This document shows positions 1-64,000 of a DNA stretch of 64,000 nucleotides, in pieces. A model generated the notes under the pieces. The model did not search any database. It saw only the letters and a program-made list of their open reading frames with translations, and had not been told where the DNA came from. The DNA is taken from assembly GCF_016595525.1 (NCBI RefSeq), contig NZ_JAENII010000007.1:1-64000 (forward strand), written 5' to 3'. The position numbers and the translations under genes were made by a program. This DNA comes from Haloferula rosea. Lineage in GTDB: Bacteria; Verrucomicrobiota; Verrucomicrobiia; Verrucomicrobiales; Akkermansiaceae. Positions within the stretch are counted from its first letter, which is position 1, and the number at the start of each line of letters is the position of its first letter.

Positions 1-2499
1 GGATCGATCCGCACGGAAGGTGGAGAGGTCATCATCCGTGCCCTGGGCAAACGCTTCTCGGCTGACGAGTTTCGCACGATCCCCGTGGCTACGCTTGCAG
101 ATGGCTCGGAGATTCTGCTGGAGGACGTCGCCGATGTCCTCGACGCATTCGAGGATGTTGACCTGTCTGCTCGCTTCGACGAGCGGGATGCAGTACTGGT
201 GAATGTTTACCGTGTGGGCAATGAGGATACCCTCACTCTGGCCAAGTTGGTGAGGGAATACGTGAGTCAGGCCGAGCAGCGACTGCCCGAAGGAGTCACG
301 GTATCGGTTTGGAACGACCAGAGTTCGTACCTCAAGGGGCGACTCGAGTTACTCCAACGGAATGCCATCGTGGGGCTGGGACTCGTGCTCCTGGTCCTGG
401 CGCTGTTCCTGCGGCCGTCGCTGGCATTCCTCGTTGCCCTCGGGATTCCCGTCTCATTTGCAGGCGGAATCTGGCTGATGCCGCAGCTGGGGGTATCAAT
501 CAACATGATCTCGCTGTTCTCGTTCATCCTCGTGCTCGGGATCGTGGTGGATGATGCGATTGTCACCGGGGAGAACGTGTATTCCCGCATCCAGAAGGGG
601 GAGCACCCACGCATCGCCTCCTACAAGGGCACCCATGAAGTCGGGACGGTGGTCGTATTCGGCGTTCTCACCACGATGATGGCCTTCACCCCGATGCTGG
701 GTCTCAGCGGTGTGAGCGGAAAGATCTGGCCGAACATCCCGTGGGTGGTGATTCCGACCCTGGCATTCTCGCTCGTTCAGTCGAAGTTCGTGCTCCCAGC
801 GCACCTGTCATTGCTTGCCCCGCATCGGGACGAGAAACCGACGAATCCCATCTTCCGTCTTCAGCGCTCGATTGCCGATGGCTTGGAACGGTTTGTCCAG
901 AAGGTCTACAAGCCGCTGCTGGCTTTGGCCTTGAAATGGCGCTACGTCACGTGGTCCATCTTCATCGGTGTTCTGGTGATCGTCATGGGCTATACCGTGG
1001 CGGGTCATGTGAAGTTCAAGTTTTTCCCTGAAGTCGAGGGCGACGTGCTGACCGCCAAATTCGAACTTCCTCAGGGGGTGCCGTTCGAAGTCACCCAACA
1101 GGTTGCAAACCGTTTGGAGGCAGCGGCCTGGAGCGTCGGCAACCAATTAACCAACAACGCCGGCGAGCCCGTGGTGAAGCACGTTTTGACGAGTGCTGGA
1201 ACGCAGCCCTTCCAGACGGGATTCAATCCGAACGGGCCTCCCAAGGCGACCCACATCGGCGAGGTGACCATGGAGTTGACCGCCGCCGCAGGACGCTCGG
1301 TGCTTGCCAAGGAGGTCATCGACGCTTGGCGGGATGCAGTCGGTGATGTTCCTGGTCTCGTTGACATGAATTTCAAGGCCGAGACTGCAGGTGGTGGCAA
1401 TGCCTTCGACTTCAACCTGGTCGGTCCCGACATCGAGCGGTTGAAGGATGCCACCAACTGGGTGAAAACCGAGTTGGACAAGTATCCCGGAGTGATCGAC
1501 ATCGCCGACTCGACCCGTGAAGGGAAGGACGAGCTTCGGCTGGTGCAATTGACCCAGTCAGGCAAGGCGCTCGGCTTGCGGCTGCAGGATGTCGCCAGTC
1601 AGGTCCGTGACGCATTCTACGGCAGTGAGGCACAGCGTCTTCAGCGTGGCCGGGACGAGGTCAAGGTGATGATCCGCTTTCCTCAAAGCGACCGTCGCAC
1701 CCTCGACGCGCTGGAAACGATGAAGATCCGGACCCGCGATGGTGCCGAAGTGCCTTTCCGTCAGGTCGTGGAATACGAATTCGGCAGGGGACCCGCCGTC
1801 ATCAATCGGACTGATCGCCAGCGCTCGATCAAGATCACCGCTGACGTTTCAGGTCAGACCAATGCCAATGATGTGATGCGTTCATTCAAGCCGGATGTTC
1901 TCGACCAGGTTTCATCGAAATACCCCGGCGTGCGTTTCGTGCAGGAGGGTGAACAAAAGGACCAGGCGGACAGCGTGCGTGAGATCGGGTTGGGTTTCCT
2001 TGGCGCCCTCGTCGGCATGTATGTCCTGATTGCGATCCCACTCCGTTCCTACTGGCAGCCCTTGATCATCATGGCAGTGATTCCCTTTGGTCTGATCGGG
2101 GCCATCGGTGGACACATCCTGCTTGGGCTGAACCTCTCGATCATGTCGATGTGCGGTCTGGTGGCCTTGGCCGGCGTGGTGGTGAATGACTCGCTCGTTC
2201 TCGTTGACTTCGTCAATCGTCACAAGGATGGGCGCTCCACGATGGAGGCTGCATCGGCGGCCGGTGTGCGGAGATTCCGGGCGGTGATTCTGACTTCGCT
2301 GACCACCTTCGCCGGTCTCATGCCGATGCTTACGGAAACCGATGTGCAGGCACGTTTCCTTGTGCCGATGGCGGTCTCGCTTGGCTTCGGCATCCTATTC
2401 GCCACGGTGATCACGCTATTCCTCGTGCCATCGATCTACTTGATCCTCGAGGACGTCAGAAACCTGTTTTCCCGCAAGAACCGCCGCTCCCATGCATGA
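1..2499 (+). CDS. RND efflux transporter permease, 5'-truncated by the window edge
   Basis: Inner-membrane proton-driven RND pump subunit that would work with a periplasmic adaptor and an outer-membrane channel. The reading frame is open from base 1 and ends at 2499, so 832 residues of a family of about 1,000-1,050 are visible; the N-terminus lies before the window. The TM4 motif GIVVDDAIVTGENV (near 538-580) keeps the two adjacent acidic residues of AcrB-type pumps. In TM10 the motif reads GVVVNDSLVLVDF (near 2173-2215), so the lysine of AcrB TM10 is replaced by Asn, as in several non-AcrB RND branches. Two periplasmic porter blocks separate the membrane bundles. The substrate cannot be told from sequence. 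It converges on the DUF1501 gene with 9 bases between stops. An adaptor and channel pair without its own pump lies at 53458-56164. Confidence 0.93.
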   Translation, partial: GSIRTEGGEVIIRALGKRFSADEFRTIPVATLADGSEILLEDVADVLDAFEDVDLSARFDERDAVLVNVYRVGNEDTLTLAKLVREYVSQAEQRLPEGVTVSVWNDQSSYLKGRLELLQRNAIVGLGLVLLVLALFLRPSLAFLVALGIPVSFAGGIWLMPQLGVSINMISLFSFILVLGIVVDDAIVTGENVYSRIQKGEHPRIASYKGTHEVGTVVVFGVLTTMMAFTPMLGLSGVSGKIWPNIPWVVIPTLAFSLVQSKFVLPAHLSLLAPHRDEKPTNPIFRLQRSIADGLERFVQKVYKPLLALALKWRYVTWSIFIGVLVIVMGYTVAGHVKFKFFPEVEGDVLTAKFELPQGVPFEVTQQVANRLEAAAWSVGNQLTNNAGEPVVKHVLTSAGTQPFQTGFNPNGPPKATHIGEVTMELTAAAGRSVLAKEVIDAWRDAVGDVPGLVDMNFKAETAGGGNAFDFNLVGPDIERLKDATNWVKTELDKYPGVIDIADSTREGKDELRLVQLTQSGKALGLRLQDVASQVRDAFYGSEAQRLQRGRDEVKVMIRFPQSDRRTLDALETMKIRTRDGAEVPFRQVVEYEFGRGPAVINRTDRQRSIKITADVSGQTNANDVMRSFKPDVLDQVSSKYPGVRFVQEGEQKDQADSVREIGLGFLGALVGMYVLIAIPLRSYWQPLIIMAVIPFGLIGAIGGHILLGLNLSIMSMCGLVALAGVVVNDSLVLVDFVNRHKDGRSTMEAASAAGVRRFRAVILTSLTTFAGLMPMLTETDVQARFLVPMAVSLGFGILFATVITLFLVPSIYLILEDVRNLFSRKNRRSHA

Positions 2500-2508
2500 G
2501 GCGCATGT

Positions 2509-3984
2509 TCAGGCGAGGATCTGTTTCACCACATGCCCATGGACGTCGGTCAAACGGAACCGGCGGCCCTGGTGCTTGTGGATGATGGCGGTGTGATCGA
2601 GGCCGAGCTGATGGAGAATGGTCGCCTGAAGATCATGCACATGGACTGCATCCGGGTGATACGCATGCTTGTTCGGGTTGATCGGCATGCCATCGGCATC
2701 GACGATGCTGTAGCCATAGGGATCCGTGTTTCCGAAGGTCATGCCGGGACGGATGCCACCGCCCGCCATCCACATGCTGAAGCATCGTGGGTGGTGATCG
2801 CGGCCGTAGCTGGTGGCGGTCAGGCTCCCCTGTGAATACGCCGTGCGACCGAATTCACCGCCCCAGATGACGAGGGTGTCTTCGAGGAGACCCCGTTGTC
2901 TCAAATCCTTGATGAGTGCCGCAGATGCCTGATCGGTCTCCTTGGCCTGCCCACGAATGGCGGACGGCAGATTGTCATGCTGATCCCAACCCTGATGATA
3001 CAGCTGGATGAATCTCACGCCGCGCTCGGCCAATCGACGTGCCAACAGACAGTTTGCGGCATATGTCCCGGGTTTCCGGCTATCCTCTCCATACATCTCG
3101 AAGGTCGCCTCCTTTTCCGATGAGAGATCGGTGGCATCCGGCACGCTCGTTTGCATCCGGTAAGCCATCTCATACTGGGCGATCTTGGATTCGATCTCCG
3201 GATCGAGTTCGTTTTTGAACTGGATTTGTTCCAGTTCATTCAGGGCATCCAGGGTCGAGCGTCGACTGCTTCGGCAGATTCCCTCGGGATTGGACAGATA
3301 GAGAACGGGATCCTTGCCCGAACGGAACTGCACCCCCTGATATCTGGAATCGAGAAACCCGGACCCCCACAGGCGGGAATAGAGCGGTTGGCCGCCTTGC
3401 CCGGCGGAAACGAGCACGATGAATGAGGGTAGATTCTGATTCATCGCCCCGAGTCCGTAGGAAATCCACGAGCCCATCGATGGGCGCCCGGCAATCTGGG
3501 ATCCGGTTTGGAAAAAGGTGATCGCCGGATCATGATTGATGGCCTCGGTATACATCGAGCGAATCATGCAGATGTCGTCCGCGATCTCCCGGTGATGGGG
3601 AAGAAGTTCGCTGAGCCAGAGCCCGGAGTCTCCGTGTTGGCTGAACTCGAACTGTGACCCGGCCAACGGCAGCGATGACTGGTTCGCCGACATGCCCGTC
3701 AGTCGCTGACCTCCGCGCACCTCGGGCGGCAGTTGTTCACCGTTTCGCTCCCGGAGCAGGGGCTTCGGGTCAAACAGATCGTGTTGCGATGGGCCACCCG
3801 ACTGAAAGAGGTAGATGACACGTTTCGCTTTCGGGGCGAAGTTGGCAACTTTCGCCGCCGGCCCGCTGCCAAACGCCGGGCCGAGCATGCTGCCCAAGGC
3901 CAGGCCTCCGAGTCCAGTGGCGCTCTGCTTGAAAAAGTGCCTGCGGTTGATCCGCAAAAAATCGTCAATCGATGGGGGCTTCAT
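2509..3984 (-). CDS. DUF1501 family protein, Tat-exported
   Basis: Protein of 491 residues of the DUF1501 family, which has an alkaline-phosphatase/sulfatase-like fold and is greatly expanded in Planctomycetes and Verrucomicrobia. The N-terminus has a twin-arginine signal (NRRHFFKQSATGLGGLAL, residues 13-30), so export in folded form is likely. Family-typical stretches are seen: FQSGGPSQHDLFDPKP near residue 61 and VIWGGEFGRT in the C-terminal half. Its ATG overlaps the TGA of the upstream DUF1553 gene by 4 bases (ATGA), so the two are translationally coupled. The biochemical role of the family is not established; these gene pairs often sit with carbohydrate or sulfatase genes, but none are visible here. 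Confidence 0.93.
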   Translation of the reverse strand: MKPPSIDDFLRINRRHFFKQSATGLGGLALGSMLGPAFGSGPAAKVANFAPKAKRVIYLFQSGGPSQHDLFDPKPLLRERNGEQLPPEVRGGQRLTGMSANQSSLPLAGSQFEFSQHGDSGLWLSELLPHHREIADDICMIRSMYTEAINHDPAITFFQTGSQIAGRPSMGSWISYGLGAMNQNLPSFIVLVSAGQGGQPLYSRLWGSGFLDSRYQGVQFRSGKDPVLYLSNPEGICRSSRRSTLDALNELEQIQFKNELDPEIESKIAQYEMAYRMQTSVPDATDLSSEKEATFEMYGEDSRKPGTYAANCLLARRLAERGVRFIQLYHQGWDQHDNLPSAIRGQAKETDQASAALIKDLRQRGLLEDTLVIWGGEFGRTAYSQGSLTATSYGRDHHPRCFSMWMAGGGIRPGMTFGNTDPYGYSIVDADGMPINPNKHAYHPDAVHVHDLQATILHQLGLDHTAIIHKHQGRRFRLTDVHGHVVKQILA

Positions 3985-6900
3985 CTTTTCCAGAGCGTGG
4001 CGTCGAGGTTGAGGATGGCGAGGCAGACGCTGGTCGTCGCCGCAAGGTGGACTGGGTCGACTCCAGATGGCGCCGGCGCCTCTCCCTGGGCGATCAGCTT
4101 TGCCGCATCCTCCGGATGATCGGTGAAATAGGCCATCTCACTGCCATGCAGCCGGATGAGAATGTTCAGCTCTTCCGTCGAGGGCGGGCGCCCGGCGAGA
4201 CGGACGAACGCCGCCGTGATCTCAGTGGAAGGGTCTTGATGATGAACCGCCGTAGCGAGGGCCCGGGCTGCTTCAACGAACTGCACGTCATTCAGCATCA
4301 CCAGGGCTTGGAGCGGTGTATTGGTCCGCGGCCTCGATACGGCACAAACCTCACGAGTCGGCGCATCAAAGGCACTCATGTTCGGCAAGGGAGCGGTGCG
4401 TTTCCAAACCGAGTAGATGGAGCGACGGTGCAATGCCTTACCTGTCGACTGGCGGTAGGCCGGAGACATGCTGTTCGATTCCCTCCACAGATCTCCGCCA
4501 GGCTGATAGGGCGAGACCGGTGGTCCACCCACCGTGGGATCCATCAGGCCGGAGGCTTTCAATGCCGTATCTCGAATCTGTTCGGCAGCGAGCCGGTGAG
4601 CGGGCCCTCTTGCCAGCCTATGGTTCTCGGGATCCCGTTGGAGTGCATCCGGCGGGACACTTGAGTCTTGAGCGTAGGTATTCGACAGCGCAATGCGGCG
4701 ACATAGATGATGGATGTCCCAGCCGTGGGCGATAAAGTCCCTCGCGAGCCAGTCCAGAAGGTCAGGGTGGGTCGGAAGGCTTCCCTGCAACCCGAAGTTG
4801 TCTGCCGTGGATACAAGACCGCGACCAAAGAAATTTGCCCACATTCGATTGACGAAGACACGGGCAGTCAGGGGGTGATCCGGCTGCGTCAGCCACCTTG
4901 CAAGATCGAGCCGGTCAGGTGTGGAACCGCGGGGCCGAAGTGGGGGGAGGGCCTTCGGGGTATCCCGTTCGACACGGGTGGATTCATCGGTGGGCGCATC
5001 ATACTCCCCACGGGCCAGCACGTGGGTCTCACGCGGCTCCGGCAGTTCCCGCATGACCGGCATCGCACGGATTGATTCTTCGAGCATCACCTCGGCTTTG
5101 CGAGCTTCCATCATCTTCGCTGCGGCGGCCCTCGTGCCGGCATCCAGGGCCGATTGGAAATACTCGAGCAATTGTTCCCGCTGCGATCCAGGCTGGACCG
5201 CCAAACGGAGGATCGCATCCACATTCCCCTCATGTCTGACCTCCAACTCCGAGAGTTCCCTCCGGTAAATCTTCATTTGTCGGACTCCACCTCCTTGGAA
5301 CCCTCGATCCCTGAAACGCTGTCCGAGGGTCAGATGGCCGGACCCATAGGTTCGGATCATCGTTCGTTGCTGCATGTGGTCACGGAGGATTTCGATAGGT
5401 GCAGGCTTGCCATTGAGATGGATCTTCAAGCCCGACGCCTTGCTTGAACCGTCGTATGTGATGGTGACACGGGTCCATTCGCCAAGCTCGATGGGAGATT
5501 GCGTCCGCACCCCGATCCCGTTTCCAGGCCACACCCGATAGAGGCGCGCCGAAAGATGGCCATCTTCCAACATCAGGTCGAACCCGTTGTATCCCACGTC
5601 CGTTCCGAAGCACTTTTGGAGCACGACCACCGGATGGGCCTGCCTCAAGGAATCATGAAGGGTGAGATCGATGGAAAACGGACTCCAGCGGTCGATCTGC
5701 AGGTGACCCGGAAACACCGGCCCATGATCTCCATCGAGAACCAGATGCCGCCCGGCACCCTCCTCGACGATTGCAGCGCCCGCGAGTTTGGCTCCCTTCG
5801 GGCCTCCGGAGGCCAGATTCACCATGGCCTGATCGGGATCGGAGGTGAAATCATAATGCGCCTCGAGATCCACAGCGGCAGCAGGGACCGCGGGTTCCTC
5901 CAGCCACTTGATGAAACGGACCACGGATTGGCTTCGCACCGAACGGTGATCAGCTTCGGCCCGGCGCCGGGTGGCTTGCGCCGCCTTCAGCCTTTCGGTC
6001 TGTTCATCAGTCGGCAGCAGCATGGCTGGAGCCGGGATCTTCACCGAGCTGTCGTAGAGACCATTCTCGTCGATGGAATTGAAGAAACCACTAAGCGCGT
6101 AGTAATCGTGCGCGCTGATCGGATCATACTTGTGGTCGTGACAGCGGGAACACTCGAGTGTCAGTGCAAGGAACGCGGTCCCGAACGTATGGACCCGATC
6201 CGCGGCATTCTCCGCCATCCACTCTTCGCGGATGGAACCTCCTTCGTTTGTGAGTCGATGAAGCCGGTTGAAGGCGGAGGCCAATTCCTGGTCCTTGGAC
6301 GGTTGGTCGAAAACATCGCCGGCAATCTGCCAGGTTGCGAACTGATCATAGGGGAGGTTCGAATTGAATGCCCGGATCACCCAGTCTCGATAGGGCCACT
6401 GATGGTTGAGCTGGTCCGACTGGTAGCCATAGGAGTCGGCATAGCGGGCGGCGTCGAGCCAGGCGGATGCCATGTGTTCCCCGTAGGCCGGCGAATGCAG
6501 CAGGCGTTCAACGACCGCCTCCTTGGCCGCACGTCGATCCAATGAACCATCTGCCTTGAAAGCCTCAATCTCGGAGGAACTCGGTGGTAGACCGGTGAGA
6601 TCAAGAGTCACACGTCTGAGCCATCGGGTGTCAGCAGCAGGAGTGTTTGGCTTCAGCCCATCGGATTCCAGCGAATCGAGGACGAAGGCATCGATCGGGT
6701 TCTCGACCCATCCTGCCATCTTCGGAGTGGGGACCTCGATGGCTTTCCGCAGTGGCACAAAGGCCCAGTGCGCTTCGTAGACCGCGCCCTGCTCGATCCA
6801 CCGCTTCAGGATTTCCTTCTCCTGGCCACTCAATGAGAGATTCGAGTCAGGAGGCGGCATGATCTCGTCTTGATCGGTCGAAAGCATTCGCTTCCAGGCG

Positions 6901-7130
6901 ACGGATGCTTCCGGGGAACCCGGGACGATGGCATGGCCGGATGACTCCTCGAGCGCCGCGTAGGCGGAGTCCGCGCGATCGAGGCGCAGCCCTGCCTTGT
7001 TGTTCTCCACATCCGGCCCGTGACAGAGAAAGCATTTGTCGGACAAGATCGGCCGGACCTGCTCGTTGTAGGAGATGGTCTCACCAAGAAGCGGCGAGAT
7101 GAGCAGGAGGGCAGTGAGCTGACGAAACAT
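3981..7130 (-). CDS. PSCyt1-DUF1549-LamG-DUF1553 protein, predicted exported c-type cytochrome
   Basis: Large secreted protein of 1,049 residues typical of the Planctomycetes-Verrucomicrobia group. A short hydrophobic signal is followed by a planctomycete cytochrome domain with a haem-attachment motif CFLCH (residues 33-37). Then come a DUF1549 domain containing a second CxxCH-type motif (CSRCHDHKYDP), a concanavalin/LamG-like beta-sandwich in the middle third, and DUF1553 in the C-terminal third (TARVFVNRMWANFFGRGLV, then NTPLQALVMLND). LamG domains commonly bind polysaccharide, so a redox role at the cell envelope near glycans is a reasonable inference. It is the first gene of a two-gene operon with the DUF1501 gene. 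The start ATG at 7130 fits a signal peptide immediately after it. Confidence 0.93.
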   Translation of the reverse strand: MFRQLTALLLISPLLGETISYNEQVRPILSDKCFLCHGPDVENNKAGLRLDRADSAYAALEESSGHAIVPGSPEASVAWKRMLSTDQDEIMPPPDSNLSLSGQEKEILKRWIEQGAVYEAHWAFVPLRKAIEVPTPKMAGWVENPIDAFVLDSLESDGLKPNTPAADTRWLRRVTLDLTGLPPSSSEIEAFKADGSLDRRAAKEAVVERLLHSPAYGEHMASAWLDAARYADSYGYQSDQLNHQWPYRDWVIRAFNSNLPYDQFATWQIAGDVFDQPSKDQELASAFNRLHRLTNEGGSIREEWMAENAADRVHTFGTAFLALTLECSRCHDHKYDPISAHDYYALSGFFNSIDENGLYDSSVKIPAPAMLLPTDEQTERLKAAQATRRRAEADHRSVRSQSVVRFIKWLEEPAVPAAAVDLEAHYDFTSDPDQAMVNLASGGPKGAKLAGAAIVEEGAGRHLVLDGDHGPVFPGHLQIDRWSPFSIDLTLHDSLRQAHPVVVLQKCFGTDVGYNGFDLMLEDGHLSARLYRVWPGNGIGVRTQSPIELGEWTRVTITYDGSSKASGLKIHLNGKPAPIEILRDHMQQRTMIRTYGSGHLTLGQRFRDRGFQGGGVRQMKIYRRELSELEVRHEGNVDAILRLAVQPGSQREQLLEYFQSALDAGTRAAAAKMMEARKAEVMLEESIRAMPVMRELPEPRETHVLARGEYDAPTDESTRVERDTPKALPPLRPRGSTPDRLDLARWLTQPDHPLTARVFVNRMWANFFGRGLVSTADNFGLQGSLPTHPDLLDWLARDFIAHGWDIHHLCRRIALSNTYAQDSSVPPDALQRDPENHRLARGPAHRLAAEQIRDTALKASGLMDPTVGGPPVSPYQPGGDLWRESNSMSPAYRQSTGKALHRRSIYSVWKRTAPLPNMSAFDAPTREVCAVSRPRTNTPLQALVMLNDVQFVEAARALATAVHHQDPSTEITAAFVRLAGRPPSTEELNILIRLHGSEMAYFTDHPEDAAKLIAQGEAPAPSGVDPVHLAATTSVCLAILNLDATLWKR

Positions 7131-7328
7131 GGGGCTGGTCGATCAGGAGAGAACGTGGGCGGGATCGATGAGACTATAATCTCAATTCAGGCACTTTCTT
7201 GCATGAAAGATGTGAAAAACAACCACGAACTTGAGCGCCATGCCCAGAGTGCAGGGTGTCCTTCCGGGCAACTTCGACCGATTCCAAGGTTTCCCATACG
7301 CACTGGCTTGCCCTAGCGTCCCGCCGGA

Positions 7329-8330
7329 ATGTGGATGAGAACAATATTGGTGATTTGGGCGGCGATGGGTTTGTCATTGGGGCAGGCCGCCGCGTCTGCG
7401 GAGGTCGGTGAGCCTGATATCGCCGCGCCACCCGGCCAGACCAAGGTGACGGTCGGCGTCTACTTGATCGACTTGATCGAAGTGGATGGAGCCTCCCAGA
7501 CGTTCACCGCGGACCTGTGGTTCAAGTTGAGCTGGAACGACCCTCGGCTGGCCAAGCCCGGCAGCGGCTTGCGTCGAATGGACCGGGCTGATGTCTGGTA
7601 TCCCAAGCTTCTCCCATCCAATCAACGCTCCGGCGACCCCAAGTGGCCGGATGAGGTTCTGGTCGATGACGAAGGCACGGTGGTTTATCGGCAGAGGAGT
7701 GTCAGCACCTTCGCCTGCCCGTTGGACCTCAGGAAGTTCCCGCACGATGTTCAAAGCCTGCATGCTTTGGTGCTGGGGGTCGAATCGACACCCGAAGATC
7801 TGGTCTTCGAAGTCGACGAGGCGGGAAGTGGCCGCTCGAAATCCTTCACCATCACCGACTGGGAGGCCGGCGAGTTCCGTTTGACCTCAGGTACCCATCA
7901 GGTCGCGGGAGTATGCATCGAGGTCCCGAGTTTCCGGATCGACTTCAAGGTGACGCGGCTGAGTCGTTATTATCTGGGCACCATCTTCTCCACCGTTGCC
8001 ATCATCGCCCTGATGGCCTGGCTGGTGTATTGGCTACCGGTGGGAACGCTGCCGCCACGCGTCAGTGTGTCAGTCACCTCAATGCTGGCCCTGATTGCCT
8101 ATCGATTCGTCGCGGCCCAAGACCTCCCGAAGTTGCCCTACCTGACGAGCATGGATTTCTTCCTGCTTGGAGCCGCGGTGTTGATCCTTGTCGGGCTGAC
8201 CACCGTGGTGGTCGTTGCCAATCAAGACGGGAAGGGGAACACCCAACTGGCGAAGCGGCTCAATCTGGTGTTCCGCTGGGCCTATCCGTTGGTGCTGCTC
8301 GCACTGTTGGCGGCTTTCGCCACGAGCTGA
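7329..8330 (+). CDS. Pentameric ligand-gated ion channel homologue (GLIC/ELIC-like)
   Basis: Predicted exported, membrane-embedded channel subunit of 333 residues, the length of prokaryotic Cys-loop receptor homologues. A signal peptide (residues 1-24) precedes a beta-rich extracellular domain with the family WxP element (DVWYPKLLPSNQ, residues 88-99). The loop CPLDLRKFPHDVQSL (130-144) matches the receptor signature, including FPxD and the following Gln. Four hydrophobic helices follow in the right order: M1 about 212-236 after an RYY pre-M1 motif, M2 242-265 starting PPRVSVSV, M3 275-298, and a short M4 315-332. The intracellular M3-M4 linker is very short, as in bacterial members. Unlike GLIC it keeps the first Cys of the Cys-loop; the second is Leu144. 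Ligand and ion selectivity cannot be assigned. A STAS/SEC14-like gene follows after 33 bases. Confidence 0.88.
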   Translation: MWMRTILVIWAAMGLSLGQAAASAEVGEPDIAAPPGQTKVTVGVYLIDLIEVDGASQTFTADLWFKLSWNDPRLAKPGSGLRRMDRADVWYPKLLPSNQRSGDPKWPDEVLVDDEGTVVYRQRSVSTFACPLDLRKFPHDVQSLHALVLGVESTPEDLVFEVDEAGSGRSKSFTITDWEAGEFRLTSGTHQVAGVCIEVPSFRIDFKVTRLSRYYLGTIFSTVAIIALMAWLVYWLPVGTLPPRVSVSVTSMLALIAYRFVAAQDLPKLPYLTSMDFFLLGAAVLILVGLTTVVVVANQDGKGNTQLAKRLNLVFRWAYPLVLLALLAAFATS

Positions 8331-8363
8331 TCTCTTGGGTTTGCAGGATGGAGCCGGGCGACT

Positions 8364-9107
8364 ATGCTTTCCACCATGATCGATCTCAAGATTCAGCCGG
8401 ACGGTGTGCTCATCATTCGTCCCACCAGCGGGCTTTCCGAAGCCGATTTCGACGGGCTGAATGATGCCGTAGATGCCCATCTCGCAGCGGGCGGACAGCT
8501 CCGCGGATTGGTGATCGATGCCCCGAGTTTCCCCGGTTGGGCCTCCCTTTCCGGCTTGGTTTCCCACATCAGGTTCGTGAAGGACCACCACCGCTTGTTG
8601 TCGCGCGTGGCATTCGTTTCGGACAACGGGTTCCTCCAAGCGCTGCCGAAGGTCGGGAGGCACTTCGTTCAGGCGGAGGTGCGGCACTTCGATGGCGGTG
8701 AGGCAGCCGAGGCGATTCAATGGGTCAGCGAAGCTCCCGTGAATCCGGACCACTCGCTGCGCTGGGCTTGGTTCCCCGAGGAGACCGTGATGTGGGTTTC
8801 GGTCGATGGGAAGGTGACCAGTGCGGGATACCGGAAGCTGCTCGACAAGATGGAGGAGATCCTGAAGCAGCAGTCACCCATCTCCTTTCTGGTCAATCTT
8901 GAGAATCTCGACGATTTCGAACTGGGCGCGATGATGGCGGACATGAGGTTCGGGTTTTCCCACCTCAAACACTTCAAGCGAATCGCCCTCGTGGGTCACG
9001 AAGGGTGGATCCGGAAACTGACCAGCCTGCCCAACCCGTTTTCCGTTCAGGTGAAGGCCTTCACCAAGGATGAGGAGGAGGGGGCTTGGAATTGGTTGGC
9101 GGAATGA
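8364..9107 (+). CDS. Tandem STAS/SEC14-like (SpoIIAA-like) domain protein
   Basis: Cytosolic protein of 247 residues made of two similar SpoIIAA/SEC14-like STAS units, about residues 5-120 and 127-247. Both halves start with a beta strand and a turn (GVLIIRPTSGLSEADF; VMWVSVDGKVTSAGY). Both then run through a helix and a strand (RGLVIDAPSFPGW; ISFLVNLENLDDF) to a helix-strand pair with HIRFVKDHHRLLSRVAFVSD or MRFGFSHLKHFKRIALVGH. The family is thought to bind small hydrophobic molecules, but its role is not settled. Start at 8364 is preferred because a GGAG lies about 11 bases upstream; a second ATG at 8376 is possible. It probably shares a transcript with the channel gene. No phosphorylatable serine site of anti-sigma antagonist type is evident. 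Confidence 0.75.
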   Translation: MLSTMIDLKIQPDGVLIIRPTSGLSEADFDGLNDAVDAHLAAGGQLRGLVIDAPSFPGWASLSGLVSHIRFVKDHHRLLSRVAFVSDNGFLQALPKVGRHFVQAEVRHFDGGEAAEAIQWVSEAPVNPDHSLRWAWFPEETVMWVSVDGKVTSAGYRKLLDKMEEILKQQSPISFLVNLENLDDFELGAMMADMRFGFSHLKHFKRIALVGHEGWIRKLTSLPNPFSVQVKAFTKDEEEGAWNWLAE

Positions 9108-9192
9108 GCACGACGGTCCCAGTGCGAAAGAATCGGCAAATCAGGGAAAGGTTCTTTCCGTCTTTCGGCCGCGATGGTAGAGCCCCGCTTGG

Positions 9193-11241
9193 ATGACGCT
9201 CGAGCAGGCAAGACAGGTGTTGGGATTGGGACCGACGGATGATCCAGCGGCCCACGTGGACGCGCTCAGCGAGGCTCGGGAGCGACTCGCTGCCATGGTC
9301 CGCGATGCACCGAACGATACGATCGCGCTGCGTTATCAAGACAGCCTGCAGGAATACGACCGAGCCATGGCGGCCCTGCGGGAGGAGGCCGAGCGGAAGC
9401 GGAAGGAGAAGGTTGCCCCCATGATGGCTCTGGTGCCTGGATCCGTCACCGGAGAGCCCATTGATTCGAAACGAGGCGATTTCCTGAAGGAACCATCTCC
9501 ATCGACTCCTTTTGCGGACAAGACCCCGCCTGAACCGGAGTCGAAACCGGCTGAGCCAGCAGCAGAGGCGAAGGCCGTGAGCGACGCGGCGGATGATGAG
9601 GGCACCGGTTCCAGCGGGCTTCGTTTCGCGCTCTACGCTATGATTTTCATCCTGATCGGGGGTGCCGGAGGGGGCTGGCTGTATTTCCACATGGAGGCGG
9701 AGCGTGAAGCGCGGCTCAAGACCGAGCTCATCTTCCTCGAGGGTGTGGGAGGCAAGTTGGTCGAAGCACGCCGCTGGGACGAGGCACGACTCGCCTTTGG
9801 CAAGATTGAAGGACTCGATCCTGGTTCTGAGGTAGCGCTGAGAGGACTCCGCAGCATCGAGGTTGGCATGCGTGAGGAGCAGGAGCAATTCGTCGGCTAC
9901 TGGTCGGGTGAGGCGCTGGCCGCGTTTGAGGCCGGTCGTCTGGAGGATGCGCGGGAAGCGGCCGACAAGGTGATCAAGCGCTACCCCAAGGAAACGGAAG
10001 TGGTCGCGCTGCGAAAGAAAATCGGTGAGGCCCGCAGGGCGCAGCTTCGCTCCGAAGCACAGGAAGCCGTGCAGGCCGCGATTGACGAAAAGGATTGGGA
10101 GGCGGCCGGTGAGAGCGTTGCGGCCTTCAGTCTCGAGCTGCCCGGTGACGAATTGATCGTCAGCATGACGAAGTCCATTGAGGATGCGAAGGAGTTGCAG
10201 CGGAAGGAACACCAACGGGCAAGAGAGTTGGCAGACGCAGCAAGGCTCCGAGACCAAGGTCAATTCGACCCTCAGGTTCTGGAGTGGATGCGGGAAGCCG
10301 TCGCACTTTTCCCCGATGATCCCGAAATCCGGGCGCTTTATGAGAAGGTCGCATCCTACAGCCGGACGATCCAGATTCCCGGCGACATTCCGACCTTGGA
10401 GGAAGCGCTCGCTCAAGCCCGTGACCGGGATCGCCTGGTTCTTTCTGAAGGCACATTTGAAGCCGGACTGGCGGTCAATGTGGCGGTTCAACTTGAGGGG
10501 GCGGGCGAGGGAAAGACCATTCTCCAATCCCAGGCCGCCAGCTCACCGGCACTGACCTTCGGCCCGAAGGCGAAGGGAGCCACGGTGAGCGGGATTCTTT
10601 TCCGTCAGGAAGGATTCGATGCCAGTGAGAACCGCTACCCGGTGGTGCAGGTCCGTGCCGGGGAGGTCAGCTTCACCGACTGCATCTTTCGCGATGGCTC
10701 AGGTCACGGTCTTGAAGTGATCGACGGTGGTCGGATCGAAGCCTCCCGGTGTCTCTTCGAAGGGAATGGCTGGGATGGGGTGGCGGCCCGTGGCAGTGGC
10801 AGTCGAATGGTGGTTCGGGAGTCGCGGGCCAATGCGAATGTCGGGCATGGCTTCGAGGCTTGGGACGAAGCGGTCGCCTCGATTCAAGATTGCATCGCCA
10901 AGGGCAACGCCCGGAATGGCATCCTGATCGATTCCGCGGCCGACGGCCTGAACCTGGCGGGCAACGAGGTGATGGGAAACCGGGAATACGGCATCCTTCT
11001 TGCAGCGGGAGCTTCCGGTGTGGTCAGCAAGAATTCCAGCTATGCCAACCTGCTTGGTGGAATGCTGGTGCGTTTTGCATCGATCTCGGTGGAGGTCGAA
11101 GGCAACCGCCTCGAGAGCAATTCCGGTCCTGGGTTGATCCTGGAGCAGGGGTTGAGGCCGGAGATCTATCAGGGCAATACGGCACGCAAGAATCGCGGGA
11201 CTCAGGTCATGAGTGGGGCTCGATTCAGCGAGTCGGAGTGA
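9193..11241 (+). CDS. Single-span membrane protein with TPR-like helices and right-handed beta-helix
   Basis: Protein of 682 residues with an unusual order. Residues 1-75 form a charged helical segment beginning like a J domain (MTLEQARQVLGLGPTDD) but without the HPD motif. A Pro/Glu/Ala-rich linker (80-140) leads to one transmembrane helix (143-165). Residues 170-390 are TPR-like helices with repeated Ala-rich pairs. Residues 393-675 are parallel beta-helix repeats of the pectate-lyase/NosD type, opening with IQIPGDIPTLEEAL. There is no cleavable signal, so the C-terminal part is probably outside the cytoplasm and the J-like segment inside. Function unknown; a carbohydrate-binding or scaffold role is only inferred from the fold. 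It lies 40 bases before purC but is unrelated to it. Confidence 0.75.
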   Translation: MTLEQARQVLGLGPTDDPAAHVDALSEARERLAAMVRDAPNDTIALRYQDSLQEYDRAMAALREEAERKRKEKVAPMMALVPGSVTGEPIDSKRGDFLKEPSPSTPFADKTPPEPESKPAEPAAEAKAVSDAADDEGTGSSGLRFALYAMIFILIGGAGGGWLYFHMEAEREARLKTELIFLEGVGGKLVEARRWDEARLAFGKIEGLDPGSEVALRGLRSIEVGMREEQEQFVGYWSGEALAAFEAGRLEDAREAADKVIKRYPKETEVVALRKKIGEARRAQLRSEAQEAVQAAIDEKDWEAAGESVAAFSLELPGDELIVSMTKSIEDAKELQRKEHQRARELADAARLRDQGQFDPQVLEWMREAVALFPDDPEIRALYEKVASYSRTIQIPGDIPTLEEALAQARDRDRLVLSEGTFEAGLAVNVAVQLEGAGEGKTILQSQAASSPALTFGPKAKGATVSGILFRQEGFDASENRYPVVQVRAGEVSFTDCIFRDGSGHGLEVIDGGRIEASRCLFEGNGWDGVAARGSGSRMVVRESRANANVGHGFEAWDEAVASIQDCIAKGNARNGILIDSAADGLNLAGNEVMGNREYGILLAAGASGVVSKNSSYANLLGGMLVRFASISVEVEGNRLESNSGPGLILEQGLRPEIYQGNTARKNRGTQVMSGARFSESE

Positions 11242-11281
11242 GCGGACTTGACCACCCGTGACGGGATTCTTACTTAGCGGC

Positions 11282-11998
11282 ATGGAACTGCTTTATGAAG
11301 GCAAGGCAAAGCGCCTGTGGACGACCGAGGACCCGAATACGCTCCGCATGGAGTTCAAGAATGACGCCACTGCCTTCAATGGAGAGAAGAAAGCCCAGTT
11401 CGAGGAGAAGGGGCGCCTGAACAACGCCATCAGCACCCTGATCTACGGGATGCTGGAAAAGGAAGGCGTGCCGACCCACTTCGTGCGCGAGATCGACGAG
11501 ACCAATGTCGAAGTCCGCAAGCTCGACATCCTGATGGTCGAGGTGATCGTCCGTAATTTCGCCGCAGGCAGCTTTTGCAAGCGCACAGGGGTCGAGGAGG
11601 GCCGGGAGTTCTCCAAGCCGATCGTCGAATTTTCGATCAAGAGCGATGAGCTCGGCGACCCGCTGGTCAACGACGCCTACATCACCGAGCTCGGGCTTGC
11701 GACCGAGGAGGACCTTGCGTTCTTCCGCGAATCAGCCCTGAAGGTGAATGATCTGCTGATCAAGTTCTTCGCCGAGTGCGGGCTGCAACTGGTCGACTTC
11801 AAGCTCGAGTATGGTCGCCTCTGTGAAGACCCATCGGTCATCGTGCTCGCAGATGAAATCAGCCCCGACGGATGCCGCCTCTGGGATCTCAAGACGGGTG
11901 AAAAGATGGACAAGGATCGTTTCCGCCGAGACCTCGGAAACGTCATGGAGGCCTATCAAGAGGTGCTTGAGCGTGTGAAGAAGGCCAGCGAGGCCTGA
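11282..11998 (+). CDS. purC: Phosphoribosylaminoimidazole-succinocarboxamide synthase
   Basis: SAICAR synthase joins aspartate to CAIR using ATP in purine biosynthesis (cytoplasm). The 238-residue length matches bacterial PurC. Family motifs are clear: ELLYEGKAKRLW at the N-terminus, KNDATAFNGEKKAQF (ATP/CAIR loop), EVIVRNFAAGSFCKR in the middle, and ADEISPDGCRLWD near the C-terminus. A GTG 24 bases upstream in frame would add MTGFLLSG; the ATG at 11282 is preferred because PurC proteins begin right at the LLYEGKAK strand. The other purine gene here, purL, is on the opposite strand about 4 kb away, so there is no pur operon. It converges on the DUF4340 gene with a 15-base gap. Confidence 0.96.
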   Translation: MELLYEGKAKRLWTTEDPNTLRMEFKNDATAFNGEKKAQFEEKGRLNNAISTLIYGMLEKEGVPTHFVREIDETNVEVRKLDILMVEVIVRNFAAGSFCKRTGVEEGREFSKPIVEFSIKSDELGDPLVNDAYITELGLATEEDLAFFRESALKVNDLLIKFFAECGLQLVDFKLEYGRLCEDPSVIVLADEISPDGCRLWDLKTGEKMDKDRFRRDLGNVMEAYQEVLERVKKASEA

Positions 11999-12015
11999 GC
12001 CTGCGTTGGCCTTCT
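11979..12015. terminator. Possible bidirectional hairpin between convergent genes
   Basis: AGAAGGCCA at 11979-11987 is the exact reverse complement of TGGCCTTCT at 12007-12015, giving a 9-bp stem with a 19-base loop that spans the two converging stop codons. No clear T run follows on either strand, so this may be a simple pause or transcript-end hairpin, or chance. Confidence 0.3.
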
Positions 12016-13918
12016 ACTCGATCTCGAAGAGATCGGCCGCGATGGCTTCCGCATTCGCGCGGTCGAGCAGGAATGGGTTCTCATCGCCGACGACCCTTCC
12101 GAAGTAAACGACCGAGCCCTCTTCTCCGACCTTGGCGATGACCAACCCGCGGTTCTTCAGGCCTGCGAACTCTCCTTCGTCATCGTATTCCTTGATTAGG
12201 AGGGAAAGGTTCAACCAAGGTTTCTTGAGTGCTGCGGTCGCAGCCGTGTGATCCGGACGAAGCCAGGCATCTGCCTTCAGATCGAGCAGGTTGTTGAGAA
12301 GAAGGTCGGCGCGCTTGTTCACCAGTTCCACCGAAAGATCCTTGCCTTCCTTCTTGGCCGTCCAGCGCTCGGTGACGAAATCGTAGCCCAACTCAAGGGC
12401 CGGCTCATTTCCGATCTGACGCTGAATCCCGACAACGTCGGGTTGCGAGATCTTCCACAGTTGGCGTTCGCGCCAATCCCATGGGCGCGTGGGAATGAGG
12501 GTGAGCATCGAAGGATCGACCTTCACCACCGTGGTCGTGCCGTCACGGACGGCATGGATGTCCCCGTCCTTTCCCTGGCCGAAGGAAAGCTGGATGACCT
12601 CGCCATCGAAGGACGCGAACCGGAGCACGAGGAAGGGTTGGTCGAGACCGTAGGGCTTCAGGTCGGTGGCGGTGTCGGAGACGAAGTCCGAGACCTTCGC
12701 TTCGGTCACGGTCTTGATGAGCGCATTCAGAGCCAGCACACTCGGTTCTTCGATCCTGCCATCGAGCAGGATGCTGAACCGGTCCTTCGGGGTGGCCCGT
12801 TGAAGAATGATGTCCTCGCCGTTCGCGGGGGAAACCAGAATACTCTTGAGTCCGAGGTGGTTGATCGAGGTCAGCGTGGGATCGCGGAGTTCGTTCACCG
12901 AAAGAGGGAGGTCCCTGATGCCGACCTCATCCTTGCCGCCCTCGAGCGATGCGTTGGTCAGCAGCGGCAGCTCGAACACTGCGTTGGGTCGATCACTGAT
13001 CTTTGCCAGCACGCGATCCGCCTCGGGGGATTCGGGAGGATAAATCTCGAGCACGACTTCTTCGGCTGCACCGAAGAACTTCAAACCGATCTGCTCGACC
13101 TCCTTGGGGTCCACCGTAGGCAGCGTGACCTCAGAGCGATTCTTCACGTCGAGCGCCTCGAGATCATACAGACCCTGAAGCAAGCGCACGAGTGCTGCGC
13201 GATCCGACTTCAGGCCGAGCGGCTTGACGATCGACCAAAGCTCTTTCGGATGCTCCCTCGAGAGCACCATTTCACCCGTTCGGTTCTTCACGCGCAGGGA
13301 CTGGACGATGGTCGGGTGGAACAGGAATGGATGGTGATCCCGCAGCGCCTTGAACTCATCCTTCAGCAGCGAGTGGATGTCGCCGGGGTCGGTGCATGCA
13401 TAGAGGTAATCCTTCCGCCCCTTGTCCCGCGGCTGAACAAACACGGTGGGGATGGGTTCGGCGGTGTCCGGATCAGTTCCCCGCCATGCCGTGCGGTGAC
13501 CGAGGATGTATTTGGCAATCGTGTCGCCGTTCGGGTCCGTGAAACCGAAACCGATCTGGCCGTCCTCGAAGCCGAAGTTGACGCTCTCGACCTTCTCAGA
13601 AGGGATGGCTCCTTCGACTCTGGCATTGAGGGTAAAGCCGAAGATGGCCTGAGCCGCACGCGGATCCATCCGGTCCTCCCACGGTGCCACCATCTGCCAC
13701 CCGGCATCGGTCTTGCGGCAGTGGGCTGAGGTTCCGTTACCAAGCAGGTAGATGTTCTCCACAGCGTTCGGATCGAACTCATAGAGCTCTTCGCCAATCG
13801 GTGTGGATGGAAGACCGAACACCCGGGCAAGACTCCCTTCGCTCATCCGCATGACCGCCAGACTCCCCGACACGAAGGCGAGGAGGGCGAGCAGGATGGT
13901 GAAGAAGATGGAACGCAT
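12014..13918 (-). CDS. DUF4340 domain-containing membrane-anchored protein
   Basis: Protein of 634 residues with one N-terminal transmembrane or signal helix (about residues 5-23, ILLALLAFVSGSLAVM) and a long beta-rich extracytoplasmic part. DUF4340 repeats are recognised from the pattern of short lysine/aspartate-rich strands (ELWSIVKPLGLKSDRAALVRLLQGLYDLEA near residue 235) repeated across the protein. In many bacteria DUF4340 proteins follow a GldF-type permease and a GldG-like protein, and that is the order here (permease 15454-16206, GldG-like 13934-15454). It is the last gene of this operon, with 15 bases from its neighbour. Its biochemical activity is unknown; an accessory role to an ABC exporter is inferred from context. 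Confidence 0.85.
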   Translation of the reverse strand: MRSIFFTILLALLAFVSGSLAVMRMSEGSLARVFGLPSTPIGEELYEFDPNAVENIYLLGNGTSAHCRKTDAGWQMVAPWEDRMDPRAAQAIFGFTLNARVEGAIPSEKVESVNFGFEDGQIGFGFTDPNGDTIAKYILGHRTAWRGTDPDTAEPIPTVFVQPRDKGRKDYLYACTDPGDIHSLLKDEFKALRDHHPFLFHPTIVQSLRVKNRTGEMVLSREHPKELWSIVKPLGLKSDRAALVRLLQGLYDLEALDVKNRSEVTLPTVDPKEVEQIGLKFFGAAEEVVLEIYPPESPEADRVLAKISDRPNAVFELPLLTNASLEGGKDEVGIRDLPLSVNELRDPTLTSINHLGLKSILVSPANGEDIILQRATPKDRFSILLDGRIEEPSVLALNALIKTVTEAKVSDFVSDTATDLKPYGLDQPFLVLRFASFDGEVIQLSFGQGKDGDIHAVRDGTTTVVKVDPSMLTLIPTRPWDWRERQLWKISQPDVVGIQRQIGNEPALELGYDFVTERWTAKKEGKDLSVELVNKRADLLLNNLLDLKADAWLRPDHTAATAALKKPWLNLSLLIKEYDDEGEFAGLKNRGLVIAKVGEEGSVVYFGRVVGDENPFLLDRANAEAIAADLFEIE

Positions 13919-13933
13919 CGGACGAAGGGAAAC

Positions 13934-15454
13934 TCAGGCGCGGCGACCAGCCCAGACCATCAAGCCGATCAGAAACAATCCGATTGGCAGGATGAGGAGG
14001 TTGATCCGGTTGATGAAGGTAATCTGCGCGGGGAGGATCGGAATGCGGTAGAGGCGCAGGTTCCGCGGTGCCTCACCGACGAGCGATTCCCGTCCGACCA
14101 ACCAATTGGTGGCGCTGGCGAGGAAGTCGAGATTTGCCTGCCGTGCCCGATTCGGTTCGAGGAAGGCGGTATTGGAAATGACGATCATGCGGCCCGTGTC
14201 GGCCGCGAAACGTTCATCGGTCGCGGTTCCCTTGAGAACCGCGGCTGCAAGCGGCAGCGGCGCCATGTTGTCGTGATCCTTGTCGAATCCGACGCTATCC
14301 GCCGGGAACTCGCTCTCCCCCCAGTAACGAGGGTCTGCTTCCAGGAGACTGAAAGGAGCGATTCGCTGGTTGAGCAGGTCCTCGGCTCCTTCGCGGACCT
14401 CGAGGCTCTTCGTCGCCCCTTCAAACATGGTCGACTTCTCCCAGAGATCCTTCGTGAGCTCCATGCCCGAGGTGAAATGAGCCACCACGGCGGTGCGGAC
14501 TTCGCCGGACTTGCTGGTCAGCACGCGGTCATTTCGGGGAGTCACGCCCTGCGTTCGGAGGAAGGAACGGAGGCGGGGTGGGACTTCCGCTTCACCCGTG
14601 GTCACGAGAATGGATGCTCTCGGACGCCCCCAGTAGGCTTCGAGGATTTTCAGTTCCTCGGCAGTGAAGTCGTAGCGGGCCCCGATGATGGCGATGGCGT
14701 CCACATCATCCGGAATGCTTTCTTTTCCGCCGAGCTGCACGCGCTCAGGGAGGACATTCTGCGATACGAGGTTGGCGCTGAGCACGGGCCACACGTCCGA
14801 CCCGTTCTCCGTCCCCAGGTCGCTCTTGTCAGCGAGGACCCACATGCGGCGCGGCTTCCCTTCGATCGCATTGACCAGACCGGTGCGCAGTGCGTCCTCA
14901 CCGAGGAACCCGCGGACCCGACGCTGGTTGTTGGCATCGGTCTCATAGACCACCATGTCCTCGAGTCGGGAAATGTGAACATGGGGGCTGACTTTCTGCC
15001 CTTTCGCCTCCTTACGTTCCTGACTGGTGCGGGCATCGATGATGACCAGATCCTGATTGAAGATGAGATTGTATTCCGCGGCGATGGACTCGGCCTGGTC
15101 GTTGGCCCGAATCGGATCGAGCAGCATCAACTGGATCTTCCCGTTCGACAAGCGGACGTATTCCTCCGCCACCGGTCGGATCCTTTCGTAGAAGGGGGAG
15201 TCCGCCCGGAATGCGACGATCATCCTGATCCGGTCTTCGCGATCGGCGACGTCCGGCGACGCCAGATATCGCTGGGTCGATGGTGCCAGGGTGAAACCGA
15301 GGTCATCGCTGATGTCGAAGGGGCGATGATGGAGCGAGGACAGGAAGTTCGCCGCAAAGAAGATGATGACGACCAGTATGATCTGGACGACTGACAGCAC
15401 ACCGACCCTGAAGCGTGGGGTCGACCGGGTCTTGGTTGTTTCTTCAGCACTCAT
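13934..15454 (-). CDS. GldG-like ABC transporter auxiliary protein
   Basis: Membrane protein of 506 residues in the GldG/ABC_transp_aux family. An N-terminal transmembrane helix (about 18-40, VLSVVQIILVVIIFFAANFL) is followed by a large extracytoplasmic alpha/beta region. That region holds a glutamine-amidotransferase-like segment (DAIAIIGARYDFTAEELKILEAYWG). A C-terminal helix (INLLILPIGLFLIGLMVWA) is close to the end. This two-helix layout is the family norm. The start at 15454 (MSAEETTKT) was chosen because its ATG overlaps the TGA of the upstream permease gene by one base; a longer frame to 15730 is just the antiparallel reading of that permease. It would act with the permease and the DUF4340 protein. 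The ATPase usually in this set is missing from the locus. Confidence 0.85.
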   Translation of the reverse strand: MSAEETTKTRSTPRFRVGVLSVVQIILVVIIFFAANFLSSLHHRPFDISDDLGFTLAPSTQRYLASPDVADREDRIRMIVAFRADSPFYERIRPVAEEYVRLSNGKIQLMLLDPIRANDQAESIAAEYNLIFNQDLVIIDARTSQERKEAKGQKVSPHVHISRLEDMVVYETDANNQRRVRGFLGEDALRTGLVNAIEGKPRRMWVLADKSDLGTENGSDVWPVLSANLVSQNVLPERVQLGGKESIPDDVDAIAIIGARYDFTAEELKILEAYWGRPRASILVTTGEAEVPPRLRSFLRTQGVTPRNDRVLTSKSGEVRTAVVAHFTSGMELTKDLWEKSTMFEGATKSLEVREGAEDLLNQRIAPFSLLEADPRYWGESEFPADSVGFDKDHDNMAPLPLAAAVLKGTATDERFAADTGRMIVISNTAFLEPNRARQANLDFLASATNWLVGRESLVGEAPRNLRLYRIPILPAQITFINRINLLILPIGLFLIGLMVWAGRRA

Positions 15455-16206
15455 CAGCGTTTCCAGCGGCGGTAGTCGACAATCTGGTAGGTAAGGAAGA
15501 GAACCATGAATGTCAGAGTGATGTAGTAGACGAACGGACGGGTATCGAGGAAACCCTTGGCGAAGAAGGCAAGGTGTTCCTGACAGGAGATGTAGTAGAA
15601 GATCCCGGCCCCCTGAAACGCGCCACCCCAGATGATCGGGATGAAGCCGAAGAAGAAGAGAAGCATCAGCAGACAGATGGTCAGCAAGCCGGCGATGATC
15701 TGGCTGGAGGTGAGCGAGGACGCGAGGCACCCGACCGCGGTGAATGCCATGCCCATCAGGATCAGAATCGTGTAGGTCCCGAAGACTTCACCGGGAGTCC
15801 AGGCATCGGGCAAATCCGCCACCCAAGAAAAAAGGTGGAACTGGAGCAGGGTGGGGATCCACAGAATGACGTAGAAGGCGAAGGCGGCACCGTATTTCGA
15901 CAGCACGACCTGCCAGGTGCGGACGGGGGCGGTCAGCAGCGTCTCCAGGGTTCCCGATCGCTCTTCTTCGGCGAAGCTCCGCATCGTGATGAGCGGGAAG
16001 ATGAACAGGAACCAGAACCAGAAAACCGGCGAGTGGAAGGTCGCGAAGATCAGGCTGTGCTGGGACGGCGAATCCACGAACCCCTTCATCGAGGTCGAGA
16101 TTCCCACCCCATTGGCAATCGCCACCGCGGCGATGATGACCCAGCCAAACGGGTTCTGGAAAAAGCTTCGAAGTTCCTTTCGGAACAGGATGAACAAGGT
16201 TCGCAT
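15454..16206 (-). CDS. ABC-2 type permease, GldF-like
   Basis: Integral membrane protein of 250 residues with six predicted helices. The first follows FRKELRSFFQNPFGW, the cytoplasmic entry typical of ABC-2/GldF permeases. The conserved EEERSGTLETLLTAPV stretch (about residues 78-93) is the family's coupling segment next to the ATPase. It heads a three-gene run with a GldG-like and a DUF4340 protein. Gene context and family knowledge point to an exporter needing a separate ATPase; purL lies immediately upstream (69-base gap) where that ATPase gene would be expected. Substrate unknown. Gliding is not implied, since the same cassette occurs in non-gliding bacteria. Confidence 0.87.
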   Translation of the reverse strand: MRTLFILFRKELRSFFQNPFGWVIIAAVAIANGVGISTSMKGFVDSPSQHSLIFATFHSPVFWFWFLFIFPLITMRSFAEEERSGTLETLLTAPVRTWQVVLSKYGAAFAFYVILWIPTLLQFHLFSWVADLPDAWTPGEVFGTYTILILMGMAFTAVGCLASSLTSSQIIAGLLTICLLMLLFFFGFIPIIWGGAFQGAGIFYYISCQEHLAFFAKGFLDTRPFVYYITLTFMVLFLTYQIVDYRRWKR

Positions 16207-16275
16207 GAATTTGGGTCCGATCGTCGGTGGCTCAGGGCAGGAGCGTCGTGGATGAATGAGTTTGCCTGAAGTGCC

Positions 16276-19200
16276 TCACTGAAACCAGCGAACTCCTGCC
16301 TTGAAGAGCGGTTGGTGTTTCTCGCCCGGAATGTTCACCGCCACGCGCGATCCGCGTCGTTCGGTGTGGCCCATCTTACCGAAGACCTTGCCGCAGGGGC
16401 TTGTGATGCCTTCGACAGCGGCGGTTGATCCGTTCGGGTTGAACTCGATGTCCATGGTGGGTTCGCCGGACGCATCCACGTAGCGGGTGGCAATCTGCCC
16501 CTTGCGCGCCAGTTCACGGATGACAGCCTCGCTGGCAACGAACCGGCCTTCTCCGTGCGAAACCGGGATGCAGTGTCGGTCGCCGATCGAGCTCCCGGCG
16601 AGCCAGGGTGAAAGGTTGCTCTCCACACGGGTGTGGACGTAGCACGAGACGTGGCGGCCGATCGAATTGTGCGCCAGGGTCGGAGCCGAAGCCACCGGCT
16701 TGCGGATCTCGCCATAAGGCACGAGGCCGGTCTTCACGAGGGCTTGGAATCCATTGCAGATCCCGAGGATGAGGCCGTCGCGATTCTTGATCAGATCCAT
16801 CACCGCGTCGGCCACCATCGGGTTGCGCAACACGGTGGCAATGAACTTGGCGGAGCCGTCCGGTTCGTCGCCTGCACTGAATCCACCCGGGATCATCAGG
16901 ATTTCCGAACTGCGGATCGATTCGGCGAGTGCGGACAGGGATTGCTCAAGCGCCTGAGGCGTGAGGTTTCGGAATACCTGAATGGAAGGCGTCGCACCTG
17001 CTTCGGCAAACGCCTTGGCAGTGTCGTACTCCGAGTTCGTCCCGGGAAAGGCGGGGATGATGACCCGCGGAGAAGCCGAAGACGTGGGCAGGCTGCGGGT
17101 GGCAGGGCGGACATCCGGCGCGTCGAGTTCCAGAGAACCCGAAGGATCGATGCCTTCGGCTTGGGTCGGGTAGATGGGTTCCAGAGTACCCGTCCAGGCT
17201 TCCAGTAGCTCGTCGAGGTCGAGATCCTCACCGGACACGTTCAGCTTGGCTGCCTCGGTCGTTCGCCCGAGGGCGACGGCTCCAAGCGATGCCGGCAGAT
17301 CTTCGCCGTGCTCGACGAGGAACGAGAATGGACGGGGTTCGAACAGGTCGAGCTCGGTATCGAGCTCGGCACCCAAGCCATTGCCGAAGCAACTCGTCGC
17401 GATCGCATGGCCGAGGCCCGCGGAGCCGATGGCCTTCACCGAAACCAAAAGCTCGTTGGATTGGTGAAGCTGCTCGGCGACTTCGAGAATCCTCGGGTAG
17501 TCCGGCAGGGATTCGGAGGTGAGCGGGATCTCGATCAGCGAGAGTCTGGAACCCGATTGCTTGAACTCGGGTGAGCGGGCCCGCGAGGCGGACCCGGGTG
17601 CGAGCGCAAACGACACCAGCGTCGGAGGCACATCGAGTTCGTTGAACGATCCGGACATCGAGTCTTTTCCGCCGATCGCGGCGAGACGCAATTGGTGCTG
17701 GGCCTCGAATGCTCCGAGCAGCGAAGCGAACGGAAGGCCCCACCGGGCTGGATCGTCACCGAGTTTGGGAAAGTATTCCTGAAGGGTCAGGCGGATGTCA
17801 CTCAGGCGCGCGCCAGCGGCTACGGCCTTGCAGACCGACTCGGTGACGGCCCATGCCGCGCCGTGGAAGGGCGACCAGCAGGCGACATCCGGGTTGAAAC
17901 CCCACGACATGTAGCTGCAGGCGTCGGTATCGCCTTCGAGCAGTGGAAGTTTGGCGACCATGGCATCGGGCGGCGTCAATTGATGAGCGCCACCGAAGGG
18001 CCACAACACCGTGCCGGCACCCACCGATCCGTCGAAGATCTCGCCGAGCCCCTTCTGCGAGGCATGATTGAGCTGGGAAAGCCGGGACTTGAGACGGGCG
18101 AGCAAGTTCTCTCCTTCGGCAGGCGCGGCGGCCTCGGGTGAGCCCAAGGGTATCGAGTTCACCTTGATCCGGGCTTCCTGCTGCACGCCATTGCTGTCGA
18201 GGAAGACGCGCGAGAGATCGACAATCGTCTTGCCGCGCCAATTGATCCTGAGCCGCCCGTGATCGGCCACGGTCGCGACATGGGTGCAGTCCAGATTCTC
18301 CTTGTCCGATTCCTGAATGAAGAAATCGAGGTCGGACGGGTCGACACAGACTGCCATCCGTTCCTGGGATTCCGAAATGGCCAATTCGGTGCCATCGAGC
18401 CCGTCGTACTTCTTCGGCACGGCATCCAGGTCGATATCGAGCGATGGGGCGATCTCGCCAATCGCCACCGACACGCCACCCGCTCCGAAGTCGTTGCAGA
18501 CCTTGATTTTCCGCGCCAATTCCTGATGGCGGAACAGCCGTTGGACCTTCCGTTCCGTCGGTGCGTCACCCTTCTGGACCTCCGCAGAGTTATCGAGCGC
18601 ATCGTCGCTGTGCTCCTTGGAAGAACCCGTGGCACCTCCCACACCATCGCGCCCCGTGCGTCCACCGATCAGGAGGATGAGGTCGCCAGTGGCAGGGCTG
18701 CCGCGAAAGACCTGACTGCGCGGCGCGGCTGCGACCACCGCACCGATCTCCATGCGCTTGGCGACGTAGCCCGGGTGATAGACCTCCGCGACCTGACCGG
18801 TTGCGAGACCGATCTGGTTGCCGTAGGACGAGTAGCCCTCCGCGGCGACCTGGCAGATCTTCTTCTGTGGAAGTTTCCCCGGCAGGGTTTCATTGAAGGG
18901 TGTCAGCGGGTTGGCCGCGCCGGTCACGCGCATCGCTTGATAGACGTAGGAACGTCCTGAAAGCGGGTCACGAATGCAGCCGCCAAGGCAAGTCGCGGCA
19001 CCACCGAAGGGCTCGATCTCGGTTGGGTGGTTGTGCGTCTCGTTCTTGAACATCACCAGCCACTCTTCCTGCTTCTTTTCGCTGAAACTTGAGCCCGCTG
19101 TGGGTTCGATCTCAATCGGCACCACGATGGAGGCCGCGTTGATTTCGTCGGACTCCTCGAGGTTGTCGAGTTCCCCCGACTTGCGGAGTTCCCTCATCCC

Positions 19201-20016
19201 CATGAGCGCGATGTCCATCAGCGTGACAGGCCGATCGGTGTCTGGGCCGAACACATCGTTGCGGACGGATTGATAGGCTTCCCACGCCCGCTGAACCGGG
19301 CCGGTGTTTTCATCGAACTCCACGTCGGCGATCCGGGTCAGGAAAGTGGTGTGGCGGCAGTGGTCGGACCAATAGGTGTCGAGCACCCGGATTTCCGTCA
19401 GCGTTGGTGCCCGACCTTCCTCTTCACCAAAGTACTTTTGGCAGAAGGCGACATCCGCAGCGGACATCGCGAGTCCGAGCTCCTTGCAAGCGGTCGCCGG
19501 GTCGAGGGCATTGAAATTCTCGAGGGACTCGACGTCTTTCGGTTCCGGAGTCGGCACATGGAGTGATTCCGGGAGTTCCAGAGTTGCCTCATGGGAATCG
19601 ACGCTGTTGATGATGAAGTGCTTCACCTTGTCGATCTCCTCCGGGCTCAGCCCACCTTGTAGGACATAGACGGTGGCCGAGGCAATCGTCGGGCGCTCCT
19701 TGGCCGTCAGGATCTGCAGGCACTGCGCCGCCGAGTCGGCACGTTGGTCGAATTGCCCCGGCAGGTATTCCACGGCAAATGCCTGCTCGCCGGCACCGAG
19801 GTGAAGGTCATCCGTCGCATGATCCACCTGGGGCTCCGAAAGAATCGAACCAACCGCGAGTTCAAACTCAGCACAGCTGAGACCGTCGATGTCGTAGCGC
19901 TGGATCACCCGCAGGCCCTGAAGGTGATCGAGGTGAAGGGACTCCCTGAGTTCCGGGAGGAGCGTGCGTGCCTCGTGGGCGAAGGCTGGTTTCTTTTCGA
20001 CGAAAATGCGGTGCAT
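16276..20016 (-). CDS. purL: Phosphoribosylformylglycinamidine synthase, large single-chain form
   Basis: FGAM synthase converts FGAR to FGAM with glutamine and ATP in purine biosynthesis. At 1,246 residues it is the fused PurL-PurQ form. The N-terminal PurS-like part, the two AIRS-like halves (DYWSDHCRHTTF; FKNETHNHPTEIEPFGGAAT; GGRTGRDGVGGATGSS) and the glutamine amidotransferase are all present. The amidotransferase has nucleophile Cys1087 in GICNGFQ, plus SHGEGRF and a C-terminal GHTER supplying His and Glu. The start at 20016 (MHRIFVEKKPAF) was preferred over 20094 because the extra 26 residues are not family-like. It stands 69 bases before the GldF-like permease and may be cotranscribed with it. 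Confidence 0.95.
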   Translation of the reverse strand: MHRIFVEKKPAFAHEARTLLPELRESLHLDHLQGLRVIQRYDIDGLSCAEFELAVGSILSEPQVDHATDDLHLGAGEQAFAVEYLPGQFDQRADSAAQCLQILTAKERPTIASATVYVLQGGLSPEEIDKVKHFIINSVDSHEATLELPESLHVPTPEPKDVESLENFNALDPATACKELGLAMSAADVAFCQKYFGEEEGRAPTLTEIRVLDTYWSDHCRHTTFLTRIADVEFDENTGPVQRAWEAYQSVRNDVFGPDTDRPVTLMDIALMGMRELRKSGELDNLEESDEINAASIVVPIEIEPTAGSSFSEKKQEEWLVMFKNETHNHPTEIEPFGGAATCLGGCIRDPLSGRSYVYQAMRVTGAANPLTPFNETLPGKLPQKKICQVAAEGYSSYGNQIGLATGQVAEVYHPGYVAKRMEIGAVVAAAPRSQVFRGSPATGDLILLIGGRTGRDGVGGATGSSKEHSDDALDNSAEVQKGDAPTERKVQRLFRHQELARKIKVCNDFGAGGVSVAIGEIAPSLDIDLDAVPKKYDGLDGTELAISESQERMAVCVDPSDLDFFIQESDKENLDCTHVATVADHGRLRINWRGKTIVDLSRVFLDSNGVQQEARIKVNSIPLGSPEAAAPAEGENLLARLKSRLSQLNHASQKGLGEIFDGSVGAGTVLWPFGGAHQLTPPDAMVAKLPLLEGDTDACSYMSWGFNPDVACWSPFHGAAWAVTESVCKAVAAGARLSDIRLTLQEYFPKLGDDPARWGLPFASLLGAFEAQHQLRLAAIGGKDSMSGSFNELDVPPTLVSFALAPGSASRARSPEFKQSGSRLSLIEIPLTSESLPDYPRILEVAEQLHQSNELLVSVKAIGSAGLGHAIATSCFGNGLGAELDTELDLFEPRPFSFLVEHGEDLPASLGAVALGRTTEAAKLNVSGEDLDLDELLEAWTGTLEPIYPTQAEGIDPSGSLELDAPDVRPATRSLPTSSASPRVIIPAFPGTNSEYDTAKAFAEAGATPSIQVFRNLTPQALEQSLSALAESIRSSEILMIPGGFSAGDEPDGSAKFIATVLRNPMVADAVMDLIKNRDGLILGICNGFQALVKTGLVPYGEIRKPVASAPTLAHNSIGRHVSCYVHTRVESNLSPWLAGSSIGDRHCIPVSHGEGRFVASEAVIRELARKGQIATRYVDASGEPTMDIEFNPNGSTAAVEGITSPCGKVFGKMGHTERRGSRVAVNIPGEKHQPLFKAGVRWFQ

Positions 20017-20165
20017 GAAAAGGGGCGAACGGTGGAAGGCCGGGAGCGTAGCGACTCGCCGCATGAGGGCAAGACGCACTTGGCCCAATGCCAAGGATCA
20101 TTCCCGAGGCCCACTGAGCCCGCGAAAATCGGAAATTCAGCCGAACTCCCAAGGACAGGACGCGA

Positions 20166-21155
20166 CTATTCGCCGCGCAGCGCCTCGGCGCGTCCCTTGT
20201 CGATGCAGTTGCACAGCCAATCGATCAGGCGTGCGGCCTCCGAGCTTTCCCGGCGCAGGGTTTCGAAGGCATTCCAATCGATGTGCTGGCGATGTCGGGG
20301 AGCGGCAATCCGGTCGAAATTGATCCGTTCCATCAGGGCCTCGGTTTCCTTCGGATGAGCATTCAGGATATTCGCGGCCCGGGGCAGGTCGTCGAGGGTC
20401 TCGATGTCGATGCCAAAGGAGCTCACCCCAACGCCGAAGGCCGAGTTCAGCGCACGGAGCCCGTCCGCAAGCGCCTCGTCCTCGATCGGGACGGCATAGA
20501 TCAACTCTCCGCCCTGGGTCCACATGGAGGCCGACAAAGCCTGAAAGAAGTCCTCGCGGAAAGAGTGCAGGTTGGCCTGGATGCGGAGCCGGGCCGAGGT
20601 GAGACGGAATGGGGGAAGCCCGAGACGCTGCTTCAGATTGAGCATTCGCGAGTCGAGTGACATTTCCTCCTCCGAATCCTCGCCGGTCTGCCAGTCGACC
20701 AGCGCCATTTCGGGGAACTTCCAAAGGTTTCCCAGCGGTGATCCGGACGTGAATGCCTCACGGAACTCGAAGGGAAATTTTCCATTCACCTCGTTGAAAC
20801 GGTGGACGATCGCCCGAAATTTTTTGACCCGCTCGAGGGCGTGATCGACCGCCCCTCGGTCGGCATTGAGATCATCCAGCCGTCCCTGACTCAGGGAAAC
20901 AAGTTCCTGGGCGCCGGAGAGGGCGGGGACGGGAGCGGAACGCCGGTAGTATCCCTGACCCTTCTCGACCTTCGCGATCGGCGAACCCGGGTCGCAGGAC
21001 ATGATGGAAAAGTGATACCGGAGCGAGGCATCGGAGTAGTTCCCAGTGAGCTGAAGCCTAACGAGCCGGATCAATTCGGTCCCCTTGATGGCCTCGGCGG
21101 GGTTCGTGGGGAGAAGCGAGGGGAGGAGGTCCGATAGCTGGCTGCGAAGACTCAT
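20166..21155 (-). CDS. Protein of unknown function with N-terminal winged-helix-like region
   Basis: Protein of 329 residues that I do not recognise. Residues 1-75 look like a winged-helix module: three helices, then a beta wing with SPIAKVEKGQGYYRR. Residues 85-130 are helical, and residues 150-290 form an alpha/beta domain with a hydrophobic strand pattern (GELIYAVPIEDEALADGLR; GVGVSSFGIDIETLDDLP). No catalytic motif of a known nuclease or kinase was found and there is no signal or membrane segment, so it is probably cytosolic. The start at 21155 (MSLRSQLSDLL) begins the ordered domain; an in-frame start at 21299 would add a low-quality extension. It lies upstream of purL on the same strand with a 149-base gap, so transcription could be shared or separate. 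Confidence 0.6.
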   Translation of the reverse strand: MSLRSQLSDLLPSLLPTNPAEAIKGTELIRLVRLQLTGNYSDASLRYHFSIMSCDPGSPIAKVEKGQGYYRRSAPVPALSGAQELVSLSQGRLDDLNADRGAVDHALERVKKFRAIVHRFNEVNGKFPFEFREAFTSGSPLGNLWKFPEMALVDWQTGEDSEEEMSLDSRMLNLKQRLGLPPFRLTSARLRIQANLHSFREDFFQALSASMWTQGGELIYAVPIEDEALADGLRALNSAFGVGVSSFGIDIETLDDLPRAANILNAHPKETEALMERINFDRIAAPRHRQHIDWNAFETLRRESSEAARLIDWLCNCIDKGRAEALRGE

Positions 21156-21376
21156 GGGGTGCGGAAAGAACGGGGGGAGTTCGAGACCGAATCCAACGGC
21201 CCCCGTCGATTCCGGGCAAGCTTCAATGGCGAATTTTGAAAAAAACCCGCCCTTGGCCATTCCAAGCGCGCCCGGCTTTCGTCGGCACGCCGCCATCAAA
21301 CAACGGCAACCCCGTTTCCAGCGGGGGGCTCCATTTGAATCAATTCGAAGCCTTGATCGTCAGAGCATGCAGCGCC

Positions 21377-22084
21377 ATGTTTCGCCCAATGATCAACGTT
21401 TCCCGAATTTTCCCTGTCCTTTGCCTGCTCCTGCTAGGCCACGCGACCGCTCAGGATGCAGCCCAGTTGATGGAGCGCGCCCGGATGGCCGCGACCCTGC
21501 AAAACAACGACCTCCGCGGGACGATCCGCCAGGGCCGCACGAAGACGGACGTCTCGCTGTTCCTGCGGGGCAAGGATATCCAGTTCACCACCGGGGCGGG
21601 GCAGCAGCGTTTCCACATGCGGCTTGGCGATGACAAGTTCGACCTTTTCGAGATCATCAATGGAAAGACGGTCGCCTTTCCGGACAACAAGCTGAGACAA
21701 CCGATCGCGGGTAGTGACCTGACCTACGAGGATCTTTCCATGCGCTTCTTTTACTGGCCGAACCCCAAGCTGGAAGGCGGAGAGCGCGTGCGGACCCACG
21801 ACTGCTGGAAGATCCGAATCAATAACCCGGGACGGACCGGCGACTACGGTTTGGTCTATGTCTGGGTGCACAAGAAGTTCGGAGCCTTCATGAAGGTCGA
21901 GGGCTTCGATCGTCAGGGCAACAAACTGAAGCAGTTCACCGTGGAAGAGGTGATGAAGCTCAGCGACGGCACCCACACGCTGAAGCAGATGAAGGTCAGC
22001 TCCATTCGCGGAGGAAAGACCGTGAGCCACAGCTATCTCGAGTTCGACAAGCCTACTCGTCCCGCACCAAAGGGAGCTCGCTGA
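21377..22084 (+). CDS. LolA-like outer membrane lipoprotein-sorting family protein
   Basis: Predicted periplasmic protein of 235 residues with a cleavable signal peptide (MFRPMINVSRIFPVLCLLLL then GHATAQ) and a LolA/LolB-like half-barrel. It belongs to the DUF-type 'outer membrane lipoprotein-sorting protein' branch, recognised by LTYEDLSMRFFYWPNP, followed by CWKIRINNPGRTGDYGLVYVWVHKKFGAFMKVEGFD. This branch is common outside Proteobacteria, and its lipid or lipoprotein cargo is usually unproven. The start at 21377 was chosen because it opens the signal peptide; ATG at 21389 is an alternative, and the frame upstream to 21236 is not signal-like. It is followed after 3 bases by a coiled-coil protein gene, so the two form an operon. 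Divergent from the 20166-21155 gene, with a shared 221-base upstream region. Confidence 0.8.
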   Translation: MFRPMINVSRIFPVLCLLLLGHATAQDAAQLMERARMAATLQNNDLRGTIRQGRTKTDVSLFLRGKDIQFTTGAGQQRFHMRLGDDKFDLFEIINGKTVAFPDNKLRQPIAGSDLTYEDLSMRFFYWPNPKLEGGERVRTHDCWKIRINNPGRTGDYGLVYVWVHKKFGAFMKVEGFDRQGNKLKQFTVEEVMKLSDGTHTLKQMKVSSIRGGKTVSHSYLEFDKPTRPAPKGAR

Positions 22085-22087
22085 ACG

Positions 22088-22813
22088 ATGAGAACGACCC
22101 GAGTCCTTGCACTAATCGCCGTAATCGGACTGCTCGGTTTTGGAGGTCGGGCCTTGTTCGTTGCTCAATTCGGCATCCATCTCGACGCGGATGAATTCAT
22201 CGAGATGGCGTCGGATCGCGATTCGATCGGGTCCATCCACAGCATCGAGTATGTGGGGCTTCGCGATGGCGTCGTTTCACTCGAAACCTGGCACCTCCAC
22301 CGCTTCCCCGAGACCATCCGCTATTGGACGGAGCTGGAGAAGTTACCGGCACGAACCCAAGAGTCGATCCGCAGGGGTGCAGGTCGATGGGTGCTCGGGG
22401 AATCCGCTGGTATTTCTCCTGAGAGTGGATCCCGGTCCGATCCGAAAGATCCTGAGTTGGCATCCGCCGAACCGAACCGGAGCGAGCAAGCAGACGAAGG
22501 GCGCAGGTTGCAACTGGAACAGGAAATCGGAACCTTGACGAAAACAAGTCTCGAAGTCCGCGGTCAGGTTGCTCTGCTTCAAGATGAGCTAGACGAGGTG
22601 AAGAGAAAACTAGGTCAGATCCGCACACAGAAAACGGATTTGGCGAGAGAGCTCACCAAACTGGAGGAGGAACTGGATCTGGAGATGGAGGCAACCGAGC
22701 TCGCAAATAGCCACCAACCCATCATGCAAACCTTCCGCTCCCTCATGAAGGACATCGCCGCACTGAAGCGAGAGAAGGATGAGTTGAGGGAGCGTTCGGA
22801 GAACGGGGAGTGA
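22088..22813 (+). CDS. Membrane-anchored coiled-coil protein, function unknown
   Basis: Protein of 241 residues with one N-terminal hydrophobic segment (about residues 6-26, VLALIAVIGLLGFGGRALFVA) that is a signal anchor or signal peptide. Residues 135-240 are strongly predicted coiled coil, with long heptad-like runs rich in Leu, Glu, Lys and Arg (LTKTSLEVRGQVALLQDELDE; KLEEELDLEMEATEL). The central region (50-130) is polar. It follows the LolA-like gene after 3 bases and is probably in the same operon, so an envelope role is likely. I do not recognise a family. Confidence 0.65.
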   Translation: MRTTRVLALIAVIGLLGFGGRALFVAQFGIHLDADEFIEMASDRDSIGSIHSIEYVGLRDGVVSLETWHLHRFPETIRYWTELEKLPARTQESIRRGAGRWVLGESAGISPESGSRSDPKDPELASAEPNRSEQADEGRRLQLEQEIGTLTKTSLEVRGQVALLQDELDEVKRKLGQIRTQKTDLARELTKLEEELDLEMEATELANSHQPIMQTFRSLMKDIAALKREKDELRERSENGE

Positions 22814-22819
22814 GCCAGC

Positions 22820-22835
22820 GGCACCCTGGGGTGCC
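22820..22835. terminator. Short hairpin between convergent genes
   Basis: GGCACC and GGTGCC at 22820-22835 form a 6-bp GC stem with a small loop between the stop codons of two converging genes. No T run follows, so termination efficiency, if any, is uncertain. Confidence 0.3.
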
Positions 22836-22837
22836 AA

Positions 22838-24064
22838 TCAGGGAACCACCTGGAATGCAGCCGCCTGCTCCGGCGTCAATTCGATGCAGGTCCATGGAAG
22901 ACCGTGGGCATTCAGGTCGGCCATGAAGGGGTCGGGGTCATGCTGTTCCATGTTCCAGACGCCGTCTTTCCTCCACGCACCTTCCAGCATCTGCTTCGCG
23001 CCAATCATGGCGGGAACTCCGGTCGTGTAGGAAATGGCCTGACTTCCGACTTCCTCGAAGCACTTTTCGTGGTCGCAGATGTTGTAGACGTAGACGGCCT
23101 TCGGCTGCCCATCCCTGAGGCCGGTGATGATGTTGCCAATGCACGTGCGGCCTTTGGTGCGCTCTCCGAGATCGCCGGGGTTGGGCAGCACGGCCTTGAG
23201 GAACTGGAGCGGGACGATCTTCTGCCCCTGATACTCGACTTCGTCGATCCGCGTCATCCCGACATTCCCGAGCACCTCGAGGTGCGTGAGATAGGCAGGG
23301 GAGAAGCTCATCCAGAACTGGGCACGCTTGATGGTCGGGATGTGCTTGGTCAGCGACTCGAGTTCCTCGTGATACATACGATAGATCTCGTAGCTCCCGA
23401 CACCATCGGGGCAGTCGAACCCGCGGTGCTCGGACATCGGCGGGGTTTCGACGAAGCGACCGTCCTCCCAGTGGCGGCACTCCGCGGTCACTTCGCGAAT
23501 ATTGATCTCCGGGTTGAAGTTCGTCGCGAAGGCATGGCCATGGTCGCCGCCATTCACGTCGATGATGTCGAGCGTATGAATCTCATCGAAGTGATGCTTC
23601 AGAGCCCATGAGGTGAAGACGTTGGTGACTCCCGGATCAAAGCCTGATCCAAGGAGGGCGGAGCGACCTGCCGACTTGAAACGATCCTGATATTCCCATT
23701 GCCAGGAATACTCGAACTTGGCGACATCCTTGGGCTCATAGTTTGCCGTATCCAGGTAGTCGCACCCGGCCTCGAGGCAGGCATCCATGATGGTGAGGTC
23801 CTGATAGGGGAGAGCGACATTGATGACCAGGGAGGCTCCGGTCTTCCGAATGAGCTCGGCGGTCTGGGCGGAGTCATCGGCGTCCACCCTGGCGGTGGCG
23901 ATGTCCCGGCCGGTCCGCTGCTTGACTTCCGCGGCGATGGCTTCGCACTTCGACAGAGTCCGGGAGGCGAGGGTGATCTCGCCGAAAACCTCGGGAACCA
24001 TGGCACATTTGTGGGCCACGACATTGCCGACCCCGCCGGCACCAATGATGAGAACCTTATGCAT
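22838..24064 (-). CDS. Carboxynorspermidine synthase-like dehydrogenase (saccharopine dehydrogenase family)
   Basis: NAD(P)-dependent reductase of 408 residues in the Lys1-like branch that includes carboxynorspermidine/carboxyspermidine synthase of alternative polyamine synthesis. The N-terminus is a Rossmann fold with VLIIGAGGVGNVVAHK. Other branch features are INVALPYQDLTIMDACLEAGCDYLDTANYE, LLGSGFDPGVTNVF, and DHGHAFATNFNPEINIREVTAE. The start at 24064 (MHKVLIIGAGG) was chosen because the Rossmann strand begins there; a longer frame to 24115 is unlikely. No ornithine/arginine decarboxylase or carboxynorspermidine decarboxylase gene lies nearby, so the pathway assignment rests on family resemblance. 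It converges on the coiled-coil gene, and its start faces the type II secretion operon across 241 bases. Confidence 0.85.
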   Translation of the reverse strand: MHKVLIIGAGGVGNVVAHKCAMVPEVFGEITLASRTLSKCEAIAAEVKQRTGRDIATARVDADDSAQTAELIRKTGASLVINVALPYQDLTIMDACLEAGCDYLDTANYEPKDVAKFEYSWQWEYQDRFKSAGRSALLGSGFDPGVTNVFTSWALKHHFDEIHTLDIIDVNGGDHGHAFATNFNPEINIREVTAECRHWEDGRFVETPPMSEHRGFDCPDGVGSYEIYRMYHEELESLTKHIPTIKRAQFWMSFSPAYLTHLEVLGNVGMTRIDEVEYQGQKIVPLQFLKAVLPNPGDLGERTKGRTCIGNIITGLRDGQPKAVYVYNICDHEKCFEEVGSQAISYTTGVPAMIGAKQMLEGAWRKDGVWNMEQHDPDPFMADLNAHGLPWTCIELTPEQAAAFQVVP

Positions 24065-24305
24065 GCCGCGGGGTTTAGCCGGGACGGAGCCGGATTGCCA
24101 AGAAATGAGCTGCAAAATCGAAGTTTCTGATCGGGCGGCAGGCTCCGCACCGGTTCAAATCATGGATTTCCGCCAAATTTCGCGAAACCCTTCGTATTTT
24201 GGTGGGTTCTGCCAGCGAAAGCTCCGGAAATTACCGACAAGTTTAGATTCGCACGGCGTTCTTTCTAGCGTAAGGCTTCGCGCCGCTACGACTCTGACAC
24301 AACTC

Positions 24306-24746
24306 ATGAAACGTCCTTCCACTACCAAGCGCCGCTATCGTGCGGGTTTCTCGCTCCTTGAAATGGTCATCGTCCTCGGGATCATCGCTGTCATCATCGG
24401 CGGTGCGATCTCCGTCATGGGACGGGTCGGCGATGGTGCCAAGCGCACCCGCGTTAGCGGTGATTTCCAGGCAGTGGGAGCTGCCCTCCGCATGTATCAG
24501 ACGAACAACGGCCGCTACCCCACGACTTCCCAAGGACTCGACGCTCTGGTCAACAAGCCAAGCGGCACTCCGGTTCCAAAGCGCTGGGTCAAGTTGATGG
24601 ACGAAGTTCCGCTCGACCCGTGGCAGGAGCCCTATGGCTACAAATTCCCCGGCACCCATGATCCGACCACCTTCGAGATCATTTCCAAAGGGCCGGATAT
24701 GACTGAAGGCACCGAGGATGACATCAGCAGTCAGAAGGACGAGTAA
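24306..24746 (+). CDS. gspG: Type II secretion major pseudopilin GspG
   Basis: Major pseudopilin of 146 residues that builds the periplasmic pseudopilus of type II secretion. The prepilin signal has cleavage after Gly14 and Glu at mature position 5 (AGFSLLEMVIV, residues 13-23), then a long hydrophobic helix. The GspG-specific C-terminal region is evident: ALRMYQTNNGRYPTTSQGLDALV, DPWQEPYGYKFPGTHDP and an Asp-rich loop (DMTEGTEDD) suited to calcium binding. The start at 24306 (ATG) gives a short basic leader. First gene of a long operon; the next gene starts 28 bases before its stop. Processing needs a prepilin peptidase that is not encoded here. Confidence 0.95.
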   Translation: MKRPSTTKRRYRAGFSLLEMVIVLGIIAVIIGGAISVMGRVGDGAKRTRVSGDFQAVGAALRMYQTNNGRYPTTSQGLDALVNKPSGTPVPKRWVKLMDEVPLDPWQEPYGYKFPGTHDPTTFEIISKGPDMTEGTEDDISSQKDE

Positions 24747-25326
24747 TCCTGGTGCTCGGGCTGGCTTCTCGCTGCTGGAGATCATCGTCGTACTCTCGCT
24801 GATGATGCTCGTCATCGGCGGGGCGATCGGCGCGATGTATCTCAATCGTGACGAGGCCCGCCTCAACGACGCAGTGCAGGAAATTGAAGTGCTCGCCAAG
24901 CGGGCACGAACGATTTCCACGCTGCAGCAGCGACCTTATGCTCTCGAGTTCACGGTTTCCGGAGTCAAACTCATGCCGTTTGCCGAAGCGATGATGGACG
25001 AGCAGGACCGCGAGTTCATGATCGAATCCCGGGAGAGTGATCGTTCGATGCTCGACGACGGATCTCCGGCACCTGCCGCCCAGACGGGGGTTCGGGACAG
25101 TTGGCAGCAGGAAGAGGATGATCCGATGCTGATGCTCGTGCGCCGGTGGGGCTCGACCGACTGGATCGAGCTGAAGCAGCGAGACAGCGAAGTCTGGCGT
25201 TTCGATCCGAACGGCATCTGCGAACCGGTCGGCCTTCGGCTTGAGATGGACAACGGTAACTGGATTTCCGCGTTCTTCCACCCGCTGACAGCCGCAGCCA
25301 CTGAAATCGAGTCCGAGATCAAATGA
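24718..25326 (+). CDS. gspH: Type II secretion minor pseudopilin, GspH-like
   Basis: Minor pseudopilin of 202 residues. The prepilin leader is cleaved after Gly16, with Glu21 at mature position 5 (AGFSLLEIIVVLSLM). A hydrophobic helix, then a helix with RLNDAVQEIEVLAKRARTIST and a beta-rich C-terminus (WRFDPNGICEPVGLRLE) are as in GspH/FimT proteins. It sits in gspH order directly after gspG and overlaps its 3' end by 29 bases. Its own stop overlaps the next ATG (ATGA). Assigned from position plus leader; sequence conservation in this group is low, so a generic 'prepilin-type' label is the safe minimum. Confidence 0.85.
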   Translation: MTSAVRRTSNPGARAGFSLLEIIVVLSLMMLVIGGAIGAMYLNRDEARLNDAVQEIEVLAKRARTISTLQQRPYALEFTVSGVKLMPFAEAMMDEQDREFMIESRESDRSMLDDGSPAPAAQTGVRDSWQQEEDDPMLMLVRRWGSTDWIELKQRDSEVWRFDPNGICEPVGLRLEMDNGNWISAFFHPLTAAATEIESEIK

Positions 25327-25748
25327 GACGTTCTCCGAAATCTTCCAAACGAGCTGGCTTCCTGTTGATGGAGGTCATCCTCGCGCTTGGGATTTTCGGA
25401 ATTGCCGCGACCGCTTTTGCCATTGCCCTGGGACGCACGGCGGATGCTGCGGCCATGGCACAACGACGCATGCAGATCGGGCGTATTCTGGAGAGTGCGT
25501 TGACCGAGGCTCTCTCGATGCCGGCCCTCGAGGAGGGAACCACCTCCGTGACCCTCGATGAGGAAATCGGCGGAGCCCAGGTCGAGGTCGACACCCTGAT
25601 CGAACCACTGCTTGAGATGGAAAACCAGGACGGTCAGTTGCTTCAACAGATGTTCCGGATCCAGGTCAGCGCCCACTGGTACGACGGTGGCGCTTGGATG
25701 GAAGAAACCGCCGAAACCTGGCGCTACGCCCGACTCTATCAACCATGA
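25323..25748 (+). CDS. gspI: Type II secretion minor pseudopilin, GspI-like
   Basis: Small minor pseudopilin of 141 residues. The leader is cleaved after Gly12, with Glu17 at mature position 5 (GFLLMEVILALGIFGIAATAF), close to the GspI consensus where Leu-Met precedes Glu. A short C-terminal beta part follows. It overlaps both neighbours by 4 bases (ATGA at each end), showing tight translational coupling. GspI, J and K form the tip of the pseudopilus, and the gene order here fits that complex. Confidence 0.85.
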   Translation: MRRSPKSSKRAGFLLMEVILALGIFGIAATAFAIALGRTADAAAMAQRRMQIGRILESALTEALSMPALEEGTTSVTLDEEIGGAQVEVDTLIEPLLEMENQDGQLLQQMFRIQVSAHWYDGGAWMEETAETWRYARLYQP

Positions 25749-26608
25749 AGTCGGCCGCATTCCATCGCGCGGGCAACCGCGGTTTCACGCTCCTGGAACT
25801 GGTGCTGGCGATCGGCCTGCTGGCTCTGCTGGTAGGCATGATCTTCTCCGTGGCGACGCAGAACATCGCCCTGGGGAACGCAGTGGTGGCCCGCCAGAAC
25901 GAAGAGAGCCTTGAGGCTGCGTTCATTGATCTGCTGGGTGACCAGTTTTCCGCCATGCCGGGCAATGCGCGGATGGAGCTGACCTCGGAAGATACCGGCG
26001 CCCAGTACCTTTCCGATCTCACGATCCAGAACGTGCCGTTGAGCTTCACGTGGGGCGGAGCGGAGCGTATTGCCAAGGCGGTCCAGATTTCCACCGTGCG
26101 CCGGCGCGACGGGCTTCTCGACATCGTCATGCGTTACTACGAGAACGAGGTTCTCGAGGAGACGCAAGAGGTTGGAGACAGCCCCTCGGTGTTGGACGAC
26201 GAGCCTTTTGCAGAAGTGATCCTACTGGAGGACGTTCAGGCCTTTGAATGGCAGGTCCTCGATGGTCGGACGATGGAGTGGCAGTATGATTGGGATCTGG
26301 TGGGTCGCCTGCCACTGCAGATGGAGTTGGTCTATGCGATGGCACCGGAAGACATCGAAACGCCGGTGCGACAGATTTTTTGGATCACCCCGAAGCAGAA
26401 TCCCGAGGTGATGATGCGCCAGTTGCAGCAACAGGGTCAGCAGGACCAGCAAGGCGGTGGTGATGGTGGTTCAGCCAATCCCGGTGATGGCGAGACTCCA
26501 AGCGTGAGCATTCCCAATCCTCCCACCGATGGAGGTGGGGGTGGCCGCGGCGACGGAGGAGGCGGTGGACGTGGTGGTTCGTCCGGACAGAGAGGAGGAG
26601 GGCGGTGA
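25745..26608 (+). CDS. gspJ: Type II secretion minor pseudopilin, GspJ-like
   Basis: Minor pseudopilin of 287 residues with leader RGFTLLELVLAIGLLALLVG; cleavage after Gly13, Glu18 at mature +5. It is longer than typical GspJ (about 200) because of a C-terminal low-complexity tail: Gln-rich (RQLQQQGQQDQQGG), then Gly/Asp/Arg-rich repeats to the end. The start at 25745 was chosen because it gives the leader and the ATGA overlap with gspI; an earlier in-frame start at 25694 lies inside gspI. A GTGA overlap couples it to gspK. Confidence 0.85.
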   Translation: MKSAAFHRAGNRGFTLLELVLAIGLLALLVGMIFSVATQNIALGNAVVARQNEESLEAAFIDLLGDQFSAMPGNARMELTSEDTGAQYLSDLTIQNVPLSFTWGGAERIAKAVQISTVRRRDGLLDIVMRYYENEVLEETQEVGDSPSVLDDEPFAEVILLEDVQAFEWQVLDGRTMEWQYDWDLVGRLPLQMELVYAMAPEDIETPVRQIFWITPKQNPEVMMRQLQQQGQQDQQGGGDGGSANPGDGETPSVSIPNPPTDGGGGGRGDGGGGGRGGSSGQRGGGR

Positions 26609-27528
26609 AGCGAGGTCAACGAAACGGATCGGCCTTGGTCGCCGTCCTCTGGCTGATCGCCCTGCTTTCCTTCGCCGCGGTGGCGGCCATTCGGGTGGTT
26701 TCCTTCGATCTCGATGTGGCATCCGCCAACATCCACGGTTTCCGCGCCAAGCAGCTTGCTGAGATGGGCATTGCGGTAGGAGCCAACCCGGTGGTCGAGC
26801 GGTCGGATCCGATACTCGTCCAGTATTCCGAGGCCGACGGCGAAGGCTTCGAGGTGAAGATCGTTTCCGAAGGCGGCAAGTTCAACATCAACAGCATCAT
26901 CCTCAAGGATGATACCAACCTGCTGAAGAGCATGTTCATCGACTGGGGCCTGGATATCGATCAGGCAGCCGCTGTGGCCGATGGCCTGGTCGACTGGGTC
27001 GACACCAACGACGAAGAGTCCCTGAATGGTGCCGAGGTCGACTGGTATGAGGCGGCCGGACGGATCAATCAGCCGTTCAACCGCCCGTTCTACAGCCTCG
27101 ATGAAATGCGACTGGTCCGCGGCATGGATCTCGTCGAGGCGATGCGCCCGGATTGGCAATCATGGTTCACGGTTTGGAGTTCCGGCCCGCTCGATCTGAA
27201 CGAAGCCACCGACGAAATGATTGCCGTGGCGGCCGAGGTTCCGATCGAGCAGGCGGCAATTATTCCGGAAACCGTGCGTGGTCCGGATGGCATTCGCGAC
27301 ACGGACGATGACGCACCTTTCCGATCCGCGCAGGAAGCTCTTGAACTCTTGGGCGTAGATCGCACTCTGCGCCCCGACATTGTGAGCCGATTCAGCGTGA
27401 ACGAAACCACCACCCGCATTGAGAGCATCGGCAGTTCGCCGGGCGCTCGTCGCAAGATCACCTTGGTGGTGCGCAACCGGACCGGCCAGCCGGCCATCCT
27501 AGAACGAACCGAGGAGGTTATCCCTTGA
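26605..27528 (+). CDS. gspK: Type II secretion minor pseudopilin, GspK-like
   Basis: Protein of 307 residues. The leader lacks the Glu at mature position 5 (NGSALVAVLWLIALLSF), which is the known feature of GspK, thought to cap the pseudopilus tip. The family body is clear: GGKFNINSIILKDDTNLLKSMF, ADGLVDWVDTNDEES, RPFYSLDEMRLVRGM and a second helix-hairpin region (GPLDLNEATDEMIAVAAEVP). Starts with GTG at 26605, overlapping the gspJ stop. Its stop overlaps the TTG start of the following gene. Confidence 0.92.
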   Translation: MKRGQRNGSALVAVLWLIALLSFAAVAAIRVVSFDLDVASANIHGFRAKQLAEMGIAVGANPVVERSDPILVQYSEADGEGFEVKIVSEGGKFNINSIILKDDTNLLKSMFIDWGLDIDQAAAVADGLVDWVDTNDEESLNGAEVDWYEAAGRINQPFNRPFYSLDEMRLVRGMDLVEAMRPDWQSWFTVWSSGPLDLNEATDEMIAVAAEVPIEQAAIIPETVRGPDGIRDTDDDAPFRSAQEALELLGVDRTLRPDIVSRFSVNETTTRIESIGSSPGARRKITLVVRNRTGQPAILERTEEVIP

Positions 27529-28775
27529 GCAAAAAGCCCGTAGAAATGTCACTTCTCGTCCCCGGTCCATTGGGCTGGGAACTCTGGAAGCAGTTACCGG
27601 ACGGCGGCTACCAGCGGGCCGACGATGAGGGGCCGATGGTGGTCGGCGAGATGTCCAGGCTCCCGAGCGGGGACCTGGCCATGTTGTTTCCGGTCCGTCA
27701 GGTGCACGCCCTTCCCTTCAAGGCACCGAGCACCGATGAAGATCTCTTTGAAGATCTCGCCACCATGCATGCGGAGCGGCTCGGCATTCGTCCGGATGTG
27801 ATGGCCGGGGAGTTGACCGACAGCTTTCTGGTCAGTCAGGAAGACGAGTCCAGCGTGCTGCTTCATGTCGTCATCCGCAGCCCGGGCGAAGGCGAACTGC
27901 CGGTCCGCACCCCCAAGGATTTCGATCTTTCCGCCCGCGGTTTCCCCGTCGAGGGAGATGCGGTCTGCGTGTGGAAAGAACTCGGCCGCTGGGTGTTCAG
28001 CATCTTCAAGGAAGGCAAACTGATCTACTGCCAGCCCAGTTCTTCATCCGCTGAAACCCCCGACAACGATGTGGTACGTGACATCCATCTCAGTCTTGGC
28101 CAGCTCACGCTTCAGGGACTCAAGGTGAAGCCTGAGCGGGTCCACCTGTGGGGCCCCCAAGGTGAACTGGGAGAACCCGGTGCCCTTGCGGAAGCCTTCG
28201 ATGTGCCGATCGAGATCGCTCATCGTCCGGACCCGGTCATGCCCGATCCTCCGAGCCGGATCCTCCCGGCGGACGTGCACGCTGCACGACGGGCCAAGGC
28301 CCAGCGCAACAAGGTGCTCACCTTGGTTGGTGCCGCGGCGGTCGTCTACCTGGGCTTCGCAGGCTGGTTGGGATGGGGCCTCTGGCAAACGCTTCAGGAG
28401 CGAAAGGAGATCAAGGCCGAGATGGCTCAGTATGCGGAAGTGGAAGCGGTCTTCGGCGAACACACCGCCCGCTGGGACGAGCTCAGCCGAGTCGTGGAAT
28501 CACGATACAACCCGGTTGAGACAATGCTCAACATCGCCAATTCGATTCCCAAGAACAGCGGTCTCCGGCTGACCACTGCCGACATCGACTTTTCCGAGAG
28601 CGAACCACTGGTGACGTTGCGCGGAGCGGCACCGGCCTCGGCACCGGTCACCACGTTTTCCTTGGCGCTGAAGCGCAATGCGGATCTCGAATGGCTGGAG
28701 TGGAACAACGAACCGGCCAACAAGACGCAGAAAGGCTGGGAGTTTCTGTTCAAAGGTGCACCTCTGGAGCCATGA
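27525..28775 (+). CDS. gspL: Type II secretion assembly-platform protein, GspL-like
   Basis: Bitopic inner-membrane protein of 416 residues. It has a cytoplasmic actin-fold-like N-terminal half (to about 260), a transmembrane helix at about 264-287 (VLTLVGAAAVVYLGFAGWLGWGLW), and a small periplasmic domain like those of GspL and PilN (MLNIANSIPKNSGLRLTTADIDF). GspL normally anchors the ATPase GspE; neither gspE nor gspF is in the window. The start codon is TTG at 27525, overlapping the gspK stop (TTGA), and the next residues SKKPVEMSLLVPGP fit. The family name rests partly on position, between gspK and a GspM-like gene. Confidence 0.8.
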   Translation: MSKKPVEMSLLVPGPLGWELWKQLPDGGYQRADDEGPMVVGEMSRLPSGDLAMLFPVRQVHALPFKAPSTDEDLFEDLATMHAERLGIRPDVMAGELTDSFLVSQEDESSVLLHVVIRSPGEGELPVRTPKDFDLSARGFPVEGDAVCVWKELGRWVFSIFKEGKLIYCQPSSSSAETPDNDVVRDIHLSLGQLTLQGLKVKPERVHLWGPQGELGEPGALAEAFDVPIEIAHRPDPVMPDPPSRILPADVHAARRAKAQRNKVLTLVGAAAVVYLGFAGWLGWGLWQTLQERKEIKAEMAQYAEVEAVFGEHTARWDELSRVVESRYNPVETMLNIANSIPKNSGLRLTTADIDFSESEPLVTLRGAAPASAPVTTFSLALKRNADLEWLEWNNEPANKTQKGWEFLFKGAPLEP

Positions 28776-28833
28776 TCCAATTTCTGACCAACAATTCATC
28801 CTCCCGGCGGCGTTTCTCCGGCAACTTGACCAC

Positions 28834-29397
28834 ATGAACCAACGGGAACAACGACTACTCATCGCACTGGGCACCGCGCTCTTTGCGGTGGTGACCCTGT
28901 ATGGGTTCAAGGCCATCACGGCCAAGAATGACGCCGTGAAGGCCGAAATTCGCGGACTTGAGACGCAATTGGACGGCCTCATCATGCTCGACCGCACCCG
29001 CGAGAGCATGATGGATGATGTCGAGTGGCTGTCGAGGAACCAACCGGACCCGAAGGAAGGGGAGCTCGCTCCGTCGCAACTCGAGAATCTGGTGACCAAA
29101 GCCGCGACTCAGGCCGGTCTGAGCGTGAATCGCCCCAAGATTCTTCCGAATATCGAAGGGGAGGGATTCTATGATCGGGCACGCTTCCAGATCTCGGTTT
29201 CCGGCGAGGAAGTCGGGCTTTACCGCTGGCTCGTGCAGATGCACAGCCCCAAGGACTTCCGCGCGGTGACGTCGCTGCGCTTCTCCCCGAATCGCGAGGA
29301 CGACACGAAGATTGATGTGGTGGCCACCATTGAGGAGTGGTTCACCCCGGCGATAGCCGAAGAAATTGAACCCGCAAGTCAAGCTGAAGGCGCATGA
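28834..29397 (+). CDS. gspM: Type II secretion assembly-platform protein, GspM-like
   Basis: Small bitopic protein of 187 residues. A short cytoplasmic basic start (MNQREQR) precedes one transmembrane helix (about 9-28), a coiled stretch (KNDAVKAEIRGLETQLDGLI) and a ferredoxin-like periplasmic part with the GspM/PilO pattern SGEEVGLYRWLVQMHSPKDFRAVTSLRFSPN. This is the usual PilO/GspM architecture. It follows the GspL-like gene after 58 bases, the only real gap within the operon, and its stop overlaps the next start (ATGA). Start at 28834 was chosen because in-frame codons upstream lie inside gspL. Confidence 0.82.
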   Translation: MNQREQRLLIALGTALFAVVTLYGFKAITAKNDAVKAEIRGLETQLDGLIMLDRTRESMMDDVEWLSRNQPDPKEGELAPSQLENLVTKAATQAGLSVNRPKILPNIEGEGFYDRARFQISVSGEEVGLYRWLVQMHSPKDFRAVTSLRFSPNREDDTKIDVVATIEEWFTPAIAEEIEPASQAEGA

Positions 29398-29906
29398 AAA
29401 CGATCCTGCTTTTGCTCATCACCGCGATGGTCGGCACTGCGACCGGCGAACCTCCGAAGCAGTTGATGCTCGGGCGCTACAAGCCTCTCTGGGAGGACTC
29501 TCCGTTCACCAGCAAACCGATCGTCACGGGTCCGGCACCGGTGGCCAACCCATTGGAAGACTACTCGCTCGGCGGCATCACCAAGCTTGCCGACGGCTAC
29601 TTCGCGATTCTCTTCAACAAGAAGGACCCGAAGATCAAGGAAGTCGTCAGCCCCGGATCAAGTAGCGAATTCTCCATCGTCAAGGTCGACTGGGCCGAGA
29701 ACTGGAAGGAGACCGTGGTCACCCTACGCAAGGGATCCACCACGGGCACCGTGACCTTCGAAGACAAACTCATTACCATCAAGGCGCCGGTCGCGCAAAA
29801 GAAGGCGCCGACCAACGCCGCGGCCCGTCCGCCAATTCCAACCAAGCCCAGTTCGGGTTCAACCCGAACACCCCGTCCTCGGGTTGTCACCCCACCCAAG
29901 CGTTGA
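29394..29906 (+). CDS. Periplasmic protein of the secretion operon, possibly GspC/PilP-like
   Basis: Protein of 170 residues with a cleavable signal peptide (MKTILLLLITAMVGTATGE). The middle resembles the small beta domain of GspC/PilP homology regions: EDYSLGGITKLADGYFAILFN, then FSIVKVDWAENWKETVVTLRKG. The C-terminus is a Pro/Ala/Thr/Arg-rich tail. There is no transmembrane anchor as in classic GspC. Its location between gspM and gspD, with an ATGA overlap, suggests it links the inner-membrane platform to the secretin. The assignment is an inference from fold pattern and position. Confidence 0.6.
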   Translation: MKTILLLLITAMVGTATGEPPKQLMLGRYKPLWEDSPFTSKPIVTGPAPVANPLEDYSLGGITKLADGYFAILFNKKDPKIKEVVSPGSSSEFSIVKVDWAENWKETVVTLRKGSTTGTVTFEDKLITIKAPVAQKKAPTNAAARPPIPTKPSSGSTRTPRPRVVTPPKR

Positions 29907-29945
29907 CCCTCCGTCCATCTGAATTTTTCCCACTCCACCGAGTTC

Positions 29946-32330
29946 ATGCAACGTAGCCTTCTCTGCCTTCTCGCCAGCGCGACTGTCGCCCTGGCCCAAA
30001 ACCCTCCTGGCAACCCGACTCCTCCCGGCGTTCCGGCACCTCCGGCTCCGGGTGTTCCGGTCGCCCCGGGTGCCCCGGCCGCACCCGTTCCTGCCCCGGC
30101 AGTTCCAGCGGGAGTCGTCGACCCCGAAACGGTCCTGCGGGAGGATCAGATCTTCCCAAAGATGACGGGAGACGAGCTATCCGATCTCTATCGCAAATTC
30201 ACCGGACGTCGTGTGACCGTCAGCGTGGCCGCTTCGGCTGCGGAATTCCGCTTCATCCAGCGTGCGCCCCTCACTTATGGGGAAGCATCACAGCTCCTCA
30301 AAAAGGCTGCCTTGATGGAGGGTTTCGTCTTTGTTCCCGACCCAAACATGGCCGGACACGACGTGCTGGTGGTGGCGACGGGTGGCGAGAACCCGAAGGG
30401 TGTCGGGGTGGAGATCATCATCGATCCAGCAGATCTTCCCAACGACGATCGGGTGGTTTCGTATGTGATGAACCTGCGCTACATCAAGCCCGATGAAATC
30501 GTCCGAACCTTTACCACCATCGTCGGTCAGTTCGGAGCCTACGGTTCGATCACGCCAGTCCCCAATGCGGGTGCCGTCGTCATTACTGAGAAGACCTCAT
30601 TGATCCGACGCTTGATTGAACTGCAAGAGGAGATCGACGTTTCGGCCTCGGTTGCGACACGCTTCATCAAGGTCCAGTACGCGGATGTCGATGAACTCGC
30701 AGAAACGCTCAACGAAATCCTCAACACCCAACAATCCGGCCAACGCTCGGCGGGTGTGCAACGCGTTGGCAACAATGCCACGCCTCCTGGCGTTCCAGGT
30801 GCCGTAGCTGCTGCCGGTGGAAGCAGTGCCGCCGAGGACGTGCCCATTCAAATCGTGGCGGACAGCCGAACCAACCGGATCTTCGCGATGGGTCGTCCGG
30901 TCGACATCGTCTTCATTGAAGGCCTGGTTGCCGAGTTCGACAGCGCCACCGATGAACGCAATTTCCTGCGACGGAAGCTCAAGTTCGTTGCCGTTGCCGA
31001 TTTCCTCGAAATCGCCGAACCCGCTCTGGAGCGTGCGTTTTCCAGTTCCTCGAATGGCAGCTCCACAGGCGGAGGACGCAGCACCGGGGCCAACTTCGGA
31101 AACAACAGCCGGAGTACCTCCAACAACCGCAGCACCACCTCGAACAATCGCAGCAATTCCAACAGCAGCATCGGTGGCAATAGTGGCGGGAGCCTTAGCG
31201 GCGGAGGTGGCCTAGGGGACCCCACGGTCAATAGCGCCCCGGAAGCCCGATTGGTGGGACGCACCCTCCTGGTCGCCGACAACATCACCAACTCCCTGGT
31301 CGTTCAGGGACCTCCTGCTGGTGTCGAGATCATCACCAATCTCCTCGACGAAATTGATGTGAAGGCCGATCAGGTGATGATTTCGGCCGTATTCGGCCAG
31401 CTCACGCTCGGCGATGACTTCGAATTCGGAGTGGATTACGTGCAGGCACTCAACGGCGACCGCTTCGCGGGTCGCGGTGGTAGCGGTGATTTTCCACTGG
31501 TTCCTTTGGACGGTCTTACCGCCTTTGATCCAGGTAGCCTGGCCGCAGCAGCTGGTCTTTCGCTCTACGGGCGGATCGGCGACGATTTCAATATTGTCGT
31601 CAACGCCCTGCAGTCGGACAATCGTTTCAAGGTGCTCTCGCGGCCGACGATTTTCACCGCCAACAACCGCAAGGGCACGATTCAAGCGGGTGAGCGAATC
31701 GCCGTTCCAACCAATACTTTCAACAATGGCGGCGTTAATGGCTCAAGTCAGAGCACCAACATCGAATACCAAGACGTCCTTCTCAGCCTGGAAGTGATCC
31801 CGCTGGTCAACTCCGAGGATGAAGTGACCCTGGAGATCGCCCTCTTGAACGACGAGGTCATCGGTGAGCAGTTCATCGAGGGTGTGGGTGCGGTGCCAAC
31901 CATCGGGCGTCGCGAGGTCCTTACGACAGTAACGGTTCCCGACGGCTCCACGATCGTCCTCGGTGGATTGATCGTCAGCCGGAAGCGCGAGAGCGTCTCC
32001 GGGATCCCACTGCTCAGCGACATCCCGGGCCTCGGCAAGCTGTTCTCATCCACTTCCACAGAGGACGAGAGGGCGGAGCTGATGGTGTTCATTCAGCCAA
32101 AGATCGTCCGCGATTCCAAAACCCTCTACGACGCACAGGTCGATATGGACTCCCGTTTCGAAGTTGCTCCGGCCGCCAACCAGTTTGCCAATGGGCCGGG
32201 CGTATTGCCGACGCAATCCGACATCGAACCCGTCAGTCAAAAGGGGGCGCCAGCGCCGGAACCACAACCCGCGACCAGCACCAGCTCCCGGAAGAAGTTC
32301 GGCCGGCCTGGATCCGCTTGGCGGCGCTAA
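29946..32330 (+). CDS. gspD: Type II secretion outer-membrane secretin GspD
   Basis: Secretin of 794 residues forming the outer-membrane gate. A signal peptide (1-18) and a Pro/Ala/Val-rich linker (19-56) precede the N0 domain and the repeated ring domains (VMNLRYIKPDEIVRTFTTIVGQ; RFIKVQYADVDELAETLNEIL). A long Asn/Ser/Gly-rich low-complexity insert (about residues 364-424) lies in the last ring domain. The secretin core follows: KVLSRPTIFTANNRKGTIQAGERI, DGSTIVLGGLI, and SGIPLLSDIPGLGKLFSSTS near the C-terminus, then an unstructured Pro/Gln-rich tail. Last gene of the secretion operon, 39 bases after its neighbour. The end of the gene does not carry a pilotin-binding motif that I recognise. 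Confidence 0.94.
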   Translation: MQRSLLCLLASATVALAQNPPGNPTPPGVPAPPAPGVPVAPGAPAAPVPAPAVPAGVVDPETVLREDQIFPKMTGDELSDLYRKFTGRRVTVSVAASAAEFRFIQRAPLTYGEASQLLKKAALMEGFVFVPDPNMAGHDVLVVATGGENPKGVGVEIIIDPADLPNDDRVVSYVMNLRYIKPDEIVRTFTTIVGQFGAYGSITPVPNAGAVVITEKTSLIRRLIELQEEIDVSASVATRFIKVQYADVDELAETLNEILNTQQSGQRSAGVQRVGNNATPPGVPGAVAAAGGSSAAEDVPIQIVADSRTNRIFAMGRPVDIVFIEGLVAEFDSATDERNFLRRKLKFVAVADFLEIAEPALERAFSSSSNGSSTGGGRSTGANFGNNSRSTSNNRSTTSNNRSNSNSSIGGNSGGSLSGGGGLGDPTVNSAPEARLVGRTLLVADNITNSLVVQGPPAGVEIITNLLDEIDVKADQVMISAVFGQLTLGDDFEFGVDYVQALNGDRFAGRGGSGDFPLVPLDGLTAFDPGSLAAAAGLSLYGRIGDDFNIVVNALQSDNRFKVLSRPTIFTANNRKGTIQAGERIAVPTNTFNNGGVNGSSQSTNIEYQDVLLSLEVIPLVNSEDEVTLEIALLNDEVIGEQFIEGVGAVPTIGRREVLTTVTVPDGSTIVLGGLIVSRKRESVSGIPLLSDIPGLGKLFSSTSTEDERAELMVFIQPKIVRDSKTLYDAQVDMDSRFEVAPAANQFANGPGVLPTQSDIEPVSQKGAPAPEPQPATSTSSRKKFGRPGSAWRR

Positions 32331-32533
32331 TCCGCGCAGCCGATTCAGGCTCCCAGTTCCCTCGAGCGGCGTCATGTCGTCGCTTTGTAGGGACATCGTC
32401 GGGATGAGGCCGGATTGTTGGCGGAATTCCGCGACGGGGGGCTTGCCAAGGGGCGGGGGAGCTAGCATTTTCTGAGCCTCCGCACACGTCGATCGATCGC
32501 GTGCAAAAACAACCTGTTTTCCAAAAATCCACC

Positions 32534-33928
32534 ATGCCCGAAATTACCGAAGCCGAATTGGACCCCAGTGTGAAAGCGCTCTGGCTGAAAGGTCTGGCCG
32601 CAGTTCAAAACAAGAATCACGGATACGCCATCAAGCTCCTCCAAGGGGTGCTGAAAGATGCCCCGGGATTCCTCGACGGCCGCAAAGTCCTGCGCAAATG
32701 CGAGGGGCTTGAGACTGGTGGTCCCAAGAAGAAGTCCGGCCTGTTCGGCATGAAGTCCGGAGGTGGACTGGGTACCATGAAGCTGGTGAGTGCGGTCAAG
32801 AAGGACCCCGCTGCAGCCATTCCGATGATTGAAGCGGAACTTGAGAAGGACCCGTACAACCCTGAAATCAACGACGCACTGTTCGAGGCATTCCTTGCTC
32901 TCGACATGAAGGAGAGCGCCGCCTTTGCCCTGGAAACCGTCCGGAAAGGGCACCCTGAGCAAACCAAGTTTCTACACAAGCTGGCTGAGTTCTACATTAC
33001 CGAAACCCAGGGCCTGAAGGCCGCTGAGGTGTATCAGGACATCCTGAAGCACGACCCAACCGACAGTGCCGCCATCAAGGGGGAGAAGGACGCGACCGCC
33101 AGAGCGTCGATGGAGAAGCAAAAGTGGGGTGAGGACACCAACATGCGCGACCTGATGCGCAACAAGGGCGAGGCCGAGAAGATGGACAAGCAGGCGAGGT
33201 CCGGCATGACCCGGGACCAGATGGAAGCGCGCCGGGATGAACTCGCCCAAGCCTATGCGGATAATCAAAACGACCTCGGAACCGTCAAGGAACTCGCCTC
33301 GGTCTATGAACGTCTGGAAGACTGGGCAAACGCCCTGAGCTTCTACGAGTGGGCGTTCTCGCTGAGTAATGGCGACGTCGCACTCCGCTCAAAGGCCGAA
33401 GCCATGAGCGATAAGGTGAAGTCGGCGGAGATGGCTGAACTGGAGCGCCGTGCCGCCGAGAACCCCGATGACCCGGAAGTCATCGCGATGCTCGCAGAGC
33501 GACGCAAATCGAGCATTGAGGATGCAGTGGCCGAAGCGACCCGGCGGGTGGATCAAAACCCGACCGACCCGGTTCTTCGTTATGAACTCGGCAGAGCCCT
33601 GTTCGATGCCGAGGACTACAGTGGTGCCATTCCTCAGCTTCAGCAGGCGAAACGGAATCCGCACATCCAATCCAAGGTGCTCCTCCTCCTCGGCCGTACC
33701 TTCAAGGCGAAAGGGATGCTCGACATGGGTGTCAAACAACTTGAGTCCGCTCTGGAGGACCTCACCGCCATGGACAACACCAAAAAGGAGGTTCTCTACG
33801 AGAAGGGCCTCCTGCACGAGGCGATGGACGACAAGGAGAACGCGATCGCTTGCTTCAAGGAGATCTACGAGGTCGACTACGGCTACCGGGATGTTGCGCA
33901 GCGCGTCGAGTCCTCGTACGGCGACTGA
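32534..33928 (+). CDS. Tetratricopeptide-repeat protein
   Basis: Protein of 464 residues made almost wholly of TPR helix pairs (LWLKGLAAVQNKNHGYAIKLLQ; ALSFYEWAFSLSNGDVALRSKA; VLRYELGRALFDAEDYSGAIP; LLLLGRTFKAKGMLDMGVKQLE). There is a Gly/Lys-rich loop near residues 66-85. No signal or membrane segment, so cytosolic. It begins 203 bases after gspD, so it may have its own promoter; a link to secretion is possible but unproven. The start at 32534 (MPEITEAE) is preferred over the GTG at 32501. Ends just before a bidirectional terminator hairpin. Confidence 0.8.
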   Translation: MPEITEAELDPSVKALWLKGLAAVQNKNHGYAIKLLQGVLKDAPGFLDGRKVLRKCEGLETGGPKKKSGLFGMKSGGGLGTMKLVSAVKKDPAAAIPMIEAELEKDPYNPEINDALFEAFLALDMKESAAFALETVRKGHPEQTKFLHKLAEFYITETQGLKAAEVYQDILKHDPTDSAAIKGEKDATARASMEKQKWGEDTNMRDLMRNKGEAEKMDKQARSGMTRDQMEARRDELAQAYADNQNDLGTVKELASVYERLEDWANALSFYEWAFSLSNGDVALRSKAEAMSDKVKSAEMAELERRAAENPDDPEVIAMLAERRKSSIEDAVAEATRRVDQNPTDPVLRYELGRALFDAEDYSGAIPQLQQAKRNPHIQSKVLLLLGRTFKAKGMLDMGVKQLESALEDLTAMDNTKKEVLYEKGLLHEAMDDKENAIACFKEIYEVDYGYRDVAQRVESSYGD

Positions 33929-33952
33929 GGGCACCGACAAGTCCGGAATTTC

Positions 33953-33990
33953 AAAAGCGTGGTGGGGCCTAGCGGCGTCGCCACGCTTTT
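33953..33990. terminator. Rho-independent terminator, probably bidirectional
   Basis: AAAAGCGTGG at 33953-33962 pairs with CCACGCTTTT at 33981-33990, extended by G-C and G-T pairs. Both arms end in A/T runs, so a T run follows on each strand. It lies between the stop codons of the TPR gene (plus) and the 34071-35120 gene (minus). Confidence 0.75.
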
Positions 33991-34070
33991 CTATTCATCA
34001 ACGACCCGGAGAATATGCAGAAGCCGCGAGGTCACCGGGTGCTGAGCCGGGTAATGCACCAGCTTCAGGC

Positions 34071-35120
34071 TCATTGTCCTCCCCGAGCCCGGATCATTTC
34101 GTCCAGAGCGACATCGGACTTCACCCAGGTATCGGAGAGCACGCGGGTAATCTCGAACTGCTTGTCCGCTGATTCCGGCTTCCGTTCGACCTCTACCATG
34201 ATCCTTGAACGAATCTGTCTCGGGTCCTTGGTGGCCGTCTCCCCAGCGGCTGCCTTGGCTTCAACGGCAAGAAGGGCTGCCATTGCATCACTGTCATACG
34301 CGCAGTAGCCGTAGATGACTGCATCCGACTGGGCGGATCGAAGCGCAAAGCAGGCAAAGCGGGACTCGTCCGTGTAAATGCCGTTGTAGTAGGTGTCCCG
34401 GTTGGCCAGCACGCGGAGGGTTCCCGAACTGGCCTTTCCCGACACCAAGGCTTCCAAACGAGGCTCGGAAAGCTGCGCGAATGCATCGAAATCAATCATC
34501 CAATTTCCCGAATTGTCAGGCGTGAACAGGACAAGGCGCCCGCGGCCTTCCGCATAGGGAACCAATACCGCCTCAAGAGGGCGCATCAGGGAATCGACGC
34601 TCCCCATCCACCGGGGCGATTGAGGAGGTCCCTGGTCGATTGAAAGATCGTGGAGAACCTGAACTGCTTGCACCGCCGAAATCTTGCCCGGGCGGATCAA
34701 TCCGCGCAGGTCGTCGGCCGAGCGCGCATTGACCAGACTCCGGGCATTCGAGATGGCGACCTCCGTCGTCAGAGGAATTACCGCCCCGTCATCCTGTGCC
34801 ACGTTTGATGGCATCGCCGTTCCATTGCCAGGTGCATCGGTCTCCGATCCTCCCTGGCGGAGTAGAGACCACGTCAGCATGCAGCAAAACAGCGCGCCAC
34901 CCCCGATGAGGATGAGCATCAACCAGCGCCGGAGAACCGCCCCATCTCCGGGCCGGGACGGAGAGCTACTTCGGCGGCGGCGCCCCGATCGCCGACGGCC
35001 CTTGCCGGCTTCAGGCCGGTTCGCGATTCGTGACAGCTGACCCAGATCCGGGCTGCTTCCCGCGACCCGCGATTGGACAGGACGTTGTGAGTTACGGGGT
35101 TTTTGGGGAATACGGCTCAT
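34071..35120 (-). CDS. Membrane-anchored protein with basic N-terminus, unknown function
   Basis: Protein of 349 residues. Residues 1-60 are a strongly basic, Ser/Pro/Arg-rich cytoplasmic segment (KGRRRSGRRRRSSSPSR). One transmembrane helix follows (about 66-85, LMLILIGGGALFCCMLTWSL), then an extracytoplasmic alpha/beta domain of about 230 residues with no motif that I recognise. It follows the lipoprotein gene after 11 bases and ends before a bidirectional hairpin, so the two form an operon. The basic tail could bind nucleic acid or phospholipid head groups, but this is only a guess from composition. Confidence 0.7.
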   Translation of the reverse strand: MSRIPQKPRNSQRPVQSRVAGSSPDLGQLSRIANRPEAGKGRRRSGRRRRSSSPSRPGDGAVLRRWLMLILIGGGALFCCMLTWSLLRQGGSETDAPGNGTAMPSNVAQDDGAVIPLTTEVAISNARSLVNARSADDLRGLIRPGKISAVQAVQVLHDLSIDQGPPQSPRWMGSVDSLMRPLEAVLVPYAEGRGRLVLFTPDNSGNWMIDFDAFAQLSEPRLEALVSGKASSGTLRVLANRDTYYNGIYTDESRFACFALRSAQSDAVIYGYCAYDSDAMAALLAVEAKAAAGETATKDPRQIRSRIMVEVERKPESADKQFEITRVLSDTWVKSDVALDEMIRARGGQ

Positions 35121-35131
35121 CGGCTGATCAT

Positions 35132-35629
35132 TCAGCGGGAATATACGGTTATCCGGTAAGGATCATAACGATCATCCGGACGGAATATCCAACCGGGTTG
35201 CCGGTTCAGCACTTCGTACCCGGTCAACATGAACTCTGGCAAAACCTGATTGCTGTTCGGGTCGTAAACCTTGCTGCCCGTGAAGTAGCCATTCAGCTTG
35301 TATTCGTAGTTCTGATCAAAGCCGTAGCGCTGGTTGCCGCTTCCATTCTCGGGGTAGCGATCGGGCGTCCGTTTCTTGTCCTCCCTCATGACCACCAACT
35401 TCGAACGGTCCCATGACTGCCCAGGTCGGCGCACATAACCCCAGAATCGGGTTTTCTTCACGTAATAGCGGCGTCCCACGAAATAGTCGCCCTTGGGTTC
35501 CGCCGCAATCTGGGCCTTTCGCTCCTCGACCGTCGGGCCTCCCATGTTTCCTGATCCGAACGAGCCCGCGCACTGGCAGAGCAATGTGGTGGCGAGAACA
35601 ATCAGCGTGCGACTCCAAAGGTGGCTCAT
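35132..35629 (-). CDS. Putative outer-membrane lipoprotein
   Basis: Small lipoprotein of 165 residues. The signal ends in a Cys-containing box (LIVLATTLLCQCAGSFGSG); either Cys could carry the lipid. The mature part is aromatic- and Tyr/Arg-rich (YFVGRRYYVKKTRFWGYVRRPGQSWDRSKLV), with short strands suggesting a compact beta domain. Start at 35629 (MSHLWSRT) was chosen because the signal begins there; a start at 35749 would place 40 non-signal residues in front. First gene of a pair with 34071-35120. Family not recognised; similar small proteins are common in Verrucomicrobiales. Confidence 0.7.
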   Translation of the reverse strand: MSHLWSRTLIVLATTLLCQCAGSFGSGNMGGPTVEERKAQIAAEPKGDYFVGRRYYVKKTRFWGYVRRPGQSWDRSKLVVMREDKKRTPDRYPENGSGNQRYGFDQNYEYKLNGYFTGSKVYDPNSNQVLPEFMLTGYEVLNRQPGWIFRPDDRYDPYRITVYSR

Positions 35630-35798
35630 GTGTCCGTTGAGGCTAGCGGCGATGGAGGGCCCGCCGCAAGAGCCAATCAGGGCTGTCTCTACTGGCTTCC
35701 GGGCATCGCTACTACATGGTAAATGCCGCTTGCATCGGTGGTATGACAAAGCTAGTCAAGGCCCTCGCCGGGTGCTCACACCTGTCGGTTTTTCCAGC

Positions 35799-36272
35799 AT
35801 GAAGCTCGCTTCCCTTCTCACGCCCGACCAGATCGTCTTGGACATGCGCACCGAGGAGCACATGGGCGCCATTCTCGAACTGGTGGATCACCTGGTGGAG
35901 GTGGAACGACTCAGTCCATCCCTACGGGAAGAGGTCGTCGAATCGTTGCGCGCCCGGGAAGAACAGGTCAGCACCGGGATTGGCTATGGTGTCGCAATTC
36001 CCCATGCCTTCTCCGAAAAACTCGATCAGGTCGTCACCGTTTTCGGGCGTTCGGCCAAGGGCATCGACTTTGAAGCACTGGATCACTGCCCGGTCCATTT
36101 CGTGGTGCTCTTCCTCGTCCCGAAGAAGGACTACCACATGCACCTGCAGACGCTGGCAGCCATCGCGAAGATGTTCACCAACTGTGAGATCCGAAAACAA
36201 TTGGCGGCAGCCGAGTGCAGGACGGAGATTTTGAATATTTTGGCTGGTAAGGGATCGCGGAACGTCGCCTGA
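35799..36272 (+). CDS. PTS EIIA-like domain protein (PtsN family)
   Basis: Single EIIA (fructose/mannitol or nitrogen type) domain of 157 residues. The phosphorylatable His69 lies in the motif TGIGYGVAIPHA (residues 59-70), and the family's later strand is present (VHFVVLFLVPKKDYHMHLQTLAAIAKMF). PtsN-type proteins are phosphorylated by a PTS chain and regulate, rather than transport; no sugar-specific EIIB/EIIC genes are near, which favours a regulatory role. It is 8 bases ahead of argS and so is likely cotranscribed. The start at 35799 (MKLASLL) is the natural family start. Confidence 0.88.
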   Translation: MKLASLLTPDQIVLDMRTEEHMGAILELVDHLVEVERLSPSLREEVVESLRAREEQVSTGIGYGVAIPHAFSEKLDQVVTVFGRSAKGIDFEALDHCPVHFVVLFLVPKKDYHMHLQTLAAIAKMFTNCEIRKQLAAAECRTEILNILAGKGSRNVA

Positions 36273-36280
36273 CTTCCTGC

Positions 36281-38020
36281 ATGACGCTTCAGCAGGAAAT
36301 CGAGGTCGCCCTGTCAGCTGCCTTCGAGAAGGTGGTCGGCGAAAAAGTGAGCACACCGGTCGTTGCCTCGGCGGATCTCCGTTTCGGGGACTACCAGAGC
36401 AATGCCGCCATGGCACAGGCCAAACAGCGCCGCACGAACCCACGGGCCCTTGCCCAGCAAGTGGTCGATGCGATTGAGCTTGGCGGCATCGCCACCACGG
36501 ACATCGCAGGTCCGGGATTCATCAATTTCAAGGTCACCCCGGAGGCCTTCGCCAAGCGTGCCCGTCGACAACTCGACGACCCTCGACTGGGAGTTCCGAG
36601 CCTGGGGGATGGCCGCCGAATCGTCGTCGACTTCTCCGCTCCCAATGTCGCGAAGCCCATGCATGTCGGCCACATCCGCTCGACCATTCTGGGTGATTCC
36701 CTTGCGAGGATTGCCGAGTTTCTCGGCTTCGAAGTAATCCGTGACAACCACATCGGCGACTGGGGCACCCAATTCGGGATGATCCTCCACGGATGGAAGA
36801 CCCGCCTCAACCACGAGGCGCTCGAAACGGATCCGATCGTCGAATTGGTGCGCGTCTATCGGGAGGTCAATGCCGCGACCAAGGATGACCCAGCGACGCT
36901 CGATGTCTGCAAAGCCGAATTGGTCAAACTTCAGGCAGGTGACGAAGAGAATCTCGCGATCTGGCAACAGTGCATCGACCTCTCAAAACTCGGACTGCAG
37001 CGAATCTATGACCGACTGGATGTGAAGTTCGACTACTGGTTGGGAGAAAGCTTCTACAACGAACGCCTGCCCGGTCTGGTCGACGAGTTCCTCGAGAAGG
37101 AGCTGGCCCGTGTCAGCGATGGTGCTGTCTGCATCTTCTCATCCGGCGAACTTCAGGACGAACAGGATCCTTTCAGAATCCATAAGGAGGACGGATGGCA
37201 GGACAATCCGGCCATCATCCGGAAGGCGGATGGCGGGTTCCTTTACGCGACGACCGACCTTGCGACCGTCGAATACCGCATCGACGAATGGAAGGCCGAC
37301 GAAGTCTGGTATGTCGTGGGCACTCCCCAGCAACTTCATTTCCGCCAGCTGTTCGATGCATGTGCGCGCTGGGGGAAGGATGGTGAATTCCATCACATCG
37401 CCTTCGGTTCCATTCTCGGCGAAGACCGCAAGTTGATGAAAACACGGTCGGGCGACAACGTGCAACTGGTCGACGTGCTTGAGGAAGCCGTCGACCGGTC
37501 GGCCAAGGTCATTGCAGAGAAGAATCCGAATCTGACGGAGGAGGAGATCCGGGAGATTGCTGAAGTCGTCGGGATCGGAGCAGTGAAGTTTGCGGAGCTT
37601 TCGCAGAACCGTCTCACGGACTACGTGTTCTCATGGGATCGAATGCTGGCGCTGCAGGGCGACACCGCACCGTATCTGCAATACAGCGACGTGCGCATCC
37701 GCTCGATCTTCCGCAAGCTCGACGGCGATTTCCAACCTGCGGAGCTCCAGCTCGGTGAAGATGCCGAGATCCACCTCGCACGGATGCTGATCCGCTACGG
37801 GGAAGTCCTCCCGACAATCCTCGACGATCATCGTCCCAACCTGCTCGCCAATTACCTCCTCGAACTGGCCCGGAGTTTCCACTCCTTCTTCGAAGCATGC
37901 CCGGTCCTCAAGGCCGAGGAAGATATCCGCAGCAGCCGATTGACACTCTGCGCACTGACTTCGAAGGTGCTTCGCCACGGTCTTGGACTACTGGGAATCC
38001 AGTGCCCGGACCGAATGTAA
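36281..38020 (+). CDS. argS: Arginyl-tRNA synthetase
   Basis: Class I aminoacyl-tRNA synthetase of 579 residues attaching arginine to its tRNA. The HIGH-type motif is HVGH (residues 128-131, in PNVAKPMHVGHIRSTILGD). The KMSKS counterpart is the degenerate ArgRS form in RKLMKTRSG (about 383-391). The N-terminal Add-1 domain and the C-terminal anticodon-binding domain (AELSQNRLTDYVFSWDRML; SFHSFFEACPVL) are complete. The end 'GIQCPDRM' matches the family end. It sits in the operon ptsN-like/argS/pyrophosphatase, and the following enzyme would remove the pyrophosphate made in charging. Confidence 0.96.
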   Translation: MTLQQEIEVALSAAFEKVVGEKVSTPVVASADLRFGDYQSNAAMAQAKQRRTNPRALAQQVVDAIELGGIATTDIAGPGFINFKVTPEAFAKRARRQLDDPRLGVPSLGDGRRIVVDFSAPNVAKPMHVGHIRSTILGDSLARIAEFLGFEVIRDNHIGDWGTQFGMILHGWKTRLNHEALETDPIVELVRVYREVNAATKDDPATLDVCKAELVKLQAGDEENLAIWQQCIDLSKLGLQRIYDRLDVKFDYWLGESFYNERLPGLVDEFLEKELARVSDGAVCIFSSGELQDEQDPFRIHKEDGWQDNPAIIRKADGGFLYATTDLATVEYRIDEWKADEVWYVVGTPQQLHFRQLFDACARWGKDGEFHHIAFGSILGEDRKLMKTRSGDNVQLVDVLEEAVDRSAKVIAEKNPNLTEEEIREIAEVVGIGAVKFAELSQNRLTDYVFSWDRMLALQGDTAPYLQYSDVRIRSIFRKLDGDFQPAELQLGEDAEIHLARMLIRYGEVLPTILDDHRPNLLANYLLELARSFHSFFEACPVLKAEEDIRSSRLTLCALTSKVLRHGLGLLGIQCPDRM

Positions 38021-38041
38021 CCCATCGACTGATTCACCCCC

Positions 38042-39727
38042 ATGCCCGCCCCAAGACTGCCGTTCTATGTGATCGGTCACCTGAATCCGGATACCGACGC
38101 CATCTGCTCGGCGATCGGACACGCGGCCTTGCTTCGTGAAACCGGAGAGCCCGATGCAACGGCAGCCCGCTGCGGTCAGGTACCGCCGCGTACTGCCTGG
38201 GTCCTGGAGAAGGCAGGCATTCCTCAACCGGAGCTGGTCGAGGACGTCCGAGCTACCGCAGGCATGATTTGCCGTCGCAATGTCGTGTGGGCCAAGGCGG
38301 GGGACACGTTCCTCGCCGCCTACCGGAGCATGCTCGCCAACGGGGTTCGATGCGTCCCTGTCGTGGATGGGAACAACCGCCCGACGGGAATTCTACGGTA
38401 TCTCGATCTTCTTGAGCTCCTGCTCCCCGGAGACGGAAGCGACATGATGGCCCGGATGATCCAAGTGGCACTCCGAAAGGTGGCCACGACCTTGAATGCC
38501 GAGTCGGTGGGAGCCGATCTCCCTGAAGGGAGCGACGACGAGGACCTGATCGTGTTGGTGGGAGCTTCGTCCCAGGCCACCGTGAATCGCAGGCTCAAGG
38601 CGGCGACCAAGGAAGGAACGATCGGCCGTTATCTGGTGATGTGTGGGGATCGTCCCGTCGTTCAACACTATGCGATCGAACATGGAGCGCGTGCCTTGTT
38701 GGTCACCGGGGACAATGGAGTGGAACCCCAACTGCGTGAGATGGCCAAGCAGAAGGGAGTCATCATTCTCCTGTGCTCCCAGGATACCGCAAGCGCCACG
38801 ACCTTGATCCGTTGCTCCAGAACGGTCGGGCAGGTGATGGAGCGTCAGTTTCAGACAGTCACCACCGGGGAGCCCGTGGTCCGTCTCCGCAAATCCTTGG
38901 CCAGCCTCGATCAGGATCTTTTTCCTGTGGTCGATCGGGTCAGTGGCGAAATGGAAGGGGTTCTTTCGAAATCGGACCTGGTTGATCCTCCCCGCACGCG
39001 TGTCGCCCTCGTGGACCACAACGAGTATGCTCAGGCAGTCCGGGGAGTGGAAGACGCCCATGTCGTTGAAGTCATCGATCACCACCGTTTGGCCGGTGAC
39101 CTGATTTCCCGTGAACCGATCCGCTACCTCAATGAACCGGTCGGATCCACATCGACCCTTGTCGGGCGGAAGTTCCTCCACCGCGACCTTGAACCCGAGC
39201 CCGGGGTGGCCATGTGCCTGTGTGCCGGGATCATCTCCGACACGCTTTGCCTGACCTCCCCGACCACGACCGATCTCGACCGCCGGATGCTCGAGTGGTT
39301 GAGTGGCATCGCCGGCGTGAAGCCTGAAGAGTTCAAGAGTGAGTTCTTCGCCGTCGGTTCGCTATTGGCATCCGGTTCGGTCGACGAGGTCTTGAATGCC
39401 GACCGCAAGGAGTTCCTAGATGAAGGGGTGCGGATCACCATCGCACAAATCGAGGAACTTGGATTGGAAGCCTTCGACGACCGCCGGAAGGTCTTGGAGG
39501 AGGGTCTGGCGAAACTCGCTGCCGACGAACGATTTGATATCGCCGTGCTGGCAGTGACCGACATTGCAAAGCACCACAGCCTGGTCCTCGCCGCGGGCGA
39601 TGAGCGCCTGGTAAGGGCGATTCCCTTCGAGGCGATCGATGACACACTGTTCAGTGCTCACGGTGTCGTGAGCCGTAAGAAACAGATTTTCCCCGCTGTC
39701 TGTCAGGCAGTTAGGACGACCCGATAG
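38042..39727 (+). CDS. CBS-DRTGG manganese-dependent inorganic pyrophosphatase (family II)
   Basis: Cytosolic pyrophosphatase of 561 residues. The DHH-type metal sites are visible: GHLNPDTDAICSAIG (residues 12-26; His13, Asp17, Asp19), DHNE near 325 and IDHH near 345, and the substrate-binding C-terminal motif SRKKQIFP near 543. Between the first site and DHNE lie a split CBS pair (TFLAAYRSMLANGVRCVPVVDG; VVRLRKSLASLDQDLFPVVD) and a DRTGG domain. Enzymes with this insert are known to be controlled by adenine nucleotides. It is 21 bases after argS, so it is likely cotranscribed. No family I pyrophosphatase appears in the window. Confidence 0.93.
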   Translation: MPAPRLPFYVIGHLNPDTDAICSAIGHAALLRETGEPDATAARCGQVPPRTAWVLEKAGIPQPELVEDVRATAGMICRRNVVWAKAGDTFLAAYRSMLANGVRCVPVVDGNNRPTGILRYLDLLELLLPGDGSDMMARMIQVALRKVATTLNAESVGADLPEGSDDEDLIVLVGASSQATVNRRLKAATKEGTIGRYLVMCGDRPVVQHYAIEHGARALLVTGDNGVEPQLREMAKQKGVIILLCSQDTASATTLIRCSRTVGQVMERQFQTVTTGEPVVRLRKSLASLDQDLFPVVDRVSGEMEGVLSKSDLVDPPRTRVALVDHNEYAQAVRGVEDAHVVEVIDHHRLAGDLISREPIRYLNEPVGSTSTLVGRKFLHRDLEPEPGVAMCLCAGIISDTLCLTSPTTTDLDRRMLEWLSGIAGVKPEEFKSEFFAVGSLLASGSVDEVLNADRKEFLDEGVRITIAQIEELGLEAFDDRRKVLEEGLAKLAADERFDIAVLAVTDIAKHHSLVLAAGDERLVRAIPFEAIDDTLFSAHGVVSRKKQIFPAVCQAVRTTR

Positions 39728-39737
39728 CTCTCCACTC

Positions 39738-42461
39738 CTACTTCCGGTCCTTGGCCCGCATGTAGCGGGACCGGCGCTCGGAAGGAGTCGTCTCAGGGGC
39801 GGCCTTCGCGGGTTCCGCCTTCTGATCGCTGGCTGAGGACGGCTCAACCACGGGAACCTCGGGAACGTTCGGCTTGGGTTTCCTGGTTTTCGTGACCTTC
39901 GCACGACGCTCCGACTTGGCGAGATTCGGCAAGCTGGGCAAGGGGAGTCGCCAGCCCGTCCGTGTGACCAAGGCTTCGATCACCAAAAGACTGAGAAGGG
40001 CGACCACAAGCCACAGCCTCAAGGCCACTTCGTGATCATGAGGGGGTCGAAGCCATGCCTCTGACAAATTCAACAACTCGCGCCCGCCCGTCTGGCCAGA
40101 CAACGCACGAAGCTCAGCAAGGCGCTCCGGCTCGAAGGCCCACTCGACCGACGAACCAACCGTCAGTGGGCCGAAGGGAAGTGCATGGCGACCAAGCTGG
40201 ACGGCACCACGGATCACCGAGCCTTCCTCCATGTCACGCGACACCGCGAAGTGTCCCGGCTCGATCCGCCGCCATGGCACCTCGTAGGATCCTTCACCAA
40301 GTCCTGACTCAAGCAGGCGGATGGTCGGCGGATTGGCGCTCAACTTGTCGGCCCACAACTCAGGGTCGTAGAGCAAATCGAGATTGAGCCGGGTGCCGTC
40401 GATCTCATGGCGAAGGCCGACACCAGGCGGTAGATCCAAGCCCATCAACCAGCGCGTCATCGTCTGGACGAAGTCGGCATAGCCCGGCCACTCACGCGCC
40501 GGCTCCGAGAATTCACCACCCAGCGGAAAGCTGATGGCAGCAGTCCGGCCCAGCCCCCGCCGCGCATGGGCCACCAGAGGGGCCACGTATTCATCAGTCG
40601 TCACCAAGGAAGTGGTCGCATCCTCCCGCGCATACGAGAGATTGTAACCACCCGCCTCGGGGAGCCACTTCAGTTGCTTCGGGGACACCTCGGCCCAACG
40701 TCCGGTAGGCGCGGCGCCAACCGGCTCCTCCACGAAGGCCGAGCGAGCGATGGTCACCGTCTCCTGAGCGAAAATCTTGGGGATGTCCACGGCCCGCTCT
40801 GAGAAGAAAACCCGTCCGTTGCCCCGCTTGGCGATATCTTCCAACAACTTTGCATCGGGGTCCTTTTTGGTGCCGAGTCCGATCACTGAAACGCTCGCTC
40901 CCTCGGCCTTCATCTTCTCCAGCAAACGTTTGTAGTCGCCGGGTTCCTCCGAGTCCGCCGCATCGGAAAAGAGGATCACGTGACGAGTGCCAACATTGGC
41001 CTTCTTCAGTTCATCCCACGCGGCCTTCAGTCCTTCATACACGTAGATGCCTCCGCCCTGGGACTGGATCTTCCTCACCCGGGTCATCAGCTTCTTCTTG
41101 TTTCCGCCGATCTTCGTGAGTGGAACGATCTTGTGCGGGGCGCTGTCGACCGCGAGCACCGACACCTGGTCCATCGGACCGAGGAGGTTGATGGCCTCCG
41201 CGGCACCGGCATTCGCCAGGTCCATCTTGGTCCGTGTTTTCGCACCGGCGTTGACGGTGACTCCCATGGATCCCGAGCGGTCGAGCACCACGGCCAAGGC
41301 CACGGCGAGCTTCCGGTGCTCGGTCTTCAACTCCATGGAGATCGGCAGCAGTGGATCGATCGACGACTGGAAGTATCCACCCGATCCGAACGAATGCTTG
41401 CCGCCCACCATGAGAAAACCACCTGCTTGTTCCCTGACGAAGAAATCCAGGGCATCGAGGAAGCGCTGGGGAACCTCGTGGGCTGGCACGTTGTTGAGGA
41501 TCACGGCGCGGGCACCCGAAAGCCGTCCGGGTTCCAGTGACTGGGAGTTCATCTCCACATCGACCGTGAAATCCAATGAACGCAGTACTTCAGCAAGCGG
41601 ATCATTCTCGTAGCGGGTCACCACGAGCACCCGAGGACCACCGGTGATCTCAATCCACCTTGATGCGCGGTTGTTGCCGGGGTGGGCATCGGTCTCCGGG
41701 CTGAGTTCAGCTTCATACTCAAAGGAGCCGGTCAGCGGAATCCGGTCGGTGAACTCGGCACGTCCAACGCCATTGAGAAGTTCGACTTCGGTCTCGATCA
41801 AGGTGCTTCCACCACGTCGGATGGTGAGCGGCACCTTTCCGTCCACGGACCCACGGACGAGAACGGAGAAGAGGAAGGGCTCTCCGGCTTGGACCCGAGC
41901 CGGAAGGTCGAGCCGGGCAACCCGGTAGTCATCCAGCGTCTCGTCCCGGATCAAACGGAAGTCCAAGGGAATGCCGCGAGCTTCGAGTCGATCGGCAGCC
42001 TCCTGCAGCGGTTCGGTGGCATAGCCATCGGTGAACAGGAGCACGCGGGATGGCTGATCCTCTTCAGCGAGAGCCGCCACGTGGGACAGCGCCAGCCCCG
42101 TTCGGGTAAGTTTCCGGGATCCCGTGAAATTGGCACCATCTGCACCGTGCTCGACGATCTCCGCGGCGTAGTCGAGTAGGATCATCTTGTCCCGTCGCGA
42201 TGGTTTGGAGCGTTCAAGCAGCCGCTGCCACTCGGGGAGCCCCTGATCCACCAATTCTTCGGTGGAGTCCGAACGGTCGAGGAGGACCCACAGATCGAGC
42301 GAGTTGTCCTTCAAGACCACTCTGGGGTCGGCGAGGACGATCGTGCCGATGACGATGATCAACAACCTGAGCGGCGAAAACAGCCGCAGCGACCGCCACA
42401 ACCAACCGATCAAAAGGGCGGCGGGCAGGACGAGAAACCACTCAGGCGAACTGAAACTCAT
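39738..42461 (-). CDS. Double VWA and glutamine-amidotransferase-like membrane protein
   Basis: Large membrane protein of 907 residues, last gene of the MoxR operon. Two helices at 8-45 lead to a degenerate first VWA-like domain (LLDRSDSTEEL, 60-70) and a beta-sandwich region. A class I glutamine-amidotransferase-like fold follows (about 276-375, PRVLVVTRYENDPLAEVL to GGFLMVGGKHSFGSGGYF) without the Cys nucleophile. A second VWA domain with the metal-site motif DRSGSM (394-399) and ILFSDAADSEEPGDY comes next. A C-terminal helix (about 838-858) and a basic Lys/Pro/Ala tail end the protein. VWA proteins typically pair with MoxR ATPases, which remodel them. Ligand unknown. Confidence 0.88.
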   Translation of the reverse strand: MSFSSPEWFLVLPAALLIGWLWRSLRLFSPLRLLIIVIGTIVLADPRVVLKDNSLDLWVLLDRSDSTEELVDQGLPEWQRLLERSKPSRRDKMILLDYAAEIVEHGADGANFTGSRKLTRTGLALSHVAALAEEDQPSRVLLFTDGYATEPLQEAADRLEARGIPLDFRLIRDETLDDYRVARLDLPARVQAGEPFLFSVLVRGSVDGKVPLTIRRGGSTLIETEVELLNGVGRAEFTDRIPLTGSFEYEAELSPETDAHPGNNRASRWIEITGGPRVLVVTRYENDPLAEVLRSLDFTVDVEMNSQSLEPGRLSGARAVILNNVPAHEVPQRFLDALDFFVREQAGGFLMVGGKHSFGSGGYFQSSIDPLLPISMELKTEHRKLAVALAVVLDRSGSMGVTVNAGAKTRTKMDLANAGAAEAINLLGPMDQVSVLAVDSAPHKIVPLTKIGGNKKKLMTRVRKIQSQGGGIYVYEGLKAAWDELKKANVGTRHVILFSDAADSEEPGDYKRLLEKMKAEGASVSVIGLGTKKDPDAKLLEDIAKRGNGRVFFSERAVDIPKIFAQETVTIARSAFVEEPVGAAPTGRWAEVSPKQLKWLPEAGGYNLSYAREDATTSLVTTDEYVAPLVAHARRGLGRTAAISFPLGGEFSEPAREWPGYADFVQTMTRWLMGLDLPPGVGLRHEIDGTRLNLDLLYDPELWADKLSANPPTIRLLESGLGEGSYEVPWRRIEPGHFAVSRDMEEGSVIRGAVQLGRHALPFGPLTVGSSVEWAFEPERLAELRALSGQTGGRELLNLSEAWLRPPHDHEVALRLWLVVALLSLLVIEALVTRTGWRLPLPSLPNLAKSERRAKVTKTRKPKPNVPEVPVVEPSSASDQKAEPAKAAPETTPSERRSRYMRAKDRK

Positions 42462-42473
42462 GAAATCGTGGGG

Positions 42474-44324
42474 TTAGGCGCGGGATTTGGCAGGGGATGA
42501 CGACCCGTCCGCAACATCCGAAACAGCGGGGCCCGACTTGGAAAAGTGCCATGAAATGATCAGCGCGACCAGCAGCAACAACACCCAGGCACGCCACCAG
42601 TGGTCTTCCTGGGTATGACGTTGAATGGCTTCCGACCGAGCGTCGCTGAGCGTGTTGGCCGGAGCGCACTGGCTGAAGTCGGCCTCACGGGTATCGGCGA
42701 AATACAAGGCTGCTTCGAGCAGGGGCTGATCGCCCTGATCGACACGGAGAAAGCCCGGGGTTCCAGGTGCGGAGAATTTCACCAGGCTCGAAGCTGGAAC
42801 GCTTCGACTCGAGATTGCCTCACCGGTAATGGAGTCGTGGGTCACCCTCAAAGCCGGAACCGATCCATCACCTTGGAGGGTCTCGGCAGCCAATTCGATG
42901 GGCTGACCCGTCTCAAGGTTGTCGCGCACTTCGGCAACCTTGGATTGACGGATCTCCTCGATGAATCGATGAAGACAGACGATGAACGCGGGTTGCTGAT
43001 CGGCGTTCGACAAACGGAGGTCGAAGTTGAAGCACAACTGAGTGCCCTCAAGGCGGCCGTTCTCATCCTTGATCTCCCTCAGGAAAATCAGTGGTCGCTC
43101 GCCCTGCCAAAGCAAGACGTCGTCCGTCGGGCTGCGCTCGAGCTGGATCGATTCACGCACCAGGAGAGACTGCCAGTTCAGCCCGTCGACCAGCGGATGC
43201 GGTTCGGCCACAATACCTCCCTTGAGGTACGCTCCAGCACGCGTCCCATCATTGACGAAGACCGCGGCGTCTCCACGAGGAAGCACCGGGTCGAGAGGGT
43301 CATAGGAGACCAGTGAAAAGTCGGCTACCGAACTGTCGTTGACCGATTCAATCGCTTCAAGCGATCGGATCATGCGTGCAGCCAATTTCGAGAATTCGGG
43401 GGATGTCGCCGAATACAGGGCGATGGTCTTCGGCTTCGGCCGAACCATTGGCACCGTGTCGTCCAGAGTGAACCGGTCTTCGGAGAGCACGAAGTTCGCG
43501 CGTTCCTTCCCGGCAGGCAGGGCACCCTGCAACGAAACCAAGCCACCTGGTTGAAGGTCAAAGGACTTGGGTTCGGACGCGGTTCCATCAGGAAAACGTA
43601 GTTGCCAGGTCCGAGAGGTCGGCTCCGGTCCGTAGTTCCTGACGACTGCATTCCAGACATCGGCACCTTCCTTTCGACTGAATCGCACCCCCGTCACCCC
43701 CACGTTGTCCACCTTCTCGCCCACGGACAACAAACGGGTGTCGTAGGGCGGGGTGTCGACGGGCGTATCCGTCGCGTAGATCAAAATGCCCTCTTTCCCA
43801 ACCAGAGATCGGGCAATGCGAAGGGCCGGAGACGGGTCGATCAGCCCGGACTGAGGTTGCCACGTCTGCATCACCGCCATCGCGTTCTCGATCGAAGCCC
43901 CGGAATACAGCCGCTCCTTTGACGGGTTGCTGTCGAGGATTGTGAGTTCGAGGTGAGTCGCCGGCCCCTTCAGGTCGGGAAGAGCCTCGGTGAGCGACTC
44001 GATCAAGTCCTCCTTGAAGACCGACATCGATGCGGACGAATCCAGAACGATACCAATCCGCTGCGTACTACGGGCTTTCTGGTAGCGAGGCTCAGCGAGA
44101 ATCCAGGCGAGGAGCAGGACACCCAACAACTGCATCCAGAGCGGGACCGAATTCATCAGTCGGTCGAATCGACGACCGCTGGCGGATTCACGCTGGGTTT
44201 TCTCCAAGAGGAAAAGGGTGCTGACGGGCAGCACGACCGCCTGCCGCTGCAGAAAGTGGATCGCCAACACGGCAGGAATGCCGAGAAGGGCCCAGAGACC
44301 GGCGGGGTTGGCGAGTGTGATCAT
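42474..44324 (-). CDS. BatA-like VWA membrane protein
   Basis: Membrane protein of 616 residues with the BatA-type N-terminus: a helix (about 8-24), a short linker with FLQRQ, and a second helix (61-78) ending AEPRYQ. A VWA domain with the DxSxS metal site LDSSASM (94-100) follows. Then come beta-sandwich and helical segments, a helix near the C-terminus (VLLLLVALIISWHF) and a short tail. Family knowledge: BatA-like proteins work with a MoxR ATPase and a DUF58 protein, and all are present here. It lies 12 bases before the 39738-42461 gene and 17 after DUF58. Confidence 0.87.
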   Translation of the reverse strand: MITLANPAGLWALLGIPAVLAIHFLQRQAVVLPVSTLFLLEKTQRESASGRRFDRLMNSVPLWMQLLGVLLLAWILAEPRYQKARSTQRIGIVLDSSASMSVFKEDLIESLTEALPDLKGPATHLELTILDSNPSKERLYSGASIENAMAVMQTWQPQSGLIDPSPALRIARSLVGKEGILIYATDTPVDTPPYDTRLLSVGEKVDNVGVTGVRFSRKEGADVWNAVVRNYGPEPTSRTWQLRFPDGTASEPKSFDLQPGGLVSLQGALPAGKERANFVLSEDRFTLDDTVPMVRPKPKTIALYSATSPEFSKLAARMIRSLEAIESVNDSSVADFSLVSYDPLDPVLPRGDAAVFVNDGTRAGAYLKGGIVAEPHPLVDGLNWQSLLVRESIQLERSPTDDVLLWQGERPLIFLREIKDENGRLEGTQLCFNFDLRLSNADQQPAFIVCLHRFIEEIRQSKVAEVRDNLETGQPIELAAETLQGDGSVPALRVTHDSITGEAISSRSVPASSLVKFSAPGTPGFLRVDQGDQPLLEAALYFADTREADFSQCAPANTLSDARSEAIQRHTQEDHWWRAWVLLLLVALIISWHFSKSGPAVSDVADGSSSPAKSRA

Positions 44325-44341
44325 GCAGGGAAAAGGATGGG

Positions 44342-45223
44342 TCAGTGGGCGATCTCCAAGGCACCCGTGGGTACCGCTTCAGTGAACAGCGCCGTCTGAA
44401 AGTCGGGCTCCGAGGCCACGCGAGCGAATGCGCTGCGATGTCGTTGTGCCGACTGCTTCCACAAGGCGAAGTGCTTGGCATACGTCGCTTTGTAGCGCTT
44501 GAGCACGGTCGGCTCGATTCGGTGGGGGTGGCGGGTATTCCTTTCGCTGTCGACGAACTCGTAGTTCCCGGACCATTCCGGGTTCGCCTCGGCATTCACA
44601 TGGGGAACCAGCAGGATGGGGGACCCTTGACGAGCCGCCAGCAAGTGGAGGATGGGTTCGGGATTGGCCTCGAAGAGAAGGTCCGAGATGAAGACCCGAA
44701 TCGCATTCTGCCGAAACGCGATGCGCGACAAATCGGGAGCCGCCCCGGCATCCTTCACTTCGAGACTCCGCGCCTCATCGAGCCACTGATGGTGGTCGAC
44801 ACCTTCGGCGGGCGTCGGACGCACGGTATCGCCGCGAACCATGTGAACTGATGTGGCGGCTCCGGATCGCCGTGCGGACTCGACGGCGAAGTAGAACAAC
44901 TCGGCGACCCTGGTCGCCTTGGCCGGGTCGAAGAACATGGACTCCGACGCATCCAACACCACATCCACGATCGGGCGGACCTCTTCGCGATAGAGCTTCA
45001 TGGTGTAGTTGCCGGTCCGGGCGTAGGCCTGCCAGTTGATGTGGCGGGGATCATCGCCGGGCACGTAAGTCCGGTGATCCTGGAAATCCAGCGAGGAACC
45101 GACACCTGCCCCCATGAACTCCCCGGCCTGTCCTTTCCAAACCTTTGAGCGCAGCGGGAGGCGCAACCGTCCGGTGGCTGCCGAGGCGTGACCGTGGGCC
45201 CTGATCAGTTCCTCCTTGGTCAT
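44342..45223 (-). CDS. DUF58 domain-containing protein
   Basis: Cytosolic protein of 293 residues. The DUF58 signature region FQDHRTYVPGDDPRHINWQAYARTG (about 47-71; key residues D-P-R-H-I-N-W) is intact, followed by a VWA-like fold with VVLDASESMFF carrying a near-MIDAS motif. It lacks membrane helices, unlike many DUF58 proteins. Its ATG at 45223 overlaps the end of the ABC permease gene by 4 bases. An upstream frame reaching 45415 runs antiparallel to the permease and is rejected. MoxR-DUF58-VWA sets are thought to be chaperone-like assemblies; this one is joined to an ABC transporter. Confidence 0.9.
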   Translation of the reverse strand: MTKEELIRAHGHASAATGRLRLPLRSKVWKGQAGEFMGAGVGSSLDFQDHRTYVPGDDPRHINWQAYARTGNYTMKLYREEVRPIVDVVLDASESMFFDPAKATRVAELFYFAVESARRSGAATSVHMVRGDTVRPTPAEGVDHHQWLDEARSLEVKDAGAAPDLSRIAFRQNAIRVFISDLLFEANPEPILHLLAARQGSPILLVPHVNAEANPEWSGNYEFVDSERNTRHPHRIEPTVLKRYKATYAKHFALWKQSAQRHRSAFARVASEPDFQTALFTEAVPTGALEIAH

Positions 45224-46701
45224 GAGCTCACCTCCATATCCTCGGCTTCCCTCTCTACCTCCGCGATGCACCTCGTCTTGATCAGCGCCGTGACCAGCAG
45301 AATTACCGTGTAGGCTGCGGTCGCGATCGACATCCAAATCAGCAGTGAAACCGGCGAGAACTTCATCGGATAGTTGACCATGATGAACCCGCTCTGCGGC
45401 AGCCAAGCGAGCCATGCCATGAAGCCACGGGAGTCCGCTGGAAGCTCATTGACAAGCACCGCCAGTACGATGGTGACGATGGCATTCGTAGAAAGGAGGA
45501 GAAGATACAAGGACAGCCGGTGTTTGATGCGCTTGTCGAAGAACGACATCACCGCGGCAGGCATCAGCAGGCTCCCGAGCAGGGATGTGACGACGGTCTG
45601 TCCGCTTGTCGGCATCGTGGAAATACCGGCAAAGTGGCAGGACAAGCCTGCCAGACCGATCATCACCAGCGAGAATAGGACACCGCAGGGCCAACCCGGA
45701 TAAAGGAAACGTCCTGCGATTTTCCCGAGCGCTCCCTTTTCCACGAATGGCCGGCACACCGGGGGCAGCAATACGAGTGGTTCGGTCATCTCGATGATGA
45801 GCGACGGAATCAGAACGAGGGCAATCACGATCACCCAGCCTTCCACCGGCACCGAGGTGATCCCGGAAACTGCCACCAGAAGCAGCATCAGGCCAAGCGT
45901 CAGAAGGCGACGGACCGAACTGTGGTTCTCCGCAGCAGGAGCAATCATGGCGGCGCCGACGCCGAGCGCCGTCCATCCGATGTAGACCGCGCAAAGCACA
46001 CCGAGCACCACCCCCCAGAAACTCTCAGGGGACTGCATCGCCGCAAGGGTAACGAGTTCATCGAACTCCCCTTCGAAACACAGCAGGGGGATGGCCCATA
46101 GACCGAAAGCTGCGGCGATCAGAGGGACCAGACCACGCAGAATGACGGAGGGCACGCAGGAGATCCCTACGATGATCGCCGTAATGACAGTGGACCCCAG
46201 AAAAACCAGACAGAGGAGCGAAAGTTCCCCGAACAAGTTCATGTCGCCGAACCAGTATCTCAGGATCAGGTAGGGGACGATTGCGGCAAAGATCAACGCG
46301 GATTGGCTAACAATCGAAACCCATTTCCCGAGCACGATCTTCCATGCGCTGAGACGGGTGAGCACCATCAATTCGATGGTCTGCCCCTGAACCTCGCGAT
46401 GGAGTGCTCCGATGCCGCGGATCGGCTGGATGACGAGCACCGCCACACCGAAGAACATGAAGATGATGCTGGTGATGGCCTCACCGGCATTCTGCGGTGC
46501 TTCGGCGGAGGCGATCGAGGTGAGCAGCACCAAGGCAAGCAAGCCCTGAAGCGTCAGGAAAACGATGACAAAGGTCTTCGCTCGAAGTCCTTGCCTGAGT
46601 TCCTTCACCAGCATCGGCGAGAGCCGATCGCTGAAGTCGGCGAGCCGATCGGCAACCAAGGGCATTTCCGGTGGCTCGGCGGTATTGACGTTCTCGGACA
46701 T
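45220..46701 (-). CDS. ABC-2 type transporter permease
   Basis: Integral membrane protein of 493 residues with about twelve hydrophobic segments, twice the usual number, suggesting a fused pair of six-helix ABC-2 units. The N-terminal cytoplasmic entry LSPMLVKELRQGLRAKTFV and the coupling segment GALHREVQGQTIELMVLTRLSAWKIVLGKW are typical. It starts 1 base after the ATPase stop, and its stop overlaps the DUF58 start. The ATPase gene precedes it, so the two form an exporter. Substrate unknown. Confidence 0.87.
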   Translation of the reverse strand: MSENVNTAEPPEMPLVADRLADFSDRLSPMLVKELRQGLRAKTFVIVFLTLQGLLALVLLTSIASAEAPQNAGEAITSIIFMFFGVAVLVIQPIRGIGALHREVQGQTIELMVLTRLSAWKIVLGKWVSIVSQSALIFAAIVPYLILRYWFGDMNLFGELSLLCLVFLGSTVITAIIVGISCVPSVILRGLVPLIAAAFGLWAIPLLCFEGEFDELVTLAAMQSPESFWGVVLGVLCAVYIGWTALGVGAAMIAPAAENHSSVRRLLTLGLMLLLVAVSGITSVPVEGWVIVIALVLIPSLIIEMTEPLVLLPPVCRPFVEKGALGKIAGRFLYPGWPCGVLFSLVMIGLAGLSCHFAGISTMPTSGQTVVTSLLGSLLMPAAVMSFFDKRIKHRLSLYLLLLSTNAIVTIVLAVLVNELPADSRGFMAWLAWLPQSGFIMVNYPMKFSPVSLLIWMSIATAAYTVILLVTALIKTRCIAEVEREAEDMEVSS

Positions 46702-47718
46702 CTAGGAAGTCGGAGCGCTTGGAGTGAATGAGGGTTCCTGCGGTGCAGGGGTTTCAGCCATGGCGGTCTCGCCCCGGTCAATCCGGCCCAGCATATCGAT
46801 GAAGGCATCCTCAAGGTTGCGTTGCTCCTTGTGGAACTCATGGATCGTCAAGCCATCCTTGATCATCCTGCCAAGGATGTCCGATGCCCGTTTCGGGTCG
46901 TTCCCCTCGATCCTGATTCTGCCGCCTTGCTTGCGCGATTCGAGGAACTCGACGTGCGGCTGGACGACGCACCAGTCCGAGATTGCCTGTGGATCACCGC
47001 AGACCTGGATGTCATAAAGCATGCCTCCTGCCGCGTCCGTACCCTGCTTGAGCGACTCCGAGTCGCCGTGGTGCACGATGCGTCCTTCATTCACGAACAG
47101 GAGCGAGTCGCACATCTCCCCCAGCTCGGAGAGGATGTGGGATGAGATGAAGATCGTCTTCCCTTCGTCGGCCAGCACCCGGATCAGGTGTTTCAGTTCC
47201 ACCCGGGCCTTGGGATCGAGTCCCGCGGCCGGCTCATCCATGATGAGGACCTGGGGGTCGTGAAGAAGGGAGCGCCCCAAGCAGAGTCGCTGGGTCATGC
47301 CCTTCGAGAGCTTATTGGAGAACCGGTCGGCAAGCGGAATGAGATCCGTGAACTCCATGACCTCCTGGACACGGGTCCGCCGTTCCTTGCCCGAGTAGCC
47401 GAATGCCCGGGCGTAGAAATCCAAGTACTCGAGCACCGTCATGTGCTCATAGTTCCCGAAGTGATCCGGCATCCAGCCAATCAGGCGGCGGACCTCTTCC
47501 GGGTGGTGGACCACGTTGATCCCACAGACCTCGGCGAGCCCCATGGTCGGGTAGTCAAGCGAGGCGAGAATCCGCATGGTCGTGGTCTTGCCGGCGCCAT
47601 TGGCGCCCACGAAGCCGCAGACCGAACCATGGGGGATCTCGAACGAGATCCCGTTCACCGCCTTCAGTTGTCCGAAGTAGCGGTAGAGATTGTGAACACG
47701 AATGGCGGAATCAGACAT
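46702..47718 (-). CDS. ABC transporter ATP-binding protein
   Basis: ATPase of 338 residues driving the adjacent permease. Walker A is GANGAGKT (38-45), signature LSKGM (137-141, replacing LSGGQ), Walker B VLIMDEP (157-163), then the D-loop GLDPK and a switch His in FISSHI. The C-terminal 100 residues form an extra domain of the kind seen in ABC-2 exporters, followed by a Pro-rich tail. It lies 18 bases after the 592-residue membrane protein. It is the only ABC-2-type ATPase in the window, so it might also serve the orphan GldF-like permease at 15454-16206; that is a guess. Confidence 0.93.
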   Translation of the reverse strand: MSDSAIRVHNLYRYFGQLKAVNGISFEIPHGSVCGFVGANGAGKTTTMRILASLDYPTMGLAEVCGINVVHHPEEVRRLIGWMPDHFGNYEHMTVLEYLDFYARAFGYSGKERRTRVQEVMEFTDLIPLADRFSNKLSKGMTQRLCLGRSLLHDPQVLIMDEPAAGLDPKARVELKHLIRVLADEGKTIFISSHILSELGEMCDSLLFVNEGRIVHHGDSESLKQGTDAAGGMLYDIQVCGDPQAISDWCVVQPHVEFLESRKQGGRIRIEGNDPKRASDILGRMIKDGLTIHEFHKEQRNLEDAFIDMLGRIDRGETAMAETPAPQEPSFTPSAPTS

Positions 47719-47736
47719 TGGACGGGTGAGCGGAAT

Positions 47737-49515
47737 TCAACGAACGATGGGTCCGGTAATGATGGTTTGGGTGGAGATCCAGTCGATCGAGTCGAATGTC
47801 TCCACAGCGGGTGCCTCGCTGGTGACTGCGAAGAAATGGCCGGCCCGCCCGGTTGCCTCGAGCAGGCTTCGCCGTTGCCGAAGGGCCAGCTTGGAACCCT
47901 CCGTATCCCTTGCGAGCTCGTACTCCGCGCGATTGATCGGCGACGCCTTGACCGAGTTTCCCGCCTCGAGATCCACAGCCTTCCAGTAGCCGCCGCTACG
48001 ATCTTTGTAGTAGAGCGACTCGATCGGAAACTCGAAGGTTGAACTGAGGATCGGAGCGCCGCTGCTGTTCTTGATCTCGATCCGTCCCCGGGTCGGGACC
48101 ACTGCCTGGATGAGTTGGGCTTGCTCGGACCGGCTCTGGAACCAGTCGCCGGTCACATCAAGATTCCCTTCCTTGAACTTCGCCGTATAGCGCATGCCAC
48201 CTCCACCCATCCCTGGGGAAAGGCGGGCCCACGCACTGTTTTCGATGGGCACCGGCGTGATCGCCGCGTCCTCGGTGAGCCCGAACGACCCGCCAACCAG
48301 CACACCGGTGCGCGACACCTGCTCCTGCGTCACATAGGCGCGGTTCTCGCTTTGTCCGGGAACGACCTCGATCAGGGCAACCCGCATGCCGCGACCACCG
48401 ACACCATCCTTGGCAAGGATGAGCACAATCAGTAGGACTGAGGTGGCAAGCGAGATGATGGGAGTGGTGATGAACAGCTTGTGCCGCTGGCCTGACTTCG
48501 CGAACACGAACAGATTGACCGGTCCGACAAGGACGCCGAAGACAATCAAGACGATGATGAAGAGAGCGTAGCTGAACTTCTGCTGACCGAAGGCGATATG
48601 GAGCGGCCATGCGCTGCTGTAGTCCTTGATCAGGCTCAGCCGGTGGGGACGCCCAGCTTTGGAACCACCTGAGAATCGCGATACGGTCTTCTTGGCAGAG
48701 AGTCCCGTGCCTACTTGCTGGATCGAGTCGAGTTCGAACGAGCCGTAGCCGTAGGGCATCGTGGAACCATCCGGCTCGCCCTCGATACCCAGGCTGTTGA
48801 AGCTTCCTGATCCTCCGATGCGATAGATGACCACGCGTCCTCCCATCCGGACCCACTGTTCGATCCCGTTGCGGGCGTCCGCAGGCACCTTGTTCCAATC
48901 CGTATTCGTCAGAAGAAGCGCGTCGTAACCGACATACGCCCTCCAATCCGCGGGCATCCGGGTCGGCTCAAATCGAGCGGCGAACTCATAGCTCCCGTAA
49001 CCGCTCGACCGACCGTTCAACTCGGCATCGAGGGTCGATGAACTCGGGGTGTAAAGCGACTCACTCATCAACACCGCTGCGCTGTCCGGGGCAAAGCTTG
49101 AACTAACCCCTCCGCTATTCCTTCCAAAGCTTCCACCCATGGTGACTCGGACCGTGGTCCCGTCACCCTCGAAGTCCGTGGTCAGCGGCACCAACAGGTC
49201 ATGACTGGTTGCCGTCGCGGATTTGGAAAACAACTCGAACTCGGAGGTCAGCTCGCTGTCCGATGAAGGATCGCTGCCGGTTTCAGAGCGTGTGCTGATA
49301 TTGATCGATCCATCGGTCTTGCGCTGATTGACGATGTTCACCCTCACCGGCAGGTAGCCGTGTGGGGGAGGCTTGCTGAAAAGCGCCTCGAACTCCACGC
49401 GGGTCTTGTCCTCCGGATAGGTGGCGCGCGGAACCTCCATGAAGAGGGTTTCCTGCGCGCGGGAGACCGAGAACGCGCAGAGCAATCCGGCGAGTAAAAG
49501 TCGAACGATGATCAT
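47737..49515 (-). CDS. Exported membrane protein of the MoxR operon, unknown function
   Basis: Protein of 592 residues. A signal peptide (MIIVRLLLAGLLCAFSVSRAQE) is followed by a beta-rich region and a segment like the amidotransferase-type folds of its operon neighbours (YDALLLTNTDWNKVPADARNGIEQWVRMGGRVVIYRIGG). Two transmembrane helices come next (FSYALFIIVLIVFGVLVGPVNLFVF; LFITTPIISLATSVLLIVLIL), then a C-terminal beta domain. The start is uncertain: TTG at 49524 overlaps the moxR stop (TTGA) and adds MRH, while ATG at 49515 directly opens the signal peptide and is used here. I do not recognise a family beyond this resemblance. Confidence 0.72.
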   Translation of the reverse strand: MIIVRLLLAGLLCAFSVSRAQETLFMEVPRATYPEDKTRVEFEALFSKPPPHGYLPVRVNIVNQRKTDGSINISTRSETGSDPSSDSELTSEFELFSKSATATSHDLLVPLTTDFEGDGTTVRVTMGGSFGRNSGGVSSSFAPDSAAVLMSESLYTPSSSTLDAELNGRSSGYGSYEFAARFEPTRMPADWRAYVGYDALLLTNTDWNKVPADARNGIEQWVRMGGRVVIYRIGGSGSFNSLGIEGEPDGSTMPYGYGSFELDSIQQVGTGLSAKKTVSRFSGGSKAGRPHRLSLIKDYSSAWPLHIAFGQQKFSYALFIIVLIVFGVLVGPVNLFVFAKSGQRHKLFITTPIISLATSVLLIVLILAKDGVGGRGMRVALIEVVPGQSENRAYVTQEQVSRTGVLVGGSFGLTEDAAITPVPIENSAWARLSPGMGGGGMRYTAKFKEGNLDVTGDWFQSRSEQAQLIQAVVPTRGRIEIKNSSGAPILSSTFEFPIESLYYKDRSGGYWKAVDLEAGNSVKASPINRAEYELARDTEGSKLALRQRRSLLEATGRAGHFFAVTSEAPAVETFDSIDWISTQTIITGPIVR

Positions 49516-49520
49516 GTGTC

Positions 49521-50537
49521 TCAAGCGCTGGGGGCGGTCTTCATCGTCTTTGGAGTCGCACCGGCTTGGGCTGGAACCTCTTCGAGAATCGAACGGACCA
49601 CATCGTTGTTGGTCAGGCCCTCGACCTTGGCGTGGTATTCGAGCACGATACGGTGACGTAGAACCGACGGTGCGACAAATTTCACGTCCTCGAACGAGGC
49701 ATGGGTCCGTTCATTCATCAGCGCGCGTGCCTTTGCCGCGGATGCCAGTGAAAGGGCGGCCCGCGGGCTCGCTCCGTAGCGGATCGCACGGGCAGCGGAG
49801 GACTGCCCGGGGTGGGTGGCATCGACGATGCGCGCGATGTAGTTACCCACCACCTCGGGCAGGAAGATGCGTCGGACCAGCGCCAGGGTGGCGTCGAGCG
49901 TCGCGGCATCCATGATGGATTCGATCTCCGGCTCGGTGCCCAACTCCCGGTGATTGACGATTCGCTCGAGCGTATCGACATCGTTCCGCGTCACCTCGAG
50001 TTTGAACAAAAAACGGTCGAGCTGCGCTTCGGGCAAGGGGTAGGTCCCCTCGAGCTCGATCGGGTTCTGCGTGGCGAGCACGAAGAACGGTTTCGGGAGT
50101 TCATGGGATTCGCCAAGCACGGTGACCCGGCGTTCCTGCATCGCTTCCAGCAGGGCGGACTGGGTTTTGGGTGAAGCCCGGTTGATTTCGTCGGCAAGCG
50201 CGATGTTCGTGAAGAGCGGGCCGGGCTGGAACACGAACGAGCGGTTGCCATTGACCTCCTGAAGGACCGGGTTACCGGTGATGTCACCCGGCAGCAGATC
50301 CGGTGTGAACTGGATCCGCTTGGTGTCCAATCGGAGCGTTTTCGACAAGCCCTTCACCAGTTCGGTCTTTCCCAGCCCCGGCAGGCCTTCAAGAAGGATG
50401 TGTCCGCGGGCGAGAACCCCGGTCAAAACGAGATCAATGAGCTCCTCCTGACCGAAAAGAACTTGATTCAGGGCGGCGCTCAGGGAGCGAACGTGCTTGC
50501 CGGCATCGGCGACTTCGGTTTCGGAGGCAAATTCCAT
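49521..50537 (-). CDS. MoxR family AAA+ ATPase
   Basis: AAA+ ATPase of 338 residues in the MoxR/RavA branch. Walker A is GLPGLGKT (51-58), Walker B ALADEINR (113-120), with the MoxR signature segment FVFQPGPLFTNIALADEINRAS, sensor 1 LATQNPIE and the C-terminal lid domain (RYGASPRAALSLASAAKARALM). MoxR proteins act as chaperone-like ATPases for VWA-containing partners; two VWA proteins and a DUF58 protein follow in the same operon. First gene of the seven-gene run ending at 39738. The 211-base region upstream carries a G11 run. Confidence 0.94.
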   Translation of the reverse strand: MEFASETEVADAGKHVRSLSAALNQVLFGQEELIDLVLTGVLARGHILLEGLPGLGKTELVKGLSKTLRLDTKRIQFTPDLLPGDITGNPVLQEVNGNRSFVFQPGPLFTNIALADEINRASPKTQSALLEAMQERRVTVLGESHELPKPFFVLATQNPIELEGTYPLPEAQLDRFLFKLEVTRNDVDTLERIVNHRELGTEPEIESIMDAATLDATLALVRRIFLPEVVGNYIARIVDATHPGQSSAARAIRYGASPRAALSLASAAKARALMNERTHASFEDVKFVAPSVLRHRIVLEYHAKVEGLTNNDVVRSILEEVPAQAGATPKTMKTAPSA

Positions 50538-50667
50538 GGTCTAACGGAGTGAAAACTCTCACGATTATTAGAAACTCGGATGAAAGCGCGATGAAAAAGG
50601 AGCAGCGTTTTCGGAATCACAAGATGCCGTCAGAGATCGGAACCTGATCGACCAAGGCGGATGGTCC

Positions 50668-50678
50668 GGGGGGGGGGG
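50668..50678. repeat. Homopolymeric G11 tract
   Basis: Eleven consecutive G residues, within a larger G-rich stretch, in the region between the halogenase-family gene and the moxR gene, about 130 bases upstream of the moxR start. Such tracts can vary in length by slipped-strand mispairing. It could also be an assembly or sequencing artefact. Confidence 0.9.
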
Positions 50679-50748
50679 CAGGAGGGCAGGGAACCCACCC
50701 ACTTCCGGGGCGGCTCACTTCAATAATACCCGGACACGGTCTTTTCGC

Positions 50749-52254
50749 TCAATGGGTCGTCGTCGCGGCGTCTCCGTCCCACTTCCAATTCGGATGGTGT
50801 ACATAGGCGAGCGCTTCCTCGGACGTCATCCCGTTCTTGGCGATAGCGATGTTGTTCGATCGGTGCTGCTGCCAGACCCGCCACTCGGCCTCTGTGGGAG
50901 TGTGGCGCTTCTGGTATGGCACTTGGTTTCCGATGAACATCTGAAGGAAACCCTCAAGGCCGAAATTCGCCGCATGACCACGCAGAAGATGCCTTGCGAA
51001 TCCGATGGGGCCATTCTCCTGGAAGAACTCCAGAACGGGCGCCGCGCCGGCAATATCAACTTCGTTCCGGCAGGTCTTCCAGAACGGCGTATCCAGCATG
51101 GTATTGAATTTGTAGTGGAGCGACAGAAAGTCACGGATTTCATCCCATGTGTCCGCGAAGTAATTGTTGTACATCGTCCGAATCGTAGGCGTCGGCTCAA
51201 GCCCGGTATGGATCAGGAAATTGGTGAGGTTCTGAGCCTCCTGGCAGACAATCATGAGTGCGGTGGACTCCAGAGGTTCCACAAAGCCCGAGGCATTACC
51301 CACGCCGACCACATTACCCACCCACGAACGTTGATAGCGCCCCGATCTGAACTTGATGATCCGGGTGTTGCCCAACTTCGGGTTTTTCGCTCGGAACTCA
51401 GCCTCGGCCTCATCGTCGCTGATGGCCTGGGATGAGTATACGTAACCCCGGCTGAGGCTTTTCTCGTGCTCGATCTGCCAGGCCCAACCGCAGTTCATGG
51501 TCTCGGCGGTGGTATAGGGAAGGATGGGTTCGTCCTTCCCGCGTGACCACGCCCCGACCAAGGCCCGGTCCGTGAAGAGTGACGCAGAATAGTCCACGAA
51601 AGGCTCATCAAGGGCGCCACCCAACAACTCGCTCCGGAAGCCGCTGGAATCGATGAAGAAGTCGGCCTCCAGCGTGCGCCCATCTTCCAATTGAACCGAA
51701 GAGATGCCATGGGGAGCCTTGACCGCATCGACCACTTTACCATCGATGATCTCCACACCAATTCCGCGCGCGAACTCTTCCAAGGTCGAGACCAGCGGTT
51801 CGTTGTCGAGGTGAAAGGCATGCCACTTCTGGATGTCGGGACATCCATTCTGCAACCGAGGGAATGCCTTGTCATGCCGCATCAGCGCCGTCACCACATC
51901 GCAACAACTGAACTCGTCATCGCAGTAGAAGCCATTCGGACGTGGCAGGGTCGACACCTGACTGTCCAGCGCCAGCGCGAAGCCATAGTCGAATCGTCCC
52001 CGGGGACCCCAAAGGAATCGGATACCTTTCTTCCAGGTGGGACGCACCTTGGAGTAGAAGTAGCTACGACTGATTCCCAGGTAGGAGAAAAGAAAAGGTG
52101 GGAGATTCGGAGTGGTCGCTTCTCCCACGGTAATGACTCCAATTTGAGGACTGCGAACCATGCGAACCTTCAGCCCGGGAATCTTGAGCTTGAGGGAAAG
52201 CCCGAACAACAAGCCCGCGCTACCGGATCCAACGATGAGAACGTCCTTAATCAT
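50749..52254 (-). CDS. Tryptophan-halogenase-family flavoprotein
   Basis: Flavin-dependent monooxygenase-like protein of 501 residues from the tryptophan halogenase family. The FAD site GSGSAG (residues 9-14) and VGEATTPN (43-50) are intact. The lysine thought to form chloramine in true halogenases has an equivalent in TWKKGIRF (73-80). The flavin and isoalloxazine contacts ASGFVEPLESTALM are present. The diagnostic WxWxIP motif reads WAWQIEHE (Glu instead of Pro). The family acts with a flavin reductase, none of which is encoded here, and there is no biosynthetic cluster around it. Substrate unknown; it could be a halogenase of a non-tryptophan type or a hydroxylase. No signal peptide; downstream of the LysM gene but separated by a terminator. 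Confidence 0.83.
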   Translation of the reverse strand: MIKDVLIVGSGSAGLLFGLSLKLKIPGLKVRMVRSPQIGVITVGEATTPNLPPFLFSYLGISRSYFYSKVRPTWKKGIRFLWGPRGRFDYGFALALDSQVSTLPRPNGFYCDDEFSCCDVVTALMRHDKAFPRLQNGCPDIQKWHAFHLDNEPLVSTLEEFARGIGVEIIDGKVVDAVKAPHGISSVQLEDGRTLEADFFIDSSGFRSELLGGALDEPFVDYSASLFTDRALVGAWSRGKDEPILPYTTAETMNCGWAWQIEHEKSLSRGYVYSSQAISDDEAEAEFRAKNPKLGNTRIIKFRSGRYQRSWVGNVVGVGNASGFVEPLESTALMIVCQEAQNLTNFLIHTGLEPTPTIRTMYNNYFADTWDEIRDFLSLHYKFNTMLDTPFWKTCRNEVDIAGAAPVLEFFQENGPIGFARHLLRGHAANFGLEGFLQMFIGNQVPYQKRHTPTEAEWRVWQQHRSNNIAIAKNGMTSEEALAYVHHPNWKWDGDAATTTH

Positions 52255-52364
52255 GATTATCGACGAAGCCCCTTCTCAGACCTCGTGGAATGAGTCCACA
52301 TGAACGGGAAAGGTAGTAAAGCCGAAACGGGCCCCTGCGAAGCCGCCCGCCATCCATGCCACCC

Positions 52365-52405
52365 CAAAAAGAAGCCCGCCCGAGGAATGGAATTCCTCGG
52401 GCGGG
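52365..52405 (-). terminator. Strong rho-independent terminator after the LysM gene
   Basis: CCCGCCCGAGGAAT at 52375-52388 and ATTCCTCGGGCGGG at 52392-52405 are perfectly complementary: a 14-bp stem with a 3-base loop. On the minus strand the stem is followed by CTTC and then TTTTT (52366-52370). It separates the LysM gene from the halogenase-family gene. Confidence 0.9.
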
Positions 52406-52451
52406 TGCCATCGGCCGCTGAATCGGCCATCCTGCAAAGGTCGTCCGGGCT

Positions 52452-53333
52452 CTAGTCCAAAGGCTGAGCGGAAACGAAGAGGGCCGAACCCTCCGCAAGA
52501 ACGGTTTTGGAATGGTAGCGCTCGTCGCTCAAGCCATTGAGACGCTTGAGTCGGGCGATATCCATGTCGTATTGATCAGCAAATTGCTGAAGAGTGATCT
52601 GCTCCGTGATGGGAACCCGGCGCACGGTGGGCCGCTTGTTGAGGATTGTCTGAGAACCGCCGAGGTCCTGAGGAGCTTCCTCCGCTGACTCCACAGGGGC
52701 AGGGGAACTGCTCGTGCTGGATGATTCAGCGCGGCGGGCGACGAGTTGGAGCTCCTGGCCGACTCGCAGAGCCCGTGGATTGACGCTTGGGTTTGCCGAC
52801 CCGAGTGCCTTCACGCTGAGGCCGTAAGTCTTGGCGATGCTGTAGAAGGTCTCACCTTGCTTCACCTTGTGCGTGCCCCGCACCACGAGATCATCGGTCG
52901 TCGGCTTCACAGGAGCAGCATCCGGCTGGGAGGCCGCCAAGGGAAGCTTGAGACGCTGACCAATTTGAATGACTTCGGCATTCTTGAGCTGGTTGCACTT
53001 CACAAGTTCAGAAGTCTTCAACCCGTGCTTCTTGGCAATCCCTGACAGGGTTTCGCCCGCTTTCACAATGTGCACGGGCTGGGCTTTCGGCGCAGGCACT
53101 GACGAGGTGCTCGACTCCGCAGTCGCTTTCGGGGCGCTCACGGGCGTCGTCTTCGCCTGGGTGGTTGTGCTGACCCCAGCTGAACGCAGCCGGCTGTTCT
53201 CAAGCTCAAGGCGCTCGATTTGCCGTTCCTGCTCGGCACAACGGCGTTCCAAATCCGCAAGACGATCCGAACTCCATGCAGGAGTGGCGGTGAGCATCAT
53301 TGCCGAAAAACTCAAACAGAACATCGCCTTCAT
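52452..53333 (-). CDS. LysM domain protein, exported
   Basis: Exported protein of 293 residues. Signal peptide (1-21), then a short coiled coil (RLADLERRCAEQERQIERLE, 24-43), then a Ser/Thr/Ala/Pro linker. LysM 1 is at 88-131 (HIVKAGETLSGIAKKHGL) and LysM 2 at 155-198 (HKVKQGETFYSIAKTYGL). A third, weaker LysM-like block is at about 247-290 (ITLQQFADQYDMDIARLKRLN). LysM modules bind GlcNAc-containing glycan, so peptidoglycan association is likely. No hydrolase domain. It follows the RND adaptor on the same strand with a 124-base AT-rich gap that probably holds its own promoter, and a strong terminator lies downstream. Confidence 0.92.
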   Translation of the reverse strand: MKAMFCLSFSAMMLTATPAWSSDRLADLERRCAEQERQIERLELENSRLRSAGVSTTTQAKTTPVSAPKATAESSTSSVPAPKAQPVHIVKAGETLSGIAKKHGLKTSELVKCNQLKNAEVIQIGQRLKLPLAASQPDAAPVKPTTDDLVVRGTHKVKQGETFYSIAKTYGLSVKALGSANPSVNPRALRVGQELQLVARRAESSSTSSSPAPVESAEEAPQDLGGSQTILNKRPTVRRVPITEQITLQQFADQYDMDIARLKRLNGLSDERYHSKTVLAEGSALFVSAQPLD

Positions 53334-53457
53334 GACGTGAAGACTTTCAAATTTTTAAAAAGGCGACAAACAAAAAGTTAAGATTTCCTAAATATTCACG
53401 ATGCAGGCACGGAGAGTCCCGGAAAGTCCGCGGATAAAAGTTTTCCGTTTCCGGTCT

Positions 53458-54651
53458 TCAGGAGCCGCTGATTTCTTCAGCGGGCGTCGCCACCGAGATC
53501 GATTCGATCACTTCCACCGGAGCGCCATCAGGCGCATAGGGGAGGCGAGTCGTCGACAGCCACTGGCCTGCCTCCAGACCGTCACGCACGATCAGAACCT
53601 CACTGGTGGACCAGATGGGTTCGATGGTCGTGCGGATGATGGCGGGATCTTCCCGATCCACCAGATAGATGCGGCCGACGCCACGCAGGGCGAGCCTTGG
53701 GATGACGAAGACATCCTTGAGCACCCGGCCCTCGACGCTGGCACGCACCGGTTGACCGATGCGTAGAGGTGGCTTGCCGGATTTCAGACCAAACGGGTCA
53801 TCCACTCTGGCAATGGCGAACAGTTCACGGGAAGCGTCATCGAGAGCTCCCTCGGAGCGAACGATTTTTGCCGGCCATTGTTGCGATTCACCTTCGGGCG
53901 AGACCGAGTGGGCGCTGGTCAATGTCACCTCGAGTGCCTCGTCGTCGGGACGACTTGGAAGGTCGATGAAGGCCAGCTGGTTTGGAGTCAGCGGGAGGCG
54001 GACCTCTGCGTAGTCGGTGGCATACACCTCTCCGAGAGGGGTGGAATTGCCGACCGCTTGGCCAAGCCCGACGTTCCGGACCCGTACGCGTCCGTCAAAG
54101 GGCGCGCGAATCTTGGTACGTTCGAGGTTCAGACTGGCTTGCTCATATTCCGCGCGGGCCGCCTCGACATTGGCATTTGCCTCCTTGAGTTGTGGAATGC
54201 GCAGGACGAGTGGGGAGGGCTCACCATCGTATCCGAGGTCCTCCCAATTCAATCGGGCTTGCTTGGCACGAGCCTCTTCCTGAGCGAGGGCGGCTTCAGC
54301 ACGGGCGACCCGTGAGCTGGCTGCGGCGAGCGAGGCTTGAAAGTCGGCTGGATCGAGTTCGGCGAGGACCTCGTCTTTCGAGAAGAAAGCGCCGTCCTCG
54401 AACCCGGGATGAATCGCGATGATGGTGCCACTGACCGCAGCAGTCAGGGGGGTCTCATAGTGAGCGCGCACGACGCCTTGGGTGTCGAGCAGGACCGGGT
54501 AATCGGTCCGCTGTAGTTCAACCACCTCGGTTCTGAGCTTCTGGGGCGGTACGTGCTGGGGGGTCGGCGGCTCGATGGCCGTCGAGAGTTTCCTGGCGGC
54601 GAAGTAGCCGACCGTCAGGATCACGATAGGGATGAGAATGCGCAGCAGCAT
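53458..54651 (-). CDS. RND efflux periplasmic adaptor (membrane fusion protein)
   Basis: HlyD/AcrA-type adaptor of 397 residues. One N-terminal helix (about 3-18, ILIPIVILTVGYFAA) anchors it. The lipoyl half-motifs (TPLTAAVSGTIIAIHPGFEDGAFFSKDEVLAELD; TKIRAPFDGRVRVRNVGLGQAV) flank a coiled-coil hairpin of about 90 residues (ASLAAASSRVARAEAALAQEEARAKQARL). A beta-barrel and membrane-proximal domain follow. Start at 54651 (MLLRILIP) was chosen over 54711. It follows the outer-membrane channel gene after 97 bases. No RND pump gene accompanies the pair here; the pump fragment at 1-2499 is 51 kb away and cannot be assigned as the partner from sequence. Confidence 0.92.
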   Translation of the reverse strand: MLLRILIPIVILTVGYFAARKLSTAIEPPTPQHVPPQKLRTEVVELQRTDYPVLLDTQGVVRAHYETPLTAAVSGTIIAIHPGFEDGAFFSKDEVLAELDPADFQASLAAASSRVARAEAALAQEEARAKQARLNWEDLGYDGEPSPLVLRIPQLKEANANVEAARAEYEQASLNLERTKIRAPFDGRVRVRNVGLGQAVGNSTPLGEVYATDYAEVRLPLTPNQLAFIDLPSRPDDEALEVTLTSAHSVSPEGESQQWPAKIVRSEGALDDASRELFAIARVDDPFGLKSGKPPLRIGQPVRASVEGRVLKDVFVIPRLALRGVGRIYLVDREDPAIIRTTIEPIWSTSEVLIVRDGLEAGQWLSTTRLPYAPDGAPVEVIESISVATPAEEISGS

Positions 54652-54748
54652 GGACTGGGTCGTACCAATGGGTGACGCCGGGAAGGTGCCCCAGAGTTGG
54701 ATATTTGCCAAATACGAAGAATCTTGGCTCAGCCTTGCGGAAATCTCG

Positions 54749-56164
54749 TCACTTTGAAGGTTCCCGGGTTCTGAAGTCCCCTCCGAGCGCCAAGTGCAGG
54801 TCGATTCGGTTCTGCAGACGACTGTTTCGCAGGCGAATCAAGCTGGAGCGGGCATTATTCGCCCGCCTTTGGGACTCCAGCACATTGAGGATGCCGGCAC
54901 CCTCAATTCCGTCCGCATAGTCCCGGGTGGCTTGTTTTTCGGCGAGAGCTGCCTGCTCGACCTCCGTGATGAGGAACTGCTCCTGCGCAGCGAGCGAACG
55001 GTCAGCGGCCAGTGCGGTCTCGACTTCCCGAAACGCCTCCAGCGCTGCCTGCTCGTAGTCGGTGATCGCCGCCTTGTTACGCTCCAGCGCGGCGCGCGCC
55101 TGATTGCTCAGTTCACCCCCTGCGTAGAGCGTCTGCCCGATATTTGCCGCGATGCTTGCGGCGAGCCACTGCGGATCGAGCAATTGCCGGAAGCGATCGA
55201 CAGGCGTGCCGGCCGAGGTGGTCAGCGCCAGGGACGGCAGCAAGGATTTCCTCGCCGCGTCCGCCCGCTTCGCCGTCGCGAAGATGCGGGCCCGAGCGAT
55301 GGCAAGATCCGGACGGCGGTCGAGCAACTCAGAGGGAAGGCCGGCCGGGACCGATCCGCGGAGGGAAGGGAGTTCGTTGCCTGCACGGGTCGTTCCCGAG
55401 GGATAGGATCCCGTCAGCACTTCGAGGGTTCGCGCCGCTTCGTCGCGGGCCAACTGGCTCGATTCCAGAGCCCGCTTCGCAGCCGCCACGTTCGTTCGTC
55501 CGAACTGGACGTCGATCGAACCCTGACCGGTCCCTTCGTAGTTGCGTTCACTGATCCGCAGGTTCCGCTCGAACGAGTCGAGGATGACCTTGGCCAACTC
55601 GTGCTGCTGGTCGGCCGCGATCAGATTGCACCAAGCCCGGGCCGTGCTCGCAGCCAATGACAACCGAGCCCCACGGAGTGAGGCCTGGGAGGCATACAGG
55701 TCCGCACTGTCAGCAGCAGTCAGGTCACGCAGTCGCCCCCAGATGTCAGCTTCCCATGAGGCGGAAACGGTCAGGCCATAGCTCTCCGTCTCACGCGCCG
55801 GCAGGGGCCCCCGCTCTGAGACCGAAAAGCTTCCCGACGTCGCCAACCTTGCTTGAGGCAGAAGCCGTGATCGCCCGGCAATCGCGACGAACTCCGCCTC
55901 CCTCATCCTCGCTTCAGCCGAGGCGAGGTCACGATTGTTCGCCATCGCCTTGTCGATCATGCGCCGCATGCCGGCATCGTTGAAGTCGCTGACCCAGCCT
56001 CTGCTGATCTTGGCATCGGCACCGCTGGCTCCACTCTGCCAGGCGCCGGGGGCATGAAAGTCGGCCAACTCGGTCGGGCTACCGAACTGCAGGGATTTGC
56101 AGCCGGGAAAAAGCGTTATCGCGACAAGCAAACAAGCTGTCGGCATTCGGGAATTCCATTGCAT
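54749..56164 (-). CDS. RND efflux outer-membrane channel lipoprotein (TolC/OprM type)
   Basis: Outer-membrane factor of 471 residues in the NodT/OprM branch. A lipoprotein signal ends at LFPGC (Cys22), and the protein has the duplicated helical architecture of the family (RMIDKAMANNRDLASAEARMREAEFVAIAGRS; ALERNKAAITDYEQAALEAFREVETALAADRSL). The conserved ELLDRRPDLAIARARIFATAKRADAARKSLLPSLALT is complete. ATG 56164 gives MQWNSRM; an ATG at 56146 (MPTACLL) is the other option. The upstream neighbour is a divergent gene starting only 32 bases away, so the promoters overlap. Pairs with the adaptor at 53458-54651. Confidence 0.93.
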   Translation of the reverse strand: MQWNSRMPTACLLVAITLFPGCKSLQFGSPTELADFHAPGAWQSGASGADAKISRGWVSDFNDAGMRRMIDKAMANNRDLASAEARMREAEFVAIAGRSRLLPQARLATSGSFSVSERGPLPARETESYGLTVSASWEADIWGRLRDLTAADSADLYASQASLRGARLSLAASTARAWCNLIAADQQHELAKVILDSFERNLRISERNYEGTGQGSIDVQFGRTNVAAAKRALESSQLARDEAARTLEVLTGSYPSGTTRAGNELPSLRGSVPAGLPSELLDRRPDLAIARARIFATAKRADAARKSLLPSLALTTSAGTPVDRFRQLLDPQWLAASIAANIGQTLYAGGELSNQARAALERNKAAITDYEQAALEAFREVETALAADRSLAAQEQFLITEVEQAALAEKQATRDYADGIEGAGILNVLESQRRANNARSSLIRLRNSRLQNRIDLHLALGGDFRTREPSK

Positions 56165-56196
56165 TTGCTAAAGATCAGTGATGAAACAGGCCGCGC

Positions 56197-56889
56197 GTGA
56201 CCTATCAACCTTCGGCCCTTACGTCCATTGTCTGTGTTCTCTGTCTTTGCAAGGGCGGAGAGTTGCTTGCCGCCGAAGACTCGGCTCCAGAAAAGGCCAA
56301 GGTTCCCGCGAAGGAACAGGTCGAGCAAACCGACACGCCCGCCAAGGAGAAGGAGGAGAAGGCTCCTGAGAAAAAGGAGGACTCCGACGATCCGGCCGAA
56401 GCGGAGCGCCAGGAGATCGAAGCCGCGGTTGCGCTGCCCGTCTCCGCCGACCCAACCCAGATCTATGGCTGGCGCGAGTGGGTCGTCATTTCAGATGGCA
56501 CGACCGAACAGAAGATGCCGGCCAAGCTTGATACGGGGGCACTGACCAGTTCGATTCACGCCGAGGAAAAGAAGCTCTTCGAGCGTGACGGCAAGAAGTG
56601 GGTTCGCTTTGTGGTGACCGACCCTCGCAACAAGGAATCGAAGCGGATGCGGATCGAAGCGCCATTGGTTCGCATCGCGCGCATCAAGGAACCCGGCGGA
56701 GAATCCGAGGAGCGCGAGGTGGTGAGGCTCAGCTTCAAGATCGGGGACCGCAAGATGCTTGCCGATTTCACGCTCAATAATCGCATCAACATGCTCAGTC
56801 CCGTGCTGATCGGTCGCCGCACCATCTGCGAGCTGGGTTGGGTGGATCCGAGTCGCGCCTATCTCGCCGACAAGAAGCTGATGCGCTGA
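56197..56889 (+). CDS. Retropepsin-like protein linked to glutamate-ligase genes (putative zinc/aspartyl protease family)
   Basis: Protein of 230 residues. Its C-terminal 140 residues belong to the RimK-associated retropepsin-like family once labelled ATP-dependent zinc protease. The aspartic-protease-like motif KLDTGALTSSIHA (Asp112-Thr-Gly) and the typical RVEFVV/RRTFLL-type strands are visible as VRFVVTDPRN and PVLIGRRTICELG. The N-terminus is hydrophobic (ALTSIVCVLCLC, 7-18) and followed by a highly charged Lys/Glu linker (32-75), implying export. The start is GTG at 56197, as the frame upstream meets a stop. The signal lacks a basic n-region, which an ATG in another frame at 56181 (MKQAAR) would supply. 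First gene of the ligase cluster. Confidence 0.8.
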   Translation: MTYQPSALTSIVCVLCLCKGGELLAAEDSAPEKAKVPAKEQVEQTDTPAKEKEEKAPEKKEDSDDPAEAERQEIEAAVALPVSADPTQIYGWREWVVISDGTTEQKMPAKLDTGALTSSIHAEEKKLFERDGKKWVRFVVTDPRNKESKRMRIEAPLVRIARIKEPGGESEEREVVRLSFKIGDRKMLADFTLNNRINMLSPVLIGRRTICELGWVDPSRAYLADKKLMR

Positions 56890-56916
56890 GCATCAATTCG
56901 ATCATTTCCCACCACC

Positions 56917-58452
56917 ATGGCATCCCGGATCAAGCTGATCGCCATCGTCCTCATCCTGACCCTTGTGGGCGGTGGTCTGGCGGCTTACAAACACACGCAA
57001 CTCGGCATTCCGCTGAAGGTAGGTGAAGAACCTGCCGAGTGGCTCGTTGAGGCGAAAGTGAGTTTCATCGCCACCGAGGAGGCGGTCACGGCGCGTCTGT
57101 CGCTGCCCGCCTCCGCGATCGAGGAGAAGACGGGTGTGGACTCGCGCTCGACCGGATACAGCTTCATGATCGAAGACCAGCTCGGTGAATACACCGCAGT
57201 CTGGTCCGCCGACAAGCGCGAGGGCAACGAGGCGCTTTACTATCGGGTTCGCTTCCCTGAGCGGGGCATCGTCAGCGGTGGGCCGATCTCGCCATCAGGC
57301 AAGCCACCCGAGCCCGATGACCCGGGAATGGCCCGGAGCATCCGGGTCGCCGCTGAAAGCATCGTCCGACGGACGAAGGAACTCTCCTCGAATCCCGACA
57401 CACTGGTCGCCGGCATCTTCCGTGAACTCAACAACGACGAGCCATCCCAGGAGACCTCGTTGCTGAAGGATCACTACGAGGAATTGGTCGGGGATCGCGC
57501 CAAGATCACATTGGCGATCGACCTTTTGAAAATGTCCGGGGTGGCCGCGAGGTTGGCCTACGGCGTCCAGCTCGATGAAATCCGCGGCGCTCAGGAACCC
57601 ATCCGCCTGCTTGAGTACTACGACGGAGTTTACTGGCAGGTTCGCGACCCGGAGGCACCCACTTCGGTGCTCGATCCGCGACAGATGTTTGTCTGGAACC
57701 GGGGAGGAGACCCGCTTCTCGACCTCAGTGGGGGAGAGAATTCCCAGGTCGTCTTCACGGCAACGCGCGACATGGTGCCGATGGACCAACTCACGGATCT
57801 CCGCAGCTCCGGCCTGCTGGTTTCCACCATCTTCGGTTTGCCCGCCTCGGAGCGTCAGGTTTTCCGCTACGTCGTCCTGATCCCGATCGGAGCCTTCGTC
57901 GTGGTCCTGCTGCGCAATCTGATCGGCATCGCCACACTCGGCACCTTCATGCCGGTCCTTCTGGCGATGGCCCTGCTCGAGATGGAGTTGAAGAGCGGAC
58001 TCCTGATGTTCGCCATCATCGTGGGCGCGGGTCTGTGGTGCCGCTTCCTGCTTTCCCGGCTCAACCTGCTGGTCGTGCCGCGAGTGGCGGCATGCGTGGT
58101 CATCGTCACCTTGTTGATGATGCTCCTCAGCGTGGTGAGTTGGCACCTCGGAATGAGGGACGGCCTGAAAATCACCTTGTTCCCGATGATCATCCTGGCG
58201 TGGACGATTGAACGGATGTCCCTGACCTGGGAAGAAGAGGGCAAGCGGTCCGCGATCCTCCAAGTGCTTGGCTCGCTGATCGTGGCGGTCGTGGCATTCA
58301 CCGTGATGGAGCAAAGGCAGGTCCGCTACCTCGCCTTCTACTTTCCCGAGCTTCTCCTCGTGCTTCTCGCCGGGATCCTGCTCCTCGGTCGCTACACCGG
58401 CTACCGCCTGAGCGAGTTGATCCGCTTCAAGAACTTCGAGCCCGTTGATTGA
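56917..58452 (+). CDS. Inactive transglutaminase-like and 7TM domain protein
   Basis: Membrane protein of 511 residues. One N-terminal helix (about 5-23) precedes an extracytoplasmic inactive transglutaminase-like domain (ITLAIDLLKMSGVAARLAYGVQL; LLEYYDGVYWQVRDPEAP). Then come seven transmembrane helices in the C-terminal 200 residues (FRYVVLIPIGAFVVVLLRNLIGIATLGTFMPVLLAMALLEMEL and following), as in the 7TM transglutaminase family. Family knowledge: these proteins occur with an ATP-grasp ligase and a retropepsin-like protein, as here. It overlaps the next gene by 4 bases and follows the retropepsin gene after 27. Molecular role unknown; peptide or amino-acid sensing at the membrane has been suggested for such sets. 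Confidence 0.88.
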   Translation: MASRIKLIAIVLILTLVGGGLAAYKHTQLGIPLKVGEEPAEWLVEAKVSFIATEEAVTARLSLPASAIEEKTGVDSRSTGYSFMIEDQLGEYTAVWSADKREGNEALYYRVRFPERGIVSGGPISPSGKPPEPDDPGMARSIRVAAESIVRRTKELSSNPDTLVAGIFRELNNDEPSQETSLLKDHYEELVGDRAKITLAIDLLKMSGVAARLAYGVQLDEIRGAQEPIRLLEYYDGVYWQVRDPEAPTSVLDPRQMFVWNRGGDPLLDLSGGENSQVVFTATRDMVPMDQLTDLRSSGLLVSTIFGLPASERQVFRYVVLIPIGAFVVVLLRNLIGIATLGTFMPVLLAMALLEMELKSGLLMFAIIVGAGLWCRFLLSRLNLLVVPRVAACVVIVTLLMMLLSVVSWHLGMRDGLKITLFPMIILAWTIERMSLTWEEEGKRSAILQVLGSLIVAVVAFTVMEQRQVRYLAFYFPELLLVLLAGILLLGRYTGYRLSELIRFKNFEPVD

Positions 58453-59450
58453 TGAAAGGGTGGTGGCATCGCTTCATCCGCACGCCCGGCGAACTCCACG
58501 CCCTGGGAGTGGTCGGCATCAACATGCGCAACGCCCGCTTCGTGTTGCCAAACAACCCCCGTAGACTCTACGGACTTGTCGACGACAAGACCCAGACCAA
58601 GCGGATCGCCGCCGAGCGGGAGATCTCGATTCCCGAGACCTACGGCATTGTTAGTAATCCCGCGGAACTCAGGAGGGTCGAACGACTTCTTGGCGACAGG
58701 GAATCCTTCGTGATCAAACCATCACGGGGCTCGGGAGGGAAGGGGATCATGGTCATCGCCGAGAAGGATGGGGAACATTATCTCAAGCCGAGCGGGGCGC
58801 GGGTCACGATCGAGGAAATCAAACACCACCTGCAGAACATCCTCGCAGGTCTCTTCAGCCTCGGAGGACTGCGTGACAAGGCGCTGATCGAGTATCGGGT
58901 CAAGGCGGCCCGCATCATGACCGACATCAGCTTCCAAGGGGCTCCGGACATCCGGGTGGTCATGCTTCACGGCTACCCATTGATGGCCATGCTCCGGGCC
59001 GCCACGCGGGAATCCGATGGTCGATCGAATCTCCATCAAGGAGCGCTTGGCATCGGTGTCGATATCGCGACGGGCCGCACGATCCACGCGATCCACCACG
59101 GCAAGTCCGTCGAACTCCACCCGGACCTCAAGGTTCCTCTACTCGGAATACAGATTCCCGACTGGGATCACATTCTGGACATCGCCGTGACGTGTCATGA
59201 GATGACCGGGCTGGGTTACCTCGGAGTGGACCTCATGGTCGACGAGGAGAAGGGCCCCTTGATGATTGAAGTCAACGCACGTCCCGGCCTGGCCATCCAG
59301 ATGGCAAACGGCGTAGGTCTCCTCAAACGCCTCGTGCCGGTCCAGCGACGAGCGAAAGAACACCCGCACGACGAACGCCGGCAGAAGATCAGTTTCTCCC
59401 GCAATACCTTTGCCTCCAAATCCGGAATACAACCGACCTCCCTCCCATGA
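58449..59450 (+). CDS. Alpha-L-glutamate ligase-like ATP-grasp protein (RimK-related)
   Basis: Cytosolic ATP-grasp ligase of 333 residues. The ATP site contains DDKTQTKRIAAEREI, VIKPSRGSGGKGIMVI and the metal/ATP-end motif GVDLMVDEEKGPLMIEVNARPG. The family makes gamma- or alpha-glutamyl peptide bonds; the closest labelled group is 'alpha-L-glutamate ligase-like'. Substrate is unknown. Its ATG overlaps the stop of the 7TM gene, and its own stop overlaps the ATPase start (ATGA), so the genes are coupled. The Lys/Arg/His-rich C-terminus (about 300-333) is beyond the domain. Confidence 0.88.
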   Translation: MMKGWWHRFIRTPGELHALGVVGINMRNARFVLPNNPRRLYGLVDDKTQTKRIAAEREISIPETYGIVSNPAELRRVERLLGDRESFVIKPSRGSGGKGIMVIAEKDGEHYLKPSGARVTIEEIKHHLQNILAGLFSLGGLRDKALIEYRVKAARIMTDISFQGAPDIRVVMLHGYPLMAMLRAATRESDGRSNLHQGALGIGVDIATGRTIHAIHHGKSVELHPDLKVPLLGIQIPDWDHILDIAVTCHEMTGLGYLGVDLMVDEEKGPLMIEVNARPGLAIQMANGVGLLKRLVPVQRRAKEHPHDERRQKISFSRNTFASKSGIQPTSLP

Positions 59451-60112
59451 TCGAAGCGCGCAACCTTCACCGCAGTTATTCGATCGGGAAGAAGTCGATC
59501 GAAGTCCTTCATGGCATTGATCTGTCGCTGAAGAAGGGGGAATGCGCCTTTCTCTGCGGTCCGAGCGGTGCCGGCAAAACGACACTACTCTACACCCTCG
59601 CAGGATTGGAACGCCCCCAGCAGGGCTCGGTGGTAATTGACAATACCGACCTCTATTCCTTGAAGGCACGCCAACAGGCGGCGTTCCGCAACGCGAACAT
59701 CGGCTACATCTTCCAGAACTATCTCCTGCTCCCCGAGCTCACCGCGCTCGAGAACGTCATGGTGCCGGGAGCCATTGGTGGCGCGAATACGAAGGAGCAG
59801 GCCGAGGCCGCGTTGGAGCGGGTCGGCCTGAGCAAACGGGGTGAGCATCTCCCCGCCGAACTCTCGGGTGGTGAGCAGCAACGTGTGGCCATCGCGCGCG
59901 CGGTGGCAAACCGCCCCGCCGTTCTTTTCGCAGACGAGCCGACAGGCAACCTCGACTCCCGCAATAGCGGTGAGATCATGGATCTGCTTCTGGGGCTCGC
60001 GCGGGAAGGGGGGACGACTCTGGCCGTGGTGACCCACGATCCGGAGTTGGCCAAAGTGGGCGATCGCCAGCTGTTGATTCGGGATGGGGCGATCGAGGAG
60101 ATCGGGAGCTGA
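59447..60112 (+). CDS. ABC transporter ATPase, LolD/MacB type
   Basis: ATPase of 221 residues in the LolD/MacB/FtsE class. Walker A is GPSGAGKT (38-45), signature LSGGEQQR (139-146), Walker B VLFADEP (159-165) followed by TGNLD, and the switch His is in VVTHD. The class pairs with MacB/LolC-type permeases with large periplasmic domains. No such permease is present within the window, and the next gene is dihydroorotase, 78 bases on. It overlaps the ligase gene by 4 bases. So it either works with the 7TM protein or with a permease encoded elsewhere. Confidence 0.92.
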   Translation: MIEARNLHRSYSIGKKSIEVLHGIDLSLKKGECAFLCGPSGAGKTTLLYTLAGLERPQQGSVVIDNTDLYSLKARQQAAFRNANIGYIFQNYLLLPELTALENVMVPGAIGGANTKEQAEAALERVGLSKRGEHLPAELSGGEQQRVAIARAVANRPAVLFADEPTGNLDSRNSGEIMDLLLGLAREGGTTLAVVTHDPELAKVGDRQLLIRDGAIEEIGS

Positions 60113-60190
60113 ACCACCGGTTGACCAAGCTTTCCCGCAATCCTGAAATCCGCCCTTTTCCATCCGACCAGAGGGTGGCATCAACAGCGC

Positions 60191-61477
60191 ATGTCCAACT
60201 GCCTGTTCATCCGGAACGTCCAGATCCACTCCGAAGACTCACCTGATCCCGTAACCGCCGACGTGCGGATCGAGAATGGACTCTACCGGGAAATTGGCCC
60301 CGGTCTGATGCCCCCTGAGGGCGCGAAGGTCATTGATGGGCGGGGGCGACTGTTGATGCCGGCGATGTTCGATGCGCACGTGCATTTCCGCGAACCCGGC
60401 GGAGAGGCCAAAGAGGACATTGCGAGCGGAAGTGAGGCCGCAATCAATGGCGGTGTGACCGGTGTCGTGATGATGCCGAATACCAGCCCCTCGATCGACT
60501 CCGGCACCGTCGTCAAGATGGTCCTCGACAAGGCCGCTCAGGTTTCCCGCATTCCCATCCAAACCTCCGGCTGTGTGACCAAGGACCGAGCTGGAAAAGA
60601 GCTTGCCGGCATTGACAGCATGCGGGCGCTCGGCGTGACCATGCTGACCGACGACGGGGATTCCACCGGTGACCCGGCGTTGCTCTACCGCGCGATGCAG
60701 TATGCGTGTGAGTTCGGCATGTTCTTCGCCAGCCACTGCGAAGTGCCTGAACTGGCTGGCCCACGGGCTCTCAACGACGGCCCGAAGGCCTACCAACTGG
60801 GGATCAAGGGCAGCCCGGCCTGCGCCGAAGAAATCATCATCGATCGGGACATCCGCCTCGCCCATGCCGCCGGCGCCCACCTGCACATCCAGCATGTGTC
60901 GAGCAAGCTCGGCATGGAAACCATCCAGTGGTGGAAGCAACGGGGCGACGTCAAGGTCACTGCCGAGGTGTCACCCCACCACCTGATGTTCATCGACGAG
61001 GACATCGGTGACTTCGATACCCATTACAAGATGAACCCGCCACTGCGGACCCGCGCCGACAACGAGGCGCTGCTTCAGGGACTGAAGGATGGCATCTTCG
61101 ACCTCCTTGCGACGGATCACGCCCCCCATACGCCCTTCGAGAAGGCTCAGGATTTCACCGCCGCTCCGAACGGCATCACCGGACTGGAAACCGCGGTGGT
61201 CTCGATGCACGACCGATTCATCGCGCGAGGTGAACTCACCTGGGATGTGATGGTGAAACGCTACTCGGCAGAGCCTCGGAGGATGATGGGTCTGCCTGCC
61301 ATTCCGGTCGAGGTCGGTGGCACCGCCGAGTTCCTGATCTTCGATCCGGAAGCCGAGACTACCTTCACGAACGAGTTCATGAAATCGAAGGCGAGCAACA
61401 CGCCATTCCTCGATAAAACCCTGAAGGGCCGGATTGACCTCGTCGCCCGCGAAGGCGAGATCCTCCTCGAGCGGTAG
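60191..61477 (+). CDS. pyrC: Dihydroorotase
   Basis: Amidohydrolase of 428 residues making dihydroorotate in pyrimidine synthesis. Metal and catalytic sites are conserved: DAHVHFREPG (His63, His65), an Asp-Asp-Gly loop LTDDGDSTGD, ASHCE, HIQHVSS and LATDHAPHT. The substrate motif MNPPLRT is also present. This is the class I long form with all metal ligands, so an active enzyme rather than the inactive PyrC-like partner of aspartate transcarbamoylase. No pyrB is nearby. Starts 78 bases after the ATPase stop, so a separate promoter is likely. Confidence 0.93.
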   Translation: MSNCLFIRNVQIHSEDSPDPVTADVRIENGLYREIGPGLMPPEGAKVIDGRGRLLMPAMFDAHVHFREPGGEAKEDIASGSEAAINGGVTGVVMMPNTSPSIDSGTVVKMVLDKAAQVSRIPIQTSGCVTKDRAGKELAGIDSMRALGVTMLTDDGDSTGDPALLYRAMQYACEFGMFFASHCEVPELAGPRALNDGPKAYQLGIKGSPACAEEIIIDRDIRLAHAAGAHLHIQHVSSKLGMETIQWWKQRGDVKVTAEVSPHHLMFIDEDIGDFDTHYKMNPPLRTRADNEALLQGLKDGIFDLLATDHAPHTPFEKAQDFTAAPNGITGLETAVVSMHDRFIARGELTWDVMVKRYSAEPRRMMGLPAIPVEVGGTAEFLIFDPEAETTFTNEFMKSKASNTPFLDKTLKGRIDLVAREGEILLER

Positions 61478-61540
61478 GAGAGCCGGCGTTCCCCGAGGGA
61501 ATGGAGATACGATCTCGGATCTCCGCCGCCCACGCGCCAC

Positions 61541-61572
61541 AAAAAACAGGCACAGGGAACTCCCTGTGCCTG
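61541..61572 (-). terminator. Rho-independent terminator after the RNase E/G gene
   Basis: CAGGCACAGGGA (61547-61558) pairs with TCCCTGTGCCTG (61561-61572), a near-perfect stem with a tight loop. On the minus strand it is followed by TTTTTT (61541-61546). It lies about 50 bases after the stop of the gene at 61624. Confidence 0.88.
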
Positions 61573-61623
61573 AATGAGAATCAGTTCCGCACCGGAACCG
61601 ATGAGCAGCCGGAGCCGGGCCGT

Positions 61624-63210
61624 CTAGACCTTGGCAATCGCCTTCTCGGTGGCGGCATCGATGATCGAGAAGCGCTCACGGTGGAGGGCCGGATCCGACC
61701 GGAAGATGAGGCGTCCGGAGTGCTGACGCTCCAGTTCCACAAGGATGCGGCTGTCCTCGGTCTTGAACCGGTTCAAGACATCCGGATTCACCACCACGAT
61801 CAAGTCACCCTCGTTGTTTTCACGCTGCTTGTTGATCACTGCGACCAGCTTCCGCTGGATCTCGACGCTCATGGTCATTGTCGTCTTCACCCGGCCCTTG
61901 CCCTGGCAATACGGGCACGGCTCGAACATGGTGTCGCGCAGACTCTCGTTGAGGCGCTGACGCGTCATCTCCATCAGGCCGATGGACGAGATCTGCAGTA
62001 CTTGCGTCTTCGCCTTGTCGCGGCGAAGGCGTTCCTTCATCGCCTTGTAGACCGTCTGCTGGTCCCGGCGGTGGCGCATGTCGATCAGGTCCACCACGAC
62101 GAGTCCACCGATATTCCGCAAGCGGAGTTGCCGGGCCACCTCTTCGGCGGCTTCGATGTTCGTCTGCAGGATCATCTTATCGACATCCTTCGAGCCCCGG
62201 TTCCGGCCGGTGTTGACGTCGATCGCGATCAGGGCCTCGGTTTCATCGATGACGATGTAGCCGCCGCACTTCAACCAAACCTGGCGGGAGAACGCTTCAT
62301 CGATCTGCTTCTGTAGGTTGAGGCTCTCGAAGATCGGCTTCTGGGTCGGCAGGTGGTGGATGCGCCGTTTGGCCCTGCGTGAAACCTTGCCGGCAACCTC
62401 ACGCACGAACTCCGCGGTCTCGGGACTATCACAAATCACCTGATCCACTTCGTCGGTGAGGAAGTCACGCGCGGTGCGTTCGATCAGGCCGGGCTCGCGG
62501 AAGGCGCAAACCGGGGCGGGGCGGGAGTCACGCTGTTCCTCCACGCCTTCCCATTGCTCGAGGAGCATGGCCAGATCGCGGACGAAGTGACGGGCGCGGG
62601 TTCCTTGGGCGACGGTCCGCATGATGATTCCCATGCCCTCAGGCACGGACAGACGCTGCATGATCTTGCGGAGTCGGGCACGCTCCTTCGGATCGTCGAT
62701 CTTCCGCGAGATACCGAACTGCTCGGTGTAGGGCATCAGCACCAGGTAGCGTCCGGCGAGTGAGATGTTGGTCGTGACCCGTGGCCCCTTGGTGCCGATC
62801 GGCCCCTTCGAAACCTGGATCATGATTTCGGAGCCCACTGGATAGATGCTCGGAATGTCCTTCGAACTGATCTTCTTCTGCTTGCGGGGCTTGTTGCCAC
62901 GCTTGATTTCCTCGATCCCTGAATCGAGGGCTGCCGGGATGGCGTCCCAGAAGTGGAGGAAGGCATTTTTATCCAGGCCGATGTCCACGAACATGGCTTT
63001 CAGGCCCTGCTCGATGTTCTTCACACGACCCTTGAAGATGCCTCCGACAATGTTGTCGTCGCCTTCGCGTTCGACCGTGTATTCCTCGAGGAGACCGTCT
63101 TCGAGCAGGGCGACCCGGCGCTCGAGCTTCTCGACGTTGATGATGAGTGTATTGCCTTCCTTCGGGCTGGGTTTCCCCACTCCTAAGATGCGTTTGATTT
63201 TTTTAATCAT
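61624..63210 (-). CDS. rng: Ribonuclease E/G
   Basis: Endoribonuclease of 528 residues, RNase G-like: no long C-terminal scaffold. An S1 domain (about 50-145, VGGIFKGRVKNIEQGLKAMFVDIGLDKNAFLH) is interrupted by a Lys-rich insert near 90-115 (IKRGNKPRKQKKISSKD). The 5' sensor and DNase-I-like domain carry the catalytic Asp residues in LIAIDVNTGRNRGS and VVDLIDMRHRRDQ. The zinc-link CPYCQGKG (CxxC) follows near 434. It probably starts with a short basic helix (MIKKIKRILG). It follows the PBP2 gene after 21 bases, and the mrdA-rng order is common near rod-shape genes. Role: mRNA turnover and rRNA maturation. Confidence 0.94.
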   Translation of the reverse strand: MIKKIKRILGVGKPSPKEGNTLIINVEKLERRVALLEDGLLEEYTVEREGDDNIVGGIFKGRVKNIEQGLKAMFVDIGLDKNAFLHFWDAIPAALDSGIEEIKRGNKPRKQKKISSKDIPSIYPVGSEIMIQVSKGPIGTKGPRVTTNISLAGRYLVLMPYTEQFGISRKIDDPKERARLRKIMQRLSVPEGMGIIMRTVAQGTRARHFVRDLAMLLEQWEGVEEQRDSRPAPVCAFREPGLIERTARDFLTDEVDQVICDSPETAEFVREVAGKVSRRAKRRIHHLPTQKPIFESLNLQKQIDEAFSRQVWLKCGGYIVIDETEALIAIDVNTGRNRGSKDVDKMILQTNIEAAEEVARQLRLRNIGGLVVVDLIDMRHRRDQQTVYKAMKERLRRDKAKTQVLQISSIGLMEMTRQRLNESLRDTMFEPCPYCQGKGRVKTTMTMSVEIQRKLVAVINKQRENNEGDLIVVVNPDVLNRFKTEDSRILVELERQHSGRLIFRSDPALHRERFSIIDAATEKAIAKV

Positions 63211-63231
63211 GAATTTGGTAAGCTAAGAGGT

Positions 63232-64000
63232 TTATGGGTCCTCGACGGGGATGGCACGTGGAATCACGGATCCTTCCTCATCAATTTCCGGGGTGATGGT
63301 TGGTTCTGGGGTGATGGGGGTCTCGACAGGCATGGTCACGGCGGGTTGCACATTGACCGGGTCACCTGCTTCGTCTCCCGTTTCGCCGACATCCGTGGTC
63401 TCGATTGCTGCGAGGACATCCTCGGGCAGCTCGATTTCTTCGATCGGATCACGATTGCCGTAGAAAGGTTCAAGCGGGGCAAGCGGAAGCCGCATGCCGT
63501 CGTCGCGGGCCAGCAGCCCACGTAGAATCAGATGAACGAGGGGGCCGCACACCTTGCCGCCCGACTTGCCGTTCTGAACGAGGACGACCACGGCATACCG
63601 CGGCTCGTCATAGGGAGCGAAAGCGACCGTCCAGGAATTGTGCGACCGCTTTCCGTCATCCGCGGTCTGGGCGGTTCCGGTCTTCGCCGCGACTTCAACG
63701 TCGGGAATCTTGGCCCGTCCGGCGGTGCCACCGGGTTGGTTCACGGCCATCCACATGCCCTTGCGGATCAGCTCGAGATCGGCCGGCTTCACTCCCTCCT
63801 TGATCAGGTCCACCCGAAGCTTCGGACGATCCTCGACCAGAACGGTGCCGTTCTCCATGACCGCCTTCTTGACGATACGAGGTTGATAGTAGCGACCTCC
63901 ATTGGCAATGCAGGCAACCATCGCGCACAGCTGAAGCGGAGTCGCCAGCGAATCACCCTGACCGATGGACAGCTGCGCGACGTCACCGGGAGTCAGGGAG
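63232..64000 (-). CDS. mrdA: Penicillin-binding protein 2, C-terminal part (truncated by the window edge)
   Basis: Transpeptidase domain C-terminus, 255 residues visible to base 64000, continuing beyond the window. The frame is open above the first in-window Met at 63921. Typical PBP2 features are visible: SLTPGDVAQLSIGQGD (SIGQG), then the third active-site motif KTGTAQ in VAAKTGTAQTADDG, and HNSWTVAFAPYDEPRYAVVVLVQNGKSGG. A Pro/Glu/Thr-rich C-terminal tail (about 70 residues) follows the domain. It makes peptidoglycan cross-links during elongation. The next gene on the strand is RNase E/G. Confidence 0.92.
   Translation of the reverse strand, partial: SLTPGDVAQLSIGQGDSLATPLQLCAMVACIANGGRYYQPRIVKKAVMENGTVLVEDRPKLRVDLIKEGVKPADLELIRKGMWMAVNQPGGTAGRAKIPDVEVAAKTGTAQTADDGKRSHNSWTVAFAPYDEPRYAVVVLVQNGKSGGKVCGPLVHLILRGLLARDDGMRLPLAPLEPFYGNRDPIEEIELPEDVLAAIETTDVGETGDEAGDPVNVQPAVTMPVETPITPEPTITPEIDEEGSVIPRAIPVEDP

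Follow-up and report, generated by a model that had tools for sequence, protein, structure and literature searches.

A gene in the window, the whole 64,000-nucleotide stretch of Haloferula rosea contig NZ_JAENII010000007.1 that we analysed, encodes a genuine subunit of the pentameric ligand-gated ion channel (pLGIC, or Pro-loop) superfamily, and on both sequence and model comparisons it is an ordinary new member. The explanation that best joins our observations, to which we give a probability of roughly 80%, is that of a homopentameric channel subunit in which the lone loop cysteine, Cys130, is a minor substitution and the acid-free inner mouth of the pore probably does not select for cations and may favour anions.

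The open reading frame comprises 333 codons and a stop, with an in-frame ATG at 7335 as an alternative start (Table 1). The product contains PF02931 (63.6 bits, E 2.3e-17, residues 37-143; Pfam cut-off 26) and PF02932 (40.8 bits, E 4e-10; cut-off 28.1), and is the sole PF02931 match in its own genome (1 match). Sequence matches in the PDB include a chimera of GLIC and the glycine receptor (4x5t, E 7.3e-31), a GLIC chain (3tlt, E 4.8e-27) and the zebrafish glycine receptor (3jad, E 7.7e-26), and Foldseek matched the predicted structure to GLIC, glycine receptor, GABA-A receptor and sTeLIC structures with E near 1e-26 and TM-scores of 0.77-0.85 among the 50 matches listed. With both Pfam domains above cut-off and a fold matching GLIC and the glycine and GABA-A receptors, the assignment to this channel family made in the original prediction holds, and the Pfam domains, the genome-wide PF02931 match and the Foldseek matches rule out a chance or spurious reading frame. 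Superfamily residues present in the protein are F137, P138, D140, R210, W178 (the beta9 tryptophan) and P267 (the M2-M3 proline), following the list of conserved residues ([FY]PxD, pre-M1 Arg, beta9 Trp, M2-M3 Pro) in Table 1 of the accessible part of Jaiteh, Taly and Henin (2016; PMC4795631). The proline that kinks M1 is missing from the query (Thr/Val there), as it is from its relatives L003, L027 and L024; it occurs in 77% of the superfamily according to the same portion of PMC4795631, so it is no strict criterion.

Table 1 Features of the channel gene, its product and the downstream gene, in window coordinates.
Feature	Position	Strand	Basis or remark
pLGIC subunit gene (query), 333 aa	7329..8330	+	ORF list; PF02931 and PF02932; fold match to GLIC, glycine and GABA-A receptors
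Probable signal peptide, ~residues 1-23	7329..7397	+	Hydrophobic N-terminal helix 2-22 in model, low confidence; read from sequence
Periplasmic (extracellular-type) ligand-binding domain, ~residues 37-210	7437..7958	+	PF02931 at 37-143; model strands 38-210
beta6-beta7 'Cys/Pro' loop, residues 130-144, CPLDLRKFPHDVQSL	7716..7760	+	Aligned to GLIC
Cys130 codon	7716-7718	+	Query loop
Leu144 codon	7758-7760	+	Query loop
Cys196, just before beta10, the other cysteine of the query	7914..7916	+	
Arg210, pre-M1 arginine, expected partner of Asp140	7956..7958	+	Arg in 76/78 rows
M1 helix, residues 212-235, without the common M1 proline	7962..8033	+	Model
M2 pore helix, residues 241-263	8049..8117	+	Model
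M3 helix, residues 274-301	8148..8231	+	Model
M4 helix, residues 305-332; three residues only between M3 and M4	8241..8324	+	Model
Neighbouring gene with two SpoIIAA-like (PF11964) stretches	8364..9107	+	33 bp downstream of query

The AlphaFold model, which is of a monomer, has a mean pLDDT of 88.6, with the blocks covering residues 121-150 at 91-95. Four membrane helices, as originally predicted, follow an all-beta ectodomain in this model, and the N-terminal helix fits the signal peptide that had also been proposed, though at low confidence. The top Foldseek match, GLIC, shares with the query its domain order, a YPxD/FPxD loop and a leucine at the second-cysteine position, while differing in overall sequence (~23% identity) and in an M1-M2 linker that is two residues longer in the query. 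Animal receptors carry a cysteine at the first loop position and a large loop between M3 and M4. The query resembles the animal glycine and GABA-A receptors in fold, in that first loop cysteine, in the length of the M1-M2 linker (read from the alignment of the GLIC-GLRA1 chimera) and in four pore positions (Pro at -2', Arg at 0', Thr at 6' and Leu at 9'). Unlike them, it has no large M3-M4 loop and no second loop cysteine, and so no Cys-loop disulfide; a further difference is its Pro at -1', where L027 has Ala.

The feature that had drawn attention to this gene was the beta6-beta7 loop, originally described as half of a Cys-loop. Its residues are as given there (Cys130, Asp133, FPHD at 137-140, Gln142 and Leu144), and CPLDLRKFPHDVQSL aligns with the GLIC loop in HMMER without a gap, Cys130 standing opposite Ser and Leu144 opposite Leu. 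This alignment, with which the model agrees, establishes the loop as equivalent to the Cys-loop and rules out a non-equivalent segment. The original prediction had also counted the Asp, FPxD and Gln positions as an animal-receptor signature, but GLIC has counterparts of all three, and they are therefore features of the superfamily. The animal-type Cys-loop itself, with two cysteines 13 residues apart and a disulfide between them, is absent, since residue 144 is leucine and the only cysteines of the protein are 130 and 196. By the strands of the model, Cys130 comes directly after beta6, a strand leading into the loop that faces the membrane, and Cys196 lies 14 residues before Arg210; if these strand limits hold, the two should be at opposite ends of the ectodomain. 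The strand limits, together with the finding that Cys196 is alone in its alignment column, led us to reject a disulfide between Cys130 and Cys196 within one subunit. The rows with Cys130 have no second cysteine in common, the other ectodomain cysteine of L027 being elsewhere.

To place the lone cysteine among relatives, we compared 78 usable aligned sequences (rows), all from Verrucomicrobiota and including the query, after removing duplicates; a 79th row is a fragment without the key columns. The set had grown from 66 to 78 rows when 13 more matches were fetched, and the share of Cys130 went from 4/66 to 4/78. Genomes with a pLGIC match numbered 17/387 in the search of the phylum, 28/384 in the class, 40/386 in the order (with the A2 alignment profile), 13/195 in the family and 2/18 in the genus, where the gene is thus patchy; the genome draws of these searches overlap, and the counts are not additive. 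Two further searches centred on other members of the phylum, and covering largely the same genomes, each gave a match in 3/197. A pattern scan of contigs made 56 matches and led to four named loci (Opitutaceae, Puniceicoccaceae, Opitutia and Verrucomicrobiia), a contig scan for close relatives with the query protein alone found nothing for any of 19 stretches, and tblastn against plasmids returned no match. An alignment of 13 rows contained no segment sufficiently conserved to serve in such a scan. Across the 78 rows Pro138 is invariant (78/78), Asp140 is present in 77 (one Glu), and the two rows without Arg210 have Ser.

Position 130 is variable and mostly polar in this set, with Gln in 22 rows, Thr in 17, Ser in 12, Ala in 6, Lys in 5, Cys in 4, Gly in 3, Glu, Asn and Asp in 2 each, and His, Met and Val in 1 each, and position 144 is hydrophobic throughout (Leu 55, Phe 17, Ile 5, Val 1), with cysteine in none. 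The four Cys130 rows are the query, L027 from genome G473 of the same genus, L013 from the same family, and the remote L016. In the survey of relatives that had been proposed, Cys130 thus recurs in a congener and is not absent from all close relatives; cysteine at residue 144 occurs in none of the 78 rows. The query falls in a clade of seven rows with L027, L024, L003, L063, L064 and L066 (support 100/99 in the 62-row tree), and the five of these relatives that were compared are 38-43% identical to it; L027 shares 127/332 aligned residues (38%). Within the clade only the query and L027 have Cys130, the other five rows having Thr or Ser. By parsimony, Cys130 requires three changes on a tree of 62/65 rows from which that column was left out, and four on a quicker tree that takes in more sequences (73/79 rows). 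Forcing the query and L027 to be sisters made the tree 1.47 log units worse (p-AU 0.383), a difference that neither establishes nor excludes their sisterhood. Column 130, with its four cysteines, shares second place in cysteine count with two others among 177 ectodomain columns. The highest count belongs to the column of residue 118, at the start of beta6, where 10/79 rows have cysteine, including L013, L028, L052 and L059 of the acid-bearing group described below. On these counts position 130 takes cysteine somewhat more often than the average site, a tendency that does not amount to a half-formed disulfide.

These distributions bear on what the lone cysteine means. It had been interpreted as an intermediate evolutionary state, in which the clade would have gained the first cysteine of the Cys-loop on the path to, or as a relic of, the animal form. 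Cys130 does stand exactly at the first-cysteine position, and it occurs in each of the two congeneric genomes with the gene; yet the second cysteine occurs in 0/78 rows with leucine as the standard residue there, Cys130 arises three or four times, remote branches included, and the nearest relatives besides L027 carry Ser or Thr. In the accessible part of PMC4795631 the authors suggest that an ancient unicellular eukaryote was where the loop cysteines first appeared. We consider the intermediate interpretation very improbable. Another reading gives Cys130 a job specific to the lineage, as a redox- or metal-sensing thiol or in a disulfide with another subunit or a partner protein at the coupling interface. 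That the two congeneric genomes with the gene both have it gives some room for such a role: a cysteine common to two proteins of only 38% identity was either kept or gained twice, and its column ranks high in cysteine count. Only these two sequences speak for it, however, the five other members of the clade lack Cys130 and no second cysteine is held in common, so we regard this role as unlikely, if less so than an evolutionary intermediate.

We instead read the lone cysteine, from its distribution in the alignment, as a recurrent single-residue change, small and repeatedly evolved, and the half loop therefore says nothing on the origin of the animal Cys-loop. Cys130 would then be a minor substitution at a site occupied in most relatives by Gln, Thr or Ser, and not part of a half-built Cys-loop. 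The bacterial norm described in the accessible text of PMC4795631 is a loop free of cysteine with a polar and then a hydrophobic residue at the two positions, and by sequence the query fits this pattern except for Cys in place of the polar residue. That portion of PMC4795631 does not discuss natural sequences with a single loop cysteine, and among the matches listed in the open-licence literature we found no title with a half Cys-loop as its subject.

The pore offers the testable lead. M2 of the query has Pro242 at -2', Pro243 at -1', Arg244 at 0', Ser246 at 2', Thr250 at 6', Leu253 at 9' and Ala257 at 13', leaving the inner mouth with no acidic residue at -2' or -1'. The sequence at -2'/-1'/0' is thus Pro-Pro-Arg in the query, compared with Pro-Ala-Arg in L027, which is also the glycine receptor sequence, and Asn-Pro-Arg in the other five rows of the seven-row clade, all of which are acid-free before M2. 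A larger clade around the query (30 rows with SH-aLRT 98 in the quicker tree; 28 rows with support 100/98 in the 62-row tree) has Asp or Glu at -2'/-1' in 0/30 rows, versus 29/29 of the nearest rows outside it. Such an acid is also present in 11/14 other rows of the tree, being absent from L014, L015 and L107, and the acid state changes four times by parsimony on the 73/79-row tree, the trees being midpoint-rooted only. In an earlier count, Thr occupied 6' in 29/29 rows of the clade; among the acid-bearing rows, 23/28 had Val or Ile there. The clade is mixed in other respects: 0' is Gln or Asn, not Arg, in 17/29 rows, and 20/29 carry an acidic residue at some other point of the M1-M2 linker, the query and L027 being among the 9/29 with none in the linker (236-243).

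ELIC and GLIC, the two prokaryotic channels named in the accessible part of PMC9874803, are both cation-selective and have Glu at -2', where the query has Pro; the same text counts the loss of Glu at -1' among the changes by which nicotinic receptors become anion-selective. From these facts and the missing -2'/-1' acid we infer that the open pore of the query is probably not cation-selective and may be anion-permeable. The anionic-type signature (no acid at -2'/-1', with Pro/Ala before a basic 0') is found in the query and L027 as a sequence signature only. Charges in the linker, at the outer mouth or in the vestibule could nevertheless give a cation-selective or a non-selective pore even without that acid, and we put the odds of this at only a little under even. 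It draws on the warning in the available portion of PMC4795631 that the motif is in general insufficient to predict selectivity in prokaryotes, on Asp265 of the query near the outer pore mouth and on the linker acids of most clade rows, but the query and L027 have no acid in that linker and both combine Pro at -2' with Arg at 0'. With odds somewhat below even, this whole clade of Verrucomicrobiota pLGICs may have swapped the acidic ring of the inner mouth for uncharged residues (Pro/Ser/Thr/Ala at -1') and constitute a lineage of bacterial anion channels or of channels not selective for cations, in which the query and L027 would have reached the animal Pro-x-Arg form independently of animals. 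We found no title describing a prokaryotic anion-selective pLGIC among the matches listed, and no paper on Verrucomicrobia and pentameric ligand-gated channels, in the open-licence literature. The 0/30 versus 29/29 split in acidic residues provides a natural test of the determinants of charge selectivity outside the animal receptors.

By homology, five subunits would surround one pore in the inner membrane of this Verrucomicrobiia bacterium, with the periplasmic ectodomain sensing a small molecule or pH. Movement of the ectodomain would be passed through the beta6-beta7 loop, where Asp140 would pair with Arg210 in a salt bridge of the type stated in the accessible part of PMC4795631, and through the M2-M3 loop, and the pore would open. 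Its inner mouth carries Pro242-Pro243-Arg244 where cation channels have an acidic ring.

The gene is possibly co-transcribed with the SpoIIAA-like gene immediately downstream. This neighbour had no match at any other pLGIC locus (113 loci, most with flanks of ~1.5 kb and seven with ~5 kb) and therefore gives no functional lead. On the other side, in divergent orientation, the window encodes a 1049-aa PSCyt1/PSCyt2/PSD1 protein with a LamG-like domain (3981-7130, - strand). In the congener, a 247-bp stretch at ~6152-6398 of locus L060 (G473:C113:14500-25500) is repeated ~2.3 kb downstream at ~8452-8698 with 93% identity; the repeated stretch spans the 3' end of the pLGIC gene and beyond, and the repeat leaves a short fragment resembling M4, which was matched at G473:C113:22949-23047.
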